From Solitalea canadensis DSM 3403 (GTDB lineage: Bacteria; Bacteroidota; Bacteroidia; Sphingobacteriales; Sphingobacteriaceae), in NCBI RefSeq assembly GCF_000242635.2, contig NC_017770.1, positions 2,864,669-2,928,668 of the forward strand: a stretch of DNA of 64,000 bases, read 5' to 3'. Numbering within the stretch: the stretch's first letter is position 1; each line of letters starts with the position of its first letter. Shown piece by piece: positions 1 to 64,000 of the stretch. The notes beneath the pieces are model-generated. The model saw nothing but the letters and a program-made list of their open reading frames with translations. It ran no database searches and was not told the origin of the DNA. The position numbers and the translations under genes are program-made.

Positions 1-1
1 C

Positions 2-337
2 GAAGGTATTGTGGTTATCCAGTCTACCTCACCGTATGTTGCACCAAAATCTTTCTGGTGTATCGATAAAACGTTACAATCGGTTGGATTAAATACAGTT
101 CCTTACCATGTATATGTTCCCTCATTTGGAGAATGGGGATACGTAATGGGCATGAAAAAGCCTTCGTACAATTTACCGGGCCAGTTTCCGGCGGGATTAA
201 AGTTTGTGAATCAGGAAAGCCTTAAACAGATGCTGTATTTTCCCGGAGACATGGCAAAGGTTCCTACAGAAATCAACAAACTGAATAATCAGGTATTAGT
301 GCATTATTTTGAAGATGAGTGGGCAAAGTTCTTATAA
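2..337 (+). CDS. Spermidine synthase (polyamine aminopropyltransferase), C-terminal part, cut by window edge
   Basis: The reading frame is open from base 2, so the gene starts left of the window; only about 111 C-terminal residues are present. The sequence shows the conserved tail of the spermidine synthase family: a beta-strand VVIQSTSPY, then APKSFWCI, and the PYHVYVPSFGEWGYV block that covers the active site. Family knowledge: these enzymes transfer aminopropyl from decarboxylated S-adenosylmethionine to putrescine. The match is to the long membrane-linked bacterial subgroup rather than short cytosolic SpeE, judged from FGEWGYVMG and from its neighbours. The stop lies 23 bp inside the next gene, so translation is probably coupled. 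The catalytic N-terminal part cannot be inspected. Confidence 0.85.
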   Translation, partial: EGIVVIQSTSPYVAPKSFWCIDKTLQSVGLNTVPYHVYVPSFGEWGYVMGMKKPSYNLPGQFPAGLKFVNQESLKQMLYFPGDMAKVPTEINKLNNQVLVHYFEDEWAKFL

Positions 338-1988
338 TAAACCTCGCAATTTGTTAAGTCAGTTAAACCGAAAAGCATTTTTATTAAGGGCCGGAATCGG
401 TTTAACCGCGGCTATTGCCGGCGGATACTTTTATAAAAAAAAACGCTCAAAAAATACCAGATATATTACAGGAAGTATGGTTGGGGCTAATGCCAAAATC
501 GGACATTTACTGCGCGACAAGCTTTCCATTCCTGAGCCATCTGTTAAAGAACAAATTGACTACCTGATTATCGGAGGTGGTATTTCGGGTCTTTCGGCTG
601 CGCGTGAGTTAAAGAAGCACGGCATCTCTAATTTCAAACTTATCGAACTGGATAAGCATATAGGTGGCAATTCTTCAAAAGGGCAAAACGATGTTTCGGC
701 TTATCCCTGGGGAGCCCATTATCTTCCGATTCCTGATCCCGAAGATGCTGAATTGATCCGTTTCTTACAAGAAATCGGAACGATTACAGGTTTTAATCCG
801 GAAGGTCTTCCTGTATTCAATGAATATCAATTATGTTTCGATCCGGAGGAGCGTTTATACATCCGTGGCCAATGGCAAGAAGGAGTCATTCCCTCCATCG
901 GAATAGATGAAAAGGAGAAACAGCAGATAGAACGCTTTTTAAAATTGATGGAAGCTTTTAGAACTGCCAAAGGGAATGATGGCAAATTTGCTTTTACGAT
1001 TCCTCTTAAAAACAGTTCTCAGGATCAACAGTTTATCCAACTCGACAAAATCAATTTTGCCACTTATTTAGATCAGGAAGACTTTACATCCCCACATTTG
1101 CGCTGGTATTTAAATTATGGGTGCAAAGACGATTATGGAAGTACAATTGAGCAGACATCTGCATGGGCTGGGATTCATTACTTCGCCGCACGAAAAGGTA
1201 AAGCGGCAAACGCAAAAAATGGCGATCTGTTAACATGGCCCGAAGGCAATGCCTGGCTGGCCGAACAATTGCGCAAACAAGTCGCTGAACACATAATTGT
1301 TAATTCGCTGGCATATCATATTGATCATAATGAAAACAATGTAACGGTAAGTGTTTTTGATCCTGTGGCCAACACGAGTAAAGTCATTGAAGCAAAAAAA
1401 ATCCTATTGGCTTGTCCCCAGTTTGTTAACCAACGTTTATTAAAAACCGTAAAAAGCAACCGGACAGCCGAATTGTACAATCACTTTAATTATGCACCAT
1501 GGATGATTGCTAACATTACTGTTAATCAATTACCGGAAGCAAAAGGAATTGGTCTTTGTTGGGATAACGTATTATTTGAAAGTGAATCGGTTGGCTATGT
1601 AAATGCCAATCACCAACATATCAACCAAAACGAAAAGAAACGCGTACTGACGTATTATTTACCCTTAACTGGTCGTGAGCCTAAAGTACAGCGTTTAGCT
1701 GCCTTTATACGCAGTTATGATGATTGGGTACAAATGGTTTGTGATGACTTAGAACGGTCGCATAAGGGCATTACAGCCTTTATTGAGTCGATTGATATAT
1801 GGATATGGGGACATGGGATGATCCGGCCTGAGCCGGGTTTTATTTGGGGTGAAGAAAGACAAAAAGCAGCCAAACCAATTAACGGACAAATCTTCTTTGC
1901 GCATACTGATCTAAGTGGCGTTTCTATTTTTGAAGAAGGATTTCATCAGGGAATAACCGCTGCACAGCAAATGATAGCTACTATATGA
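315..1988 (+). CDS. FAD-dependent oxidoreductase (amine-oxidase/desaturase-like fold), membrane-anchored
   Basis: The protein has 557 residues from the ATG at 315; a TTG at 309 is also in frame but less likely. A hydrophobic, Gly/Ala-rich segment at about 22-38 preceded by Arg/Lys suggests an N-terminal signal or anchor. The dinucleotide-binding motif DYLIIGGGISGLSAARELKK lies at about 82-101, followed by an acidic strand end (LIELD) and GGNSS, the pattern of FAD proteins of the monoamine oxidase/phytoene desaturase type. The C-terminal HTDLSGVSIFEEGFHQG block is a plausible second FAD contact. The start overlaps the spermidine synthase and the stop overlaps the next gene by ATGA, so all three appear to be one translationally coupled operon. 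A substrate related to polyamines is inference only. Confidence 0.75.
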   Translation: MSGQSSYNKPRNLLSQLNRKAFLLRAGIGLTAAIAGGYFYKKKRSKNTRYITGSMVGANAKIGHLLRDKLSIPEPSVKEQIDYLIIGGGISGLSAARELKKHGISNFKLIELDKHIGGNSSKGQNDVSAYPWGAHYLPIPDPEDAELIRFLQEIGTITGFNPEGLPVFNEYQLCFDPEERLYIRGQWQEGVIPSIGIDEKEKQQIERFLKLMEAFRTAKGNDGKFAFTIPLKNSSQDQQFIQLDKINFATYLDQEDFTSPHLRWYLNYGCKDDYGSTIEQTSAWAGIHYFAARKGKAANAKNGDLLTWPEGNAWLAEQLRKQVAEHIIVNSLAYHIDHNENNVTVSVFDPVANTSKVIEAKKILLACPQFVNQRLLKTVKSNRTAELYNHFNYAPWMIANITVNQLPEAKGIGLCWDNVLFESESVGYVNANHQHINQNEKKRVLTYYLPLTGREPKVQRLAAFIRSYDDWVQMVCDDLERSHKGITAFIESIDIWIWGHGMIRPEPGFIWGEERQKAAKPINGQIFFAHTDLSGVSIFEEGFHQGITAAQQMIATI

Positions 1989-3043
1989 GTACAATAACTA
2001 ATAAACAATCGTGGATATACTCAGCAAAGGCAGATCTGCTTTTTATCCTATCACCACCATTTGTTGCATTATTGGCTATCCTACTTTTCCCAGCTGTGTT
2101 TCAACAGGCTGGAAGTATTCCCCTGCTCTACTGGGTGTTTTTAATATTGCTGATTGATGTGGCCCATGTATACACCACCTTATATCAAACCTATTTTAAT
2201 CCACAGCGATTAAAAAAACATTATTCACTATACATGGCCATACCGGTTGTTTGCTATGTAGTCGGAGTTTTACTGCACAGTATTGATGGAATGTTATTTT
2301 GGAGGATTTTGGCCTATCTGGCAGTTTTTCACTTTATCAGGCAGCAATATGGTTTCATGCGACTTTATTCACGTACTGAAAACCAGTCGCCTGATTGGTG
2401 TAAAACTATTGACGTAATTAGTATTTATACAGCAACACTTTATCCTTTAGTGTACTGGCATTTATCAGATGATCGTAATTTTAATTGGTTTATTGATGGA
2501 GAGTTTTTTCAATTTCATTCCGATCTTTTATTGAGTTTAGTCACGGTCTTGTACTTTCTTGTCCTATGCATTTACCTTATCAAGGAAACGTTCATCATTC
2601 TTAAGTATAAACAGTTTAACATTCCCCGCAACCTTATCATCGGTGGCACTTTTTTGTCATGGTATTTCGGAATTGTTTATTTCAATGGAGATATGGCCTT
2701 TACAACGCTAAATGTCGTTTCGCATGGCATTCCGTATATGTCCTTGGTTTGGTTTATGCAAAAGAAAGAACGTCCCGATTATAAAGGTTCATTATTAATC
2801 CATTTGAAGCGTTCTTATGGCATTCTCATCTTTCTGGGAATAATCGTCGTTCTGGCCTACCTTGAAGAGGGTCTATGGGACGGATTTATATGGAAAGAGC
2901 ATCAACCCTTTTTTGGAATTTTCAAGCAGCTTCCGACTATTACAAGCAAGGAAACGCTGGCATTGATTGTTCCGTTGCTTTCCTTACCCCAATCAACTCA
3001 TTATGTTTTAGATGGATTTATTTGGAAGAAAAGTCATGCATAA
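1985..3043 (+). CDS. Polytopic membrane protein with conserved-looking membrane histidines, polyamine-cluster partner
   Basis: The protein has 352 residues and about eight to ten hydrophobic segments; no signal peptide is separable. It is joined to the FAD oxidoreductase by an ATGA stop-start overlap. Histidines occur within or at the edge of membrane segments in distinctive contexts: DVAHVYTTLYQTY (H61), HFIRQQYGF (H116), VVSHGIPY (H247) and QSTHYVLDGFIWK (H339). Such a set could bind a metal or haem, as in membrane di-iron oxidases, but this is inference. I do not recognise a named family. Context suggests it works with the FAD protein, perhaps as a redox or oxygenase partner. Confidence 0.65.
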   Translation: MSTITNKQSWIYSAKADLLFILSPPFVALLAILLFPAVFQQAGSIPLLYWVFLILLIDVAHVYTTLYQTYFNPQRLKKHYSLYMAIPVVCYVVGVLLHSIDGMLFWRILAYLAVFHFIRQQYGFMRLYSRTENQSPDWCKTIDVISIYTATLYPLVYWHLSDDRNFNWFIDGEFFQFHSDLLLSLVTVLYFLVLCIYLIKETFIILKYKQFNIPRNLIIGGTFLSWYFGIVYFNGDMAFTTLNVVSHGIPYMSLVWFMQKKERPDYKGSLLIHLKRSYGILIFLGIIVVLAYLEEGLWDGFIWKEHQPFFGIFKQLPTITSKETLALIVPLLSLPQSTHYVLDGFIWKKSHA

Positions 3044-3126
3044 ACATTTTTAAAGTAATTCCCTTTCTTCATCATTTCTTCATATCCTAACAAGATCTTA
3101 GTATCATCAAAAAAACAATAAGCATC

Positions 3127-3507
3127 ATGAAAAAGCTATTATTATTTATTGCTGCTTTGGGATTAGGAACAGCAGTAAGTTTTGCTCAAACCGCTCCTGC
3201 AACAACTGTAAAAAAAGATACTAAAACGGTAACTGCTTCAGCTAAAAAAACAACATCAGCAACAAAAACAGCAGCTAAAGCTACTACCACAAAAGCCACC
3301 GAGACAACCACTAAAACTGCTGCCAAAGCGCAAAAAGATACAAAATCTACTGTTTCGGCAACCGCTCCCGTAAAAAAAGACGGTACTCCAGACATGCGCT
3401 ACAAAACTAATCAGGAAGCTGCAAAAACTGCAGGACCTAAAAAGAAAGATGGCACTCCTGATATGCGCTATAAAACCAATCAGCCTGCGCCTAAAAAAGC
3501 AAACTAA
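3127..3507 (+). CDS. Exported Lys/Ala/Thr-rich low-complexity protein with two 14-residue repeats
   Basis: The protein has 126 residues. A clear signal peptide (MKKLLLFIAALGLGTAVSFA, cut before Q) is followed by about 70 residues made almost only of Ala, Lys and Thr. The C-terminus carries two near-identical copies of KKDGTPDMRYKTNQ separated by a short linker. The mature protein is strongly basic and probably disordered in the periplasm or outside the cell. The composition resembles histone-H1-like or cell-wall-binding tails, but a function cannot be assigned. An antisense Val/Ala-rich open frame covering the same DNA is a composition artefact. The gene is followed by a strong terminator. 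Confidence 0.75.
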   Translation: MKKLLLFIAALGLGTAVSFAQTAPATTVKKDTKTVTASAKKTTSATKTAAKATTTKATETTTKTAAKAQKDTKSTVSATAPVKKDGTPDMRYKTNQEAAKTAGPKKKDGTPDMRYKTNQPAPKKAN

Positions 3508-3537
3508 TACGTTTTTCTTATATATTTGGTTAGGTCA

Positions 3538-3575
3538 GAAGCCACTTCTTTTTCGGAGTGGCTTCCTTTTTTTCT
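3538..3575 (+). terminator. Rho-independent terminator after the Lys/Ala/Thr-rich protein gene
   Basis: A perfect 9-bp stem, GAAGCCACT with AGTGGCTTC, has a 10-nt loop and is followed by CTTTTTTTCT. Confidence 0.85.
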
Positions 3576-3678
3576 ACTTCTCACCTGATTAAAATAGCGC
3601 AAACGATTGCGTTTCTTTTGTTATTATTCATTCATTAAATAAAATATATCTTCGTCATACAACAACGTAAACTATTTG

Positions 3679-5538
3679 ATGAAGAAGATTTTATTGTTGG
3701 GATTATCGCTTTTAGTAGCGGTTTCAACACAGGCACAAAAAACAAAACATACTTTTAAAATTGAAAACGGTGCATTTGTCTACGACGGAAAACCTGTTCA
3801 GATTCATTCCGGAGAAATGCATTTCGCACGGGTTCCACAAGAGTACTGGCGTCACCGTTTAAAAATGATGAAAGCAATGGGGCTTAACTCAGTGGCTACC
3901 TATGTTTTTTGGAATTACCATGAAACGGCACCTGGTGTTTGGGATTTTAAAACCGGCAATAAGAACATTTCTGAGTTCATTAAAATTGCCGGAGAAGAAG
4001 GTTTAATGGTCATTCTTCGTCCCGGTCCATACGCGTGTGCTGAATGGGAATACGGCGGTTACCCATGGTTTTTACAAAACGTAGAAGGCTTAGAAGTAAG
4101 GAGAAACAATCCTAAGTTTTTAGCTGCCTGTAAAGAATATATTGATCACCTGGCAAAAGAAGTAAAGAACCAGCAAATAACGAAAGGCGGCCCCATCATT
4201 ATGGTGCAGGCTGAAAATGAGTTTGGTTCATATGTTGCACAACGCAAAGACATTCCGCTGGCTGAACATAAAGCATACAGTTCTGCCATTAAAGCTCAAT
4301 TATTAGCAGCAGGTTTTGATGTTCCACTTTTTACTTCAGATGGAAGTTGGTTGTTTGAAGGAGGATCGATTGAGAACTGTTTGCCAACCGCTAATGGAGA
4401 AGACAATATTGAAAACCTTAAAAAAGTAGTAGACCAATATAACGGTGGCAAAGGACCGTATATGGTGGCCGAGTTCTATCCTGGATGGCTTGATCATTGG
4501 GCCGAACCTTTTCCTAAAGTTCCTACCGAAGATGTGGTAAAACAAACTGAAAAGTATCTTCAAAATAACGTTTCTTTCAATTATTACATGGTTCATGGTG
4601 GAACAAACTTTGGTTATACATCCGGAGCTAATTACGATAAGAATCATGATATTCAGCCGGATATGACCAGCTATGATTATGATGCCCCTATCAGTGAAGC
4701 AGGTTGGGCCACTCCAAAGTATATAGCGATCCGTGAGTTGATGAAGAAGCACGTTAGCTACAAAATTCCGGAAGTTCCTCAACCTTTACCTGTTATTGAA
4801 ATTCCGGAAATCAAGTTAACTCAAACCGCTGCTCTATTGGATCTTAAAAATACGATTCAACCCGTTGTGAATGATAAACCATTAACATTCGAAGAATTAA
4901 ATCAAGGACATGGTTATGTTTTATACAGCAGAAAGTTCAACCAACCAATCTCAGGAAAACTGGAACTAAATGGCTTACGTGATTATGCGCTCGTATACGT
5001 AAATGGAGAGAAAGTGGCTGAATTAAACCGCTATTACAAGAATTACTCTTGCGAAATTGATGTTCCTTTTAATGCGACGCTGGATATTTTTGTTGAAAAC
5101 ATGGGCCGTATCAATTATGGAGCAAAAATAACGGAGAACAATAAAGGCATTATTAGTCCGGTTGTGATTAATGGCACTGAAATTTCCGGCAACTGGAAAA
5201 TGTATAAAATGCCACTCGAAAAGCAGGAAGAAGTGGCCAGCATTAAAGCGAAAGAAGTAAAAAGCCAACCAGTTGTTTTAAAAGGCACGTTCAATCTTAC
5301 GGAAACAGGAGATACCTTTTTAGATATGGAGGCCTGGGGAAAAGGAATTGTATTTGTAAATGGATATCATTTGGGTCGCTATTGGAATGTGGGACCGCAA
5401 CAAACATTATATTTACCGGGATGCTGGCTAAAAAAAGGTGCTAATGAAATAACAATCGTTGAATTCAACAAAGTTCCATCAGCAACAGTAAAAGGGGTAA
5501 AAACACCGGTTTTGGATAAACTGAAAAGTGCAGATTAA
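3679..5538 (+). CDS. Exported beta-galactosidase, glycoside hydrolase family 35
   Basis: The protein has 619 residues from the ATG at 3679; the TTG one codon upstream is not needed. A signal peptide ends in AQA/Q near residue 20, so the enzyme acts in the periplasm or outside. The GH35 TIM barrel follows, with FWNYHE, LRPGPYACAEW and GGYPWF. The general acid lies in VQAENEFGSY (E181) and the nucleophile in VAEFYPGWLDHW (E265). The C-terminal third has two beta-sandwich domains (KGIVFVNGYHLGRYW, YLPGCWL). Family role: release of terminal beta-linked galactose from oligosaccharides. It is monocistronic between terminators; no SusC/SusD is adjacent, so it is not in a classic polysaccharide locus. 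Confidence 0.95.
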   Translation: MKKILLLGLSLLVAVSTQAQKTKHTFKIENGAFVYDGKPVQIHSGEMHFARVPQEYWRHRLKMMKAMGLNSVATYVFWNYHETAPGVWDFKTGNKNISEFIKIAGEEGLMVILRPGPYACAEWEYGGYPWFLQNVEGLEVRRNNPKFLAACKEYIDHLAKEVKNQQITKGGPIIMVQAENEFGSYVAQRKDIPLAEHKAYSSAIKAQLLAAGFDVPLFTSDGSWLFEGGSIENCLPTANGEDNIENLKKVVDQYNGGKGPYMVAEFYPGWLDHWAEPFPKVPTEDVVKQTEKYLQNNVSFNYYMVHGGTNFGYTSGANYDKNHDIQPDMTSYDYDAPISEAGWATPKYIAIRELMKKHVSYKIPEVPQPLPVIEIPEIKLTQTAALLDLKNTIQPVVNDKPLTFEELNQGHGYVLYSRKFNQPISGKLELNGLRDYALVYVNGEKVAELNRYYKNYSCEIDVPFNATLDIFVENMGRINYGAKITENNKGIISPVVINGTEISGNWKMYKMPLEKQEEVASIKAKEVKSQPVVLKGTFNLTETGDTFLDMEAWGKGIVFVNGYHLGRYWNVGPQQTLYLPGCWLKKGANEITIVEFNKVPSATVKGVKTPVLDKLKSAD

Positions 5539-5557
5539 GCAATACAACTAACCATAA

Positions 5558-5598
5558 AAATAAACTCCCCGATAGCTATTCTATCGGGGAGTTTATTT
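5558..5598. terminator. Bidirectional terminator between convergent genes
   Basis: An 18-bp perfect inverted repeat (AAATAAACTCCCCGATAG and its complement) with a 5-nt loop CTATT. A-rich and T-rich outer arms allow it to stop transcription from both the GH35 gene (+) and the NlpE-like gene (-). Confidence 0.9.
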
Positions 5599-5601
5599 TA
5601 A

Positions 5602-6093
5602 CTATAGTTTATCTAACGAATAATTCAATTTTGATTCGATCATTTTCCGCTCTTTATCAAGCATCACCAACTTATTGCCCTTATTAGTAAATCGTACAAA
5701 ATAACGTTCTTGTCCGGGTTTATCATAATTCAACACATAAACCGTAGCGTCGTTATCTTTATCATATCCACGTTCAGTATTAATCTTGCCAGTTGATTCA
5801 AATGGTTTTCCGTCACCCTTTCCCAAATAAGTTTCCTTTAGTACATAAGTATTGTCCAGATAGATAAATAACTCAGTTTTAATTCCTTCACAATCGGCAC
5901 AAGGAAGGGTTCCTGAATAAGATCCCATCAGTTTCTTATCCATAACCTCTTCGGTATTTGACGAGTCTGACAAAGCAGAATCAATACTGGCAGCTATACT
6001 ATCTGCGGCGCTTTCTGCTGCTTTTTGTTTCTGATTAGATTGGCAAGCTGCAAGTAGCATTATGGCTAGCCCTAAGTAAAATATCTTTTTCAT
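5602..6093 (-). CDS. NlpE-like lipoprotein
   Basis: The protein has 163 residues. A lipoprotein signal ends at Cys17 (LLAAC/QSN), followed by an Ala/Ser/Asp-rich linker to about residue 48. The globular part begins with GSYSGTLPCADCEGI, the signature of the NlpE N-terminal domain, including the CxxC pair, and continues as a small beta-barrel (TELFIYLDNTYVLKETYLG). In E. coli NlpE is an outer-membrane copper- and adhesion-responsive lipoprotein that activates Cpx; in Bacteroidota the short single-domain form is widespread and its role is not settled. It is transcribed alone and converges on the GH35 gene. Confidence 0.85.
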   Translation of the reverse strand: MKKIFYLGLAIMLLAACQSNQKQKAAESAADSIAASIDSALSDSSNTEEVMDKKLMGSYSGTLPCADCEGIKTELFIYLDNTYVLKETYLGKGDGKPFESTGKINTERGYDKDNDATVYVLNYDKPGQERYFVRFTNKGNKLVMLDKERKMIESKLNYSLDKL

Positions 6094-6426
6094 AAAGTTT
6101 TCGTTAGACTATTATTTAGAAATATAACGAAATGGATATATATAATCATATTTCCATTCATTACATAGTTCTGAAAAATCGCACTAACAAACAGATTGTT
6201 ACATAGTTACATCAAAAAGAATACCTAGTATCCATATTGATACATCTTCTACAATTGCATTGATACAGCAAAAAACAACTTATTTACAAGCTATTCTATA
6301 ATTTTCCCTTACCAACAAAAGCTAAAAATTCAGTTCTGTCAAGCTCCTTTTCCTCGGTTATATTGCTGCTTTTGTTTCAACTATTTCCAGACAAATAACT
6401 AATTATTATAACCTAATTCTAACATC
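6094..6426. other. 333-bp divergent intergenic region
   Basis: AT-rich spacer between the divergently transcribed NlpE-like gene and the PepSY-like gene. Several TACATAGTTACAT / ATTGATACA words recur, but I see no ORF, RNA gene or clear palindrome. It must hold both promoters. Confidence 0.4.
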
Positions 6427-6936
6427 ATGAAAAAGCAACTAATTTCTAAAATCTGCGGATGCATGATATCAGTATTTTTTGCAACTACCGCCACTGCACA
6501 AGTACAACTTCCTGAAATTACGGTTACGGAAAAAACTACCAGCACTGTAGTAAATCAAAAAGTTAATGTTGCTTTTGAAACTGCTTTTAAAGGTGCAACC
6601 GAAATGAGATGGGTGGAAGTGAACAAACGGTATATTGTCAATTTCATCCTGAATGATCAAAGAAATCACGCCCTGTATTCAAAAAATGGTAAACTACTTT
6701 ATCATATTATTTACGGCAGTGAAAAACACCTACCAGCACCAATTAAAACACAGGTGATGAAGCAATACACTGATTACAGTATTACTCAGGCGATAAATAT
6801 AAAGCAAAGTCAACGAGATATGTGGGTGGTAAACCTGGAAAATAAGAACGACTTTATATTGGTAAAAGTACTTGAAGGGGAAATGGAGCAAATGAAGATG
6901 CTTAAGAAAGCAAATGAGGCTTTGGTGAGACAGTAG
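6427..6936 (+). CDS. Secreted PepSY-like (DUF2874/BLIP-like) protein
   Basis: The protein has 169 residues with a signal peptide ending in TATA/Q near residue 24. The mature part holds one alpha/beta unit: VAFETAFKGATEMRWVEVNKRYIVNFILNDQ, then ALYSKNGKLLYHI and a helix before a second strand set. The pattern of AFxxxFxGAxxxxW followed by a strand and xFYxxxG is typical of the small periplasmic PepSY-like family of Bacteroidota. Its biochemical role is unknown; a protease- or sensor-inhibiting function is sometimes proposed. The gene stands alone, followed by an inverted-repeat region and then the convergent valS gene. Confidence 0.6.
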   Translation: MKKQLISKICGCMISVFFATTATAQVQLPEITVTEKTTSTVVNQKVNVAFETAFKGATEMRWVEVNKRYIVNFILNDQRNHALYSKNGKLLYHIIYGSEKHLPAPIKTQVMKQYTDYSITQAINIKQSQRDMWVVNLENKNDFILVKVLEGEMEQMKMLKKANEALVRQ

Positions 6937-6943
6937 ATTAGTT

Positions 6944-7117
6944 GAGAGTCCGGAGTCTTGAGTTCTGAGTCTGTTTGTCCATATTTATTTGGACCATTGA
7001 TTCCTTACTCAAGGCTTTGAACTCAAGAACTAAATAAAAAAATAGTCCACAGACCACGCAAATGCTATGGACTATGGACTATCGACCATGGACTCCCGAT
7101 TCAGGACTCCGGACTAA
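6944..7117. repeat. GGACTCCGGACT-type word repeat, imperfect inverted pair
   Basis: The left arm reads AGTCCGGAGTCTTGAGTTCT and the right arm carries GGACTCCCGATTCAGGACT followed by CCGGACT. Between them are tandem words such as TATGGACTATGGACTAT. The region fills the gap between convergent genes and can fold into a long imperfect hairpin. Confidence 0.75.
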
Positions 7118-7121
7118 AAAC

Positions 7122-9743
7122 TTACACCAACGCCGCCAAACTCTCTTCTAACGCTTTGATTTTAGATTCGGCGTCGGCTTTTTTATTACGTTCGTTTTGG
7201 ATGATCTCAGGTTTTGCATTCTGAACAAAACGCTCATTACTTAATTTCGCATCAACTGACTTTAAGAAACCTTTCAGGTATTCTAAATCTTTATTGATTC
7301 GTTCACGTTCAGCTTCAACATCAATATTTGATCCCAGGTCTACAAAAAATTCATCTGTACCAACATGGAATCCTGTTCCAGCTGCCTTTTCGGTTACAAA
7401 ATCAATTGATGAGGTATTGGCTAATTTACTGATCAAGCCGGTAAACAATTGATAAGTAATTTCACTATTGATCTTAATTGCTAATGGTAATGCCTCTTTC
7501 GGACTAATTTGTTTTGAGTTGCGGATATTACGCATCTGTGAAATCACATTCAAAACAGCATCCATTGATTTTAACACTTTAGCATCAAAAGGAACCGATT
7601 GTGGATAGTGCGATACAATGATACAATCCATTTCCGAACGCTCTGCGATTTCATGCCATAGTTCTTCTGATAAGAATGGCATAAACGGATGAACCAACTT
7701 CAATAAACGCTCAAAAATATCGATGGTTGCATCATAGGTTTCTCTATCGATAGGTTCACCATAAACAGGCTTAATCATTTCGAGATACCACGCACAGAAA
7801 TCATCCCAAACCAATTTATACGTTGCCATCAATGCATCCGACAAACGGAAAGCATTAAAGTGCTCTTCAATCTCTGCTAATGAAGCATTGAATTTATGCT
7901 CAAACCAGGCAATTGCTATCTCATTATTATCGTCGCCACCTTCTTTAATTTCCCAACCTTTTACTAATCGGAATGCGTTCCAGATTTTGTTAGCAAAGTT
8001 TCTTCCCTGCTCACAGTAGGCCTCATCAAACATCAGGTCGTTACCTGCCGGAGAAGAAAGTAACATCCCCACACGTACGCCATCGGCACCATATTTTTCA
8101 ATGAGTTCTAACGGATCTGGCGAGTTACCTAATGATTTGGACATTTTTCGGCCCAATTTATCGCGAACAATTCCGGTTAAGTACACATTTTTAAATGGCA
8201 CTTCTTTACGAAACTCATTACCCGCCATGATCATACGAGCTACCCAGAAAAACAAGATTTCCGGTGCTGTAACCAAATCATTTGTTGGATAATAATATTG
8301 AAGGTCGGCATTACCTTTACTTTCGGAATTTCCGAATACAGAAGGATCAAAAACCGAAATTGGCCATAACCATGACGAGAACCAGGTATCAACTACATCT
8401 TCATCTTGTACTACATTAGAAAATGCCTGATTAGCGGCTTTAAACTCAGCTTCTGCTTCTCCTTTTGTTTTAGCAACTACGTATTCCCCATTCTCATTAT
8501 ACCAAGCCGGGATTTGTTGTCCCCACCAAAGCTGACGTGAAATACACCAATCTTTTACATTCTCCATCCAGTGACGGTAGGTATTGATGAATTTATCAGG
8601 AATTAACTGAACTTCACCATTTAAAACTACTTCCAAAGCTGGTTGAGAAAGCTCACTCATTTTACAGAACCATTGTAATGAAAGTTTAGGTTCAATAACG
8701 GCATCGGTACGTTCCGAAAAACCTACCTGGCTTTTATATTCTTCAACTTTCTCTAGTTGTTCTGCTTCTTCTAATAATTTGGCGATCTTTTTACGAGCAA
8801 TGAAACGATCTTCACCTACTAAAATTTCGGCTTTTTCGTTCAATGTTCCATCATCGTTCAAAATATCAATAACAGGCAATTTATGTTTAATACCTAACTC
8901 GTAATCATTTAAGTCGTGAGCCGGAGTAACTTTTAAACATCCTGTACCAAATTCCATATCCACATATTCATCCAAAATGATCGGAATCTCACGATTAATC
9001 AATGGAATGAATACTTTTTTACCATGAAGATGAGTAAAACGCTCATCATTAGGGTTGATACAAATTGCCGTATCTGCCATAATGGTTTCAGGACGAGTGG
9101 TTGCGATCATTACAAAACCATCTTCACCTGAAACTTTATACTTGATATAATATAATTTCTGGTTTACTTCTTTACGAATTACTTCTTCATCCGAAACCGC
9201 CGTTTTTCCTTGCGGATCCCAGTTTACCATACGCACGCCACGATAGATCCATCCTTTTTTATACAAATGAATGAATGTATCAATAACAGCCTCAGAAAGA
9301 GGAGCATCCATGGTAAAGCTAGTGCGATCCCAATCGCAGGAAGCTCCAAGTTTTTTCAACTGGTCAAGAATAATACCTCCGTATTTTTCTTTCCACTCCC
9401 AAGCGTATTTCAGAAAATCTTCGCGACTAAGGTCTTTTTTGTTGATGCCTTTTTCTTTTAACATAGCAACTACTTTGGCCTCAGTAGCAATAGAAGCGTG
9501 ATCGGTACCGGGCACCCAGCATGCATTCTTATTTTGCATACGAGCACGGCGGACCAGCACATCCTGGATGGTGTTGTTTAACATGTGTCCCATGTGTAAT
9601 ACGCCAGTAACGTTTGGTGGCGGAATTACAACTGTGTAGGGTTCACGTTCATCTGGAACTGACTTAAAAAACTTTTTTTCCAGCCAATAGCTGTACCATT
9701 TGTCTTCTGTCTCGCGCGGGTTGTATGTTTTTGAAATACTCAT
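7122..9743 (-). CDS. valS: Valine--tRNA ligase
   Basis: The protein has 873 residues, normal for the family. It begins with the class I signature [13 protein letters not shown] at about 41-53. The editing (CP1) domain contains [15 protein letters not shown] and [30 protein letters not shown] and the KMSKS loop ([14 protein letters not shown], about 530-540) complete the catalytic core. The anticodon-binding domain ([21 protein letters not shown]) and a C-terminal coiled-coil arm follow. The enzyme charges tRNA-Val in the cytoplasm and hydrolyses mischarged Thr-tRNA. The leader contains a GGATTACACCGAT-type repeat directly upstream of the start codon; no T-box or other known riboswitch is visible. 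Confidence 0.98.
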
Positions 9744-9746
9744 TTT

Positions 9747-9790
9747 GGGATTACACCGATTTATTTAATATACTGATTACCACCGATTCT
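9747..9790. repeat. GGATTACACCGAT-type word repeat in the valS leader
   Basis: GGGATTACACCGATTTAT is followed by CTGATTACCACCGATT. This is the same word family as the long hairpin at 62603-62709. It starts 4 bp upstream of the valS start codon, so it lies within the promoter or leader. Confidence 0.6.
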
Positions 9791-9876
9791 AAAATGATAC
9801 AAAATCATTTAGTTCAGGTTTAATCAGAAGTTTGCAAAAATAGGAAATTTAGGGCAGAAATACACCTCATCCCCGG

Positions 9877-9898
9877 CCCTTCTCCTTGAGGAGAAGGG
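9877..9898. terminator. Hairpin CCCTTCTCC-TTGA-GGAGAAGGG
   Basis: A perfect 9-bp stem with a TTGA loop lies between the GNAT gene stop and the valS start, both on the minus strand. There is no T-run, so it may be a REP-like palindrome rather than a canonical terminator. Confidence 0.55.
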
Positions 9899-9919
9899 AG
9901 CGCTCGGATCGCTGTTATG

Positions 9920-10459
9920 TTACTTCAACTCTTTAAAACGTTCTGAGGTTAGCTCCCAACGATTTACTGGCTGCTCAAAATTCAGGAATCCGGGAGTGGT
10001 TATGTATTCATTTATAAACCTGAATCCTACTTTGCTTAGTGTTTTATTAGGTGCCAGATTAAGGGCATAAGGTTCACAATAGAGCGTCTTTAGCTTTAGA
10101 TTTTTAAAGAAATAGGGCAAAGATTTTTTTACCAACTCCACTCCTGCACCATGTTTTCGGTCATGGTTATTCCATAAGTGCAAATGCATGAATGCTTCTT
10201 CTCCAAAAATGATCTTATTTACATTGGAATGGCCGACAGGCTTACCGTCGATCTGCCAAATCACACAGTAAGCTTTCTTTTCCTCATAGCTTTGACTCAG
10301 CTGTTCTGAAAGCATTCCTCTCCATTGTTCTTTAGTTGGTAGTTTGCTAAGCTCCACACCCATTCCTTTTAAAAAAGCTTCATCAGCTGTTGTCCAGTAG
10401 TTTATAATTAATTCAATATCATCGGAGCTTAATTCCCTAACCGATAAGATGTTTTCCAT
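9920..10459 (-). CDS. GNAT-family N-acetyltransferase
   Basis: The protein has 179 residues. The fold is read from YCVIWQIDGKPVGHSNVNKI (strands 2-4), the acetyl-CoA region MHLHLWNNHDRKHGAGVELVKKSL, where the usual RGxGxG loop is replaced by RKHGAG, and LKTLYCEPYALNLAPNKTLSKVGF, which is the N-terminal-amine or small-molecule acceptor half. The arrangement is that of the RimJ/RimL-like subgroup. The substrate cannot be inferred. The start at 10459 is preceded by a TAnnTTTG-like box (TAACTTCG). It lies upstream of valS on the same strand, but a hairpin separates the two. Confidence 0.75.
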   Translation of the reverse strand: MENILSVRELSSDDIELIINYWTTADEAFLKGMGVELSKLPTKEQWRGMLSEQLSQSYEEKKAYCVIWQIDGKPVGHSNVNKIIFGEEAFMHLHLWNNHDRKHGAGVELVKKSLPYFFKNLKLKTLYCEPYALNLAPNKTLSKVGFRFINEYITTPGFLNFEQPVNRWELTSERFKELK

Positions 10460-10493
10460 ATGAATAAAATTTATACGGTCGAAGTTAGTTTTT

Positions 10494-10568
10494 TTACCAC
10501 GAAGACGCTACGGTACAAAGCTTTTCATCCATAATTCTTTGCGTCTTGAAGCCTTAGCGGTTTTAAAA
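10494..10568. repeat. ACCACGAAGACGC / TTTGCGTCTTGAAG word repeat
   Basis: The left arm (ACCACGAAGACGCTACGGTA, then CAAAG) and the right arm (TTCTTTGCGTCTTGAAGCC) are an imperfect inverted pair between the divergent GNAT and mnmD genes. The same word family recurs at 21851-21998. Confidence 0.6.
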
Positions 10569-10600
10569 ATGCTTAAATTCGCAGTCCAAACAGAAATTAC

Positions 10601-11293
10601 ATGCAATTCAGCAACGTTCAATTATTAAAAACCGCGGATGGAAGTTTTACCCTTTTGCAACAAGATCTGATGCAGACTTACCATTCTGTAAACGGGGCGT
10701 TGCAAGAAGCTAAGCATGTATTTTTAGAAACGGGCCTCAAGCATTTCAGGATGCAAAGTCAAGTGCAAAAACTAAGCATTCTGGAAGTTGGTTTTGGTAC
10801 CGGTTTAAATTTTTTAGTTACAGCAGATTATTGTTCAAAAGAAAACATCCAATTGAATTATGTTGGGGTTGAAGCCTTTCCGGTTAAACCAGAAGTAATG
10901 CAAAAAATTGAGTTTGAAAATGTAATAAGTGCTGAAATATGGAAGAATTTCCTTACCAATTACCACTTACTCATCGAAGGCAACAACATTGAAATCAACA
11001 AAAATACCAGTCTCAGGATGGAGCAAAAAACGATACTTTCAACTTCCCTACCTCCCATCTTCGATATAATTTATTATGATGCCTTCGCTCCCGCCATTCA
11101 ACCCGAAATGTGGTCGCAGGAAACGATACAGCATGTGGTTTCCTTTCTAAAACCGGGAGGTATATTTGTTACCTATAGCATTACCGGAAACTTAAAACGT
11201 ATTTTAAAAGGATTAGGGTTTACTATCGAAAAACCTAAAGGAGCTGCAGGAAAACGAGAAATGTTACGAGCAACCTTAAAGCAAGAAGCCTAA
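10601..11293 (+). CDS. mnmD: tRNA (5-methylaminomethyl-2-thiouridine) methyltransferase MnmD-like
   Basis: The protein has 230 residues. It corresponds to the methyltransferase half of MnmC (DUF752) without the FAD oxidase half. Motif LSILEVGFGTGLNFLVTADY is the SAM-binding loop, NYVGVEAFPVKP follows at strand 2, and IYYDAFAPAIQPEMW is the family's catalytic-region signature. KPGGIFVTYSITGNLKR and PKGAAGKREMLRA complete the fold. The reaction is SAM-dependent methylation of nm5s2U34 to mnm5s2U34 in tRNA. Stand-alone MnmD proteins are known in bacteria lacking fused MnmC, and Bacteroidota fit this. The next gene converges with an 18-bp gap. Confidence 0.88.
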   Translation: MQFSNVQLLKTADGSFTLLQQDLMQTYHSVNGALQEAKHVFLETGLKHFRMQSQVQKLSILEVGFGTGLNFLVTADYCSKENIQLNYVGVEAFPVKPEVMQKIEFENVISAEIWKNFLTNYHLLIEGNNIEINKNTSLRMEQKTILSTSLPPIFDIIYYDAFAPAIQPEMWSQETIQHVVSFLKPGGIFVTYSITGNLKRILKGLGFTIEKPKGAAGKREMLRATLKQEA

Positions 11294-11311
11294 ATTTAAC
11301 TAAACAACGTA

Positions 11312-11923
11312 TTAAAAGCCTCCTATCTGCTGATTAAAGCGTTTTACTAAATCATGTTCCTCATTTAATCCATACAGATGCAAATAGATTTCACCAACAG
11401 CCTGTTTTAATAGTTCTGCAGAAATCTTAACTGGAGGAATCGTCATTAAAAGCATTTCTTTGGGCGCCCCCTCAGCCAGATTTGGTAAATAATAAATCAG
11501 TTTTTCTATTTTCTTAGCTCCATATCGTTCATAAAAAACTAACCTTTTTAAACGCTGTTCAGTATTAGTACCATAGTCAGGATGTTCAATCTCAAATAGA
11601 AGTATTTTGTTATGCTCAAGAACCCATTGATTAATAAACTCCATGAACTGCCCACCAATTCCTTGTCCCCGCGTAGAACTTGCAACGGCCAAATAATCTA
11701 AGACGATAAAATCAGTACCTTTTAAATCCCAAACCAACGCCATTAGTCCAACCGAATTATTTTCATCAACAGCAACAAAAAGCAGTTCTCTTCCACTTAC
11801 AATCCGGTCTTCGATCACCTGTTGAGCATGCCTTTCATAGTCGGGAAAAGCCTCCCGGTAAATATCCATAGCTGCTAGAAATTCGCGGCTTCCTACATCC
11901 TTTATTTCATAAAATCTGTTCAT
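11312..11923 (-). CDS. GNAT-family N-acetyltransferase with C-terminal extension
   Basis: The protein has 203 residues using the ATG at 11923 (MNRFYEIKDV); the frame stays open upstream to 12004, but those residues are unlike a protein start. The GNAT core contains LLFVAVDENNSVGLMALVWD, DYLAVASSTRGQGIGGQFM with a good Q/RxxGxG acetyl-CoA loop, and RLVFYERYGAKKI. About 40 residues after the core (PPVKISAELLKQAVGEIYLH) form an extra helical tail. The substrate is unknown. A plausible promoter, TTTG with TAATCTTG about 20 bp apart, lies upstream on the minus strand. It is convergent with mnmD. Confidence 0.75.
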   Translation of the reverse strand: MNRFYEIKDVGSREFLAAMDIYREAFPDYERHAQQVIEDRIVSGRELLFVAVDENNSVGLMALVWDLKGTDFIVLDYLAVASSTRGQGIGGQFMEFINQWVLEHNKILLFEIEHPDYGTNTEQRLKRLVFYERYGAKKIEKLIYYLPNLAEGAPKEMLLMTIPPVKISAELLKQAVGEIYLHLYGLNEEHDLVKRFNQQIGGF

Positions 11924-12058
11924 AACTGTAAGATACATATTTGTATCTCCAAGATTAAAAACAACACAAATTTTAAACAAAACCGAACGAATAATTGTTA
12001 ACATTATTACACATTACAGTATAATACTTTGACATTTTAAAAAACAATAGAATATTAT

Positions 12059-12088
12059 TTTGAAAAAATATCAAAGTATTTATATTTG
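12059..12088 (+). promoter_or_regulatory. Bacteroidota-type promoter for the 53-residue small ORF
   Basis: TTTG at 12059-12062 and TATATTTG at 12081-12088 are separated by 18 bp, matching the sigma-ABfr pattern TTTG-N19-TAnnTTTG. The ATG of the small ORF is 30 bp downstream. Confidence 0.65.
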
Positions 12089-12118
12089 CAATGACAATTT
12101 AAAACAATCCGGAAAAAG

Positions 12119-12280
12119 ATGGAAAAGCCTCAATTTGATTTAGAAAACAGCAGATATTTTCACCAACTATTGCTTCAATTACCATTGTTTTATTTTCAGG
12201 GGCAGTACTATTGTTTTGATGATATCCGTGACATTCCGAATGAGCCTGGACGTTTGCGTTTTGCAGACCCGGAAGAATAA
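12119..12280 (+). CDS. Small hypothetical protein, 53 residues
   Basis: A short ORF begins MEKPQFDLENSRYF and ends GRLRFADPEE. It is Phe/Tyr/Gln-rich in the middle (LLQLPLFYFQGQYYCFDD) and acidic at the C-terminus. It has a well-formed promoter 30 bp upstream and a length and composition unlike random AT-rich frames. I do not recognise a family. It lies between a divergent GNAT gene and mazG, with about 100 bp to mazG, which has its own -7 box. A soluble small regulatory or binding protein is one possibility. Confidence rests on promoter placement and residue composition only. Confidence 0.5.
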   Translation: MEKPQFDLENSRYFHQLLLQLPLFYFQGQYYCFDDIRDIPNEPGRLRFADPEE

Positions 12281-12355
12281 TTCTATATTTTCCATCTCCG
12301 CTATCATTCTCTCCAAAATCTCCCTTAAATTCTTAATCACGCAAGGTAAAAAGCT

Positions 12356-12363
12356 TACCTTTG
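12356..12363 (+). promoter_or_regulatory. -7 promoter box (TACCTTTG) of mazG
   Basis: TACCTTTG is an exact TAnnTTTG match 22 bp before the mazG ATG. No clear TTTG is seen at -33. Confidence 0.5.
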
Positions 12364-12385
12364 CAGCATACCTGATTAACTAAGT

Positions 12386-13183
12386 ATGCTCAACGATCGC
12401 AAAATTACCGCTAACAATCCACAGGAAGCTTTTCAACGTTTACTTAATATAATGGACGATTTACGTGCCGGTTGCCCATGGGATATGAAACAAACCCATG
12501 AAAGCCTCCGCCACTTAACCATTGAAGAAGTTTATGAATTAGCCGATGCCATCCTGGAAAAAGATACTGTAGAAATCAAGAAGGAACTTGGTGACATCAT
12601 GCTTCATTTAGTATTTTATGCTAAAATAGCTTCAGAAACTAGTGACTTTACCATCATTGATGTATTAAACGGAGCTTGCGATAAAATCATTTCAAGGCAT
12701 CCACACATTTATGGAGATGTTACAGTACAAGATGAAGCAGAAGTAAAGCGGAACTGGGAACAATTAAAACTAAAAGAAGGAAATAAGTCCGTTTTAGAAG
12801 GCGTACCTGTTTCTTTACCTGCGTTAGTAAAAGCTTCTCGCATACAAGAAAAAGCGCGTGGCGTAGGATTCGACTGGGAAGAAAAACATCAGGTTTGGGA
12901 AAAGGTGGAAGAAGAAATGGCTGAATTTCGTTCTGAGTTCAACGAAGAAGGACCTATCGATAAGGAAAAAGCAGAAGCCGAATTTGGTGATCTATTATTC
13001 TCATTAATCAACTATGCCCGTTTTCTGGACATAAACGCTGAAGATGCCCTTGAAAAAACAAATAAAAAATTCATAAAACGCTTCCAACACCTTGAAAAAA
13101 GAGCAAAAGAAAATGGTCAACAGCTAAAGGATATGTCATTAGCAGAGATGGACGTTTACTGGAACGAAGCAAAGAAATTATAA
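12386..13183 (+). CDS. mazG: Nucleoside triphosphate pyrophosphohydrolase MazG
   Basis: The protein has 265 residues, the two-domain MazG size. The N-terminal domain has GCPWDMKQTHESLRHLTIEE followed by VYELADAI, giving the EExxE metal motif, then KKELGDIMLHLVFYA (ExxD). The C-terminal repeat has EEEMAEFRSEF and EAEFGDLLFSLINYAR. The family hydrolyses NTPs to NMP and pyrophosphate, cleaning the nucleotide pool; E. coli MazG also affects ppGpp levels. The gene is monocistronic with its own -7 box and a hairpin after the stop. Confidence 0.95.
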   Translation: MLNDRKITANNPQEAFQRLLNIMDDLRAGCPWDMKQTHESLRHLTIEEVYELADAILEKDTVEIKKELGDIMLHLVFYAKIASETSDFTIIDVLNGACDKIISRHPHIYGDVTVQDEAEVKRNWEQLKLKEGNKSVLEGVPVSLPALVKASRIQEKARGVGFDWEEKHQVWEKVEEEMAEFRSEFNEEGPIDKEKAEAEFGDLLFSLINYARFLDINAEDALEKTNKKFIKRFQHLEKRAKENGQQLKDMSLAEMDVYWNEAKKL

Positions 13184-13191
13184 TTAAATTT

Positions 13192-13223
13192 AATTAGGCT
13201 CATTACATCGAATGAGCCTAATT
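13192..13223 (+). terminator. Hairpin after mazG
   Basis: A 13-bp perfect stem (AATTAGGCTCATT and complement) with loop ACATCG starts 8 bp after the stop. The T-run after it is poor. Confidence 0.65.
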
Positions 13224-13432
13224 GCTAAATTAAAATCCTACAAATTCTGTAGATTTTATATTGTAACATAAAGTTTACATTAACTTCATTAAACCTTCAC
13301 AATCGGTTGATATATAGTGAAATATATTGACAATTCCAATAGTAAATATCATCATATTCGTTACAATGTAATTTGTTTTGTAAAAATACAGATATATATT
13401 GCCCTCTCTTAAACACTGTTAAGAAAAGTTAT

Positions 13433-16400
13433 ATGAAGAAAAGTTTACTTAGTTTAATTGCTGTGTTGCTCATAGTAGCAAATTCAGCAATGGCGCAAAC
13501 TCGTACCATAACCGGTACGGTTACTGCGAAAGAAGATGGGCTTCCAATCCCCGGAGTTAACATTCTTGTTAAAGGAAGTTCGTTAGGTGCTCAAACAGAT
13601 GCATCCGGAAAATACTCCATTGCCCTTCCGGAAGGCAGCAAAATGTTAACCTTCAGTTTTATTGGTTATTATACCAAAGAAGTAACAGTAGGTTCTACTA
13701 GCACCGTTAACATTTCACTTGAAATGAACTCAAAACAACTTGGTGAAGTTGTTGTGGTTGGTTACGGTATTCAGAAACGTCAGGAATTCACAGGTTCAGC
13801 CGCCACTGTCAAAGGCGACCTATTCAAAGAAATGCCTGTACAAAGTTTCGGACAAGGTTTAACCGGTAAAGCTACCGGTGTTAGCATCGTTCAGCCAAAC
13901 GGTTTATTGAACAACCCTCCGGTTATCCGTATCCGTGGTGTGAACTCTATTTCATTGAGTTCGTTCCCATTAGTTGTTGTTGATGGTATTCCTATTTCGA
14001 CCAGTGATTTATCAGTCAACTCTTCAACCAACAATCCATTAGGTGACATAAATCCTTCAGATATTGAAACTGTCGACATCTTAAAAGATGCTGCATCCAC
14101 CTCAATTTATGGTTCGAGAGCAGCTGCAGGTGTTTTGATCATTACTACAAAAAAAGGTAAACAAGGTAGTGTAAAAGTTAACTATGATGGTTGGTATGGT
14201 GTAAACAATGCCGTACGTTTACCAGAAGTATTAAATGCTCAACAATACATTGATCATAAAAATGCTGCTTTAGCAAGAGCTTTAGTATTAAATGCAAATG
14301 CGGTTCCTGCTGCTCAACGAGATGCTAATGGAAAAAGTTTTTTCCCTGCTTTTAATGCAGATGGATCACTAATCGATACTAAATGGTACGATCAAATTTA
14401 TCGCACTGCTTATTCACAAAACCATAACGTTAACGTGTCTGGTGGAACTGATAAAACCACCTACTTTTTATCGGCTGGCTTTACAGATCAGGATGGTTTC
14501 TTAAAATCAAATGAATTTAACCGTAAAACCGGAAGGGTTACCTTATCTCATAAAGTTACAGACTGGTTAAAATTATCAACTGGTTTAAGCTATGCAAACA
14601 GTTATAATGCTTCACCTAACAGTGGTTCTTCTCCTGGTAGTTCAGCAACTTCTAGTTCTGCTTTTAACTCTTCAGGTTTAGGACGTATTGCTGTTGCAAT
14701 GGCTCCAAACGTAGCTCCTTATAATGCAGATGGCAGCTATAGTGTGTCTAATAATACAATTGGAAAGGGCAACAACCTGGTGCCAATCACTTGGTCAAAT
14801 CCATTGGTATTAATAGATAAAGACAAAAATAGCTCAGAATCAAATCGTTTCATTGGTAATTTAGCTGGTGAATTCAACATCTTAAAGGGATTAACATTTA
14901 AAACATCTTATTCATTAGATAGAGCTAGTATTGAAAACATTCAATTCTGGAATCCTTTAAACGGTGACGGTTATGCTTATAGTGGTCGTGCTTATAATAA
15001 TACCGCTAACAGAAATAACTGGAACTGGGTTAACACCTTACAATACTTATTTGCTCTAGATGGCAAACATAATTTCAACATTTTAGTAGGTTCTGAGGCT
15101 CAAAAAACAAGAATTGAAAACTGGGGTGCTGCCCGAGAAGGTATTGCAGATCCTTTCTTTGATCAATTTCAAGGCACCTATTCTTCTAACGTATCAGCTG
15201 GTAATGACATCAATCAACGTATGCTAGAGGGTTACTTCAGTAGCGTTAGTTACAACTATGCAGGTAAATATTTTGTAAGCGCAAACTTACGAAGAGATGG
15301 TAGCTCTGCATTAGCTTCAAACAACCGTTGGGGTAACTTTGGCGGTGCTTCATTAGGATGGACATTATCTGAAGAAGATTTCTATAAAAACTCTTCATTA
15401 TCGAAAGTTATGTCTTCCGCTCGTTTAAAAGCAAGTTGGGGTAAAGTGGGTAATGCTAATATCAGTAACGATTATGGTTCATATACTACTTATGCTGCAG
15501 GTAACTATGGAGGTAATTACACTTGGGCTTTCAACCAAGCAGGGAACAACGAGTTGAAATGGGAAACTAGTAACCAAACAAACATTGGTTTTGATCTAGG
15601 TTTCATGAATGATCGTGTAACTTTAGAAGCGAATTACTATTATAACAATGTTTCTAATTTGATTCTTGGAGTACCTCAATCTCCTTCAAAAGGGATTCCT
15701 GATAACAAAATCTTATTGAACGTAGGTTCAATGTATAATAAAGGTTTTGAATTTGGCATCAATGCTGTGCCAGTAAGAACCGCAAAATTCTCATGGACTG
15801 CCAATCTGAATGTTACACTAAACAAGAACGAAGTTACTGCATTAGTTGATGACAATACACCTATTACACAAGCTACTGGTAACTTAGAAACCTCAAGTAT
15901 TACTAAAGTGGGTTATCCTGTTTCTAGTATCTATGCAGTTAAAACTGCTGGGGTAAACCCAGAAAACGGTCGTAGAATTTTCATCAATAAAGCCGGTGAA
16001 AAAGTACAATACTTACACCATGGTGGAGCTAATGCATGGACTTATTTAGATGGAACTAAAGCAAATCCGGTAAACAGCAATGATGCGCAAATATTAGGGG
16101 GAACTCTTCCTACCTGGTATGGAGGATTCAATAACACCTTCCAATATGGAAACTTTGATTTAGGTGTAAACTTCACTTTCTCTGGTGGTAATTACATTTA
16201 CAATGGTTCGAGAGCAGGTTTATTGGATCAACGTCAGTGGAATAACTCTGTTGATGTGTTAAATGCTTGGTCAACTCCTGGACAGAACGCGGAAATTCCA
16301 CTTGCTATTTATGGTGACAATGTTTCTAATGGTTCATCTTTCCCAATTGATGCTAACGTTGAAAAAGGAGATTTCTTGCGCTTACAAAATGCTGTATTAG

Positions 16401-16612
16401 GTTACCGCATTCCTCAAAATGTGTTTGGCAAAATCGGTATTAACTCATTAAGAGTTTATGCACAAGTATCTAATGCATTTATTCTAACTAAGTATTCAGG
16501 TGCCGACCCTGAAATTTCAACAAACGGTAACGATCAATTGGCTGCCGGTGTTGAAAGAAATACTATTCCACAAGGCAGATCCTTCACCTTTGGTTTAAAC
16601 TTAGGTTTTTAA
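13433..16612 (+). CDS. SusC/RagA-family TonB-linked outer membrane transporter
   Basis: The protein has 1059 residues from the ATG at 13433; the open frame upstream to 13373 does not look coding. A signal peptide ends at AMAQ, followed by a carboxypeptidase-regulatory-like domain (TRTITGTVTAKEDGLPIPGV, about 23-110). A TonB-box-like LGEVVVVGYG and the plug domain (SIYGSRAAAGVLIITTKKG) come next. The 22-strand barrel ends with aromatic residue F (FGLNLGF). SusC proteins form lidded-pore complexes with SusD lipoproteins and import oligosaccharides or peptides. The partner susD-like gene follows 18 bp downstream. No sigma/anti-sigma or hybrid two-component regulator is adjacent. The 250-bp leader shows no clear operator. 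Confidence 0.96.
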   Translation: MKKSLLSLIAVLLIVANSAMAQTRTITGTVTAKEDGLPIPGVNILVKGSSLGAQTDASGKYSIALPEGSKMLTFSFIGYYTKEVTVGSTSTVNISLEMNSKQLGEVVVVGYGIQKRQEFTGSAATVKGDLFKEMPVQSFGQGLTGKATGVSIVQPNGLLNNPPVIRIRGVNSISLSSFPLVVVDGIPISTSDLSVNSSTNNPLGDINPSDIETVDILKDAASTSIYGSRAAAGVLIITTKKGKQGSVKVNYDGWYGVNNAVRLPEVLNAQQYIDHKNAALARALVLNANAVPAAQRDANGKSFFPAFNADGSLIDTKWYDQIYRTAYSQNHNVNVSGGTDKTTYFLSAGFTDQDGFLKSNEFNRKTGRVTLSHKVTDWLKLSTGLSYANSYNASPNSGSSPGSSATSSSAFNSSGLGRIAVAMAPNVAPYNADGSYSVSNNTIGKGNNLVPITWSNPLVLIDKDKNSSESNRFIGNLAGEFNILKGLTFKTSYSLDRASIENIQFWNPLNGDGYAYSGRAYNNTANRNNWNWVNTLQYLFALDGKHNFNILVGSEAQKTRIENWGAAREGIADPFFDQFQGTYSSNVSAGNDINQRMLEGYFSSVSYNYAGKYFVSANLRRDGSSALASNNRWGNFGGASLGWTLSEEDFYKNSSLSKVMSSARLKASWGKVGNANISNDYGSYTTYAAGNYGGNYTWAFNQAGNNELKWETSNQTNIGFDLGFMNDRVTLEANYYYNNVSNLILGVPQSPSKGIPDNKILLNVGSMYNKGFEFGINAVPVRTAKFSWTANLNVTLNKNEVTALVDDNTPITQATGNLETSSITKVGYPVSSIYAVKTAGVNPENGRRIFINKAGEKVQYLHHGGANAWTYLDGTKANPVNSNDAQILGGTLPTWYGGFNNTFQYGNFDLGVNFTFSGGNYIYNGSRAGLLDQRQWNNSVDVLNAWSTPGQNAEIPLAIYGDNVSNGSSFPIDANVEKGDFLRLQNAVLGYRIPQNVFGKIGINSLRVYAQVSNAFILTKYSGADPEISTNGNDQLAAGVERNTIPQGRSFTFGLNLGF

Positions 16613-16630
16613 TTAATTAATTGAAAAACG

Positions 16631-18094
16631 ATGAAATTATTCAACAATAAACATACATCATATCTTTTGAAGGTGGCATTAATTGCTCTACCTTTAACGG
16701 GTACCCTTTCTTCTTGTAAAGAAGATTTCCTTGAAGCTAAGCCTGAGCTTAACTTACCTGCAGATCAAGCTTTTGATACTCCAGCTCGTATTTTATTACA
16801 GGTTAATGGCCTTTATAGCTCGGCAAAAAATGGCTCTTTGTTTGGTGGTCGTTACATGATTTATAATGATATCAGAGGTGAAGAATTTGTAAATAACAGA
16901 GCAAATGGTGTTACAGGTTACTCTGTATGGCAACAAACTCAAACTGCTGATGACAACTACATAACTAATATTTGGTCTCAAGGTTATCTAACCATTAACC
17001 GTGTTAATCAATTTTTAGAAGGCTTAGAGGCTAACTCTTCAAAAATAGAAGCAACTTTAGCTACCAACTACAAAGGAGAAGCAAAATTTATCAGAGCATT
17101 AACTTATTTTTCTTTAGTTCAAGTTTTTGCTAAGCCTTATCAATTAGATCAAGGGGCATCAAAAGGATTACCATTGCGACTAAAAGCAGAAACTACAACA
17201 GCCAACAATGCACTGAAAAGAAGTTCCGTTGCTGAAATCTATGCTCAAATCTTGAAAGATCTAGATGAAGCAGAAACTGAACTTCCTGACAACTATGGCA
17301 CTGACGCGGAGAGAAGAACTACCAGAGCTCATAAGAATTCAGCAAGAGCATTAAAAACGCGTGTATACTTGGCTAAAGGAGATTATGCAAAAGTAATTAC
17401 AGAAGCGAACAAAATCGTACCTGCAACTGCTCCATTTGTTTCTCCGATAGGAGTTTCTAATGCCTTAAACCCATCTGTAACCACAACGTATACTTCATAC
17501 ACTACATTGGAGTCTATTTTCTCATTTCCAATGGCTGTTACAAACGTACCTGGAACTCAAAACCAGTTAGGCTACTATTTTAATACCGGTGGAGGTGCTA
17601 ATCTTGAATACTTTTTAAACAAAAGTAGTAATGGTATTTGGGGCAATGCTCAATTTAGAGCATCAGACGATAGAAGAACAAAGTTAATCGGTGGTACAGC
17701 AGCAAGTCCATGTTTAATTAAGTATTCTAACGTATCTCCGTTCCTTGATTATACCCCAATGATCAGATATGCAGAGGTGTTATTGAACCTTGCTGAGGCT
17801 GAGGCTGAAGTTGGAGATCAGGTTCGCGCACGTGCATTATTAGATGCCGTTCACAAACGTTCTGATCCAACTTACGATTTCGGAACCCTTGATAAAGACG
17901 CATTAATCATCTCGATCTTAACTGAAAGACGCATTGAGCTCTTAGGTGAAGGTTTCAGAGCTAACGATGCGGTAAGAAGATTACAACCTATTAAGTCACT
18001 TGGTGCTGGTGCTGACATTCCGCCTTCGGATGCACGATACAACTTTGCTATTCCGGCTCTTGAAGTACGCACTAACTCTGCTATAAACGACTAA
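16631..18094 (+). CDS. SusD/RagB-family nutrient-binding outer membrane lipoprotein
   Basis: The protein has 487 residues. The lipoprotein signal ends at Cys29 (GTLSSC/KED), and the typical SusD start follows (LEAKPELNLPADQAF). TPR-like helices appear as EAKFIRALTYFSLVQVFAKPY and EIYAQILKDLDEAETELP, and the C-terminal part has IRYAEVLLNLAEAEAEVG and ERRIELLGEGFRANDAVRR. It forms the lid over the SusC-like pore encoded 18 bp upstream. SusD proteins of this compact size fall in the group often linked to peptides or small glycans, but the ligand cannot be read from sequence. A strong terminator follows. Confidence 0.95.
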   Translation: MKLFNNKHTSYLLKVALIALPLTGTLSSCKEDFLEAKPELNLPADQAFDTPARILLQVNGLYSSAKNGSLFGGRYMIYNDIRGEEFVNNRANGVTGYSVWQQTQTADDNYITNIWSQGYLTINRVNQFLEGLEANSSKIEATLATNYKGEAKFIRALTYFSLVQVFAKPYQLDQGASKGLPLRLKAETTTANNALKRSSVAEIYAQILKDLDEAETELPDNYGTDAERRTTRAHKNSARALKTRVYLAKGDYAKVITEANKIVPATAPFVSPIGVSNALNPSVTTTYTSYTTLESIFSFPMAVTNVPGTQNQLGYYFNTGGGANLEYFLNKSSNGIWGNAQFRASDDRRTKLIGGTAASPCLIKYSNVSPFLDYTPMIRYAEVLLNLAEAEAEVGDQVRARALLDAVHKRSDPTYDFGTLDKDALIISILTERRIELLGEGFRANDAVRRLQPIKSLGAGADIPPSDARYNFAIPALEVRTNSAIND

Positions 18095-18130
18095 GAAAAC
18101 TTCTAATTCACTATCTATATTTTAAGAGGA

Positions 18131-18158
18131 AGGTCCCCCAACGGGGACTTTTCTTTTT
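18131..18158 (+). terminator. Terminator of the SusC/SusD operon
   Basis: AGGTCCCC-CAAC-GGGGACTT hairpin followed by TTCTTTTTTC. Confidence 0.85.
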
Positions 18159-18302
18159 TCATTTACCGCTATAATTCTATTAAACACCGCAATTAATTGG
18201 CTTTTTAATAAAGCCGTACCCAAAGCCGAACAAAACGTCCCTTACAAAACAGCTTTCGCAATTGGGTTATATATTAAGAACTTAAATGAAATTATTCCGG
18301 GC

Positions 18303-18557
18303 TTGGTTGATCGACAGGGAGATTCTCTTTATTTTAAAACGTACAAATTACAAATAATCGAATCTGACTTTAACCAACGAAATAAACATAAGATTGCGTT
18401 AATCTATACCACTGATACTCTTGCTTTAATCGATGCGATAGGCGATTACCTTATTCTTGCTACCACAACTAAAATAACCGCCGAGCCTATCCCTACTTTT
18501 ATGCTGAAACTGCAACCCAACTTATCCTTTACAAGCTATATTGCAAATAAAAGTTAG
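18303..18557 (+). CDS. Unrecognised ORF or gene remnant lacking a normal start
   Basis: The 84 residues shown start at a TTG, but the same frame is open back to 18126 with no ATG, reading plausible protein such as NKAVPKAEQNVPYKTAFAIG just upstream. The text continues with YFKTYKLQIIESDFNQR and DTLALIDAIGDYLILATTT, which has mixed hydrophobic/charged periodicity like a beta-rich domain. Either a rare start codon (ATT or TTG) is used or this is the 3' remnant of a gene whose 5' part was lost when the SusC/D operon took its place. It occupies a 520-bp gap between the susD-like terminator and the S33 peptidase gene. I recognise no family. Confidence 0.3.
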   Translation: MVDRQGDSLYFKTYKLQIIESDFNQRNKHKIALIYTTDTLALIDAIGDYLILATTTKITAEPIPTFMLKLQPNLSFTSYIANKS

Positions 18558-18617
18558 GTAAGATAAGTGAAAGATTGATAGAATGCCTTATATTTAATTT
18601 TATCAATCTTACTCATT

Positions 18618-19679
18618 ATGAAAACGTTAAAGACTTTTATTCCATTATTTATAGTGTTATTAGCACTCTTTAGTGCATGTGTAAAGCAGTCCAATACCGA
18701 AAAATCAACTTCATTAAACGCTGATTATTTTAAATCAACAGATACCGGAGTTCAGACAGGTGGCATTAAAGTAATTCCGATACAAACCAGTAAAGGAAAA
18801 TTTAACATCTGGACCAAAAGGATTGGAAACAACCCTTCTATAAAGGTTTTGCTGTTAAATGGCGGTCCGGGTGCAACACATGAGTATTTTGAATGTTTTG
18901 AGAGCTTTTTTCCCGGACAAGGAATCGAATTTATTTATTATGATCAATTAGGTTGTGGTAATTCTGATAATCCGAAAGACACTACACTCTGGGACCTACC
19001 TCGCTTTGTTGAAGAAGTTGAACAGGTTCGTTCTGCTCTTCACCTCGATACAACTAATTTTTACCTATTAGGACATTCATGGGGAGGGATTCTAGCTATG
19101 GAATATGCCCTAAAGTATCAATCAAACTTAAAAGGACTGATTATTTCTAACATGATGTCTAGTTGTCCTGATTATGGAAAATATGCTGAAAGTGTTTTGG
19201 CCAAACAAATGGACCCAAAAGTGTTGAGTGAAATAAGAGCAATGGAGGCAAAAGGCGATTTTAGCAATTCTCGATACATGGAGTTATTAATGCCCAACTT
19301 TTATGCAAAACATATCTGCAGAATTCCATTGGATCAATGGCCGGAGCCGGTTAACCGCTCTTTCAGCAAGCTTAACCAATCACTATATGTAACGATGCAA
19401 GGACCAAGCGAATTCGGGCTTTCGGGTAAGCTGGAAAAATGGGATCGTAAGGCTGACCTCAAAACACTTACTGTTCCAACATTGGTAATTGGGGCCACTC
19501 ATGACACTATGGACCCTGAGCATATGAAATGGATGGCAACCCAGGTACAGAACGGGAGCTTTCTTTTATGCCCAAATGGTAGCCATATGTGTATGTATGA
19601 CGATCAGAAGACGTATGTGAATGGTGTAATCAAATTCCTTAAGGAAACGAATGAAGGCAAGAAAAAAGTTGAGTTATAG
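18618..19679 (+). CDS. Proline iminopeptidase-family alpha/beta hydrolase lipoprotein (S33)
   Basis: The protein has 353 residues with a lipoprotein signal ending at Cys21 (LFSAC/VKQ). The S33 features are clear: oxyanion loop NGGPGATHEYF, YYDQLGCGNSDNP, and nucleophile elbow LLGHSWGGILAMEYA with Ser154. The Asp lies in VIGATHDTMDPEHM and the His in PNGSHMCMYDD. Family members remove N-terminal proline or small hydrophobic residues from peptides. As an exported lipoprotein next to a SusC/SusD pair and an S9 peptidase, it probably processes peptides at the envelope. It has its own terminator, so it is not strictly co-transcribed with the S9 gene. Confidence 0.9.
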   Translation: MKTLKTFIPLFIVLLALFSACVKQSNTEKSTSLNADYFKSTDTGVQTGGIKVIPIQTSKGKFNIWTKRIGNNPSIKVLLLNGGPGATHEYFECFESFFPGQGIEFIYYDQLGCGNSDNPKDTTLWDLPRFVEEVEQVRSALHLDTTNFYLLGHSWGGILAMEYALKYQSNLKGLIISNMMSSCPDYGKYAESVLAKQMDPKVLSEIRAMEAKGDFSNSRYMELLMPNFYAKHICRIPLDQWPEPVNRSFSKLNQSLYVTMQGPSEFGLSGKLEKWDRKADLKTLTVPTLVIGATHDTMDPEHMKWMATQVQNGSFLLCPNGSHMCMYDDQKTYVNGVIKFLKETNEGKKKVEL

Positions 19680-19714
19680 TAAACATCAGCTTACTTCATC
19701 AAGTATAATTTTAC

Positions 19715-19755
19715 AAAGAGGTTGTGCGATTCCCACAACCTCTTTATTATTTTGC
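19715..19755 (+). terminator. Terminator of the S33 hydrolase gene
   Basis: A perfect 12-bp stem AAAGAGGTTGTG/CACAACCTCTTT with a 7-nt loop, then ATTATTTT. Confidence 0.88.
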
Positions 19756-19775
19756 CAAACTAAAAAACAGGTTAT

Positions 19776-21848
19776 ATGAAGAAAAAATTACTTGTTATTG
19801 CTTTATTATTAGGAACTGCCCAGTTAAGTTTAGGGCAGACAAAAAAAGCCATAACACATGAAGATCTGTGGCTGATGAAGCGCGTTGCAGCGCCAGAAAT
19901 TAGTCCGGATGGCAAATGGGTGGTATTTAATGTTACAGACCCTTCTTATGATGAAAAGGAGCAATCAACAGACTTATGGATAGTGGCGTCTGATGGCAGC
20001 ACCAAACCTCGCAAATTAACTTCAAGCAAAGCAGGAGAATCTGGGTATAAATGGAATCCGGATGGATCAAGCATTGCCTTCTCAGCTAAAAGAGATGCAG
20101 ATGAAACTGCCCAGATCTATATTTTGAATTTAAAATCAGGTGGTGAGGCACAACGTTTCACGAATCTTTCAACGGGTGCTTCAAATCCAAACTGGAGCCC
20201 TGATGGTAAGCAAATTGCATTCACCAGTCGTGTTTACGCCGAAGCACTTACCGATTCTGCTAACAAGAAAATCGCAGAAGAAAAGAAAAAACTTAAATAT
20301 AAAGCCCGTGTTTACACCTCCTTCCCTATCCGTAGTTGGGATCAATGGGTAGATGAAAAACAAACGCACTTGTTTGTACAATCAACTGATGTCAATGCAA
20401 AGGCGAAAGACCTCTTTGCCGGTAAGGAACTGATCAAAAACAAAGGCTTTAATTTTGGAGGCGGTATTGCATGGACGCCGGAAGGAAATTCAATTGTTTT
20501 TGTGGCAACCACTAACAGAACTGCGGCTGCATACGAAGATGTGTATACAAACTTTTATAGGGTAACTATTAAAGGCGAAGAACCGGCTCAGATTACCACA
20601 TCAAAAGATGAAATCGGAGACCCGCAATTCAGTCCGGATGGTAAATACTTGTATTGTACCTATACTAATTCAATCTCCACTTCGGGCAAAGTGTATAATC
20701 TTACCCGCCTGGCTCGTTATGATTGGCCATCAATGACTAACTTTAGTATCAGGACACCTGACTTTGACCGTCCCGTTGGAGCTTTCAGCTTTTCTTCAGA
20801 TGGAAAAACTATTTACCTGAATGCACAGGATCAGGGACACGAACGGGTATTTAGTCTTTCTTCAACTGGAGGTACAGTAAAACCATTAATGGAAAACGCT
20901 AAGGGTTGTTATGGTAATGTAAGTGTTTCATCACAAGGAAAAGAGCCTGTAATTGTTGCTGCTTATGAAAGTGCCGTAATGCCAGCAGAAATTGTACGCA
21001 TTCCGTTAAAAGGTAATCAACATCAACAATTAAGTTTCTTTAATACGGAAAAACTTACCTCACTTGATCTTCCTGAAGTTAAAACATTATGGATGACCAG
21101 CAGTCGTGGTAAGAAGATTCATAGTCTGATGGTATTGCCTCCTAACTTTGAAGCTAATAAAAAGTATCCATTGTTTGTGGTAATGCATGGTGGCCCGGCA
21201 AGTGCCTGGTTAGATAATTTCGGTTACCGCTGGAACTACCATCTATTAGCAAAGCCTGGCTATGTATTATTACTAACCAACTATACGGGATCAACAGGTT
21301 TTGGTGAAAAATTCGGACAGGAAATTGACGGTGATCCGTTCAAAGGCCCTGCTGATGAAATCAACGAAGCCGCAGCAGATGCTATTAAAAACTTCTTGTT
21401 TATCGATGGTAGTAAACAAGCTGCTGGAGGTGCAAGCTATGGAGGTCACCTTGCTAACTGGATGGAAGCTTCCACCACTCATTATAAATGCCTGATCAGC
21501 CACGCAGGTTTGGTAAACTCCGAATCACAGTGGGGAACCAGCGATGCGATTTATCACCGCGAAATAGGTGCCGGAGGCCCACCATGGTTGCAAGGAGATA
21601 TATGGAAAACTCAAAACCCTATTCGTTACGCTGCACAGTTTAAAACGCCTATTTTGGTGACTGTAGGTGAACAGGATTTCCGTGTACCTTTAAACAATTC
21701 AATTGAGAACTGGTCAGTTTTACAACGCATGAAAATACCTTCGAAACTGATTGTTTTCCCGGAAGAAAATCACTGGATTTTAAAGGCCGAAAACAGCAAA
21801 TTCTTTTACCAGGAAGTGCAGGATTGGTTGAAGACCTACCTTAATTAA
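19776..21848 (+). CDS. Exported prolyl oligopeptidase-family serine peptidase (S9, DPP/acylaminoacyl type)
   Basis: The protein has 690 residues with a signal peptide (cleavage near LSLGQ). The N-terminal two thirds form a WD-like beta-propeller, with repeated PDGKWVVF, PDGSSIAFSAK, PDGKQIAFTSR, PDGKYLYCTY and SDGKTIYLNA blades. The C-terminal hydrolase has FVVMHGGPASAW, the nucleophile in GGASYGGHLANWM (Ser554), Asp in VGEQDFRVP and His in PEENHWIL. Members remove dipeptides or acylated residues from peptides in the periplasm. The context with SusC/SusD and an S33 peptidase suggests peptide use. A terminator with a long stem follows. Confidence 0.95.
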   Translation: MKKKLLVIALLLGTAQLSLGQTKKAITHEDLWLMKRVAAPEISPDGKWVVFNVTDPSYDEKEQSTDLWIVASDGSTKPRKLTSSKAGESGYKWNPDGSSIAFSAKRDADETAQIYILNLKSGGEAQRFTNLSTGASNPNWSPDGKQIAFTSRVYAEALTDSANKKIAEEKKKLKYKARVYTSFPIRSWDQWVDEKQTHLFVQSTDVNAKAKDLFAGKELIKNKGFNFGGGIAWTPEGNSIVFVATTNRTAAAYEDVYTNFYRVTIKGEEPAQITTSKDEIGDPQFSPDGKYLYCTYTNSISTSGKVYNLTRLARYDWPSMTNFSIRTPDFDRPVGAFSFSSDGKTIYLNAQDQGHERVFSLSSTGGTVKPLMENAKGCYGNVSVSSQGKEPVIVAAYESAVMPAEIVRIPLKGNQHQQLSFFNTEKLTSLDLPEVKTLWMTSSRGKKIHSLMVLPPNFEANKKYPLFVVMHGGPASAWLDNFGYRWNYHLLAKPGYVLLLTNYTGSTGFGEKFGQEIDGDPFKGPADEINEAAADAIKNFLFIDGSKQAAGGASYGGHLANWMEASTTHYKCLISHAGLVNSESQWGTSDAIYHREIGAGGPPWLQGDIWKTQNPIRYAAQFKTPILVTVGEQDFRVPLNNSIENWSVLQRMKIPSKLIVFPEENHWILKAENSKFFYQEVQDWLKTYLN

Positions 21849-21850
21849 AT

Positions 21851-21998
21851 GGTTCACACAAAGCCACTAAAACGTAAAGGTTTCAAGGCTTAATAATAAA
21901 AAAGTAAAGGAGTGTTGAATTTTAGAATTCAACACTCCTTTTTACTTTTATGCCATGTAAAACTTATATTCTTTGCGTCTAAGCAGCTTTGCGTGATT
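21851..21998. repeat. CACAAAGCC.. / TTCTTTGCGTCTAAG inverted word repeat around a terminator
   Basis: The left arm (CACAAAGCCACTAAAACGTA, then AAGG) at 21857-21881 and the right arm (TTCTTTGCGTCTAAGCAGCT, then TTGCGTGA) at 21969-21996 are imperfect complements. They flank the terminator at 21901-21950. Same family as 10494-10568. Confidence 0.55.
21901..21950. terminator. Bidirectional terminator between S9 peptidase and DUF4369-like gene
   Basis: A 15-bp perfect stem AAGGAGTGTTGAATT/AATTCAACACTCCTT with a 4-nt loop, flanked by an A-rich left side and TTTACTTTTA on the right. Confidence 0.9.
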
Positions 21999-22011
21999 AT
22001 TTAATCCTTTG

Positions 22012-23160
22012 CTACTTATGCGCTTTCAAATTGATTTTATCGAGTGTTTCGGTGTATAATTTTTCAACCTGTCGAAGAATAACAACATCCGGTTTTATCT
22101 TTCTAAACTCTTCCACCAATTTTTCGGCTTCATTATTTTCATCCTCATACTCTATCACATCTTTAAACTTATCTTCAAGAATTGAAGCAAGTACAAGATC
22201 TCTTGTTTTACCTTCATAAGTGTTCAAGGCAATCTTAAATCGTTCTGTGAACGAAGCAAGCTTCGGATTTACATTTACAATTTCGACAAAATCACCAGAC
22301 AATAGATTTATATACTGTACAAAATAATTACGATAGTTTTGTATAGGCAAACAAGCGTCTGAAGGCTGCAAGCTTTTTTCTTCAAACTGTTTATAATAAT
22401 GCACATTAATATCCGACCAGGGCATTTCCAGCTCATGTGTAATTAAAGCATTTTGAGTAGGATACTTTAATAAAACCAAGGCCTTTGAAAAGCGACAATC
22501 TACCTTTTCCATCATGTCAAAATAACGGATAGAAATATCACCCGGGTCTATATTTTCCATGAAATAAGACCTGGCGTACTCTTTTCTCCTGTCGTAATAC
22601 CTGAATACAGAATCGTCAAAACTGGCTTCGGGAAGTAATACAGCTTGCGTATAATTTAAATTATACATCTGTATTCTTCTATTTTCCTTCATAAACGGCT
22701 TTTGCCTTTCATTATAAGGCTTTATGATCGTAAAATCCTCAATATCAAATGTAAATCGCTTTTCACGCTCCAGTAAATAATTGTTTACTATAGATCCGCA
22801 GTTATAATACTTCAACGTGTTGGTGAGTCCTTTCTGAACATCACCGGTCATGTACAAACTATAATCAGGAAAAAGAAATGAACGGATATTCGTATTCTGC
22901 CATGCAGGTTCATTACTTATGCTGAAACGAGCCAATGTTGCTTCATGAACAGTTTTTAAGGTATCCTCAAAATGACCGTCATCATGCAGACAAATGCTGT
23001 CTCTAATAGGCTCCTTCCCAAAATAACTGTCCCTATCAATAATAAGAAAAGTTCCTGGTTTAGTATTTGAAAATTGACCGCTAATAATTACATATCTCTG
23101 TTGAGCATAAATATTTAGAGACAAGAGCGTCATTACAAAGCACAAAATCTTACTCATCAT
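22012..23160 (-). CDS. Exported DUF4369-like protein lacking a thioredoxin domain
   Basis: The protein has 382 residues from the ATG at 23160 (a second ATG is at 23157). A signal peptide (ILCFVMTLLSLNIYA/Q) is followed by a beta-rich N-terminal domain (YVIISGQFSNTKPGTFLIID) like the DUF4369 domain that precedes thioredoxin in Bacteroidota TlpA-type proteins. A long helical middle (FRYYDRRKEYARSYF, YFMENIDPGDISIRYFD) follows. It stops where the thioredoxin fold would begin: there is no WCxxC. The next gene upstream on the same strand (23499-25028) is a full DUF4369-thioredoxin protein with similar domain order, so this looks like a diverged paralogue that kept only the binding half. Confidence 0.6.
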   Translation of the reverse strand: MMSKILCFVMTLLSLNIYAQQRYVIISGQFSNTKPGTFLIIDRDSYFGKEPIRDSICLHDDGHFEDTLKTVHEATLARFSISNEPAWQNTNIRSFLFPDYSLYMTGDVQKGLTNTLKYYNCGSIVNNYLLEREKRFTFDIEDFTIIKPYNERQKPFMKENRRIQMYNLNYTQAVLLPEASFDDSVFRYYDRRKEYARSYFMENIDPGDISIRYFDMMEKVDCRFSKALVLLKYPTQNALITHELEMPWSDINVHYYKQFEEKSLQPSDACLPIQNYRNYFVQYINLLSGDFVEIVNVNPKLASFTERFKIALNTYEGKTRDLVLASILEDKFKDVIEYEDENNEAEKLVEEFRKIKPDVVILRQVEKLYTETLDKINLKAHK

Positions 23161-23441
23161 GGTATTTTGGAAACTGCTTCTTTTTACGAGATTACAGTTC
23201 AAAGGTTTAGGTTTTTTAAGTTAATCGAACAAAACTTATGCAAAAAGAATGTTATATACTTACGCTAAGCGCGTTTTGTTACTTAATAGTAATTAATATT
23301 TCATAATAGATTCGTATTGTAATTAACGATAAAATACAGGCACAAATTGTGGCATTAAAAAAATCTTTACACAAATGTTAATATCATCTCACTAACAATC
23401 ATTTAACGTCTTAGTTCATCTGGGTAAAATGGATTTAAAAC
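23161..23441. other. Intergenic spacer with no recognised element
   Basis: AT-rich spacer upstream of the DUF4369-like gene; together with the terminator at 23442-23473 it leaves 338 bp without a gene. I see no ORF above 40 codons and no clear TAnnTTTG on the minus strand. Confidence 0.4.
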
Positions 23442-23473
23442 AAAAAAGCCGTATGAATTAAATCATAACGGCT
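23442..23473 (-). terminator. Terminator of the TlpA-type gene
   Basis: On the minus strand, GCCGTTATGA pairs with TCATACGGC (one bulge), followed by TTTTTTG. Confidence 0.7.
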
Positions 23474-23498
23474 CAGTTAAAACTATGAAGAAAGATTT

Positions 23499-25028
23499 TT
23501 AAATGCCCAGTGCCTTATTTAAAGCAGCTTCAATTGCTTGAGTAGCGCTGGGACGAGGAGCATTGGCATCAATAAATTTTCCATTTTTATCAATAATGAC
23601 GAAACGAGGTATAGAATTAATACCGTATGATTTAGCAAATAACCCGCCAAATGCGCCCTCTACATACAGAGGCGTTCCTGCAGGATTATTTTTCTGCAAA
23701 CCAGATTTCCAATCATCCGTTTTCTTATCAATGGAAACGGTAATGAAAATAATGTCTTTACGGTCTTTATATTTTTCTTCCAACGTTCTTCCAAATGGAA
23801 TTTCACCCACACAAGGCTTACACCAACTTGCCCAAACATCCATGTATACCACTTTTCCTTTATAATCAGATAACTTTATCGGTTTACCATTAATATCGAT
23901 AGCATTAAAATTATAAGCAACTTTTCCTGCTCCAAACTCATTTAGGTATTCACGCAAGGATAGTAATTGCTTTTTAACAGGCTCAAAAAGTGACGACTTA
24001 GTGGCAACTGCAAGGGATTTGCTTAGCAATGCTTCAACTTCAGCAAATTGTTCTTTGGTAATAGTACGTTTATAAGCTTCATTCTTTTCAAACAACGAAG
24101 AAGCTCTCACAATATCTCCACAAACTCCTGTCCATGTCGTTTCCGCGTTACTATCTTTTTTTCCAACCAGGTAATTATAATAATTGACCATAAACAAGCG
24201 ATAGGGCTCTGCAGCAATTTCATTTGCTTCAGATCTTACTATTGCCGGGGTTAAAAATCCATACCAATCTTTGTCAACCTGCACTTCTTCAATTTTCATA
24301 TGCTTAGCATAGTCATTGTGCTGGCTTTCATACATTAGTTTTGCATCAGCTTCACCATAATTTATTGCAGCTAATTCAGCTTTCTTAAAATCATCAAAAT
24401 ACTTTGCATCAGCCTTCTTAGCAAATTCATTAAGCATGACACGCTGTGCTGAGTAATACTTTGTTACAGTATCATTATAAACTTTGGGTTGTTGCAAAAA
24501 AGCCTGAGTATTACCTTTCTGAAGAAGAGAATAATTCTCTCCCTCTGCGTTTTTCCCCTTAAATCCGCCTAACATTGAAACAAAGCGAATTGAATAAAAA
24601 TCTGTTGAGTTGAAGAAAAACTGCTGCTGTTTCTGCTGCAGATAGGTATTGGCATCAGCCCCAATTCCTGAAAACGAAACATTATCTAAATACAAAGTTC
24701 CAAATTTTGCTTTCCCTGTAATTTTAAGCTCATAGCCAGGAGCCAGGAAAAGTTGAGTTCTGGTAACTCCGAATTTACCTTTTTCTGTACTTGTAAGTGT
24801 ACAATAGGCAGCTTCTGATAGAGAAATCGTTTTATTAAATGATCCATCGGCTAATACAGCAATTGTATCTACCGAAAAAGTCATTGTGCCAATAAGGTCT
24901 TTCCGGTAAAGAAATAGTTTGTTGTTTTTTAAACTATCAATTTTTCCACTAATGGTAGCTTGTTGTTGGGCATATGTAGTACATGTACCCAACAAAATAA
25001 TTACTATTCCTAAAAGGAGCTTTCTCAT
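23499..25028 (-). CDS. TlpA-family thiol-disulfide oxidoreductase with DUF4369 domain
   Basis: The protein has 509 residues from the ATG at 25028 (MRKLLLGIVII); the frame is open further but those residues precede the signal peptide. The order is signal peptide (to AQQQ), DUF4369-like beta domain (ATISGKIDSLKNNKLFLYRK), helical linker, then a thioredoxin domain starting at INGKPIKLSDYKGKVVYMDV. The active site is WASWCKPCVGEIP, near residue 400, with the cis-Pro loop GINSIPRFVIIDKNG. Such proteins act in the periplasm in disulfide reduction. The preceding gene on the same strand encodes a LolC/E-type permease, 87 bp away. Confidence 0.93.
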   Translation of the reverse strand: MRKLLLGIVIILLGTCTTYAQQQATISGKIDSLKNNKLFLYRKDLIGTMTFSVDTIAVLADGSFNKTISLSEAAYCTLTSTEKGKFGVTRTQLFLAPGYELKITGKAKFGTLYLDNVSFSGIGADANTYLQQKQQQFFFNSTDFYSIRFVSMLGGFKGKNAEGENYSLLQKGNTQAFLQQPKVYNDTVTKYYSAQRVMLNEFAKKADAKYFDDFKKAELAAINYGEADAKLMYESQHNDYAKHMKIEEVQVDKDWYGFLTPAIVRSEANEIAAEPYRLFMVNYYNYLVGKKDSNAETTWTGVCGDIVRASSLFEKNEAYKRTITKEQFAEVEALLSKSLAVATKSSLFEPVKKQLLSLREYLNEFGAGKVAYNFNAIDINGKPIKLSDYKGKVVYMDVWASWCKPCVGEIPFGRTLEEKYKDRKDIIFITVSIDKKTDDWKSGLQKNNPAGTPLYVEGAFGGLFAKSYGINSIPRFVIIDKNGKFIDANAPRPSATQAIEAALNKALGI

Positions 25029-25115
25029 AAATTGGTTCAGCATTAAATCTGACACTAATACAGAGAGACTGCCCAATTTACCCCAATACCAACCGTAATA
25101 TAGCTGTTACAATAA

Positions 25116-26333
25116 TTATTTAAATCGAAGGGCCTTTATTGGCGTGATACGGGTTACTAACATTGAAGGAATTAAAAGCATTAGCACACAAGCAATTAAT
25201 GTTCCGGCATTTAATAGAATAACAACGCTCCAATGAAGTTCAATAGGAACAAAATTCATGTAATACGATTGCTGATCGAGTGTGATAATTCGAAAATGTT
25301 GCTGAATCAGACAAAAGCCAATCCCTAAAATATTCCCAATCAGCATACCACGTAAAATCAAGTAGGATGCTTTATATAAAAAGATTTTACGGATAGAAAG
25401 ATTTTCAGCCCCCAACGCTTTTAACAAACCGATCATATTAGTTCGTTCAAGAATTAAGATTAATAGCGCTGATATCATATTGATTCCGGCAACGAGCAGC
25501 ATTAGTACCAAAATGACAATTGCATTCACATCTAACAGTGCCAGCCAGTCGAAAATGGCCGGATAACGTTCACGAGCAGAATAAGCGGCCAGGTCTTCGC
25601 CGGCATTCTGGAAGATATAACTAGAGATCGTATCTATTTTCTTATAGTCATTAACCGCAATTTCGTACCCACCTACCTCATTCGCTTTCCAGTTGTTCAG
25701 TCGCTGAATTACTTTAAGATCACCTAAAACATACATTTTATCCAGCTCTTCGATACCAAGATCAAAAATACCGGAGATTTTGAATTTACGGCGGCGAAGT
25801 GGCTCCTGTACAAAATACATCAGAATATTGTCGCCGGTTTTTAACTTTAGTCGATCAGCTAAAAACTGAGAGATCATTACTTCATTGGCAATGCTGTCGT
25901 TATTTAAGGTTAGGGTTTTACCGGAAACAAGTTTATCCTTATAAAATTGCCAGTTAAAATCAGTTCCAACGCCTTTTAGTACCACCCCTTCAATTTCATC
26001 ATTAGCAGAAATAATTCCAGTTTTGGTAGCAAATGATTGTATATGTCCTATTCCAGGAGTTTTGCTAAGCAGTTGAGCTGCATGATCATTTAACTGAATC
26101 GGATTGTTTTCAAGAGATGTATTGAGATCATATTTTACCAATTGAATAGCGCCCGAAAACCCGGTAATTTTACTTCTGATTTGTCCCTGAAAACCTGTTA
26201 CGATAGCAAAAGCAGCGATCATTACGGCAAGGCCAAGTGCGATCCCTGTAATTGCAATAGTGACTATAACTTTTGAAAATGTTCGTTGTGCGGAGGAAGA
26301 AATGCGTTTAGCAATAAACAGTTCTAAGTTCAA
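25116..26333 (-). CDS. LolC/LolE-type ABC transporter permease (FtsX-like)
   Basis: The protein has 405 residues. The layout is that of lipoprotein-releasing permeases: an N-terminal membrane helix (VIVTIAITGIALGLAVMIAA), a periplasmic domain of about 200 residues, and three C-terminal helices including VILVLMLLVAGINMISALLI and LLIPSMLVTRITPIKALRFK, the latter with the ITPIKALR ending of MacB/FtsX domains. N-terminal FIAKRI is also typical. The partner ATPase (LolD) is not in the window. The probable role is extraction of lipoproteins from the inner membrane for delivery to the outer membrane. Confidence 0.9.
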   Translation of the reverse strand: MNLELFIAKRISSSAQRTFSKVIVTIAITGIALGLAVMIAAFAIVTGFQGQIRSKITGFSGAIQLVKYDLNTSLENNPIQLNDHAAQLLSKTPGIGHIQSFATKTGIISANDEIEGVVLKGVGTDFNWQFYKDKLVSGKTLTLNNDSIANEVMISQFLADRLKLKTGDNILMYFVQEPLRRRKFKISGIFDLGIEELDKMYVLGDLKVIQRLNNWKANEVGGYEIAVNDYKKIDTISSYIFQNAGEDLAAYSARERYPAIFDWLALLDVNAIVILVLMLLVAGINMISALLILILERTNMIGLLKALGAENLSIRKIFLYKASYLILRGMLIGNILGIGFCLIQQHFRIITLDQQSYYMNFVPIELHWSVVILLNAGTLIACVLMLLIPSMLVTRITPIKALRFK

Positions 26334-26528
26334 AATGATCGTTTTTAGCTTTCTACAAATGTGCTTTAAATTGGCGGTTTGTGCAAGTAAATATGTTCAG
26401 ACAACTTCAACATGTTGCTTTACAATTTCATTTTTTAGCAGTAATTTAACTTCTGCCATACTTATCTGAAGATCCGGAAGTTATCCGGCAAATTACCTTG
26501 AACATAAAATGATTTTAAGCTCGCTCTT

Positions 26529-27494
26529 ATGGATTACAAAGATTATTACAAGATTTTAGGGGTTGATAAATCCGCAACTGAGGCCGAAATTAAAAAGGCT
26601 TACAGGAAACTTGCCATTAAATATCATCCTGATAAAAACCAAGGCGATAAAGCATCTGAAGAAAAATTTAAGGAAGTAAGTGAGGCTTATGAAGTGCTGG
26701 GTGATAAAGAAAAACGTACAAAGTATGACCAGTTCGGTGAAAACTGGAAATATTATGAACAGCAACAAGCTCAAGGTAAGGCTCAGGGTGGTTTCGACTG
26801 GTCTAAATGGCAAGCACAGAACCAGGGTGGTGCTTATTCGTACCAGGGCAATATGAATGATTTCTTTGGAGAGAGCGGACAAGAAGGGCATTTTTCTGAT
26901 TTCTTCGAAAATTTATTTGGTGGCCGATTCACTGGCTCCCGACAACAGCGAACAAGGGCTAGAAAAGGCCAGGATCTGCAGGCAGAAATGGAAGTTAGTC
27001 TGGAAGATGCTTATAATGGTTGTGCGAAGCAAATTGAACTCAGCGGGACTAAACTTAATCTAAAACTAAAACCTGGATTATACGACGGACAAGTAATTCG
27101 TCTGAAAGGCAAAGGTGCTCCCGGCCTCAATGGTGGCGAACCCGGGCATTTGCTGATTACTTTACATATTACTCCTCACCCTAAGTTTGAATTAAAAGGC
27201 AGGGATATTTATACCGATATAGATATTGATTTATACACGGCTGTTCTTGGAGGAAAAGCAACGGTAAAAACTTTAGGTAATAATGTAAACATTACCATTG
27301 CTGAACATACCGATAGCGGCAAGGTCTTCCGCCTTAAAGGAATGGGAATGCCGGATTATGATCACCCTGAAACTAAAGGCGACCTGTATGTTAAAACGAT
27401 TATAAGACTGCCGAAGCACTTTAGTGTTAAGGAAAAAGAACTGTTTCATCAATTATCCACACTAAAATCCGAAAACCATGCTAAAACTGTATAA
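26529..27494 (+). CDS. DnaJ-family co-chaperone, CbpA-like
   Basis: The protein has 321 residues. The J domain occupies residues 1-70 with HPD at 33-35 (KYHPDKNQG). A Gly/Gln/Phe-rich linker ([34 protein letters not shown]) is followed by two C-terminal substrate-binding domains ([38 protein letters not shown]). There is no zinc-finger CxxCxGxG domain, so it is a type II (CbpA-like) protein, not DnaJ. It stimulates DnaK ATPase. The following small gene overlaps it by 17 bp, the arrangement of cbpA-cbpM. Confidence 0.93.
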
Positions 27495-27825
27495 CTATCT
27501 GGATGAAGTTATTTTAACTCAGAAAATTACGCAACAAGCGCATCCTCCCTTACAGTATTCATTAAGTGAGCTAATGGAATTACTGGAAATTGAACAACCT
27601 AATGAACTTTTAGAACCATTAAAACGCGCCATTAATGTGTGCGTTTCATTACATATTTCGGTAGAAGACAATTTTAAAAAGGTGTACAAGTATGTAGATG
27701 GGGAGATGAAACCAGATTGGGAGCTTTCACCTCTGGCAGGTTATTTATTGATGATCAATTGTGATCCAAGTAATCCGATTATAGCTAAAGCACAATTACT
27801 GTTTATCCTTCAAAAAAAGATATGA
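27478..27825 (+). CDS. Small CbpM-position protein, partner of the CbpA-like chaperone
   Basis: The protein has 115 residues and starts 17 bp inside the CbpA-like gene, so translation is coupled. It is mostly helical ([39 protein letters not shown]) with a C-terminal [15 protein letters not shown]. In many bacteria this position holds CbpM, a small inhibitor of CbpA with a MerR-like helix-turn-helix. The size and position fit, but I cannot see convincing CbpM sequence features; it may be a divergent CbpM or an unrelated regulator. Confidence 0.55.
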
Positions 27826-27830
27826 GAAGT

Positions 27831-27886
27831 AGGCTATTAGCCGTTAGCTGTTGACTATTACTTAGCTAACGGCTAAATGCCAATAG
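27831..27886. repeat. TTAGCCGTTAGCT inverted repeat between convergent genes
   Basis: TTAGCCGTTAGCT (27837-27849) and AGCTAACGGCTAA (27864-27876) are perfect 13-bp complements. Outer words (GGCTATTAG / CCAATAGCT) extend it imperfectly. It may also act as a terminator but has no T-run. Confidence 0.7.
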
Positions 27887-29473
27887 CTAATTCCACCTAT
27901 CCATATAGGCAGTTGAAAGGTCAACCCGATAACGATCAGGCATTTTATCATTTAACATCCCTCCGGGTTCAACATAAGGGAAGATATCTTCATACGTTCT
28001 GATCTCATTCATAAACACACGACGATAAATATGTGAACGAGTAAGATCCCTGTAGTTATCAATACCAGCTGCTCCTATCAATTCAACAAAGTTCTTAACT
28101 GTTTCTGCATGATAATTCGCTACACGTTGTTTTTTATCATCAACCACTAAACCAACAGTTAATGATGGATCTTGAGTAGCAACTCCTGTCGGACATTTAT
28201 TCGTGTTACATTGTAATGCTTGAATACATCCTACAGCCATCATCATTGCACGTGCAGAGTTACAAGCATCTGCTCCAATTGCGATAGCTCTTACAATACT
28301 GAAACCAGATAATATTTTCCCTGAAGCAATAATCTTGATATGATGACGGATATTGTAACCCACCAGCATATTATGCACAAAAGCCAAACCATCTAATAAT
28401 GGCGCTCCTACATAATTTGAAAACTCTTGCGGTGCAGCTCCTGTTCCACCTTCACCACCATCAACGGTAATAAAATCTGGATAACAGTCGAGCTCGATCA
28501 TGGCTTTACAAATACCGATAAACTCGTTTCCGCGACCAATACACAATTTAAAACCAACCGGTTTTCCACCTGATAGGTCACGTAATTGCTGGATGAATTT
28601 TACCAGTTCGAGTGGATTATTAAATGCAGAGTGAAACGGTGGTGATGCCACGGTTGTTCCTGGCTTAATATGACGAATTGCTGCAATTTCAGGTGTATTC
28701 TTAGTTGCCGGTAAAATACCCCCGTGACCAGGTTTAGCACCTTGGGAAATTTTAAGCTCAATCATTTTTACTTCCGGACGAGTTGCGTTCAGTTTAAATC
28801 CTTCTGCAGAGAAATTACCATTCTCATCACGACAACCAAAATATCCGGTACCAATTTGCCAAATTAGATCGCCACCTTGTCTTAAGTGGTGTGGGCTAAC
28901 TCCTCCTTCTCCCGTATTATGAGCAAACCCTCCTATTTTGGCACCGCCATTCAAGGCCTCAATCGCGTTTGAACTTAAGGCACCAAAACTCATCGCAGAA
29001 ACGTTTAACAAGCTTGAAGCATAAGGATGTTTACAATCCTTATTACCAATTACAACTTTAGGATTACGATCTAACTTTGTAAAATCTTTTGGCGCAATTG
29101 AATGACTCATCCATTCGTAGCCTTCAGCATAAACATCCATTTGAGTACCAAATGCCATTGAATCAACCTCGTGTTTAGCACGCTGATAAATGGTAGAACG
29201 ATCAATACGGTTTATCGGGCGTCCATCGATATCAGATTCAATAAAATATTGGTAAAGTTTTGGTCTGAGCGCCTCCATCCAATAACGCATACGGCCAAAA
29301 ACCGGATAGGTACGCATGATTGAATGTTTAGTTTGGGACATATCATAGATACCAAGGATAGTAAGTGCCACTATCACAATTAATGGAATGTACCAATTTA
29401 CGTTTACAAAGGCACCTAAGAGTGCACATACAATAATACCTGCTATTGAACTAACTATAAATCCCTTTCGCAT
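27887..29473 (-). CDS. FMN-binding glutamate synthase-family protein
   Basis: The protein has 528 residues from the ATG at 29473; a TTG 33 bp further upstream is not preferred. Two N-terminal membrane helices (GFIVSSIAGIIVCALLGAFV, WYIPLIVIVALTILGIY) precede the glutamate-synthase FMN domain. Signature parts are SAMSFGALSSNAIEALN, NTGEGGVSPHH, KPGHGGILPATKNTPEIA, TVDGGEGGTGAAPQEF, IIASGKILSGF and the cysteine cluster CIQALQCNTNKCPTGVA for a 3Fe-4S centre. It lacks the glutaminase domain, so it does not make glutamate from glutamine by itself. The physiological substrate of this membrane-attached group is uncertain. Confidence 0.9.
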   Translation of the reverse strand: MRKGFIVSSIAGIIVCALLGAFVNVNWYIPLIVIVALTILGIYDMSQTKHSIMRTYPVFGRMRYWMEALRPKLYQYFIESDIDGRPINRIDRSTIYQRAKHEVDSMAFGTQMDVYAEGYEWMSHSIAPKDFTKLDRNPKVVIGNKDCKHPYASSLLNVSAMSFGALSSNAIEALNGGAKIGGFAHNTGEGGVSPHHLRQGGDLIWQIGTGYFGCRDENGNFSAEGFKLNATRPEVKMIELKISQGAKPGHGGILPATKNTPEIAAIRHIKPGTTVASPPFHSAFNNPLELVKFIQQLRDLSGGKPVGFKLCIGRGNEFIGICKAMIELDCYPDFITVDGGEGGTGAAPQEFSNYVGAPLLDGLAFVHNMLVGYNIRHHIKIIASGKILSGFSIVRAIAIGADACNSARAMMMAVGCIQALQCNTNKCPTGVATQDPSLTVGLVVDDKKQRVANYHAETVKNFVELIGAAGIDNYRDLTRSHIYRRVFMNEIRTYEDIFPYVEPGGMLNDKMPDRYRVDLSTAYMDRWN

Positions 29474-29724
29474 ATTATTTACTTTCTTTTTTAACAGTTT
29501 AGACAAATTGCACTAAGGCCGACGTTTGTTTATTTTTTCAAACGGCAAAATTAGCTTATTCTATATGGAAAGAAAGTTTTTGAATAGTGATTCAAAACGA
29601 ATGCTTCTAAAAAAGAGTAAATTATCACCTAAACCTGATCAAAATCATGAATTATTCAATAAAAAAGCTTTTGCTTACATTATTTCTCATATTTGTATGG
29701 AAAATTTAGCAACCCCTCAAAAGC

Positions 29725-30114
29725 ATGCTTAAACTCAATAAGATTCACCATATCGCTATAATTTGTTCCGATTATGAAAAATCTAAATCTTTTTATTGTG
29801 ATGTTTTAGGCCTAAGCATTATTCAGGAAACTTTTAGAGCTGAAAGAGAGTCCTATAAATTGGATTTGGCGTTGGGGAGTAATTACGTAATTGAACTATT
29901 TTCCTTTCCCGACCCTCCGGTTCGTCGTTCTTTCCCCGAAGCTTGCGGATTGCGTCACCTTGCATTTGAAGTGGATGATATAAAAAGTGCAAAGGAAGAA
30001 TTAATATCAAAAGGAGTAACTGTTCAGGAAATAAGGATGGATGAACTTACCGGAAAGCAGTTTGCTTTTTTCGATGATCCGGATGGGTTGCCACTTGAGA
30101 TTTATCAAAAGTAG
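29725..30114 (+). CDS. VOC (glyoxalase/bleomycin-resistance) family protein, YaeR/GloA2-like
   Basis: The protein has 129 residues with two beta-alpha-beta-beta-beta modules. Metal-ligand positions are visible: HHIAI near the start, ELFSF at the end of module one, LRHLAFEVDD at the start of module two and LEIYQK at the C-terminus. The RESYKLDLAL and PDPPVRRSFPEACGL stretches are characteristic of the YaeR-like subgroup. The catalytic role is not established in this subgroup. The 250 bp upstream has no convincing gene. Confidence 0.88.
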   Translation: MLKLNKIHHIAIICSDYEKSKSFYCDVLGLSIIQETFRAERESYKLDLALGSNYVIELFSFPDPPVRRSFPEACGLRHLAFEVDDIKSAKEELISKGVTVQEIRMDELTGKQFAFFDDPDGLPLEIYQK

Positions 30115-30119
30115 GCAAA

Positions 30120-30150
30120 TAAAAGATCTGCCGGGTTTTACCCCGGCAGA
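30120..30150 (-). terminator. Hairpin TCTGCCGGG/CCCGGCAGA
   Basis: A perfect 9-bp GC-rich stem with loop TTTTAC. Read on the minus strand it is followed by TCTTTTATTT, so it best terminates the lipoprotein gene that ends at 30225. Confidence 0.75.
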
Positions 30151-30224
30151 CCTGCAATCAATTATTACAACTATAACTATAGAACCCACTTACCAGCCAG
30201 AATAAGCAGGTTAACTAAATAGAA

Positions 30225-31070
30225 TTATTTACAAGTGTAAATGTAGGAGGTTACAGAGGTGTCTGTTCCAACTTTTGAAGTTTCTTTGGTTACTTGTTTA
30301 TCACCATTAATTTCGTAGGTGTATTCAATAGAATTAGAGCCACCCTCACTAGTGTGAGTTTCTTTTTTTACCAAATTTTTAGAGCCTTTACCCAGGAAGA
30401 ATCTAATATTTGATCCTGAACCTCTGTTATCTTCTTTATCCGTATAGTACTCGTAGGTACTGTTAGAAACAGATGTGAATGGCATATCTCCAAGTATTTC
30501 ATTGGTATTTTTTGAAGCAGTAAGATTACCCCCGGTGTACGTATTTTCGGTGGTTAAACGCGACTTAAAAGGTCCAGGGTTTTCAGGATCAGTACTTGTT
30601 ACGGTTGTTTCCATTACTGATTTAGCCAAGTAACCTGCTCCATCGTATTGGTAAGTTACCACAATTACACCTGTGTAAGTAAAGCCATCTTCTTCGTAGG
30701 TTTCGGTCCACTCACCTTTAGAAGCATAACCATTAGCTCCAATGGTATAAGTAAATTCACCTTCTTTTGAATTATCGTCATCAAAATTGGTTACAACTAC
30801 CTTATCTGTATTATACGCAATCGTTGAGTATTCATCTAATTTTCCGGCATCATCAAAATCTGAAACTTTAGTTAAGCGGTTCTTTGAGTCATACTCGTAC
30901 TTAATTTCAACATGACCATCACCATCATTTTCCTGTGTAATCAAACAGGTTTTTCCTCCAGGATTTGGATTTGGATTTGGCCCATCACCATCATCATCAT
31001 TTGAACATGAACCAGCTATCAATAAAAAGCTTAGAGTCAGTGCAGAGAGTGTAATTTTAGAAGTTTTCAT
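30225..31070 (-). CDS. Lipoprotein with YD/RHS-like strand repeats
   Basis: The protein has 281 residues. A lipoprotein signal ends at Cys22 (LLIAGSC/SND), followed by an Asp-rich and Pro-Asn-Gly linker (NDDDGDGPNPNPNPGG). The mature part repeats short beta-hairpins: EIKYEYDSKNRLTKVS, EFTYTIGANGYAS, VVTYQYDGAGYLAKS, ENTYTGGNLTASKN and STYEYYTDKED, matching the YEYDxxGxL pattern of DUF4595/RHS-like Bacteroidota lipoproteins. The Asp/Asn-rich linker after Cys resembles the lipoprotein export signal for surface exposure. Function is unknown. Confidence 0.75.
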   Translation of the reverse strand: MKTSKITLSALTLSFLLIAGSCSNDDDGDGPNPNPNPGGKTCLITQENDGDGHVEIKYEYDSKNRLTKVSDFDDAGKLDEYSTIAYNTDKVVVTNFDDDNSKEGEFTYTIGANGYASKGEWTETYEEDGFTYTGVIVVTYQYDGAGYLAKSVMETTVTSTDPENPGPFKSRLTTENTYTGGNLTASKNTNEILGDMPFTSVSNSTYEYYTDKEDNRGSGSNIRFFLGKGSKNLVKKETHTSEGGSNSIEYTYEINGDKQVTKETSKVGTDTSVTSYIYTCK

Positions 31071-31320
31071 TTTTGTGATTTATTTTATTTTAGTTATTAA
31101 TGTTTCATATTATAATTCACGTAGATATCAGTTGACTGCGCTTAAATAGGTAGTCTGTTTTTGACGATAACAAAACTAAGTCAGCAAAAGCAGGTTCAAT
31201 TAAGTATAAATACCTAATTTTCAAGATACTGATTAACAGTAATTACGCATCAATTGATAAAAATGCTACAAAAAGAAAATAAAATATTGATTACGTTCAT
31301 TTAAACATTATCCGGCTTAC

Positions 31321-31328
31321 TACCTTTG
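31321..31328 (+). promoter_or_regulatory. -7 promoter box (TACCTTTG) of fmt
   Basis: An exact TAnnTTTG match 17 bp before the fmt ATG, implying a very short leader. No clear TTTG at -33. Confidence 0.55.
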
Positions 31329-31345
31329 CAGTTCATTTATAATAT

Positions 31346-32281
31346 ATGAAGATCGTTTTTATGGGCACACCCGATTTTGCGGTAGCCTCACTTAATACAT
31401 TAGTTGAAAATAATTACGAAATAGCAGCAGTGGTTACTGCACCTGATAAGCCGGCAGGGAGAGGTCAGCAATTGTCGCAATCGGCTGTAAAAAAATATGC
31501 AGTTGAAAAACAACTGAAAGTTTTACAACCCGAAAAACTTAAAAATGCAGATTTCCTTACCGAATTAAAGGCCTTAAATGCTGATCTGTTTATTGTTGTC
31601 GCATTCAGGATGTTACCTGAGGTAGTTTGGAATATGCCTCCAAAAGGTACTTTTAATCTTCATGGATCATTACTTCCGCAATACCGTGGCGCGGCTCCAA
31701 TTAACTGGGCGGTAATCAACGGAGAAAAGGAAACGGGAGTCACCACTTTTTTCCTACAACACGAAATTGATACAGGGAACATTATTTTCAATGCTAAAAC
31801 GGCAATTACAGATGAAGATAATGCAGGCTCAGTTCATGATAAATTAATGAAAATTGGGGCCAATCTTGTTCTGAAAACAGTTAGAGCGATTGAAAACAAT
31901 GAAGTGAAACCAATTACGCAAGATTTGGTTATCGCTGATTTAGGTATATCTCCTGATGGACTTAAACACGCTCCGAAAATTTTTAAAGATGATTGTAAGG
32001 TTAACTGGAATCAGCCTACGGAGCAGATTTTTAACTTAATCAGAGGTTTGAGTCCCTACCCTACAGCTTTTACTGAGTTAGATGGACTCACTTTGAAACT
32101 TTTCACAATAGAAAAAGAGATCGTTCAACACAATGAAATGCCAGGAAAAGTGCTTTCCGACGGCAAGAAATTCCTAAAATTCACTACCCAGGATGGCTAT
32201 ATCAATGTTCTTGAATTACAGTTGCAAGGTAAAAAAAGAATGAAGGTGGATGAATTTTTAAGAGGCTATCGGTTGAGTTGA
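31346..32281 (+). CDS. fmt: Methionyl-tRNA formyltransferase
   Basis: The protein has 311 residues, normal length. It begins KIVFMGTPDFAVASL, and the formyl-folate site shows HGSLLPQYRGAAPINWAVI and NGEKETGVTTFFLQHEIDTG, the classic Fmt signature with the catalytic Asn/His/Asp set (N-L-HGS, D in EIDTG). The C-terminal OB-like domain binds tRNA. The enzyme formylates Met-tRNAi with 10-formyl-THF. The gene is monocistronic here; a long repeat region follows directly after its stop. Confidence 0.97.
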   Translation: MKIVFMGTPDFAVASLNTLVENNYEIAAVVTAPDKPAGRGQQLSQSAVKKYAVEKQLKVLQPEKLKNADFLTELKALNADLFIVVAFRMLPEVVWNMPPKGTFNLHGSLLPQYRGAAPINWAVINGEKETGVTTFFLQHEIDTGNIIFNAKTAITDEDNAGSVHDKLMKIGANLVLKTVRAIENNEVKPITQDLVIADLGISPDGLKHAPKIFKDDCKVNWNQPTEQIFNLIRGLSPYPTAFTELDGLTLKLFTIEKEIVQHNEMPGKVLSDGKKFLKFTTQDGYINVLELQLQGKKRMKVDEFLRGYRLS

Positions 32282-32287
32282 GTTTTT

Positions 32288-32390
32288 GAATTGCGGATTG
32301 CTTATTACGGGTTGCAGATTGCGGGTTACGGATTAAGGGTTGCGGATTACGGGTTGCGTGTTACGTGTTACGTGTTACGAATTCTTGAAA
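32288..32390. repeat. TTACGGGTTGCGGATT word repeat, complement of the adjacent array
   Basis: Words such as TTACGGGTTGC, GCGGATTACGGGTTGCGT and GTTACGTGTTACG recur. They are the complement of the CGTAACACG/CGCAACTCG words in the array at 32402-32790, so the two parts can form a large imperfect hairpin. Confidence 0.75.
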
Positions 32391-32401
32391 ACCAAAGTTC
32401 T

Positions 32402-32790
32402 CTCAAAAAACCCGTAACACGTAACTCGGAACCCGAAATTTAATAATGCCCAAACAAAAACCCGTAACTCGAAACACGCAACTCGTAATCTCAAAAAAAA
32501 ACTCGTAACACGTAACTCGGAACCCGAAATTTAATAATGCCCAAACAAAAACCCGTAACTCGAAACACGCAACTCGTAATCTCAAAAAAAAACTCGTAAC
32601 ACGTAACTCGAAACCCGAAATTTAATAATGCCCAAACAAAAACCCGTAACTCGAAACACGCAACTCGTAATCCCTAAAAAACTCGTAACACGTAACTCGA
32701 AACCCGAAATTTAATAATGCCCAAACAAAAACCCGTAACTCGAAACACGCAACTCGTAACCCCTAAATACGCAACTCGCAACCCGTAATT
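32402..32790. repeat. Tandem array, four copies of a ~91-bp unit built from CGTAACTCG words
   Basis: The core TAATAATGCCCAAACAAAAA recurs at 32441, 32532, 32623 and 32712, giving periods of 91, 91 and 89 bp. Each unit contains self-similar words: CGTAACACGTAACTCG, AACCCGAAATT, CCCGTAACTCGAAACACGCA and ACTCGTAAT. Copies differ by a few substitutions (CGGAACCC versus CGAAACCC) and by A-tract length. It lies between fmt (+) and a lipoprotein gene (-), in 519 bp without a gene. It is contiguous, with no spacers. Confidence 0.9.
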
Positions 32791-32800
32791 CAATTCGTAA

Positions 32801-33361
32801 TCAATACTTATAAACTACGTTATTGATCTTAACTTCTGAGTAAGGCTCTTCAAAACCTAACCCTTTTCTGAAGGTAATCGTATGGTCTGCAATAGAACTA
32901 TACTCCGGATAATCATATTGAAAGACCATAATATCATCTGTCTTTTCCAACACAAGAATCTTTAAATTATTGGGGCTATTAGGACTAGTGGTGCTATAAA
33001 ATACATCTCCTTTTTTCTTATTGAAAGAAGCAATATGAATTTCTGAAACGAGAGCAAGTGGAGAATCAAAAGCTTGATAAAGGTTATTTTGATCATCAAG
33101 ACGATAAAATTCACTCCAAGTAACATCACCTCCAACCAATCCATCAAAGTGGAAATATTCTTTTCCTCCTATGGTCACCTTTTCTTTTATATTATAAAAA
33201 GTGTGTTCACTAAACTTTTTGTAGTCTCCAATATGCATAGGAAAGAAACCCAAACTCTTATCAAAACTTGGAATAACTTTTTCATTACCCTTATCCTTTT
33301 TACAGGCAGATAAAGTGGTGATAGATAGAATAACCAGCGAATAAGCGATGATCTTTTTCAT
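32801..33361 (-). CDS. Hypothetical lipoprotein
   Basis: The protein has 186 residues with a lipoprotein signal ending at Cys20 (TTLSAC/KKD). The mature part starts with a Lys/Asp/Glu-rich linker and has the strand-rich pattern FFPMHIGDYKKFSEHTFYN, GGKEYFHFDGLVGGD, FYRLDDQNNLYQ and TFRKGLGFEEPYSEV. This YxPLxxGNxW-like opening followed by strands ending in GLG is common in Bacteroidota surface lipoproteins of unknown role. It stands alone between the tandem array and the glycosyltransferase gene on the same strand (65-bp gap). Confidence 0.65.
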   Translation of the reverse strand: MKKIIAYSLVILSITTLSACKKDKGNEKVIPSFDKSLGFFPMHIGDYKKFSEHTFYNIKEKVTIGGKEYFHFDGLVGGDVTWSEFYRLDDQNNLYQAFDSPLALVSEIHIASFNKKKGDVFYSTTSPNSPNNLKILVLEKTDDIMVFQYDYPEYSSIADHTITFRKGLGFEEPYSEVKINNVVYKY

Positions 33362-33426
33362 TGTAGTATTTTTAATGATAGATTAATCTTTTATCGCCTA
33401 TACGTAGTTAGATTATCAATTGTTAA

Positions 33427-34989
33427 TCAATTTCTTACTAAAAATGATCGTTCCTCTTTAATTGCCGATTCAACCAATCTATCTATATTTTGTATGGGTT
33501 CTTGCAATAAATAAACGCCAGTCCCTTTTTCTCTTGCGTAGGGATTGGTAACCTCTCCCATCTTCTTTACCGATTTAAATAGATGAAAAGCGTCTTCATC
33601 ATTATTTCTAACGAAATCAATATAAATCATCGTTTTAAAGGTCGGGTTTGGTGGCATCCATAACATAAAACTGGCATTTAAACTATGAATCTCAGGTAAA
33701 TTATATTGTTTGCGATAATGATGTAAGGCGCCTGCAAACCCATAATTGCCACAAAAAATGATTGTTTGTTTTTGTTCTTCAGGAGGTAATGAATGATAAA
33801 CTTTTGCGGCTTTCTCTGCCATCTCATCCCAGCCAAACATATCTGCATAATCCTGTGGAAGTTCATGTACATTTCCATCTTCCCAACGAAACGGACTATC
33901 AATACCTTTGCTCACCATTTTATTCTTGTATTCGATCATTTTAGGTAGTGACAGATAGGGTACAGTTATGGGCAGTAACGGATACAACAGCAATAAAACA
34001 CTAACAAGTAATGCCGGCCGGAACCAAAATGCAAGTTTCGATGAGGTAATTTTCTCAATAAATACTGCCCCACCAGCCATTACCATTGGATAAACCCCAA
34101 TTGTATAATAACTTTTTCCGCTTGTAATAAGCAACAAAAGGATAACAAACAAAGCTGTAAGTCCAATTAGCTTATAACGTGACCGTGTAAAAATCAATGC
34201 ATAAAAACCCAGAAGAACAACGGGTAGCGCCGTTATATTCATCAACAATTGATCAACAAAGAAATTGATCGGCTTAACATTTACCAATTGGGTTTCGCGC
34301 AGTTCCTTCATGTGATGGACCACCGGAAAATTATAAGAATATTGCCAAAATAAATTGGGAAGGAAAATCAGAAAAGCAATCAAAGCGGAAATCCAAAAGT
34401 ACTTATTGATCAACAGCTTTCTTTCATTGGTAAACAACATCGCAACACCCATTGAAAAAATAAAAAATGCTGATGAATATTTGTTCATCATTCCTAAGCC
34501 AAAAGCTATTCCCAGGTAAATAAGCCATTTTGTTGTTCCTTCATTAATATAGCGGATCAATAAGTAGCCAAATAAAGTCCAGAAGAACACTTCAATAATC
34601 ACGGGCTGGAATAACAAGCTTACCCTTAGAAATACTAAAGAGAATAAAACGGTAAAACATGCCAAAAATTCACCAAATCGCTTTGCTCCCATTTCGCGAG
34701 CCATTAAACCACTTAAGGCTACTATTGCAGCACCAAATAAAGTGGGAAATAACCTAACAGCCTCAATTGAGCTTCCCAATACATTGTTTACTATAAAGGC
34801 TAAAATTGATATAAACGGTGGTACTTCCAGATATCCCCAATCCAGGTGATCACCTTCAGCTAGGTATAGAAACTCATCTCTATGAAAACCATAATTATGA
34901 TTAGTTAGCAAATGAATAAGCAGTTTAAGAACGACAAATGTTAGAATGATAGCATTTCGCTGTAGCCAGGTTGTTTGTTTGTTTTCCAT
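33427..34989 (-). CDS. GT39/ArnT-like membrane glycosyltransferase
   Basis: The protein has 520 residues from the ATG at 34989 (MENKQTTWLQ). The N-terminus has a hydrophobic helix, then the family's catalytic loop GFHRDEFLYLAEGDHLDWGYLEVPPF, in which the Asp/Glu after the first helix and the DWGYxxxPP motif match PMT_2/ArnT-like enzymes. About ten further membrane helices follow, then a soluble C-terminal domain of about 150 residues (IIFCGNYGFAGALHHYRKQY). Such enzymes move a sugar from a polyprenyl phosphate donor to lipid or protein acceptors at the periplasmic face. Acceptor and sugar are unknown. Confidence 0.85.
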   Translation of the reverse strand: MENKQTTWLQRNAIILTFVVLKLLIHLLTNHNYGFHRDEFLYLAEGDHLDWGYLEVPPFISILAFIVNNVLGSSIEAVRLFPTLFGAAIVALSGLMAREMGAKRFGEFLACFTVLFSLVFLRVSLLFQPVIIEVFFWTLFGYLLIRYINEGTTKWLIYLGIAFGLGMMNKYSSAFFIFSMGVAMLFTNERKLLINKYFWISALIAFLIFLPNLFWQYSYNFPVVHHMKELRETQLVNVKPINFFVDQLLMNITALPVVLLGFYALIFTRSRYKLIGLTALFVILLLLITSGKSYYTIGVYPMVMAGGAVFIEKITSSKLAFWFRPALLVSVLLLLYPLLPITVPYLSLPKMIEYKNKMVSKGIDSPFRWEDGNVHELPQDYADMFGWDEMAEKAAKVYHSLPPEEQKQTIIFCGNYGFAGALHHYRKQYNLPEIHSLNASFMLWMPPNPTFKTMIYIDFVRNNDEDAFHLFKSVKKMGEVTNPYAREKGTGVYLLQEPIQNIDRLVESAIKEERSFLVRN

Positions 34990-35215
34990 TTTAATGATTG
35001 ATCGATCACGAAAGATATTAATTTTTGCAGCAATATTATTAAGGCACATTACTTAAAATCGCGCTGGAAATAATCAAAAAAACAATGCTCTCAATAAATC
35101 GATAACGACACCCTTCCATTATGTCAATTACCCTGATACATCTACTCAATAACAGTTAACAAATTGATAATTATTAAATTAATCACTATATTAATTGTAT
35201 ACAATTTTTCTTACT

Positions 35216-35638
35216 ATGAAAACATTTCTTCTATTTTTAGCCATGATATTTTTAACCGAGCCTATCTTACTTGCACAGATAGACACGCTTAGCAAATCTT
35301 CAAATTACGAATTGGGTGCTAAATACCTGAAGAAAAGCAAAAGTCAGAAGACCATCGGATGGGTTATGGTTGGAGCCGGAACTGCATTAATTATTGCAGG
35401 AGCTGCCACCAATTCCAGTTCTTCAGATACCGGTTGGGAAAGCTTAAATACAGATGTTAATCAAGGGATATTAATTACTTCAGGATGTCTTGTTGGTTTG
35501 GGAAGTATTCCATTATTTATAGCAGGAAGGAAGAACCGTAAAAAGGCAGAAATATATTTAAAACCTGCAACTGCACTTAATTACATACAACAGAAACCTG
35601 CGTACTCAGCCCAGTTAGGTTTAATTATTCGCTTATAA
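35216..35638 (+). CDS. Small exported membrane protein, unknown
   Basis: The protein has 140 residues from the ATG at 35216 (MKTFLLFLAMIFL). A signal peptide ends near LLAQ/I. Two later hydrophobic segments, IGWVMVGAGTALIIAGAATN and GILITSGCLVGLGSIPLFIAG, form a glycine-rich hairpin, followed by the basic RKNRKKAE and a short C-terminal strand ending LGLIIRL. This signal-plus-helical-hairpin plan is common in small Bacteroidota envelope proteins. Function unknown. It is divergent from the glycosyltransferase. Confidence 0.6.
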   Translation: MKTFLLFLAMIFLTEPILLAQIDTLSKSSNYELGAKYLKKSKSQKTIGWVMVGAGTALIIAGAATNSSSSDTGWESLNTDVNQGILITSGCLVGLGSIPLFIAGRKNRKKAEIYLKPATALNYIQQKPAYSAQLGLIIRL

Positions 35639-35642
35639 ATAA

Positions 35643-35672
35643 AACTATAGGTAACTCGCAACACGAAACTCG
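35643..35672. repeat. Short copy of the CGTAACTCG word family
   Basis: TAGGTAACTCGCAACACGAA followed by ACTCGTAG uses the same words as the array at 32402-32790 and lies between convergent genes. Confidence 0.6.
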
Positions 35673-35687
35673 TAGCCATAATCCACA

Positions 35688-36533
35688 CTAAACAGAAAAT
35701 CTGTTCAGCATTTCGGTAAGCATTTTTGAATAACTATTGAAGAAACGTTTCTCCTGAAAACCAACTACCCAACGGATTCCTTGAGTCGCATTAGTTAAAA
35801 ATATTTCATCTGCATTGCGTAAAGCTTCTGGCTTAATCTTTACCTCATGCATTTTTAAGCCCGTATGCAAACCCATTTCCAAAATCACTTTGCGCATTAC
35901 TCCCGCTACACAACCTTCTGTTAATGCAGGGGTGTAAAACTCTCCGTTCTTTACTAAAAACAAATTTGAACTTATGCCCTCTACCAAATACCCTTCATCA
36001 TTCATCAGAATGCTATCGTCAATTCCCGAATTTTGTTTATGAATAGCTGCTAAAATATAAGGAAGACAATTGCTGGTCTTAATACCCGAAAGCGTATTGT
36101 AGTTTTTTCGAACATCCGGAAACACATCAATCAGTACCCCTTTTTTATTAGTTTCATAAACCGATTCGTCTGTTTTCTGCATTTCTACCACAAATAAACC
36201 ATTATTGCTTTTGGGAGTATACAGACCCTCTCCTTCCCGAAAAACACTAAAACGGATCCGGGCATTGTCAAATATCTTATTGCTTTTGGCTAACTGATGA
36301 ATTTGTTCATTTAAAAATTCAGCAGTGAAAGATTTATAGTTCTTGTAGCAAAGTGTTTTCATCCCTTCACGCAAACGCTCTGCGTGATAGCTTAAAAACT
36401 TCAACTCACCTTTTACCATTTTGATACTCTCAAAAAGACCGTCTCCATATCTGAAAGCACGGTTTTTTGTCGTAAATAAAGGCTCATTTTCAGTAAGTAT
36501 ATTCCCGTTATAATTAATAAAATGATTATGCAT
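35688..36533 (-). CDS. Class IV aminotransferase, probable aminodeoxychorismate lyase
   Basis: The protein has 281 residues. PLP fold type IV is shown by FRYGDGLFESIKMVKGEL, RFSVFREGEGLYTP, the Schiff-base Lys in SGIKTSNCLPYILA, LMNDEGYLVEGISSNLFLV and LTEGCVAGVMRKVILEM. The family contains branched-chain aminotransferases, D-amino-acid aminotransferases and 4-amino-4-deoxychorismate lyase (PabC). The size and the presence of a PabB gene elsewhere in the window (54743-56056) favour PabC, which releases p-aminobenzoate for folate synthesis, but the two are not neighbours. It is 50 bp downstream of the pseudouridine synthase on the same strand. Confidence 0.8.
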   Translation of the reverse strand: MHNHFINYNGNILTENEPLFTTKNRAFRYGDGLFESIKMVKGELKFLSYHAERLREGMKTLCYKNYKSFTAEFLNEQIHQLAKSNKIFDNARIRFSVFREGEGLYTPKSNNGLFVVEMQKTDESVYETNKKGVLIDVFPDVRKNYNTLSGIKTSNCLPYILAAIHKQNSGIDDSILMNDEGYLVEGISSNLFLVKNGEFYTPALTEGCVAGVMRKVILEMGLHTGLKMHEVKIKPEALRNADEIFLTNATQGIRWVVGFQEKRFFNSYSKMLTEMLNRFSV

Positions 36534-36583
36534 TTGTAGTTAAACAGCTTTAGTTCACGATAGTTACAGAGTAGTTATCATAA

Positions 36584-37645
36584 TCAGTCTTCTAATTCTT
36601 CTTTTTGCGAAGCATACTTTCTCCATTTTTCTAAACCTTGCTGAAAATCTTCAGGAAGTTCAGTTTCAAAATGGATATATTCTTTTGTTGTCGGGTGAAT
36701 AAAACCCAACGTTTTAGCATGTAAAGCCTGGCGAGGCAATAGTTCGAAACAGTTTTCGACAAACTGCTTATACTTTCCGAATACAGTTCCCTTTAGGATT
36801 TTGTCGCCGCCATAGGTCTCGTCATTAAATAACGGATGACCGATGCTTTTCATATGTGCACGTATCTGATGTGTTCGTCCGGTTTCAAGTTGACACTCAA
36901 TCAACGTTACATAACCTAAACGCTCCAGCACTTTATAATGTGTTACACTCCATTTACCTTTTTCTTCAGTTTCATAAACATCTTGCACTCTGCGATCCTT
37001 CATACTGCGACCAATATAACCGGTTACGGTACCATCTTCCTTTAAATCACCCCACACCAATGCAGTATATTTTCGCGTAATGCTATGATCAAAAAACTGA
37101 CGGGCAAGGTAGGTCATCGAACGCTCATTCTTTGAGATCAATAATAGTCCTGAAGTATCCTTATCTATCCGGTGAACTAAGCCTGGACGACCATCGTTTC
37201 CAGGTAAAGTTGGTAGTTGCTGAAAGTGAAACACCAATGCATTCACCAATGTTCCTGTATAATTCCCGTAACCCGGGTGAACTACCATTCCGGCAGCTTT
37301 ATTCACTACCAAAAGGTCGTTATCCTCATAAACAATAGAAATCGGCAGATCTTCGGGATAAACTTCCGTATCGCGCGGCGGATGAGGCATCACGATGGAA
37401 ATCACATCTGCAGGCTTTACTTTGTAGCTAGCCTTTATGGGTTTATCATTTACCAGTACATTATCTGCCTCAATTGCATTTTGAATACGGTTACGTGATG
37501 CATTTTCAATTTTATGCATCAAAAACTTATCAATACGCAGCAGCGACTGGCCTTTATCAACAACTATTCGCAGATGTTCATATAAGTCACTCGCGCCTTC
37601 GGGTTCATTGTACTCTTCTTCGCTAAATTGGTCGTTTTCCAACAT
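36584..37645 (-). CDS. rluD: RluD-family 23S rRNA pseudouridine synthase
   Basis: The protein has 353 residues. An acidic N-terminal tail is followed by an S4 RNA-binding domain (LRIDKFLMHKIENASRNRIQ, about 36-95) and the RluA/RluD catalytic domain. NDLLVVNKAAGMVVHPG and RPGLVHRIDKDTSGLLLISK carry the catalytic Asp (HRxDKDTSG). TGRTHQIRAHMKSIGHPLFND is the typical substrate-loop region. Family role: pseudouridine formation in helix 69 of 23S rRNA. On the minus strand a TATCTTTG box ends 5 bp before the ATG, implying a leaderless or nearly leaderless mRNA. Confidence 0.93.
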   Translation of the reverse strand: MLENDQFSEEEYNEPEGASDLYEHLRIVVDKGQSLLRIDKFLMHKIENASRNRIQNAIEADNVLVNDKPIKASYKVKPADVISIVMPHPPRDTEVYPEDLPISIVYEDNDLLVVNKAAGMVVHPGYGNYTGTLVNALVFHFQQLPTLPGNDGRPGLVHRIDKDTSGLLLISKNERSMTYLARQFFDHSITRKYTALVWGDLKEDGTVTGYIGRSMKDRRVQDVYETEEKGKWSVTHYKVLERLGYVTLIECQLETGRTHQIRAHMKSIGHPLFNDETYGGDKILKGTVFGKYKQFVENCFELLPRQALHAKTLGFIHPTTKEYIHFETELPEDFQQGLEKWRKYASQKEELED

Positions 37646-37650
37646 GAGCG

Positions 37651-37658
37651 CAAAGATA
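37651..37658 (-). promoter_or_regulatory. -7 promoter box (TATCTTTG) of the rluD-like gene
   Basis: An exact TAnnTTTG on the minus strand, only 5 bp before the ATG at 37645. The candidate insertion at 37660-38004 begins 1 bp further upstream, so the original -33 region may have been replaced. Confidence 0.5.
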
Positions 37659-37659
37659 A

Positions 37660-38004
37660 TTGATTTAACATGTTGTGCGATTTAAAATAATTCAAAAAAA
37701 GCCTAACAGTGCATAATCAGTTTGATGAATTATTTTCTTCCGCCACTTTCAGCAGGACTCACTTTTTTCATGCAGTGTTTTATTTTAAAGGTATTCAAGA
37801 ATGCTGCGCATGTTTTTCTTCAGCAAAAAAAGTAAGCAAAAAATGCTCTCGGCTCAGCCGAGAGACTGCGTACAGTTCTCCGACAGTTAATGCGAGTATT
37901 TAAATCATCTCTTCCGAACTGCACGAGGCGATTTTGGCTTATATGATAACTTAGGCTTTAAATTCACATATGTGTGGAATCAAATCGCACAACGGGTTGA
38001 TTTA
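37660..38004. mobile_element. Candidate MITE-like relic: 12-bp inverted ends inside an 8-bp direct repeat
   Basis: GTTGTGCGATTT (37672-37683) and AAATCGCACAAC (37982-37993) are perfect 12-bp inverted repeats. Just outside them TTGATTTA occurs directly at 37660-37667 and 37997-38004. The 345-bp interior has no complete gene; it has a CTCTCGGC-TCA-GCCGAGAG hairpin and an AGCAAAAAAAGTAAGCAAAA tract. No transposase is present. Spacing between the inverted and direct repeats differs (4 and 3 bp), which is unusual for a clean target duplication. Confidence 0.45.
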
Positions 38005-38147
38005 GCTATATAACTCATTCCTATCAGTAAAGAGCTTCTTCGCTTTTTACAATTAAGGAAAACTTAAAAACGGATAAGTCGTATACAATATACTAAACCA
38101 AAAACCATTAAAATTTCACCAAATCCTCAATGATTAATTTTTCATTT

Positions 38148-39227
38148 ATGAACCAAACCCTTACTAAACTTTTCCTTTCTTCGTTACTATTTCTTTCAAC
38201 ATTCACAGCTGTTGCTCAAAGCGATATTGCTGAAATTGTTAAAGCCGGACCACAAAATGCCACAGCTTTAGCCAATGCCTATATTGAACCTGCCTACAAA
38301 GGTTTTGGGATGGGATTAAACAGTGGATGGTTTAACACCGCCAAGCCTCATAGTTTAGGTGGTTTTGACATAACCTTTACCGGAAATATTGCTTTTGTTC
38401 CTACTGATCAACATTCTTTTGATGTAAGAAGCTTAACATTAGATAACCGCTATATTCAGCCAACGGGGCCAAATTACACAGCTCAAACAGTTGTTGGTAA
38501 AGATGAAGAAGGAGCTCATTTTAACGTTTACAACCCTAATGATCCTATTACTGCCAGCAGAATACCGGTTGGCTCATTTAATATGCCGGGGGGAACTGGA
38601 ATTGGTTTTGTTCCAACTCCTACAGCCCAAATCAATGTTGGTTTAATTAAAGGAACAGAAGTTTCGGTTCGCTTTATTCCTTCTTTCCGCTTTGATAGGG
38701 ATGAGGGTAAAGTAAATTCATATGGATTCGGACTAAAACATGATATCAAACAATGGATCCCGGTTGTTAAAGATATTCCGTTTGACTTGTCAATTGCCGG
38801 ATACTATTCATCCTTAAAATTAACCTATAACCAAGAGTTGAATCCTGATATGGGAACTACCCCCGAGAACAGCAATCTTCCAACCGACTTTTCCAATCAG
38901 CGTTTAGAAACCCGCTTTAATGCTTATAATATTAATGCTATTATATCTAAAAAGATCTCTGTGATTACTTTCTGGGGAAATGTTGGGTATAATCACATTC
39001 ATTCAAAAATCGGTTTGTTTGGTAATTATCCAGTAACTACTCGTTTAGTTCCCACTCCGCAGTACACAGTTTATACCGATCCGGTTGTAATTGATAACAC
39101 AAAAGGCAGTGGAGTTACTGCTCAGGCTGGTTTCAGACTAAAACTCGCATTCTTCACCCTACAAGGAAGCGGAAGCGTTGGTCAGTACCCGACTGTAAAT
39201 GCAGGTTTCGGATTTAGTTTCAGGTAG
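38148..39227 (+). CDS. Predicted outer membrane protein (DUF6588-like)
   Basis: The protein has 359 residues from the ATG at 38148 (MNQTLTKLF); an in-frame ATG at 38130 would add six residues before the signal peptide. The signal ends at AVAQ/S. The mature part opens with IVKAGPQNATALANAYIEPA and FGMGLNSGWFNTAKPHSLGGFD, and amphipathic strands follow at regular spacing (SVRFIPSFRF, FDLSIAGYYSSLKLTY, VITFWGNVGYNHIHSK) to a C-terminal aromatic end (VNAGFGFSFR). This fits a beta-barrel of about 14 strands. Family assignment is from memory of the opening motif and is uncertain. Confidence 0.65.
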   Translation: MNQTLTKLFLSSLLFLSTFTAVAQSDIAEIVKAGPQNATALANAYIEPAYKGFGMGLNSGWFNTAKPHSLGGFDITFTGNIAFVPTDQHSFDVRSLTLDNRYIQPTGPNYTAQTVVGKDEEGAHFNVYNPNDPITASRIPVGSFNMPGGTGIGFVPTPTAQINVGLIKGTEVSVRFIPSFRFDRDEGKVNSYGFGLKHDIKQWIPVVKDIPFDLSIAGYYSSLKLTYNQELNPDMGTTPENSNLPTDFSNQRLETRFNAYNINAIISKKISVITFWGNVGYNHIHSKIGLFGNYPVTTRLVPTPQYTVYTDPVVIDNTKGSGVTAQAGFRLKLAFFTLQGSGSVGQYPTVNAGFGFSFR

Positions 39228-39284
39228 AAAAATACTAATTTGCAGACTTTAAACAGCAGTGATAGTCTGTATATATACATAAAC

Positions 39285-39365
39285 TTGTCATGTTGAGGAA
39301 CGAAGCATCAGGTAGTTTTTAGTTAGTGCTGATGGAACAGATACTTCATTCGTCAACATGACAAA
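39285..39365. repeat. GTCATGTTGAGGAACGAAGCATC inverted repeat
   Basis: The left arm TTGTCATGTTGAGGAACGAA plus GCATC (39285-39309) and the right arm GATACTTCATTCGTCAACAT plus GACAA (39340-39364) pair with three mismatches. Words of this kind recur in intergenic regions of many Bacteroidota genomes. Confidence 0.8.
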
Positions 39366-39389
39366 CATTGATCTCAAAATTCAATCAAT

Positions 39390-40268
39390 TTGCAACTCTC
39401 CATCCATAGTCCGGTTGAACCTATAGAAAATGAGCTATTTAGGCAGAAACAGATCGAAATTTTCATTAAACGTGATGATCTTATTCACCCGTTTATTTCG
39501 GGCAACAAATGGCGCAAACTGAAATACACCCTAGCAGACGCCCGAAGTTTGGATAAAACCCATTTAGTAAGTTTTGGCGGTGCATTTTCCAATCATTTAC
39601 TTGCCTTTGCCTCCGCCGGGGCCAAATTTGGTTTCAAAACTACGGGTATCATCAGGGGCGATGAACCACGCGAATTAAACCATCAGCTTTTTCTTTGCAA
39701 ACAATTTGGGATGAATTTCGTATTCGTTGCCAGAGATGCTTACAGAAATAAAGAACTGCTTTTTGAAGAATACTTTAAAAATGACCGCAATGCCTATTTT
39801 GTAAACGAAGGCGGTTCTGGCCCGTTAGCCCTGCCCGGATGTGCTGAATTACTGGATGAATTACATGAAACTTACGATCACATTTTTTTAGCCTGTGGTA
39901 CCGGTTCAACCTTGGCAGGCATTGCTCAAGGCGCAATACAAAGAAATCTTAAAACTCAAATCAATGGCATTCCTGTTCTTAAAGGAGCTCATTTTTTAGA
40001 AAACGATATCAAAGCACTTATTGGCGATCAAGTTCCATTTACATTGCATTTTGATTACCACCAAGGAGGCTATGCGAAAACGAATCCTGAGTACCTTGAA
40101 TGGCTTTCCAACTTTAACAGAACAGGCTTATTACTGGATCATGTATACACAGGAAAAATGATGAAAGCTGTTTTCGATCTGGCTGAAAATGATTATTTCC
40201 AACCCAACTCAAAAATCCTTACCATACATACCGGCGGACTCATCGGGTTGTTGGGATTGAATAAATGA
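39390..40268 (+). CDS. ACC deaminase / D-cysteine desulfhydrase-family PLP enzyme, TTG start
   Basis: The protein has 292 residues. No ATG precedes the conserved start: the frame is open only from 39372, and TTG at 39390 gives LQLSIHSPVEPIENELF, which fits family N-termini. The PLP Lys lies in SGNKWRKLKYTLADA. SFGGAFSNHLLAFASAG and LACGTGSTLAGIAQGA are the substrate and phosphate loops of fold type II, and KILTIHTGGLIGLLG ends the protein. Members deaminate 1-aminocyclopropane-1-carboxylate or desulfhydrate D-cysteine; the sequence alone does not separate these. Confidence 0.88.
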   Translation: MQLSIHSPVEPIENELFRQKQIEIFIKRDDLIHPFISGNKWRKLKYTLADARSLDKTHLVSFGGAFSNHLLAFASAGAKFGFKTTGIIRGDEPRELNHQLFLCKQFGMNFVFVARDAYRNKELLFEEYFKNDRNAYFVNEGGSGPLALPGCAELLDELHETYDHIFLACGTGSTLAGIAQGAIQRNLKTQINGIPVLKGAHFLENDIKALIGDQVPFTLHFDYHQGGYAKTNPEYLEWLSNFNRTGLLLDHVYTGKMMKAVFDLAENDYFQPNSKILTIHTGGLIGLLGLNK

Positions 40269-40397
40269 TTTCGGGTTTCGGATTAGATTATAAATTGAAG
40301 ATTTAAAAGCAACCCTGAATTATTACGATCTTAACACTTCAAAACCAGTAATCTAAACTCAAGAATCCGTAACACGTAATCCGAAATCCACAATAAA
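40269..40397. repeat. ATCCGTAACACGTAATCCG word repeat, imperfect inverted
   Basis: TTTCGGGTTTCGGATTAGAT on the left and AATCCGTAACACGTAATCCG plus AAATCC on the right are imperfect complements. Same word family as 32402-32790 and 35643-35672. Confidence 0.65.
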
Positions 40398-40492
40398 ACC
40401 CTACATACCAAAATTAATTGTAGTTCAAAAACCAACTTTAAACATTTTAAACCAATTTTTATTTCGGTACAAAAACCTTTAATAAAACATTA

Positions 40493-40524
40493 TTTGGCGG
40501 TTTTCGAATTGTTTTTTAGATTTG
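40493..40524 (+). promoter_or_regulatory. Bacteroidota-type promoter of the lysine aminotransferase gene
   Basis: TTTG (40493-40496) and TAGATTTG (40517-40524) with a 20-bp spacer; the ATG is 16 bp further. This is one of the cleanest sigma-ABfr promoters in the window. Confidence 0.75.
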
Positions 40525-40540
40525 AGAAAACCAATCTCTT

Positions 40541-41872
40541 ATGTATCATTTGAAAATTACGCCTAATGATGTTCATGAAACATTAGGAAAACACATTTTG
40601 GCCGACGGCTTCGATTTGATCTTCGACATGCAGAAAAGTCACGGTTGCTACATCTATGATTCAAAATATGACCGTACGTTTCTCGATTTCTTTACTTGCT
40701 TTGCATCCGTTCCTTTAGGTTACAATCACCCTAAAATGGTAAACGACGAGGAGTTTAAGAAAAGTTTATTAATGGCTGCCATTACCAATCCTTCTAACTC
40801 CGATGTTTATACCCAACAATACGCTGAGTTTGTTGAAACGTTTAGCCGTGTGGGTATTCCATCTTATTTACCTCATGCATTTTTCATTTCGGGAGGTGCT
40901 TTAGCTGTTGAAAATGCATTAAAAACGGCAATGGATTGGAAAGTGCAGAAAAACTTTAAGAAAGGACATCGCGTTGAAAAAGGATTTAAAGTAATTCACT
41001 TTGAACAATCGTTTCACGGACGTTCAGGATATACATTAAGCTTAACCAATACACTTCCGGATAAAACCAAATGGTTTGCACAATTCGACTGGCCTCGAAT
41101 AGTTAATCCAAAACTTACGTTCCCTTATACAGATGATCGTCATGAAGCCGTGATTGAAAGAGAATTGCTTGCCATTAATCAAATAAAACAAGCGTTTATT
41201 GATAATCCGGATGATATCTGCGCGATTATTATTGAGCCAATTCAATCGGAAGGTGGCGATAATCATTTTAGAAGAGAATTCTTAGAAAAACTACGTGAGT
41301 TGTGTGATGAAAATGATGCTTTACTCATATATGATGAAGTGCAAACGGGTGTTGGTTTAACCGGTAAATTCTGGGCTCACGAACATTTTGGTGAAAATGC
41401 TCGTCCTGATATTTTAGCTTTTGGTAAAAAAATGCAGGTATGTGGAATTTTGGCGGGAGGAAAAGTTGATGAAGTTGAAACCAATGTATTTAATGTTCCT
41501 TCGCGTATTAATTCTACCTGGGGTGGTAATTTAGCCGATATGGTTCGTTCAACTAAAGTGCTGCAAATCATTGAGGAGGATAATTTGCTTACCAATTCAA
41601 CAATTGTAGGTAATTACCTGCACGAAAAGCTATTCAATATTGCTGAACATTCTGCTATTGTTTCAAACGTAAGAGGACGCGGCTTAATGAATGCGTTTGA
41701 TTTTCCAACTAAAGAAATGCGTGATAAATTTATTAAACAGGGCATGGAATACAATACCATGTTCCTAGGCTGTGGCGATCGCTCTATACGCTTCCGTCCG
41801 GCATTAATGATGGAGCAAAAACATATTGATGAGGGAATGGAAACTGTTGTAACCATCCTTAACAACATGTAA
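40541..41872 (+). CDS. lat: L-lysine 6-aminotransferase
   Basis: The protein has 443 residues. It is a class III PLP aminotransferase of the lysine-epsilon type: FLDFFTCFASVPLGYNHP, FFISGGALAVENALKTAMDW, HFEQSFHGRSGYTLSLTNT, IIEPIQSEGGDNHFRREF, LIYDEVQTGVGLTGKFW and the PLP lysine in LAFGKKMQVCGI (near residue 297). These match lysine 6-aminotransferases (LAT) rather than ornithine or 4-aminobutyrate enzymes. The product is 2-aminoadipate-6-semialdehyde, a lysine-catabolism or pipecolate/ectoine-type intermediate. It has its own promoter and terminator. Confidence 0.92.
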   Translation: MYHLKITPNDVHETLGKHILADGFDLIFDMQKSHGCYIYDSKYDRTFLDFFTCFASVPLGYNHPKMVNDEEFKKSLLMAAITNPSNSDVYTQQYAEFVETFSRVGIPSYLPHAFFISGGALAVENALKTAMDWKVQKNFKKGHRVEKGFKVIHFEQSFHGRSGYTLSLTNTLPDKTKWFAQFDWPRIVNPKLTFPYTDDRHEAVIERELLAINQIKQAFIDNPDDICAIIIEPIQSEGGDNHFRREFLEKLRELCDENDALLIYDEVQTGVGLTGKFWAHEHFGENARPDILAFGKKMQVCGILAGGKVDEVETNVFNVPSRINSTWGGNLADMVRSTKVLQIIEEDNLLTNSTIVGNYLHEKLFNIAEHSAIVSNVRGRGLMNAFDFPTKEMRDKFIKQGMEYNTMFLGCGDRSIRFRPALMMEQKHIDEGMETVVTILNNM

Positions 41873-41892
41873 ACATACTTACTAAATGGTAA

Positions 41893-41930
41893 CCCCGTTC
41901 CGATTAAACCGGATACGGGGCTTTGCTTTA
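41893..41930 (+). terminator. Terminator of the lysine aminotransferase gene
   Basis: CCCCGTTCCG pairs with CGGATACGGGG (one bulge), followed by CTTTGCTTTATTT. Confidence 0.8.
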
Positions 41931-41974
41931 TTTAGGAAGAGAGAAGAGAATAATTCATTCTCTAAAGTTCTTAA

Positions 41975-43123
41975 TTACGCTATTGCAGTTGTTGTTTTCC
42001 CTTTAGACCCTTCTTTTGATTTTTTCCTTCTACCCCACCAAATCATAAATCCGGTTATCGGCAGACTTGAGGCGACAAGTGACGCACAGAAAGCTAAAAT
42101 TTTCCCGGGCAAACCCAAAACAGCTCCCACATGAATATCATAGTTCATCCGTTGTATTTTGTCGGCTATGGTTGCATTTTTGAACCGACCATACATATGC
42201 TTTACCTCCACCTCTTGTAAGGTATACTGATCGAAATAACGATAATCTCCCTTCCAGTAAGTTGAAGGATCAGGATTAGCCGTTGCGCCAATTGCTGTTG
42301 AATCATTTTCAGGAAAATGAACTTCAATAAGTTTTGCATCCTTGTGTTCGACATTCATTTTATGCCATATCAGATCGATTACGGGTGCATCAAGAGTTGA
42401 TTGCTTTTGTTTTGCTGATAATGGTTCGTAAAAATCAACAGGTTGCTTTCCTCCTGATGAAACCCAGTAAACACTTTTAGCAAACCATTGGAAACCCCAA
42501 ACTAAACCTGTAATGGCAATAAAAATAGCAATCCAAGTCATGTAAAAACCCAGCACATTATGAAGGTCGTAGTTAACCCGTCTCCATTTTGCATCCCATT
42601 TAACAGAAAAACGTTGCTTTCCTGCAGCTTTATTTTTAGGCCACCAAAGCACTAAACCGGAAATCATCATTACCAAAAAGATCAATGTAGCTGAAGCCAC
42701 AATTGGCTGACCAATTGGTGGAGGTAACCATAAGTAAAAATGACCCATGATAATGATTCTGAAAAAATCACTATTCATATCCTTCACTTTTAATACCTCG
42801 CCTGAATACGGATTAATATAAGCGATATAGTAATACTCCGGATCTGCATTATAAAAAGCCACTTGCACTGCATCTGTAGCCGATTGATACGTAACACTAT
42901 GCGGATGTTTATCGGGTAACGCCTTTTCTGCAATCTTCTGAATTGCAGAAGGCGTTAACACCGCTTTTTGTTCTGCCTGAACAAATCGATATGATTGGGT
43001 AAGATCTTCAATCTCACGCTGAAAAGCCAGTATACAGCCTGTAACCCCAAGAAATACAACCAGTAGCCCTGATACAAGCCCCAGCCAGAGATGAAATTTT
43101 CCGATCAGTTTTTTAAAGGTCAT
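41975..43123 (-). CDS. PepSY-associated membrane protein (iron-uptake linked)
   Basis: The protein has 382 residues. Four membrane helices are seen: FHLWLGLVSGLLVVFLGVTG near the start, ASATLIFLVMMISGLVLWWP, a third near FYMTWIAIFIAITGLVWGF, and the last at the C-terminus (SLPITGFMIWWGRRKK). A periplasmic PepSY-type part lies between helices (YIAYINPYSGEVLKVKDM). HLWLG and LHNVLGFY supply histidines as in putative reductases of this family. It follows the siderophore receptor by 9 bp on the same strand, so they form an operon. The likely role is ferric-siderophore reduction or release in the periplasm (inference). Confidence 0.85.
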   Translation of the reverse strand: MTFKKLIGKFHLWLGLVSGLLVVFLGVTGCILAFQREIEDLTQSYRFVQAEQKAVLTPSAIQKIAEKALPDKHPHSVTYQSATDAVQVAFYNADPEYYYIAYINPYSGEVLKVKDMNSDFFRIIIMGHFYLWLPPPIGQPIVASATLIFLVMMISGLVLWWPKNKAAGKQRFSVKWDAKWRRVNYDLHNVLGFYMTWIAIFIAITGLVWGFQWFAKSVYWVSSGGKQPVDFYEPLSAKQKQSTLDAPVIDLIWHKMNVEHKDAKLIEVHFPENDSTAIGATANPDPSTYWKGDYRYFDQYTLQEVEVKHMYGRFKNATIADKIQRMNYDIHVGAVLGLPGKILAFCASLVASSLPITGFMIWWGRRKKSKEGSKGKTTTAIA

Positions 43124-43132
43124 CTGTGATGA

Positions 43133-45523
43133 TTAGAATTTATAACCAATGCTTAAACGGAAGTTAGTTCCCGGTTCTGTTTGCCAGTAATATTCAGATT
43201 TACCGTCAAAATTAACATCGTATGCGGCACCAGAATATAGGTAAGCGTTTAGCAGATTATTAACATTCAGGTTAACATTAAACTTAGTATTTTGCCAAGA
43301 CAGACCACCGTCTAAACGGAAGTAATTAGGCAGCCCTTGTAAATCGTTGGCTCCCCAAGTCCAGGTTGAACGGTCAATTTGCCATTGGTAACCAGCTGAA
43401 GCTCCAAAACCTTTTAACAAACCGTTTATGAAGCGATACGACAACCATGTATTTGTCAAATGCTTTGCGTAACCAGGGATGCGCTGACCTACTAATTCAG
43501 GCGTAACATCTTCCGTAATCTCATTATTGGTAAATGCGTAGTTAAACACGAGGTTTAGACCTTTTACAACTTCACCTTTTACATCCAGCTCAACACCTTT
43601 TGCACGTGTTTGTCCTAGTTGCAAATAAGTTGGCTTGTTTGGATTTGCAGATGAAGGATCTGCTTGGGCAACTCCTTTTTTCGTAATCTGATATACAGAT
43701 GCAGTAGTATTCCAACGGCCACCAAACCAGTCTCTCTTAATACCGAATTCAATATTATTACCAGTGTACGGAGTTACAGCTCCTCCATCAGTTTTTGTAC
43801 CTGATTGAGGAACAAATGCTTCATCATATAAACCATAAACTGAAGTATTTTTATCAATAGATCCACTTAAACCAACACGAGGAGTAAATTTGTTATCATC
43901 AGTTGAATGAGGTCCGCTCCAGTCAGTAATATCTTGTTTTACGATTGTATATCTACCGGCAAGTGTTAAACGCAAAATATTATCAAAAAAGCCCACTTCA
44001 TCTTGCGCATAAAAACCAGCATAACGTAGCAATTCATCGTCACCGGCACGGTCTTTCAAAGGTTTTGATCTATCGAAAGCCGGGAATTGAGCAGTAGTTC
44101 CGTACACCGGGTGGTAAATATTAAATATCTGTGAACTGGTTAACTCAAAACTTTGTCCCCAGTCGGCCATATAACTTTTACGACCTAAATCGACACCTCC
44201 TAAAAATCGGTGAGAAACCGAACCCGTTTTTACATCTCCATTTACAAAAAATTGCCCTACCGTATTATTTCCCTTAGCATCCCAAATACCAACACTTCTT
44301 GTTAAATCTCCATTGGCAGCTAAATTAGAAGGCCACATAGAGCTACCTTGCTGGCCAAAATTAAAATAGGCCAATTGCGTTGTAAACTTCCACTTCGGAC
44401 TAAATTTATGCTCAAATGTTAAAAAGCTGCTGTGGTCATTAATAGAAGTTGTAGGCAAGTTCTTTTCTGTTGTTGTAAAATCACGAGGCAAATCACCGTA
44501 GGTATTCGGAGAGAATACATAAGCAGCACCAATCATTGCCATTTTAGAATACTGATAGGTATATTCAGCAGTGATTGATGTATTATCGTTGAATGAATAT
44601 TTTAATACAGGGGCAACTGTGTAGCGATCGTTCCAATCAAACTGACGGTGCGATTCTTTTAACTGTCCCATTACATTTAAGCGATATTGTAATTTACCAT
44701 TCTTGGTAAGATTGCCATCTAAGTCAACTGTTGCACGATAAGTATTAAAGCTACCCAAACTAATATTAGCTTCACCTTTGTTTACTCCAGTAGGTTTTTT
44801 GGTAACCACGTTGTAAAATCCACTTGGTTCGCCATTAGACATCATAAAGCCTGCAGGCCCTTTAACAAACTCAATACGATCTACAATACTCATATCCTCA
44901 GTTAACGGTCCCCATGGCATTTGTACATTCATACCATTACGAAAAGCGGCAATCTGAGAACCACGCATATTAATAAGAGCATAATTATCCCAATGTTCTA
45001 GTTTTAAAGCACCTGAAACGTTGCGGGTAACCCCTTCCAACATATCGAAAATCTGCTGGTCGGAAATTACTTTATTGGTTACAACCTGAATATTTTGTGG
45101 TAGTTCTTCTAATGGGGTTTCCAAACGTAATGAAGCCGAAGGATTTTTTACCTTATACTTGTTTTTGTTACCAGTTACCACTACTTCACGTAAAGCACTT
45201 GCGCTTTCTTTAAGTGTAAAGTTTAATGTCGCTGTTTCTCCTACTTTAATCGTTACTTCTTTCTCCTGAGTTTCCAAACCCACATAAGAAGCTATAATGG
45301 TGTATGTACCCGGTTGAACTCTTTTTAGCTCAAACCAGCCATTTTCATTGGTACTTGTTCCTTTTGTTGCTCCTTTAATTCCTATGCTTACGAAATCTGC
45401 AGGCTGACCGTCAGCGGTCTTTACATGTCCTTTGATTGATCCAAAGTTAGCTTGTGCCAGCGCTAATATCGGTAAGATCAGTAAAAGATTAAGTGCTAAA
45501 ATCTTGTGTATAAGATATTTCAT
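43133..45523 (-). CDS. TonB-dependent siderophore receptor with N-terminal carboxypeptidase-like domain
   Basis: The protein has 796 residues. A signal peptide (to LALAQ) is followed by a CarboxypepD_reg-like domain (GSIKGHVKTADGQPADFVSI, about 27-110), then the plug: TPLEELPQNIQVVTNKVISD, the siderophore receptor signature, and RIEFVKGPAGFMMSNGEPSGF. The barrel ends YYWQTEPGTNFRLSIGYKF with terminal Phe. The overall class is FhuE/FoxA-like ferric-hydroxamate receptors. The promoter region has three copies of a TTTAGA-N5-TCTAAA-type palindrome. It forms an operon with the downstream PepSY membrane protein. Confidence 0.95.
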   Translation of the reverse strand: MKYLIHKILALNLLLILPILALAQANFGSIKGHVKTADGQPADFVSIGIKGATKGTSTNENGWFELKRVQPGTYTIIASYVGLETQEKEVTIKVGETATLNFTLKESASALREVVVTGNKNKYKVKNPSASLRLETPLEELPQNIQVVTNKVISDQQIFDMLEGVTRNVSGALKLEHWDNYALINMRGSQIAAFRNGMNVQMPWGPLTEDMSIVDRIEFVKGPAGFMMSNGEPSGFYNVVTKKPTGVNKGEANISLGSFNTYRATVDLDGNLTKNGKLQYRLNVMGQLKESHRQFDWNDRYTVAPVLKYSFNDNTSITAEYTYQYSKMAMIGAAYVFSPNTYGDLPRDFTTTEKNLPTTSINDHSSFLTFEHKFSPKWKFTTQLAYFNFGQQGSSMWPSNLAANGDLTRSVGIWDAKGNNTVGQFFVNGDVKTGSVSHRFLGGVDLGRKSYMADWGQSFELTSSQIFNIYHPVYGTTAQFPAFDRSKPLKDRAGDDELLRYAGFYAQDEVGFFDNILRLTLAGRYTIVKQDITDWSGPHSTDDNKFTPRVGLSGSIDKNTSVYGLYDEAFVPQSGTKTDGGAVTPYTGNNIEFGIKRDWFGGRWNTTASVYQITKKGVAQADPSSANPNKPTYLQLGQTRAKGVELDVKGEVVKGLNLVFNYAFTNNEITEDVTPELVGQRIPGYAKHLTNTWLSYRFINGLLKGFGASAGYQWQIDRSTWTWGANDLQGLPNYFRLDGGLSWQNTKFNVNLNVNNLLNAYLYSGAAYDVNFDGKSEYYWQTEPGTNFRLSIGYKF

Positions 45524-45535
45524 TTCGTTAGTTTA

Positions 45536-45552
45536 TTTAGATTTATTAAAAA
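45536..45552. promoter_or_regulatory. Iron-operator-like palindrome, site A
   Basis: TTTAGA-TTTAT-TAAAAA: left arm identical to site C, right arm 4/6. It lies 13 bp upstream of the receptor ATG, within its leader. Confidence 0.4.
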
Positions 45553-45559
45553 TAGATCG

Positions 45560-45567
45560 CAAAAATA
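45560..45567 (-). promoter_or_regulatory. -7 promoter box (TATTTTTG) of the siderophore receptor
   Basis: On the minus strand TATTTTTG matches TAnnTTTG. Operator site B begins 7 bp upstream of it and covers the -33 region; operator site A lies downstream. Confidence 0.5.
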
Positions 45568-45573
45568 CTATTA

Positions 45574-45590
45574 TTTTAAATTATTCTAAA
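45574..45590. promoter_or_regulatory. Iron-operator-like palindrome, site B
   Basis: TTTTAA-ATTAT-TCTAAA: right arm identical to site C, left arm 4/6. It overlaps the expected -33 region of the receptor promoter. Confidence 0.45.
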
Positions 45591-45642
45591 TAAAAATAGG
45601 TTTTGTGATTAATTTTTAGTCAAGCTTAAAACAAGAGAGTTG

Positions 45643-45659
45643 TTTAGAATTAATCTAAA
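45643..45659. promoter_or_regulatory. Iron-operator-like palindrome, site C
   Basis: TTTAGA-ATTAA-TCTAAA, a perfect inverted repeat with 6-bp arms and a 5-bp centre, midway between the divergent receptor and DUF6686-like genes. Confidence 0.55.
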
Positions 45660-45803
45660 TAAAATACTTAAGTTTGTGCCATTTCCCAAAAGCACACGTT
45701 TCGTTTGAAATCGCGCGCTTTCAGGTAGTCCATTAAAAACCTCTTCATAACTAACCTAACTGCCGCCTAACCTTTAATAGCCGGCAGTTTAAACACTTTA
45801 TCC

Positions 45804-46139
45804 ATGAGCAATAACAGAATGTGTGAAACAAGAAATCTTGCTAAAAGAGAAAATATACTGATTAATCAATGTATAGATTGCAAAACGGTATACCTGTGGT
45901 GTAACAACTTGGTTCTGACTTTTACGGAGGAGGAATTTATGGCTTTCGGAGAAGTTATCAACTCTTTTGATTTCAAAAGTCATTCAGTTTTATTTCCTGA
46001 TAATATTACAAGGGCAATGATCTTCTCTCCTAATCCTGACATCAGCTTTACTTTTACGAGTGAAGAATTATCGGCCTTGAACTCATCCTTAGCAGAAGCT
46101 TTTTATATGCTGGAAGTTTATAAGCTGATAGAATGTTAA
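45804..46139 (+). CDS. DUF6686-like small protein, divergent from the siderophore receptor
   Basis: The protein has 111 residues. It begins with a cysteine-rich part (MCETRNL, CIDCKTVYLWCNNL), which could bind a metal, and continues with LVLTFTEEEFMAFGEVINSF. The C..C-x-LxxxxxLLxFTxEEF pattern agrees with small Bacteroidota proteins I associate with DUF6686; this is from memory. It has no signal peptide, so it is cytoplasmic. It shares the 280-bp intergenic region and its operator-like palindromes with the receptor, which suggests iron-responsive expression. It converges on the TlpA-type gene with a 6-bp gap. Confidence 0.6.
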   Translation: MSNNRMCETRNLAKRENILINQCIDCKTVYLWCNNLVLTFTEEEFMAFGEVINSFDFKSHSVLFPDNITRAMIFSPNPDISFTFTSEELSALNSSLAEAFYMLEVYKLIEC

Positions 46140-46145
46140 TTTCTA

Positions 46146-47279
46146 TCACTTAAGGACTGTTAGTAATTTATTCCTCAGCTTCTGAGTTTCTGTAAATCGA
46201 TCAACAATGATTCCATTGGGATCTATAAGAACTTGTGTTGGCAAAGCTTTAACGTTATAACTTACAGCAATTTTGCCATCCTTATCTTTATAGAATGCAT
46301 TGATTTGCGGCCAGTTCAATTTATCAGCTCTGACAGCTTGCAACCACTGATCAAGATCCTTATCTAACGACACACTGATAAACTCAACACCTTTATCTTT
46401 ATAAGTATCATACATGGCTTTTAACTGCGAATTATCCGTTCTGCAAGGAGCGCACCAGGAGCTCCAAAAAGTAAGTACGACATATTTACCACGGTAGCCA
46501 CTTAAATAAATATCCTTGCCATCTATTCCTTTGCGAACAAAATCAGGGGCTTTTACTCCATTTTTTTGCGTTTTATTAGCACTCACCTGCGTTCCCAGCT
46601 TTTTACCCCATGATGTTTGTTTTATTTCTGGCATTAATACATTATAACACTCTTCCTGGGCTGTTATTCTTTCTTTCAAAATGTTTCCGGCAAGCCATAC
46701 ACTTAACATATCACCCGGATTTTGCTTGATAAATCGTTCGGTTTGTTCTAGCAGTTTATTGTTAATTCTCTTTTGTTCTTCCTGCAATTCTTTCATTTGA
46801 TTTGCATCTGCTAGTTTCATTTTATCAACCAATACTTCAAGTTGGTTATTTACAATTTGAATCGCGTTAAGATAGCGGGCATAATCTGCATTGATCATCC
46901 CTCCACTCACTTTTGCCTTATCAAGTGAGCCGTATCGACCATCGATGTTAATATTGTACCCATTTTCAATAAAGAATTGAAGGCGGGGTTGTTTTTTAAA
47001 GTTGGTGGAGCCAGGAGAATAGTATTCAGATTTAGCCAATAAGTAGGCCATAACAGGTTCAGCAACAACACTGGAAAACACAAAATCACCATTAACTGTA
47101 TCGGTAGAATCGATCCTTAAATCGCCCGAACGACCTTTATCATAGAAATAAACATAAACTTTGCCATTTCCCACTCCATCTAAATGGCCTTTTATTTTAT
47201 AGGGGTACACAACCGTTTGAGCAACGGAAAACAGGGACAATAAACAAGTGGTAAATAGAAATAAGAGACGTAAAAGCAT
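46146..47279 (-). CDS. TlpA-family thiol-disulfide oxidoreductase with DUF4369 domain
   Basis: The protein has 377 residues: a signal peptide (to SVAQ), a DUF4369-like domain (YKIKGHLDGVGNGKVYVYFY), a helical linker with a coiled-coil-like MKELQEEQKRINNKLLEQTE, and a thioredoxin domain from APDFVRKGIDGKDIYLSGYR. The active site is TFWSSWCAPCRTDNSQ and the cis-Pro loop is NVKALPTQVLIDPNG. It acts in periplasmic disulfide reduction. A perfect 14-bp palindrome sits immediately before its start codon, which could mask the start or regulate it. bshB1 lies upstream on the same strand. Confidence 0.93.
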   Translation of the reverse strand: MLLRLLFLFTTCLLSLFSVAQTVVYPYKIKGHLDGVGNGKVYVYFYDKGRSGDLRIDSTDTVNGDFVFSSVVAEPVMAYLLAKSEYYSPGSTNFKKQPRLQFFIENGYNINIDGRYGSLDKAKVSGGMINADYARYLNAIQIVNNQLEVLVDKMKLADANQMKELQEEQKRINNKLLEQTERFIKQNPGDMLSVWLAGNILKERITAQEECYNVLMPEIKQTSWGKKLGTQVSANKTQKNGVKAPDFVRKGIDGKDIYLSGYRGKYVVLTFWSSWCAPCRTDNSQLKAMYDTYKDKGVEFISVSLDKDLDQWLQAVRADKLNWPQINAFYKDKDGKIAVSYNVKALPTQVLIDPNGIIVDRFTETQKLRNKLLTVLK

Positions 47280-47312
47280 AAATTTCTGTAAGAGATTATC
47301 TTACAGAAATTT
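47280..47312 (-). promoter_or_regulatory. Perfect palindrome abutting the TlpA-type start codon
   Basis: AAATTTCTGTAAGA and TCTTACAGAAATTT are 14-bp perfect complements with a 5-nt loop. On the minus strand the hairpin ends directly at the ATG. It could be an operator, a translation-controlling hairpin or the bshB1 terminator, though no T-run follows. Confidence 0.6.
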
Positions 47313-47343
47313 ACAATTTTATATTTAGTATAAGAAATAGCGA

Positions 47344-48069
47344 TTAACTCAGATCGAAAAGATTGCTGACACCAATGAATTTTTCTGTCTCAAATCCTTC
47401 TCCGTACGCAGCTCCGATTGGTTTACCCAACTCTCTCCCTCTTCCGATTACTGATTCAAAAAATTCTGGTGTAGATATATAGGTTTGAGGTTCTCCTGAT
47501 TGATCTTCAGGATTATAAAACTGGGTTTTAAATGCCTTTAATGAGGCTATTTTAATATCCATTTCTTCCTGTCCGAAACCAACCACTAAATCAGGTGTAA
47601 ACAAACGATCCTGCATATAATGGTAAACGGCTTTAGGTCTCCATTCATGTTGAATTTCACCTTCCAAAGATGTATTTACCTTTCTTAAACCAGAATAAAA
47701 AATAGCATCACGAACCAGTTGTCCACCACGTCCATGATCGGGATGACGGTCCGCAAGCGCATTAGCTAAAACAATATCAGGACGATATTTACGAACCATT
47801 TTTATTATTTCGAGCTGATGTTCTTTATCATTCATAAAAAAACCATCTGCAAAACCCAAATTTTCACGAGCAGACAGACCCAATATTTCCGATGATACTT
47901 CTGCCTCAACCTTACGTGTTTCAGCAGTTCCACGAGTTCCCAACTCGCCTCGTGTAAGGTCAACCACACCTACAGTTTTACCCAGTCGAACATGTTTTGC
48001 AATTGTACCAGAGCAACAAAGCTCGGCATCATCCGGATGTGCAGCAAAAACTAATATATCAAGCTTCAT
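47344..48069 (-). CDS. bshB1: Bacillithiol biosynthesis deacetylase BshB1
   Basis: The protein has 241 residues. It belongs to the LmbE/PIG-L metal-dependent deacetylases: FAAHPDDAELCCSGTIAKH holds the HPDDA zinc motif, DLTRGELGTRGTAETR and GLSARENLGFADGFF are the BshB1-type signature, and ANALADRHPDHGRGGQLVRD carries the third metal ligand. The enzyme deacetylates GlcNAc-malate to GlcN-malate in bacillithiol synthesis, a low-molecular-weight thiol used by many Bacteroidota. bshA and bshC are not in the window. Three repeat units lie between its start and the broken DUF559 gene. Confidence 0.93.
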   Translation of the reverse strand: MKLDILVFAAHPDDAELCCSGTIAKHVRLGKTVGVVDLTRGELGTRGTAETRKVEAEVSSEILGLSARENLGFADGFFMNDKEHQLEIIKMVRKYRPDIVLANALADRHPDHGRGGQLVRDAIFYSGLRKVNTSLEGEIQHEWRPKAVYHYMQDRLFTPDLVVGFGQEEMDIKIASLKAFKTQFYNPEDQSGEPQTYISTPEFFESVIGRGRELGKPIGAAYGEGFETEKFIGVSNLFDLS

Positions 48070-48082
48070 ATGTTGAATTAAG

Positions 48083-48286
48083 ACCCCTAAATCCCCTAAA
48101 GGGGACTTTACTAATCTGTTAAATGTTTTTTATTTTTTCTTTATTTCTTCTAGAACTTACTCATGGGTTAAACCCCTAAATCCCCTAAAGGGGACTTTAC
48201 TAATCTGTTAAATGTTCTTTATTTTTTCTTTATTTCTTCTAGAACTTACTCATGGGTTAAACCCCTAAATCCCCTAAAGGGGACTT
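48083..48286. repeat. 89-bp tandem repeat: CCCCTAAATCCCC hairpin plus decayed DUF559 3' end
   Basis: ACCCCTAAATCCCC recurs at 48083, 48172 and 48261, an 89-bp period. Each start is followed by the hairpin TCCCCTAAAGGGGA and by TTTACTAATCTGTTAAATG and T-rich DNA in the first two units. On the minus strand those units read VLEEIKK.. then HLTD-stop, matching the intact gene end VVKEIKKHLSDQ. The third unit runs directly into the real DUF559 stop at 48287. Confidence 0.85.
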
Positions 48287-48675
48287 TTATTGATCTGATA
48301 AATGTTTCTTTATCTCTTTTACAACCAGTTCAATATTTTCAAGTACCTGATTGTTTGAGAAACGAATTACTTTAAGATTACAAAATTCTATATCTTCTTG
48401 TCTTGCAACATCGTACTTTACATTTTCAGGCAGCTGATGTATTTCACCGTCTTTTCGACTACTAGTTTTGCTGAATGGCAATAGAAGTCAGCAATATAAT
48501 TGGCAATTGGATGTTGACGTCGAAACTTTACCCCTAATTGTTTTTTTGAAATCTTCTCCCATATAATCTTCTCGGCAATAGTCATATGTTCCCTAAGATA
48601 TTTTGCTCTTTCAAAAATTAATGGCCCTGCACCAAAAAACATATCATCTGCCAGTCCCCAGTATTCATTTTTCAT
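48287..48675 (-). pseudogene. DUF559 (Vsr-like PD-(D/E)XK) endonuclease gene, frameshifted
   Basis: Two overlapping frames make one DUF559 protein of about 128 residues. The N-terminal frame (from ATG at 48675) reads FGAGPLIFERAKYLREHMT, AEKIIWEKISKKQLGVKFRR and QHPIANYIADFYCHSAKLVVE. The family continues VExDG-xxH, but here the frame shifts in CGAAAAGAC near 48466. The correct continuation, KDGEIHQLPENVKYDVARQE and CNLKVIRFSNNQVLENI, is in another frame to 48287. Restoring one A in the A-run gives VEKDGEIH. The break is exactly at the catalytic Glu-x-Asp-Gly. It could be a dead gene, an assembly error or recoding. Repeats flank both ends. Confidence 0.85.
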
Positions 48676-48753
48676 AAGTTTTATTCAATACACACAGTCC
48701 TTAATGTCTCAAATGCATAGACCATTAAGACACTGCTCATTCAAATTTCTTTG

Positions 48754-48929
<176 letters not shown>

Positions 48930-49427
48930 TTATCCTCCCAGCAACGCCTTTATCCTCTTCTTCACCCTAGCATTCAATGGTTTTGTTACAGGTAGAAAAT
49001 AATCTACTACAAACCCTTCTTTATTGACAAGGTATTTATGAAAGTTCCACAGTGGTTTAGAGCTTACTTTCCCATTTTTAGCTTTGTCGGAAAGGAATTT
49101 ATATAATGGATGAGCATCTTCTCCCTTAACAGCAATTTTTGAAAACAAAGGAAAAGAAACACCATAGTTCACCTGACAAAACTCTTCGATCTGATCTTCA
49201 GAGCGAGGCTCTTGTCCGCCGAAATCATTGGATGGAAATCCTAAAATTTCAAAATCTTCCTGTTTAAATTCTTCATGCAATTGCTCCAGGTCACTGAGTT
49301 GAGAGGTTAAGCCACATTCGGTGGCGGTATTCACAATAAGCAAAACCTTGCCTTTGTATTTTTCCAGAGAGATCTCTTCACCTTTAATATTTGAGACCTT
49401 GTGATGATAGATATTTGTAATACTCAT
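48930..49427 (-). CDS. Glutathione peroxidase-family thiol peroxidase
   Basis: The protein has 165 residues from the ATG at 49427 (MSITNIYHHKV); the upstream open frame is not needed. The fold is shown by GKVLLIVNTATECGLTSQL with peroxidatic Cys in TECG, FEILGFPSNDFGGQEP (Gln of the catalytic set), and PLWNFHKYLVNKEGFVVDYF (Trp/Asn). Cys replaces selenocysteine as usual in bacteria, where such enzymes often use thioredoxin or bacillithiol rather than glutathione. Its 5' end overlaps the DUF4294 gene by 44 bp. Its 3' end seems to have been partly duplicated with the adjacent repeat. Confidence 0.92.
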   Translation of the reverse strand: MSITNIYHHKVSNIKGEEISLEKYKGKVLLIVNTATECGLTSQLSDLEQLHEEFKQEDFEILGFPSNDFGGQEPRSEDQIEEFCQVNYGVSFPLFSKIAVKGEDAHPLYKFLSDKAKNGKVSSKPLWNFHKYLVNKEGFVVDYFLPVTKPLNARVKKRIKALLGG

Positions 49428-50040
49428 TATAAGCCTGCATATAATCGGGATCACCGACAGATTGAATAATATTTTCTATTTCCCAATCCTCCTTCGGATC
49501 ATAGTTTTCTTTCAAACTATTGCCAAACACGCTTGCTATCGATTGCCAGAAGAAAGCGGTTAACCCATTTTTTAAGTCTTTCAATAACACATAACTGGTG
49601 CGTCCTGTTTCACGGTCAATCAATTTTATTAAAATAGCACCTTGTTTTATGGTCATATTGCGAATATCACGCTCAAAATTTCGCTTAATTTCATCTTCAC
49701 ACTGCTTCACCAACACCTTTCTTTCAGCATCATTCTTTGCCGACTTTAACTGCAATTCAAGTTGCTTATAACGGTACCCAGCATATTTTGCATAAGGCAA
49801 CACTTTCAGCACGTCACGTTTAAGCTTGTTATATTTCTCTCGCTGACGGTCATTTTTCCAAATACGCAAGTCTGAAACCAGTACTTCTTTCAACCACATA
49901 TGCGGAATAGTATCACCATTCATGATATAGGCCTGCATTACAATGGTATCATTCTTACTTTTTACCCACTGCTGTTGCGCATTCGCTGTTTTCACAGCGA
50001 AGAATAACAAGATCAATACCAGTGGTTTTAACAATTTCAT
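49384..50040 (-). CDS. DUF4294 family exported protein
   Basis: The protein has 218 residues from the ATG at 50040 (MKLLKPLVLILLF); upstream in-frame codons precede the signal peptide. The signal ends at ANAQ. The mature part has AYIMNGDTIPHMWLKEVLV, YNKLKRDVLKVLPYAKYAGY and IRNMTIKQGAILIKLIDRETG, the signature of DUF4294, a Bacteroidota-specific periplasmic family of about this size with unknown function. LLKDLKNGLTAFFWQSIASVFG is near the C-terminus. The last 44 bp overlap the start of the gpx gene, so expression is coupled. Confidence 0.88.
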   Translation of the reverse strand: MKLLKPLVLILLFFAVKTANAQQQWVKSKNDTIVMQAYIMNGDTIPHMWLKEVLVSDLRIWKNDRQREKYNKLKRDVLKVLPYAKYAGYRYKQLELQLKSAKNDAERKVLVKQCEDEIKRNFERDIRNMTIKQGAILIKLIDRETGRTSYVLLKDLKNGLTAFFWQSIASVFGNSLKENYDPKEDWEIENIIQSVGDPDYMQAYNEYYKYLSSQGLKY

Positions 50041-50440
50041 TCGATTTAGAATATCAGCAAAGATAAGAGGATTGCCCTCTAACTTCAATCATAGATTACT
50101 TATACGATGTTTAATTCAACAAGTTCAATTATTCAGCCAAAAAACATTACAACGCATCGCCCATTAACTAAAGTATGTTAGGTTAATGATTGTGATTCAC
50201 ATTAAGGTTAAAAACAAGTTAAATTCCGTAAAAAATGAATAACTTTACCCATCCAACAACCCATGAGTTTAGTAACTTTTTTAGGATAAGTTTATCAACT
50301 AACCTCGGATCAATTTAAAACAAAAATCCGTTTAAAAACGTATAACTTATATAACTAATTACTAATAACTTACTTAGCCTGTGTTTACCACACACTGTTT
50401 AATTTTTTTATTCGATAACCATTGACAGGTTAATTCATTT
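50041..50440. other. 400-bp leader/intergenic region upstream of relA/spoT
   Basis: AT-rich divergent spacer between the DUF4294 gene and the (p)ppGpp gene. TAACTTTA and TAACTTTT occur near 50250-50280 as imperfect -7 boxes. I see no ORF, RNA gene or long palindrome. Confidence 0.4.
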
Positions 50441-52654
50441 ATGAAGGAATTGGTAATAGACCTTGAAGCAGAGAAAACCGAGATTATTAAACGATACAGA
50501 GCTCTTTTACGCGCCTGCAAGCCCACTATGCAAAAAGGTGATAAAAGGGAAATTCGTAAAGCATTTGATATGGCATTGGAAAGCCATAAAGATATGCGAC
50601 GAAAATCCGGAGAGCCTTATATTTATCATCCCATTGCCGTTGCCCAGATTTGCGCTGAAGAAATAGGTTTAGGTACTACTTCTATTGTTTGTGCTTTATT
50701 GCACGACACGGTAGAAGATACACACATGACGCTCGAAGATATTGAGCGTGAATTTGGCAAAAAAGTAGCTTCCATTATTGATGGACTTACAAAAATTGCC
50801 GGCGTTTTTGATCACACCAGTTCTATACAAGCAGAAAATTTCAGAAAAATGCTGCTTACCCTTGCTGATGATGTGAGGGTGATCTTAATAAAACTTGCCG
50901 ATCGTTTGCATAATATGCGTACGATGGAGCATATGCCGCGCGACAAGCAATTAAAAATTTCTTCGGAAACAATTTATTTGTACGCTCCTCTTGCCCACCG
51001 TTTAGGTTTATATGCTATTAAATCTGAGCTGGAAGATCTGGCAATGAAATATACCGAAACGGCTACCTACAAATTTATTGCTCAAAAACTTGCGGAACGA
51101 AAAACCGAACGCAGCAAATACATAAAAGAATTCATCGACCCAATTAAAACAGCATTAACCGAACAGGGGCTGGTAGCTGATGTGGTGGGTCGCCCTAAGT
51201 CTATTCATTCCATTTGGAATAAAATGCGTTCAAAAGGCGTTCCTTTTGAAGAAGTGTATGACCTTTTTGCCATCAGAGTAATTCTTGATAGCACTCCTGA
51301 AGTAGAGAAAGCCGATTGCTGGAAAGCCTATTCAGTTATTACTGATCTGTACCTTCCTAACCCAGATCGATTGAAAGATTGGATCTCCAGTCCCAAAAGT
51401 AATGGTTATGAATCTCTTCATACCACAGTTATGGGCCCAAAAGGACGCTGGGTTGAGATTCAGATCCGTACGCAACGAATGAACGAAATTGCAGAGAAAG
51501 GATTTGCAGCTCATTGGAAATATAAAGAATCATCCAATGAAAGCGGGCTTGATCAATGGATTCAAAAGGTAAGAGAAACCTTGAATAGTACGGAGTCTAA
51601 TGCGCTTGACTTCCTCGATGATTTCAAGATGAATTTATTTTCTGATGAAGTCTTTGCTTTTACTCCTAAAGGTTCGTTAATAAAACTTCCGAACGGGGCC
51701 ACAGCATTAGACTTTGCTTTTGAAATTCACACCGACGTTGGCAGCAGATGTATAGGAGCCAAAGTAAATCACAAACTGGTTCCGCTGAGTTACAAGATCC
51801 AAAACGGTGATCAGGTAGAAATTCTGACTTCGGCAAAACAAAATCCTAAAGAAGATTGGCTGAATATTGTTATCACAGCTAAAGCCAAGTCAAAAATAAA
51901 ATCACAATTAAAGGAAGAAAAAAGGAAGGTTGCTGAAGATGGAAAAGAGGTTTTAGAGCGAAAAATGAAATCGCTAAAAATTCCTTTCAATCATGACATG
52001 CTTCATAAAATCGCCAACCATTACCGCATACAAAGTATACAGGATCTTTATTACCAGGTTGCCGTTGGTAAATTCGATCAAAACAATCTAAAAGAATATT
52101 TAGAGTCCGAGCGAACTCCTGAGAACAAGCCAGTTGAAAAAATTGAACCTCAATCTCTTGAAAATTATGTAAAAAGTATCAAGAAAAAGGTTGATGACAC
52201 GCTTGTGATCGGTGATGATTTGACAAAAATTGATTATAAACTAGCCCCATGCTGTAATCCGATTCCGGGTGATGATGTTTTTGGCTTTGTTACGGTTAGT
52301 GATGGTATTAAGATTCACCGCACTAATTGTCCGAATGCCGTAAAATTAATGTCGAAATTCGGTTACAGAATTGTAAAAGCACGGTGGACTAATCAACAGG
52401 AAATTGCATTCCTTGCCGGAATCCGGATCCGAGGAATTGATGATGTAGGTGTAATTAACAACATAACGAAGGTTATTTCTAGCGATTTCAAAGTAAACAT
52501 TCGTTCAATTACTGTAGATAGTAATGATGGTGTTTTTGAGGGATCGATAATGGTGTATGTGAATGACACCGATCACTTAAATAATCTTATCAAACAACTA
52601 AGTGAAGCCAAAGGTGTTTTGAGTGTATATAGGTTTGATCATATGCAGTCATAA
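50441..52654 (+). CDS. Bifunctional (p)ppGpp synthetase/hydrolase (RelA/SpoT)
   Basis: The protein has 737 residues. The HD hydrolase domain is intact: YIYHPIAVAQICAEEIG and the metal-binding LLHDTVEDTHMT at about 88-96, then KLADRLHNMRTM. The synthetase domain contains VVGRPKSIHSIWNKM, VYDLFAIRVILD and SSPKSNGYESLHTTVMGPKG. A TGS domain (FSDEVFAFTPKGSLIKLPNG), a Cys-containing zinc-like region (LAPCCNPIPGDDVFGF, HRTNCPNA) and a C-terminal ACT domain follow. Both activities should therefore be present, as usual for the single long RSH of Bacteroidota. fur and purA follow on the same strand. Confidence 0.97.
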   Translation: MKELVIDLEAEKTEIIKRYRALLRACKPTMQKGDKREIRKAFDMALESHKDMRRKSGEPYIYHPIAVAQICAEEIGLGTTSIVCALLHDTVEDTHMTLEDIEREFGKKVASIIDGLTKIAGVFDHTSSIQAENFRKMLLTLADDVRVILIKLADRLHNMRTMEHMPRDKQLKISSETIYLYAPLAHRLGLYAIKSELEDLAMKYTETATYKFIAQKLAERKTERSKYIKEFIDPIKTALTEQGLVADVVGRPKSIHSIWNKMRSKGVPFEEVYDLFAIRVILDSTPEVEKADCWKAYSVITDLYLPNPDRLKDWISSPKSNGYESLHTTVMGPKGRWVEIQIRTQRMNEIAEKGFAAHWKYKESSNESGLDQWIQKVRETLNSTESNALDFLDDFKMNLFSDEVFAFTPKGSLIKLPNGATALDFAFEIHTDVGSRCIGAKVNHKLVPLSYKIQNGDQVEILTSAKQNPKEDWLNIVITAKAKSKIKSQLKEEKRKVAEDGKEVLERKMKSLKIPFNHDMLHKIANHYRIQSIQDLYYQVAVGKFDQNNLKEYLESERTPENKPVEKIEPQSLENYVKSIKKKVDDTLVIGDDLTKIDYKLAPCCNPIPGDDVFGFVTVSDGIKIHRTNCPNAVKLMSKFGYRIVKARWTNQQEIAFLAGIRIRGIDDVGVINNITKVISSDFKVNIRSITVDSNDGVFEGSIMVYVNDTDHLNNLIKQLSEAKGVLSVYRFDHMQS

Positions 52655-52801
52655 AACTTAGTAATCAATACACTGTTTTATAAGTAAAATTAGTATAAGA
52701 TCGGCTCATTATGTGCCGACAAAAAAGTTATTTACAAGTAACAAATAGCAAGTAACTGATATTTAATTCATAAAAAATTAACTTTAATCAGATAAATACG
52801 A

Positions 52802-52828
52802 TATTTTTGGACGCTTTTAAGGAGTATT
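52802..52828 (+). promoter_or_regulatory. -7 box (TATTTTTG) and Shine-Dalgarno (AAGGAG) of fur
   Basis: TATTTTTG at 52802-52809 matches TAnnTTTG. TTTTAAGGAGTATT places AAGGAG 5-7 nt before the ATG, a strong Shine-Dalgarno site of a kind that is uncommon in Bacteroidota. It fixes the start. Confidence 0.55.
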
Positions 52829-53314
52829 ATGCCATCAACAGCTGAAACAACGCAAACCGTAAGGAAAATTTTTGAAGGATATTTAGAAAAAAACAGCCTT
52901 CGTAAAACTCCTGAACGCTTTGCAATCCTCGAAGAGATCTATTCCCGAAACGATCACTTCGATGTGGAGTCTTTATATATCCACATGAAAAATAAAAAAT
53001 ACCGGGTTAGTCGCGCTACCGTTTATAATACATTAGAATTATTGGTTTCGTGCGATTTAGTAACCAAACACCAGTTTGGTAAAAACATGGCTCAGTTTGA
53101 GAAGTCATATGGTTACCGTCAACATGATCATATCATATGTTTGGACTGCGGAAAAGTGGTTGAATTTTGCGACCCTCGCGTACAACAAATTCAGGCTATG
53201 ATGGGTGACCTTTTAAAATTTGAAATCAAACACCATTCATTGAATTTATACGGTGCTTGTACCCGCTTACATGAAGGCGGACAATGTGATTCTTATACAA
53301 ACAAAACAGCTTAA
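52829..53314 (+). CDS. Fur-family transcriptional regulator
   Basis: The protein has 161 residues. A winged-helix domain ([40 protein letters not shown]) is followed by the dimer/metal domain with [20 protein letters not shown], which carries a CxxC structural zinc pair and His residues. The end has [13 protein letters not shown] with a further Cys pair. The family includes Fur (iron), Zur (zinc) and PerR (peroxide); the sequence fits the Bacteroidota 'transcriptional repressor' group, and the sensed metal is not certain. Position after relA/spoT and before purA is conserved in many Bacteroidota. The palindromes at 45536-45659 could be its targets. Confidence 0.93.
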
Positions 53315-53321
53315 TTTTAGA

Positions 53322-53430
53322 TTAGTTCATAGCTATACATCATTGTTCACGGAAAATCTGTGAGCAAGTACATTCATTGTTAGCTAAAGTAAAATGAACT
53401 ATTAACCACGAACAATTAACTATTAAAATT
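53322..53430. repeat. AGTTCATAG / GAACAATTAACTATT word repeat upstream of purA
   Basis: TTAGTTCATAGC, CATTGTTCACGG, CATTCATTGTTAGC, GAACTATTAACC and GAACAATTAACTATT are permutations of the same words on both strands, giving an imperfect inverted repeat that ends 11 bp before the purA ATG. Confidence 0.6.
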
Positions 53431-53441
53431 TTCAAATAACT

Positions 53442-54719
53442 ATGCGCGTAGATGTGTTATTGGGCCTACAATGGGGCGATGAAGGTAAGGGTAAAATTGT
53501 AGACGTACTAAGTCCTGAGTATGATTTGATCGCTCGTTTTCAAGGCGGTCCTAATGCCGGCCACACACTTGAATTTGATGGTAAAAAGTATGTATTAAAT
53601 ACCATTCCATCTGGAGTTTTCAATGAAAACACTTTAAATCTTATTGGTAACGGTGTTGTTATCGACCCTGTTATCTTTAAACGCGAAATTGAAAATTTGC
53701 AAAATAATGGCTACGATCCTATTAAAAATGGCAAATTAATGATCGCTAAAAAAGCACACTTGATCTTGCCTACTCACCAATTACTTGACGCTGCTTATGA
53801 AAGCAATATGGGCGACAAGAAAATCGGTTCAACATTAAAAGGTATCGGCCCAACTTATACTGATAAAATCGGTCGTAAAGGTTTACGTGTTGGAGACACA
53901 ACCTTACCTGACTTTGATCAAAAATATCAACGCATTAAAGAACAACATATTAAAATTCTTGACCAGTATAAATACGATTATTCGGATTTAGCTGAGCGCG
54001 AAGCTAAATTCTTTGAAGCCGTTGAATTATTAAAAAATATGCCTCAGGTAGATGCTGAACACTTAGTTAACAACTACTTAAAATCGGGCAAAAAAGTACT
54101 TGCAGAAGGTGCACAAGGAACATTGTTAGATGTTGACTTTGGTTCTTATCCATTTGTAACTTCTTCAAATACCATTACCGCAGGTGCTTGTACAGGTTTA
54201 GGGGTTGCTCCAAACCGTATTGGTGAAGTAATTGGTATTTTCAAAGCATATTGTACCCGTGTTGGCGGAGGTCCTTTCCCTACAGAATTGGATAATGAAG
54301 TAGGTGAAGAATTGCGTAAAATCGGACATGAATTCGGTGCTACTACCGGTCGCGCACGTCGTACCGGATGGATCGATCTTCCAGCGTTGAAATATGCGAT
54401 CATGCTAAACGGTGCTACTGAATTAGTAATGACTAAAGCAGATGTATTAAGTGGTTTTGAGAAGATCTATGTATGTACTCATTATGAATACATGGGAGAA
54501 AAGATTGACTATATGCCATATGATATTAATACAGTTGCAGCAAAACCAGTATTAAAAGAATTAGAAGGATGGCACGAAGATCTGACAGGAATTACTAAAC
54601 CTGAACAAATTCCTGCTAAGCTGAAAACTTATATCGAATACCTGGAAAAAGAACTGGAAGTACCTATTAAATACTTATCTGTAGGTCCTGATCGTGTTCA
54701 GACTTTAATATTAAAATAG
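53442..54719 (+). CDS. purA: Adenylosuccinate synthetase
   Basis: The protein has 425 residues, typical. GLQWGDEGKGK (residues 8-18) is the IMP/GTP P-loop. FQGGPNAGHT, IGNGVVIDP, IGSTLKGIGPTYTDKIGR and EGAQGTLLDVDFGSYPFVTSS are the other conserved blocks, and TTGRARRTGW binds substrate. The enzyme joins IMP and aspartate with GTP, the first committed step to AMP. It follows fur by about 127 bp that hold a word repeat. Confidence 0.98.
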   Translation: MRVDVLLGLQWGDEGKGKIVDVLSPEYDLIARFQGGPNAGHTLEFDGKKYVLNTIPSGVFNENTLNLIGNGVVIDPVIFKREIENLQNNGYDPIKNGKLMIAKKAHLILPTHQLLDAAYESNMGDKKIGSTLKGIGPTYTDKIGRKGLRVGDTTLPDFDQKYQRIKEQHIKILDQYKYDYSDLAEREAKFFEAVELLKNMPQVDAEHLVNNYLKSGKKVLAEGAQGTLLDVDFGSYPFVTSSNTITAGACTGLGVAPNRIGEVIGIFKAYCTRVGGGPFPTELDNEVGEELRKIGHEFGATTGRARRTGWIDLPALKYAIMLNGATELVMTKADVLSGFEKIYVCTHYEYMGEKIDYMPYDINTVAAKPVLKELEGWHEDLTGITKPEQIPAKLKTYIEYLEKELEVPIKYLSVGPDRVQTLILK

Positions 54720-54742
54720 TTGTCAGATTTGAGATATGCGAT

Positions 54743-56056
54743 TTGAGAAAATTTAATATCGATAACTTGAATTTGTTTAAAACTAAACATATAGAACTTT
54801 TTAAAGAAAAAGCCCTTCATTGGGCTTCTTCTTTTAGTACGTGTTGCTATTTGGATTCAAACGGTTATGCTGATCCATATGGTTCGTCCTATAATTGCAT
54901 TATTGCCATTGATTCAATCGATGAATTAACGGTGACCCATGAAGATGCTTTCGAAGCGTTAAGAACTTTTCAGGAAAAGGTGAAGGGCACTATTTTTGGC
55001 TATCTCACCTACGATATTAAGAACCAGCTTGAAGAGTTGGAATCGAACAATCCAGATCATTGCCATTTTCCTTTACTTTTCTTTTTTCGCCCAAGAATAG
55101 AACTTTTGATTACAGATGCTACTGTTGAGATAATTTGCAATGACTCATTAATAGAGGCTTCATTCATTTTTGAATCAATCGAAAACCTGGTTATTCCCGC
55201 TACGAATCCTTTGCCTAAAACGGTTCACATTGAATCACGAATGGATAAGCAAACCTATCTTAGCAAGGTAGAAAAAGTAAAAGAACATATCCACAGGGGT
55301 GACATTTACGAATTAAACCTTTGCCAGGAATTTTATGCTGAAGATTGCAGTATTGATCCCGTACAAACGTGGGAGAAACTCAATATGATTTCTCCTACCC
55401 CATTTTCTTCTTTTTTTAAGCGCAAGGATCAATATATACTTTGTGCCTCACCAGAGCGCTACTTGCGTAAACAGGCGGCAGTTGTAATTTCTCAACCCAT
55501 CAAAGGAACTATTAAAAGAAGCAGTGATGCTACTGAAGATGCCAACCTAAAGGAACAACTTTACAACGATCCTAAAGAACGGTCAGAAAATGTCATGATT
55601 GTAGATTTGGTAAGAAATGATCTTACCCGCTGTGCCAGTCCGGGAACTGTAAAAGTGGATGAATTATTTGGAGTTTACAGCTTTAAGCAAGTACATCAGC
55701 TTATTTCAACTGTTTCAGCTAGCTTAAATCCAAAATTTACCTATTTAGAGGCGATCAAAGACACGTTCCCCATGGGCTCAATGACAGGCGCCCCTAAAAT
55801 AAAAGCAATGCAACTGATCGAACGATACGAAGAAAGTTTGAGAGGTGTTTATTCCGGTTGCATTGGATATATTACTTCAACTCAGGATTTCGATTTTAAC
55901 GTAGTTATCCGAAGTATTGTTTACAATGCAGCTGAGCAGTACTTATCGTTTCAGGTTGGGGGGGCAATTACTACTAATTCTGATCCAGAGAAAGAATATG
56001 AAGAATGCTTACTCAAAGCACAGGCAATAAAACAGGTTTTATTAAACCAACGATAA
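54743..56056 (+). CDS. pabB: Aminodeoxychorismate synthase component I, TTG start
   Basis: The protein has 437 residues. No ATG is available in frame upstream or for 160 codons downstream; the TTG at 54743 gives a normal-length product, and other in-frame TTGs lie just downstream. The chorismate-binding core is clear: YLSKVEKVKEHIHRGDIYEL, ISPTPFSSFF, SPERYL, QPIKGTIKRS (the PIKGT motif of PabB), NVMIVDLVRNDL, PMGSMTGAPKIKAM and GGAITTNSDPEKEYEECL. It makes 4-amino-4-deoxychorismate with a glutaminase (PabA) not in this window. The spacer before it contains an ATTTGAGATATGCGATTTGA word repeat that overlaps the start. Confidence 0.93.
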   Translation: MRKFNIDNLNLFKTKHIELFKEKALHWASSFSTCCYLDSNGYADPYGSSYNCIIAIDSIDELTVTHEDAFEALRTFQEKVKGTIFGYLTYDIKNQLEELESNNPDHCHFPLLFFFRPRIELLITDATVEIICNDSLIEASFIFESIENLVIPATNPLPKTVHIESRMDKQTYLSKVEKVKEHIHRGDIYELNLCQEFYAEDCSIDPVQTWEKLNMISPTPFSSFFKRKDQYILCASPERYLRKQAAVVISQPIKGTIKRSSDATEDANLKEQLYNDPKERSENVMIVDLVRNDLTRCASPGTVKVDELFGVYSFKQVHQLISTVSASLNPKFTYLEAIKDTFPMGSMTGAPKIKAMQLIERYEESLRGVYSGCIGYITSTQDFDFNVVIRSIVYNAAEQYLSFQVGGAITTNSDPEKEYEECLLKAQAIKQVLLNQR

Positions 56057-56099
56057 TACAACGTTCTTTATTGGTTTTTTATTTTAACTTTAAAGAACG

Positions 56100-56450
56100 T
56101 TGAAAATCTTTACTGCCATATTGCTTGTTACCCTTTTTTCCGTACAACTTACCGGAAGGATAGCTGCTTATATTTATTGTAGTATAAATGCTATTCAATA
56201 TGTGCATACTACCAATAGCTTTTCTGTTAGGGATTGTGATTGTTCGAAGTACCTTATGGACAATTCTGATAACAAAACCATGGAAAGCCCATTGGCGTTA
56301 TTGATCCATAAGGATAAAACGGAAGACCTAATAAGTTTCACATTCAAAAGCTACCAAGCACTGTTAACACTTCAATGCATAGCATTTAAAGAACTTAATA
56401 CGCTCTACAATTACTGCGTATCCGGCTTCGTTTTCCAACCTCCACAGTAA
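56100..56450 (+). CDS. Small hypothetical exported protein, TTG start
   Basis: The ORF encodes 116 residues starting at TTG (LKIFTAILLVTLFSVQ), with no ATG in front. The N-terminal hydrophobic stretch to about residue 25 resembles a signal peptide. The rest has five scattered cysteines (YIYCSIN, RDCDCSKY, LQCIAFK, YNYCVSG) and mixed charge (HKDKTEDL). It lies 43 bp after pabB. The size, Cys content and position resemble short Bacteroidota envelope proteins found near metal loci, but I do not recognise it. The start codon and even coding status are uncertain. Confidence 0.4.
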   Translation: MKIFTAILLVTLFSVQLTGRIAAYIYCSINAIQYVHTTNSFSVRDCDCSKYLMDNSDNKTMESPLALLIHKDKTEDLISFTFKSYQALLTLQCIAFKELNTLYNYCVSGFVFQPPQ

Positions 56451-56557
56451 GCCTTTCCTCTCAATTCTGTTTTAATTATTCAACGTTCGTTATCATTTAG
56501 ATAATTGAACTGCTATTGGATTAACTATCCTATTCTTAACATCAATTTACAATCATT

Positions 56558-57445
56558 ATGAAACTAAACATATCTTTTGCTTTAGCGTGTACCGCTATGC
56601 TTATTTCTTGTGCTTCAAATAAACCAGCTTTAAATAAATACAGCTCAACAAAAATGCTTTTGGGCGAATGCCACAGATCAGCCCTTGAAATGCAACCTTA
56701 TAAAACCTGGTTCGACAGTATTTATGTCAATTATAAAGTTGATACAATCACAGCTAATGAAATCAGCCATAAATGGAAATCAGAGAAATTGGAAATATTT
56801 ATGGGAACCTGGTGTGGTGACAGTCGCCGGGAAGTGCCGCGCATCTTCAAACTATTAGACTATTGCCGTATCGACCCATCCAAAATTAAGCTCATCATGG
56901 TAAGCAATACGGATTCATTATACAAACAAAGTCCGGAACATCAAGAACGAGGTAAGAATATTTTCAGAGTTCCTACATTTATTGTTTACGATAACGGAAC
57001 AGAAAAGGGACGAATTATCGAATACCCTGTCATATCGCTTGAAAATGATTTAATAAGCATTCTTACCGATACTACCTATCAACCTAACTACAAAGCCGGA
57101 ACTTATTTAATCAACACGTTAAACAAATCATCAGCATCACTTTCTGATGATAAATTGAATAGTCTTACTGAAAAGCTCAAACCAATGTGTAAAAACGGCG
57201 CTGAATTAAACTCATTAGGCAGAATGCTTGCTGCCAATAACGACTTTCCAAAGTCAATAACAACACTCAAGATCAACACAGCGCTGTATCCACAGGTTTC
57301 ACCTCTATTTGAGACCCTGGCAGATGTATACCTTAAAAACAAGGAAACCGATAGGGCCATCAAAGTCTATCAACAGGCATTAAACCTTACGCCCGACAAT
57401 ACCCGGTTAAAAGATAAACTAAATGCACTGGTAACTACAAAATAG
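56558..57445 (+). CDS. Thioredoxin-like lipoprotein with C-terminal TPR
   Basis: The protein has 295 residues with a lipoprotein signal ending at Cys18 (MLISC/ASN). The thioredoxin-like part reads KLEIFMGTWCGDSRREVPRI, with a single Cys (WCGDS) where the usual pair would be WCxxC, and RVPTFIVYDNGTEKG as the cis-Pro loop. The C-terminal 90 residues form two TPR-like units (NDFPKSITTLKINTALYPQ, KETDRAIKVYQQALNLTPDN). It may be a reductase using a one-cysteine mechanism or a binding protein. A strong bidirectional terminator follows. Confidence 0.75.
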   Translation: MKLNISFALACTAMLISCASNKPALNKYSSTKMLLGECHRSALEMQPYKTWFDSIYVNYKVDTITANEISHKWKSEKLEIFMGTWCGDSRREVPRIFKLLDYCRIDPSKIKLIMVSNTDSLYKQSPEHQERGKNIFRVPTFIVYDNGTEKGRIIEYPVISLENDLISILTDTTYQPNYKAGTYLINTLNKSSASLSDDKLNSLTEKLKPMCKNGAELNSLGRMLAANNDFPKSITTLKINTALYPQVSPLFETLADVYLKNKETDRAIKVYQQALNLTPDNTRLKDKLNALVTTK

Positions 57446-57458
57446 ATTTTGATATATT

Positions 57459-57499
57459 AAACAAAGAAGGGCATCCAAATTGAATGCCCTTCTTTGTTT
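57459..57499. terminator. Bidirectional terminator
   Basis: A 16-bp perfect stem AAACAAAGAAGGGCAT/ATGCCCTTCTTTGTTT with a 9-nt loop between convergent genes. Confidence 0.9.
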
Positions 57500-57515
57500 C
57501 TAAGAGATAAACTCT

Positions 57516-58313
57516 TTATTTTTTATAATACGACAATGCTTCAGGTAAATATTTTTGTATACCTGCAATACGAGTTTCATCACTAGGGTGCGTACTTAAC
57601 CATTCAGGTGGACGTTGTTGACCCTGACTTGAAGCCGACATACGTTGCCAGAAATCTACAGCTTTACGTGGATCATAACCTGCAACAGCCATAAAGCTTA
57701 ATCCTAAACGATCGGCTTCTGACTCTTGATTACGTCCGTATTTCAATAAAACAATAGGAGCTCCTACGCCATACAACTGGTTAAATACCTGTTGATTTTG
57801 TGTATTCTTAGATAATGCGGTGGAACCGATTGCTGCACCATACTCTACAGCCATTTGCTGCGACATACGCTCAGCTCCGTGGCGAGCAATAGCATGAGCA
57901 ATTTCGTGACCCATTACTGTTGCCAATCCTGTTTCATCTTTTGTAACCGGGAGAATACCTGTATAAACAACGATTTTACCACCAGGCATACACCAGGCAT
58001 TTAATTCCTTGCTTTCAACAAGATTTACTTCCCACTTATAATCCTTAATCTGATCGCCATAACCTTTTTCATTCATGAACTTTTTTACGGCTTCGATTAG
58101 GTTATTACCTACTTTCTTTACAAAAACTGCGTCTTTACTAGTGTTAGCCACCACCTTGTTCTCTTTTAAGAACTCCGTATAGCTACTTTGTGCTAAAGAC
58201 AGCATTTGTCCTTCGTCTACTAAGCTGATTTGAGATCTGCCTGTAAGTGGTACCTGAGAGCAAGCTTCCAATATGGTAACCGCAACTACCACTGCAATGA
58301 TTTTTAACTTCAT
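57516..58313 (-). CDS. M48-family metallopeptidase lipoprotein
   Basis: The protein has 265 residues with a lipoprotein signal ending at Cys18 (ILEAC/SQV). The zinc site is VMGHEIAHAIARHGAERMSQ with HExxH, and the third ligand Glu is in NQESEADRLGLSFMAVAGYD. ELNAWCMPGGKIVVYTGIL is typical of the LoiP/BepA-like group. The end (PPEWLSTHPSDETRIAGIQK) is also conserved. It degrades or helps assemble misfolded envelope proteins. It follows plsY on the same strand with a 19-bp gap. Confidence 0.93.
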   Translation of the reverse strand: MKLKIIAVVVAVTILEACSQVPLTGRSQISLVDEGQMLSLAQSSYTEFLKENKVVANTSKDAVFVKKVGNNLIEAVKKFMNEKGYGDQIKDYKWEVNLVESKELNAWCMPGGKIVVYTGILPVTKDETGLATVMGHEIAHAIARHGAERMSQQMAVEYGAAIGSTALSKNTQNQQVFNQLYGVGAPIVLLKYGRNQESEADRLGLSFMAVAGYDPRKAVDFWQRMSASSQGQQRPPEWLSTHPSDETRIAGIQKYLPEALSYYKK

Positions 58314-58332
58314 GGTAAATTTAAACTAACTA

Positions 58333-58974
58333 TTAATTCCGAACCTTTTTCCTAAAGAGATAAGATTTGCTTTCTTTTCCTTTTAATAAGCGTTCTATAT
58401 TCTTTTGATGAGTAACTAATACCAGTACTGCAACACACACGCCAAATAGTATTACTGATTTGTTTCCTACGTGAAAAGCAAAAATCATTAATACCGGATA
58501 AGAAAAACTTGCAACCATTGATCCTAGGGATACATAATGACTGAAAATCAGGATCACCAGGAAAATTATGCAACAACAAAGTGCTGCCTGTAAATGTATG
58601 GCCAAAACCATTCCAAACAGTGTAGCAATACCTTTTCCGCCCCTGAACCCAGCAAAGACGGGGAAAATATGACCAACAATAGCAATTATACCCAGTGATA
58701 ACTGAAAATTGGCAAACTGAATAGAATCAGGATTGTAATTAGAGAACCAATGTGCAAGATAACAGGCAAGCCATCCCTTAAATACATCGATGAGCATTAC
58801 CGGAATACCTGCCTTCTTTCCTAAAATACGGAAAGTGTTAGTAGTACCTGCATTGCCGCTTCCATACTCCCTTACATCAATTCCGTAAAAAATTTGTCCG
58901 ATCCACACCGCGGTGGGAATCGATCCAAGTAAGTAGGCGATAAGAAGAGCTATTAACGATTGAGTTGAAATCAT
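58333..58974 (-). CDS. plsY: Glycerol-3-phosphate acyltransferase PlsY
   Basis: The protein has 213 residues and five or six membrane helices. The three cytoplasmic motifs are visible: AYLLGSIPTAVWIGQ and DVREYGSGNAGTTNTFRILG (motif 1), AIVGHIFPVFAGFRGGKGIA (motif 2) and HYVSLGSMVASFSYPVLM (motif 3). The enzyme transfers acyl from acyl-phosphate to glycerol-3-phosphate, the first acylation in phospholipid synthesis. plsX is not here. It is upstream of the M48 gene. Confidence 0.96.
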   Translation of the reverse strand: MISTQSLIALLIAYLLGSIPTAVWIGQIFYGIDVREYGSGNAGTTNTFRILGKKAGIPVMLIDVFKGWLACYLAHWFSNYNPDSIQFANFQLSLGIIAIVGHIFPVFAGFRGGKGIATLFGMVLAIHLQAALCCCIIFLVILIFSHYVSLGSMVASFSYPVLMIFAFHVGNKSVILFGVCVAVLVLVTHQKNIERLLKGKESKSYLFRKKVRN

Positions 58975-59036
58975 CAGAATCGTTTTCTATACAAATTAAC
59001 TTTAACTAAAATATTAAAAAACGTTGAGTACACAAA

Positions 59037-59891
59037 TTACATTGCTTTTAAGCTCATGTCAAGACTTTTGACAGAATGTGTTAATGCACCCATCGAAATA
59101 TAATCAACACCACACAAAGCATATTCACGGGCATTTTCCATAGTAATACCCCCTGAAGCTTCGGTTACAAAGTGCTCGTTGATTAGTTGTACAGCTTTGC
59201 GCAAATTATCAAAACTGAAATTATCGAGCATAATTCTGTCGACACCCCCAGTATCTAATACTTGCTGTACCTCCTCTAAATTACGTGTTTCAATTTCAAT
59301 TTGAAGCTTTTTTCCTGTACGATTAAGGTAATCCTGTGCATTTTGAATGGCGTTTTTAATTCCTCCGGCATAATCAACATGATTATCCTTTATAAGAATC
59401 ATATCATACAAGCCAATGCGATGATTTACTCCCCCTCCTATTCTAACTGCCCATTTTTCAAGGAATCGAATATTCGGTGTTGTTTTCCGTGTATCGAGTA
59501 CTTGTGTACGAGTTCCTTTTAGCAACTCTGTAACCTGATTGGTTACCGTTGCAATGCCACTCATTCGCTGCATGGTGTTCAACACTAATCGTTCTGCTTT
59601 TAAGATAGCATGCACACTACCCGAAACAATTAAAACAATATCCCCATGTTTAACATGAGCACCATCATTAATAAAAACTTCGAGAGTTAAAGTGGGATCT
59701 ACAGTGGCAAATATTTGTTTAGCAAGCTCAACACCTGCCAAAATTCCATTATCTTTTATAAGCAAACGTGCAGCGCCTTGAGTTCCCGCCGGAATACTTG
59801 AAAGTGAAGTATGGTCTCCATCGCCTACATCTTCGGCCAATGCACTAATTATAAACTGTTTAACTACGTCTTGTTCCAAAACCACGCACAT
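59037..59891 (-). CDS. nadC: Nicotinate-nucleotide pyrophosphorylase (carboxylating), quinolinate phosphoribosyltransferase
   Basis: The protein has 284 residues. Motifs are ALAEDVGDGDHTSLSSIPAG near the start, LNTMQRMSGIATVTNQV, LDTRKTTPNIRFLEKWAV, GGGVNHRIGLYDMILIKDNH, IEIETRNLEEVQQVL, DRIMLDNFSFD and VDYISMGALTHSVKSLDMSL. It converts quinolinate and PRPP to nicotinate mononucleotide in NAD synthesis. The DUF4783 gene is 46 bp upstream on the same strand, an arrangement often seen in Bacteroidota. Confidence 0.97.
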   Translation of the reverse strand: MCVVLEQDVVKQFIISALAEDVGDGDHTSLSSIPAGTQGAARLLIKDNGILAGVELAKQIFATVDPTLTLEVFINDGAHVKHGDIVLIVSGSVHAILKAERLVLNTMQRMSGIATVTNQVTELLKGTRTQVLDTRKTTPNIRFLEKWAVRIGGGVNHRIGLYDMILIKDNHVDYAGGIKNAIQNAQDYLNRTGKKLQIEIETRNLEEVQQVLDTGGVDRIMLDNFSFDNLRKAVQLINEHFVTEASGGITMENAREYALCGVDYISMGALTHSVKSLDMSLKAM

Positions 59892-59937
59892 TTTAATGCG
59901 CCAAGATAAAAAAATGTTCTCATAATTGAGGTAAAAC

Positions 59938-60333
59938 TCATTTTTCTTGCTCTACCCTTAACTCATTTATAAGTGTGGAACCGCCGTTTTGTTTCATATA
60001 AAAAAACAGGCGATAGGTATTCGTGGAAGTTTTGTAAGAGCAGATTGCATATTGCATGCCTTCTGGAGAGGAACCAGTATGTTTTAATTTTACCTGAATT
60101 GGAGGGTACTTAGAAAAGAAGTTTTTCAAAATCATTTCCGACTGTGTTTTACTATATACATTCTCGTCATTTAAAATGGATAGTATTACCGTAGAGTTTA
60201 GGTATTTTGAAATTTCGCGGGTATTAGCTGATTCAATAGATTTTGTAATAGCCTCAACCGTATCGTCCTGATTGGCAGCACCACAAGGCAAAGCAAGGAA
60301 AAGAACAGATACTATTAGAAGTATTTTACTCAC
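59938..60333 (-). CDS. DUF4783-family exported protein
   Basis: The protein has 131 residues with a signal peptide ending at CGAA/N. The mature 110 residues form one NTF2-like domain: TVEAITKSIESANTREISKY, VILSILNDENVYSKTQSEMI, LKNFFSKYPPIQVKLKHTG, YAICSYKTSTNTYRLFFYMK. This matches DUF4783, a small periplasmic family of Bacteroidota commonly upstream of nadC. No reaction is known; the NTF2-like fold suggests binding or assembly. Confidence 0.85.
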   Translation of the reverse strand: MSKILLIVSVLFLALPCGAANQDDTVEAITKSIESANTREISKYLNSTVILSILNDENVYSKTQSEMILKNFFSKYPPIQVKLKHTGSSPEGMQYAICSYKTSTNTYRLFFYMKQNGGSTLINELRVEQEK

Positions 60334-60453
60334 GAGGCTGACTGAATTTTATTTTTTGCTGTGCAGGAACACAAATAGTGCCAAATATTAACAAAAAAGG
60401 CTATTTTTTTGAAAATCATAACATAAATCATACTATTATTATTGCTAAAAAAA

Positions 60454-60461
60454 TATATTTG
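60454..60461 (+). promoter_or_regulatory. -7 promoter box (TATATTTG) next to the gpmI start
   Basis: An exact TAnnTTTG only 4 nt before the GTG codon, so transcription should begin at or next to the start codon. No clear TTTG at -33. Confidence 0.5.
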
Positions 60462-60465
60462 CAAG

Positions 60466-61989
60466 GTGGAAAATAACAAAAAAATCGCCCTGATCATCCT
60501 GGATGGGTGGGGCTACGGTCGCCAAGACGACTCTAACGCCATTTTCAAAGCAAACACTCCTTTTTTTGATGAAATTATAAAGAAATATCCCAATTCAAAA
60601 TTAGAGGCTTCTGGTGAGGCTGTAGGGTTACCAGAGGGTCAAATGGGAAATTCTGAGGTTGGCCACATGAACTTAGGGGCCGGACGTGTTGTATATCAAG
60701 AACTTGTGCGCATTAACAAAGCCGTTCGAGAGCATGAAATTGACAAAAATCCGGTTTTAGTGGAGGCTTTTAACTATGCCAAAGAAAAAAACAAAAGTGT
60801 TCACTTTATCGGACTAGTGTCTGACGGTGGTGTGCATTCACACATCAATCATCTTAAAGGATTGCTTTCAGTTGCTGCTGAACAGCAATTAAAAAATGTA
60901 TTTGTTCATGCATTTTTAGATGGCCGTGATACCGATCCTAAAAGTGGATTAGGATTTATGAACGACCTTGAACAGCATATCGCTAAAACTACAGGAACTG
61001 TGGCAAGCGCTGTTGGACGTTATTATGCGATGGACCGCGATAACCGTTGGGAGCGCGTGAAATTAGCCTATGATGTAATGGTTAAAGGGGTTGGAAAACC
61101 TGTAAGTAATATTGAAGCAGCTATTCAGGAATCATATAGTAATGATGTAACTGATGAGTTTTTGAAACCGGTAGTTAAGGTTGATGCAAATGGACAACCC
61201 GTTGCAACAATCAAAGAAGGCGATGTGGTTATTTGCTTTAATTTCCGTACCGACCGTGGTCGCGAAATTACCAAAGCACTTACACAACAGGATTTCCCTG
61301 AACAGGACATGAAAAAACTTGACTTGTTCTATGTGACCATGACTACTTACGACGAAACTTTCAAAGGTGTTAAAGTGATCTTTACTAAAGATGATCTTGC
61401 AATGACCTTGGGTGAAGTTTTGGAGAAAGCCGGTAAAACTCAAATCCGTATTGCTGAAACCGAAAAATATCCTCACGTAACATTCTTTTTCTCGGGAGGT
61501 CGTGAAGCTCCTTTTGAAGGTGAAAAACGTTTACTTTGTCCTTCTCCTAAAGTGGCAACTTACGATTTGAAGCCAGAAATGAGTGCTAATGATATCAAAG
61601 ATGCCATTATTCCGGAGTTACAAAGCAAATGGCCTGATTTTATCTGTCTGAACTTTGCAAACACGGATATGGTTGGACATACAGGTATTTTCAGCGCTGC
61701 TATTAAAGCTGCAGAAACAGTAGATGCATGTTTAAAAGCAGTTGTTGAAACTGGTATCGAAAACGGATATTCATTTATAATCATTGCAGATCATGGAAAT
61801 GCTGATTATATGATCAATGAAGACGGAACTCCAAATACTGCACATACCACTAACCTTGTTCCATGTATTGTAATTGACAATGAGGTTACTGCTGTTAAAA
61901 ATGGTAAACTGGGCGACATTGCTCCTACTATTTTAAAAATGATGCACGTTCAAAAGCCTGCTGAAATGACAGGTGATGAATTAGTATAG
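60466..61989 (+). CDS. gpmI: 2,3-bisphosphoglycerate-independent phosphoglycerate mutase, GTG start
   Basis: The protein has 507 residues from the GTG at 60466 (VENNKKIALIILDGWGYG), the only start that fits the family; a TTG at 60442 would add eight unlikely residues. The alkaline-phosphatase-fold metal site begins ILDGWG, and the phosphoserine is in PEGQMGNSEVGHMNLGAG (Ser63). HAFLDGRDTDPKSGLGF, GRYYAMDRDNRW, CFNFRTDRGREIT and ADHGNADYM supply the other ligands. It interconverts 3- and 2-phosphoglycerate in glycolysis. A -7 box ends 4 nt before the start, suggesting a leaderless message. Confidence 0.97.
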   Translation: MENNKKIALIILDGWGYGRQDDSNAIFKANTPFFDEIIKKYPNSKLEASGEAVGLPEGQMGNSEVGHMNLGAGRVVYQELVRINKAVREHEIDKNPVLVEAFNYAKEKNKSVHFIGLVSDGGVHSHINHLKGLLSVAAEQQLKNVFVHAFLDGRDTDPKSGLGFMNDLEQHIAKTTGTVASAVGRYYAMDRDNRWERVKLAYDVMVKGVGKPVSNIEAAIQESYSNDVTDEFLKPVVKVDANGQPVATIKEGDVVICFNFRTDRGREITKALTQQDFPEQDMKKLDLFYVTMTTYDETFKGVKVIFTKDDLAMTLGEVLEKAGKTQIRIAETEKYPHVTFFFSGGREAPFEGEKRLLCPSPKVATYDLKPEMSANDIKDAIIPELQSKWPDFICLNFANTDMVGHTGIFSAAIKAAETVDACLKAVVETGIENGYSFIIIADHGNADYMINEDGTPNTAHTTNLVPCIVIDNEVTAVKNGKLGDIAPTILKMMHVQKPAEMTGDELV

Positions 61990-62022
61990 ACCCTAACGGG
62001 ACTTTTCCTGAAAATTATAATT

Positions 62023-62055
62023 GCGGTTGGTGAAAAATCATCAACCGCTTCTTAT
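62023..62055 (+). terminator. Hairpin after gpmI
   Basis: GCGGTTGGTGA pairs with TCATCAACCGC (one G-T) with loop AAAA, followed by TTCTTATTTTTA. It ends 10 bp before the next ATG. Confidence 0.75.
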
Positions 62056-62064
62056 TTTTATGGC

Positions 62065-62601
62065 ATGAACAAACTTTCTTATTTACTGATCACTGGTTTA
62101 ATCCTCATTTCTTTTTCTTGTTCAAATACTGGCAATCGTCAAACCAGCCAAAATGCTTATTTCGACTTAAAGAGTTATTTTGAACAGGAAGCTCATCGTT
62201 TAAATGCTGAAAATCCTAAGCTTAGCAAAACAGTAAATGACAATGGTAAAACAGAAACTAAAACTGTTCGGGATACACTTTGGACAAAAGAATTAAGCGT
62301 TTTCATTAATTCGAATATCAATAAACCGGCATGGAGTAAAAGCTATAAGGTTGTTAAAACCGATACCTCAGAACTTTATACAGCCATTGACTCTGCATTA
62401 AAAACTAAAAGCATTGCTATTCTTCGAGACACTAATGGCCATATCCGCAACATTAAAATTGTAAACAGAACAAGCAATGAGTTGTATGATCTGGATGAAT
62501 GGTTAACATATGACCCTAATCACTTCTATAAAATTGAAAGAAAACAAAAGGCGAAGCTATTGAAGGAAAGTCATTTTGAGATTGAGGGTAGATTTTTATA
62601 G
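62065..62601 (+). CDS. Hypothetical lipoprotein
   Basis: The protein has 178 residues with a lipoprotein signal ending at Cys19 (LISFSC/SNT). The mature part has a helix (FDLKSYFEQEAHRLNAENP), a conserved-looking KTVNDNGKTETKTV, WTKELSVFINSNINKPAWSK, and two strands around IRNIKIVNRTSNELYDLDEW with a basic C-terminus. I do not recognise a named family; proteins of this plan follow or precede housekeeping genes in several Bacteroidota. Location after the gpmI terminator suggests its own promoter in the short gap or read-through. Confidence 0.6.
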   Translation: MNKLSYLLITGLILISFSCSNTGNRQTSQNAYFDLKSYFEQEAHRLNAENPKLSKTVNDNGKTETKTVRDTLWTKELSVFINSNINKPAWSKSYKVVKTDTSELYTAIDSALKTKSIAILRDTNGHIRNIKIVNRTSNELYDLDEWLTYDPNHFYKIERKQKAKLLKESHFEIEGRFL

Positions 62602-62602
62602 A

Positions 62603-62709
62603 GGGATTACACCGATTTAATTGATTACATCGATTATTTTTTTGATTATAATTACACTGATTCATGTATAAAAGAAATCAGTGTAATCAAATCATCGGTG
62701 TAATCCCCT
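62603..62709. repeat. GGATTACACCGAT long imperfect hairpin
   Basis: The left arm GGGATTACACCGATTTAATT and GATTACATCGATT pairs with the right arm AATCAGTGTAATCAAATCAT and CGGTGTAATCCCC, a stem of about 32 bp with a few mismatches. It fills the gap between two convergent genes. Same family as 9747-9790. Confidence 0.85.
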
Positions 62710-62716
62710 AAATATT

Positions 62717-64000
62717 TTATCGGGGTTCGAATTTGTAAACCGGGAAGCTATAGTTATTGTTTTCACTAAAGAAATTGGCACCACAATTCTCCGGTAACGA
62801 AGCTAATCCAAAAAGCATGGTTGAATAATCAATTCCCTGTACTTCGTTTGCACGCCATGATGTATTTGATAAGCTATATCTCCACAATATTTTATTTGAT
62901 GAACCAGGAAGTGTATAAACCCCTTTATTAGCAACATATAAACTGATCAGGTCTTTTTTAGCGCCTTCATTTATCGGAATAAAACCTGCTACGATATGAG
63001 GTGAAACAATTTTGCCATTATTGTCGCTAATTCGATCTGCATGATACCCATCAATTGAACTACCTGCTCCTAATCCCCATTCGTATGGCGAAATACCCGG
63101 AGTTAAAGACCACCATTTTTTATCGGACTGCATTGAGTTGGTCATAAAGCCTTTATATTGTGAGCTAACAGCATATGGATGACATAAATAGTAACAAAAC
63201 TGAGGAATAAAATCTGACAAGAATGAACCCGGATTATCTGTTAATACTGAATAACCCAAATAAGTAGACTGTGGTAAATTTGTCGGATTAGCATAAAATT
63301 TATTCCACAATGCTGTTGCCGGACCAGCAGTTCCATTTTCAGCTTTGTAAGCTAAGTATGCAACCAACATATATTCATTGTAAACAGCGGTTGTACTACT
63401 CCCTTTTCCATCAGCATCAAGAGACAAATAGATGGCGCCCGTTTCCGGATTCGCAATTGCTTTTGACCAGTCAATCGATTTAAACAACTGATCAGCAAGT
63501 GAGGCAATTGTTGTATTTTGTTTGAAATAATTCTTGCAGAAGAATGCCCCTGAAACCATCAAAGCAGCGTCTACTGTACTGTACTCAGAATTCCAAGCTC
63601 GTGCACCTGTCTCCATATCAACAAAATGGCGTGGGAAGCCTGCTGCATTTACATCCAATTGAAACGAGCCGCTTTTACCCAGCACAGAATTAAGTGTTGT
63701 TATTGCTTGCTGCTGGGCATCGGTTGTCCAACCCATTTTATCAGCAACACAAAGAGAAACTAATCCAATTCCTATATTGGCAACAGATGCAGGATGATAA
63801 TCCGTACCGTTGAATACTTTCGAATCTCTGTAAATACCGTTTGTATTTCGTTGCATTTCATATACCCGAAAGGAATTTCTAAACAGATCAGAAATTATAA
63901 GCACTGTGTCAACTGGCTTAGGAGGCTCTGGTGTTGGCTTTACAGTAACTTGCGTAGGGTCATCATTCTTAGAACAAGAAGTAACAATAAGAAATAAGAA
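62717..64000 (-). CDS. Glucoamylase-like (PF10091-type) exported lipoprotein, 5' end outside window
   Basis: On the minus strand the frame is open to base 64000 and begins FLFLIVTSC/SKND, a lipoprotein signal whose start codon is just outside; 427 residues are present. After a Pro/Val-rich linker, the helical barrel shows YHPASVANIGIGLVSLCVAD, GFPRHFVDMETGARAWNSEY, VDAALMVSGAFFCKNYF, SIDWSKAIANPETGAIYLS and, near the end, GAGSSIDGYHADR and IVSPHIVAGFIPINEGAKKD. The SxxNIGIGLVSL and SxxDxALLVSGALF pattern fits the (alpha/alpha)6 glucoamylase-like family, related to beta-1,2-glucan-active enzymes. The substrate is unknown. Confidence 0.75.
   Translation of the reverse strand, partial: FLFLIVTSCSKNDDPTQVTVKPTPEPPKPVDTVLIISDLFRNSFRVYEMQRNTNGIYRDSKVFNGTDYHPASVANIGIGLVSLCVADKMGWTTDAQQQAITTLNSVLGKSGSFQLDVNAAGFPRHFVDMETGARAWNSEYSTVDAALMVSGAFFCKNYFKQNTTIASLADQLFKSIDWSKAIANPETGAIYLSLDADGKGSSTTAVYNEYMLVAYLAYKAENGTAGPATALWNKFYANPTNLPQSTYLGYSVLTDNPGSFLSDFIPQFCYYLCHPYAVSSQYKGFMTNSMQSDKKWWSLTPGISPYEWGLGAGSSIDGYHADRISDNNGKIVSPHIVAGFIPINEGAKKDLISLYVANKGVYTLPGSSNKILWRYSLSNTSWRANEVQGIDYSTMLFGLASLPENCGANFFSENNNYSFPVYKFEPR

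Follow-up and report, generated by a model that had tools for sequence, protein, structure and literature searches.

Locus and operon organisation

The window, i.e., the 64,000-nucleotide stretch of Solitalea canadensis DSM 3403 DNA that was analysed, opens with three plus-strand genes located at positions 2-337, 315-1988 and 1985-3043, with successive overlaps of 23 bp (315-337) and 4 bp, which agrees with the first-pass annotation. The first of these (2-337) encodes the C-terminal 111 residues of a SpeE-type membrane-fused aminopropyltransferase (PRK03612/NF002956), the frame being open across the window edge, as the full speE gene (L002:7492-9006, 504 amino acids) starts upstream of the window. 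The second gene (ATG at 315, stop codon ending at 1988) encodes an FAD-dependent amine-oxidase-type oxidoreductase of 557 amino acids with a Tat-type N-terminus, and the third (1985-3043) a polytopic membrane protein of 352 amino acids with four invariant histidines. The window edge splits an operon, since upstream of it SpeD, DUF4178, DUF350 and the remainder of the 504-residue SpeE were identified. The conserved set comprises six genes, of which the trio forms the 3' end: speD, DUF4178, DUF350, membrane-fused speE and the genes of the FAD oxidoreductase and of the four-histidine membrane protein. A TPR gene located between DUF350 and speE (L002:6577-7464) was absent from that place in all other loci searched and was excluded from the conserved set. 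Thus, the trio that had been proposed as a unit consists of real and linked genes, but it includes no more than the 3' end of speE, and the unit that is conserved is the set of six.

The same gene order was found in 21 of 22 loci; DUF350 was detected in 20 of these, the exception being L012, where tblastn gave no match. The remaining locus, L013, carries the flavoenzyme and membrane protein genes and revealed no SpeE match on its 8.1-kb contig. The speE and flavoenzyme genes overlap in 18/21 loci (23 bp in 10, 26 bp in 6 and 11 bp in 2, with start codons picked by script and another start being possible in L015, one of the 23-bp loci), and the flavoenzyme and membrane-protein genes overlap in 19/22. 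The overlaps are not chance, and their recurrence across loci upholds the tight linkage of the trio that had been claimed earlier.

SpeD and the membrane-fused aminopropyltransferase

The SpeD protein encoded at the start of the operon matches PF02675 (AdoMet decarboxylase, class 1b) with 84 bits at a cut-off of 25, while its score of 73.9 bits against TIGR03330 lies just below the cut-off of 75.65. Both the pyruvoyl serine S65 and the processing histidine H70 are present in 35 of 36 aligned rows, and the remaining row (L131) was found to be misaligned and was set aside, leaving 35 usable rows. At position 85, which corresponds to the catalytic cysteine (C83 of T. maritima, according to the source text available for that enzyme), the SpeD of the window's operon has a serine, as have a total of 15 of the 35 usable rows, and serine replaces the catalytic cysteine in 14 of the 21 operons carrying the membrane protein. 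Due to this replacement the aminopropyl donor is uncertain.

SpeE scored 684.5 bits against NF002956 (PRK03612, 'polyamine aminopropyltransferase'; cut-off 472) over residues 6-502 and is the sole PF01564 protein in the genome. Upon alignment to solved relatives, residues Q239, D264, Y268, D347, D366, D369 and Q400, which, among others, we take to line the aminopropyltransferase active site, were found to be kept in 41/41 SpeE sequences. The genome also encodes a deoxyhypusine-synthase-type homologue, and the NspC route was rejected as only a weak match below the cut-off was obtained. In the 41 sequences SpeE possesses seven hydrophobic segments, for which the positive-inside pattern would place the catalytic domain outside. 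The stretch following the last segment contains on average 2.1 K/R versus 3.2 D/E and hence is not clearly poor in positive charges, for which reason this placement was not relied upon.

The first-pass annotation had taken SpeE to be a polyamine-forming enzyme. In passages of PMC12803844 (citing Li 2019), fusions of membrane proteins and aminopropyltransferases from bacteria are reported to be uninvolved in spermidine or spermine synthesis, a statement that covers bacterial fusions generally. In consequence, the earlier assignment of SpeE is probably wrong.

The flavoenzyme

The oxidoreductase matches PF01593 (flavin amine oxidase) with 32.3 bits over residues 92-375, the gathering cut-off being 19.8. 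Its top NCBIfam profile is PigB (NF053556), which is matched up to the C-terminus with 58.5 bits as compared to an equivalog cut-off of 850. The N-terminus comprises a Tat-type signal or anchor region (315-449, plus strand), which in this copy possesses RK and no lipobox; among 29 flavoenzyme N-termini a twin RR was found in 22 and either RK or KR in the remaining 7, with a lipobox (strict pattern) in 14 of the 29. From these motifs the flavoenzyme is predicted to be exported and periplasmic, and the envelope setting that had been assumed for the trio is supported.

The four-histidine membrane protein

As the first-pass annotation had pointed out, the membrane protein carries histidines at positions 61, 116, 247 and 339. 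All of them locate to membrane-helix motifs encoded on the plus strand, namely D58-x2-H61 (2156-2167), H116-x3-Q120 (2330-2344), H247-x3-Y251 (2723-2737) and, in the last helix, H339-Y-x2-D343-x2-I-W (2999-3025). The four histidines are invariant in 33/33 sequences including that of the window, 11 of which are distant relatives without the operon, so that their proposed conservation was confirmed. Residues D58, Q120, Y251 and D343 share this invariance, and all eight residues are likewise invariant in a set of 32 sequences.

Neither Pfam nor NCBIfam gave a match to the window's protein at E up to 1. When five relatives were scanned against Pfam with E up to 10, four gave no match and neither PF15461 nor PF02628 was listed; weak hits of the distant relative in L064, the best being DUF3487 (E 0.011), were below the cut-off and were taken as chance. 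The membrane-protein profile matched nothing among PDB sequences at E up to 10, no viral relative was found, and the search for plasmid relatives, carried out with the window's protein and the distant relative in L062, found none. Kinship with the beta-carotene dioxygenases BCD/Blh (PF15461) was rejected at hhalign probabilities of 1.4% or less (partial alignment, with three of the seven BCD rows being fragments), as was kinship with CtaA (PF02628) at 0.41% or less (partial alignment, 18 of 20 rows kept, mostly fragments).

A structural model built from 32 rows (mean pLDDT 91.2, pTM 0.88; a first model from 13 rows had reached a pLDDT of 74.2) distributes the four histidines, D58 and D343 over four membrane helices. 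Judged by a reading of the charges, the histidines appear to lean to the cytoplasmic half of these helices. With the better model the best Foldseek E was 0.49 and the best VIA-align Z was 7.4 (rmsd 5.1 over 170 residues, rhodopsin), which is in the range of common helical arrangements. Rhodopsins and UbiA-type proteins, both weak fold matches, were rejected as such arrangements, and no convincing match was found in the PDB (both models) or in BFVD (better model). These results point to a family for which no description or name was found. Its histidines and aspartates form a sharply delimited set, and the four conserved histidines could hold a metal.

Distribution across genomes

In a single sample of 395 genomes drawn from the phylum, presence of the genes was found to be nested: SpeE occurs in 29, the flavoenzyme in 15, all within these 29, and the membrane protein in 11, all within these 15, whereby the 11 counted are full-length close relatives. 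Among 321 genomes of the family the flavoenzyme was found in 45 and the membrane protein in 32, and in all of these 32 the flavoenzyme adjoins on the same strand, the two matches lying -2 to 79 bp apart. The trio is conserved beyond close relatives, as it was found under five family labels within the class (f1, f19, f22, f26 and f29); neither homologues without the histidines nor a trio limited to close relatives, the two outcomes that the first-pass annotation had named as speaking against its proposal, were encountered.

The flavoenzyme does not depend on the membrane protein, since it occurs without it in 13 of 45 family genomes, in 4 of the 15 from the phylum sample, as well as in the three megaplasmid stretches examined. 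It also adjoins membrane-fused SpeE in Novosphingobium and Gemmatirosa. The flavoenzyme tree requires three changes of the membrane-protein label, hence a single recruitment of the membrane protein is not demonstrated. Matched genera with and without the last gene exist, which allow for a comparison of their products.

Proposed mechanism and alternative explanations

The reading we tentatively prefer, while granting it somewhat less than an even chance, is that of aminopropylation in the envelope followed by oxidative tailoring, with a candidate metalloenzyme as the last protein. Initially, the SpeD-type decarboxylase, with serine in place of the catalytic cysteine here, would supply decarboxylated AdoMet. 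The membrane-fused SpeE, whose active-site residues are kept, would subsequently aminopropylate some membrane-borne amine and not putrescine, as is suggested by the reports on bacterial fusions. Next, the flavoenzyme, for which family match and signal motif point to an exported amine-oxidase-type enzyme, would oxidise the aminopropyl product in the periplasm. Finally, the four-histidine protein may, together with the flavoenzyme, act as membrane metalloenzyme or as metal-bearing redox partner, an idea that draws on its conservation, its linkage and the helical model. Several observations stand against this mechanism, namely the cytoplasmic lean of the histidines versus the predicted periplasmic location of the flavoenzyme, the occurrence of the flavoenzyme without the membrane protein, the pair in L013 that lacks a SpeE match, and the serine in SpeD.

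Ordinary polyamine metabolism would explain the operon if SpeE formed spermidine, the exported flavoenzyme were a polyamine oxidase limiting or using exported polyamine and the membrane protein were a polyamine permease. SpeE being the only PF01564 protein, its score above the cut-off of a 'polyamine aminopropyltransferase' profile, its kept catalytic residues and the flavoenzyme's score above the Pfam amine-oxidase cut-off all agree with this; however, the reported lack of involvement of bacterial fusions (passages of PMC12803844), a deoxyhypusine-synthase-type homologue compatible with homospermidine made by another route, and the same histidines in distant membrane-protein relatives from genomes not listed among those with SpeE in the phylum sample render it unlikely. 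Equally improbable is a role of the four-histidine protein as an electron carrier, either of the b-type haem kind or linked to quinone, that takes up the flavoenzyme's electrons instead of modifying a substrate. An exported flavoenzyme would require an electron acceptor, the histidines reside on separate membrane helices and the membrane protein depends one-sidedly on the flavoenzyme (321 family genomes), yet D58 and D343 are just as invariant as the histidines, these lean away from the flavoenzyme by the charge reading, profile similarity to CtaA is lacking (partial alignment) and the flavoenzyme exists without the supposed carrier. Least convincing, and quite improbable, is a membrane-stress sensing module in which aminopropylation tunes the membrane state, as has been proposed for operons linked to PspA, while the two additional proteins would sense or adjust that state with no defined product, since, despite the link of membrane-fused SpeE, DUF350 and DUF4178 to PspA and CesT/Tir proteins in the text of PMC11237479 and an SPFH gene in the Novosphingobium operon that carries the flavoenzyme, the seven operon proteins scanned gave no Pfam match to PspA, CesT/Tir or band-7 and the two additional proteins have the look of enzymes or metal-bearing proteins more than of sensors.

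Going beyond envelope aminopropylation with oxidative tailoring, the four-histidine protein might be the founding member of a so far unrecognised class of polytopic membrane metalloenzymes, encoded by stand-alone genes in some lineages and recruited in others for the last step on an envelope aminopropyl compound that the exported flavoenzyme has oxidised. We consider this rather doubtful; if true, these bacteria would make an undescribed aminopropyl-derived membrane component.

Comparison with known systems

Like the beta-carotene dioxygenase BCD/Blh and the haem A synthase CtaA, each of which possesses four functional histidines, the four-histidine protein is polytopic and resides in the membrane; profile comparison by partial alignments revealed no similarity to either. 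The flavoenzyme resembles the dihydropyrrole oxidases PigB and HapB, as far as these are described in the text of PMC7065143, in being FAD-dependent and of the amine-oxidase type, PigB being membrane-associated. It differs from PigB by a score far under the PigB cut-off (850 bits) and by its Tat-type N-terminus, and from both PigB and HapB by residing in an aminopropyltransferase operon and not in a prodigiosin cluster (PMC7065143).

Operons combining membrane-fused SpeE, DUF350 and DUF4178 were described before as PspA-linked (text of PMC11237479), so that the 'undescribed pathway' of the first-pass annotation was too strong for this core. As in the group 2 operons of that report, the three occur together here; unlike there, no PspA or CesT/Tir match was obtained among the seven operon proteins scanned, and an exported flavoenzyme as well as a four-histidine membrane protein are added, the latter of which does not appear in the running text of PMC11237479 on these operons. 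A literature search found no paper naming the acceptor of membrane-fused aminopropyltransferases, and one for aminopropylated lipids yielded nothing relevant. With the flavoenzyme and the four-histidine protein joined to the already known SpeE/DUF350/DUF4178 core, the operon adds two enzyme-like partners to this kind of aminopropyltransferase.

Operon layout at the Solitalea locus

The window (genome position G000:C1:2864669-2928668) starts inside the SpeE gene, and the genomic stretch L002, which covers the window start together with the upstream DNA, revealed this gene to be part of an operon whose genes all lie on the same strand. Within L002, the operon runs from SpeD (4496-4852, upstream of the window) via a DUF4178 protein (4852-6153), a DUF350 protein (6340-6564) and a TPR protein (6577-7464) to SpeE (7492-9006, ending at window position 337), the FAD oxidoreductase, hereafter flavoenzyme (ATG at 8984, stop ending at 10657; window 315-1988), and the membrane protein (10654-11712; window 1985-3043). 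A first-pass annotation had described overlaps of 23 and 4 bp among the last three genes, and these window coordinates confirm both. The TPR protein possesses a signal-like start, and tblastn did not detect it at this position between DUF350 and SpeE in any other locus examined. Directly 3' of the operon a small Ala-, Thr- and Lys-rich protein with a signal-like start is encoded (window 3127-3507), to which a Pfam scan assigned no family and which is followed by a terminator-like hairpin (L002:12207-12234).

Conservation and nested presence

Among the loci of a close set of 22 full-length membrane-protein sequences, the window's included, the order SpeD, DUF4178, DUF350, SpeE, flavoenzyme, membrane protein is kept in 21, whereby DUF350 was detected in 20 of these and missed by tblastn in one (L012). 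The sole exception is an 8.1-kb metagenome-assembled contig (L013), on which flavoenzyme and membrane protein are paired and no SpeE match was found, including the 1.1 kb upstream. With start codons picked by script, SpeE and flavoenzyme genes overlap in 18/21 loci and flavoenzyme and membrane-protein genes in 19/22; longer intergenic gaps occur in a few loci, e.g., 5' of the flavoenzyme in L047 and L052. At two further places only remnants were identified, these being a membrane-protein gene fragment in Pedobacter panaciterrae (L016), the intact copy of which resides on the other contig of that genome (L014), and a fragment with in-frame stops in genome G414 (L056). As the G414 genome yielded neither a flavoenzyme nor a SpeE match, the latter fragment suggests operon loss. 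In one same-genus genome the DUF4178-DUF350 gene pair is found twice in tandem (L058:2853-6314).

In one draw of 395 Bacteroidota genomes, the membrane-fused SpeE (E up to 1e-60) was identified in 29, the flavoenzyme (E up to 1e-20) in 15 and the full-length close membrane protein in 11, with all 11 lying within the 15 and all 15 within the 29. Membrane-protein matches of any kind were obtained from 23 genomes of this draw, i.e., the 11 close ones, 11 with distant relatives and G414 with its fragment. The family sample (321 Sphingobacteriaceae genomes) gave 32 full-length membrane-protein matches, the G414 fragment having been dropped from an initial 33 and the G688 match having one in-frame stop, as well as 45 flavoenzymes, that of G621 being matched as two segments with a stop. 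In all 32 flavoenzyme/membrane-protein pairs both genes are on the same strand, the profile matches being -2 to 79 bp apart, and the 13 flavoenzyme-only genomes all carry one genus label (g16). Fisher values for this association are inflated by the relatedness of the species sampled. In a flavoenzyme tree of 29 rows, a well-supported branch sets apart all 22 membrane-protein-bearing loci together with L117 and L118, two loci which lack the membrane protein and are among the long branches; the membrane-protein label needs three changes on this tree. The membrane protein may have been gained once and subsequently lost in some lineages.

Flavoenzyme relatives were also identified in seven plasmid records (Novosphingobium, Burkholderia, Gemmatirosa). 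The annotated order in Novosphingobium sp. ES2-1 is SPFH, DUF4178, DUF4178, hypothetical, DUF350, SpeE, flavoenzyme, SpeD; the Gemmatirosa stretch possesses DUF4178 and SpeE frames just 5' of the flavoenzyme, and that of Burkholderia arboris, which by count belongs to the stretches matching a SpeE profile, a DUF4178 frame near it. As these neighbours are present and no membrane-protein match was found in the three plasmid stretches examined, the flavoenzyme seems to accompany the membrane-fused SpeE type more widely than the membrane protein does.

SpeE, SpeD and the flavoenzyme

SpeE matches NF002956 with 684.5 bits (cut-off 472), and its residues aligned with solved aminopropyltransferase sites, which we take to be the active-site residues, are invariant in 41/41 sequences. 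For the bacterial fusions, Li is said to have proposed in 2019 a substrate other than putrescine. The Solitalea genome encodes only one PF01564 protein as well as a deoxyhypusine-synthase-type homologue, and no NspC above the cut-off was found in it. According to the passage of PMC12803844 that cites Li 2019, experiments show that bacterial membrane-protein/aminopropyltransferase fusions have no part in spermidine or spermine biosynthesis.

SpeD exceeds its Pfam cut-off (84 versus 25 bits) and falls just below that of TIGR03330 (73.9 versus 75.65 bits). Of 36 aligned rows, 35 retain its pyruvoyl serine and processing histidine, the remaining row (L131) being misaligned and set aside. The catalytic cysteine of class 1b AdoMet decarboxylases, described as C83 in T. 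maritima, is replaced by serine in 15 of the 35 usable rows, the window's operon included; by locus type, the variant occurs in 14/21 rows with the membrane protein (the window's among them), 1/7 with the flavoenzyme only and 0/7 with the core only. Due to this exchange, the donor step of the subgroup is uncertain.

The flavoenzyme exceeds the Pfam Amino_oxidase cut-off (32.3 versus 19.8 bits), and among 60 solved proteins listed, amine and polyamine oxidases match best, over the FAD-binding start. Of the NCBIfam profiles, PigB scores highest, with 58.5 bits far below the cut-off of 850; both PigB and HapB are described in PMC7065143 as dihydropyrrole oxidases that depend on FAD, the former being membrane-associated. 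The N-terminus carries a Tat-type motif, with a twin arginine in 22 of 29 sequences and RK or KR in 7, and a lipobox by the strict pattern in 14/29; the window's own flavoenzyme has RK and is without lipobox.

The four-histidine membrane protein

Scans allowing E up to 1 assigned the window's membrane protein to no Pfam or NCBIfam family, and no PDB match was obtained by sequence. Four of five relatives likewise lacked Pfam matches at E up to 10, the fifth (L064) having three weak ones, all below cut-offs (best E 0.011), and four relatives yielded one chance-level NCBIfam match (E 0.2). Eleven distant relatives were identified under other family labels of the phylum, with 19-22% identity (ten aligned) and lengths of 390-415 aa, one being cut by a contig end. 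Other operon genes were found by tblastn near none of the 11, and none of the genomes encoding them was among those with a SpeE or flavoenzyme match in the phylum draw. Neighbours were listed for seven of the 11. An OsmC-like gene (Pfam) is located near the relative in L062, with similar frames in L063 and L066, and L069 adjoins an LptF/LptG permease gene (Pfam), with a similar frame in L070.

Close and distant groups align over their full length (hhalign probability 99.9%), and the histidines singled out by the first-pass annotation (H61, H116, H247 and H339) proved invariant in all 22 close and 11 distant sequences, as are D58, Q120, Y251, Y340, D343 and W347; H159 is not invariant and H306 varies within the close group. 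A confident AlphaFold model built from 32 rows (pLDDT 91.2, pTM 0.88) places the four motifs on four separate helices, hydropathy alone being weak around H116 and H339, and by reading of charges they lie in the cytoplasmic half of these helices. No convincing fold match of the model was found among solved or viral structures.

Mechanistic model and relation to known systems

The suggested reaction sequence assumes that SpeE would transfer an aminopropyl group to a membrane-borne amine, whereupon the exported flavoenzyme may oxidise the aminopropylated product. The membrane protein, probably with a metal, might then act on the same product or take the electrons. As its distant relatives are found outside the operon, we argue that its chemistry is wider than this pathway and that the protein was recruited to the operon. 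The core combined with the four-histidine membrane protein was found neither in section 19 of PMC11237479, nor by term search of that paper, nor in the parts of the wider open-licence literature covered, while the core itself, i.e., membrane-fused SpeE, DUF350 and DUF4178, is already known from the operons described in PMC11237479.
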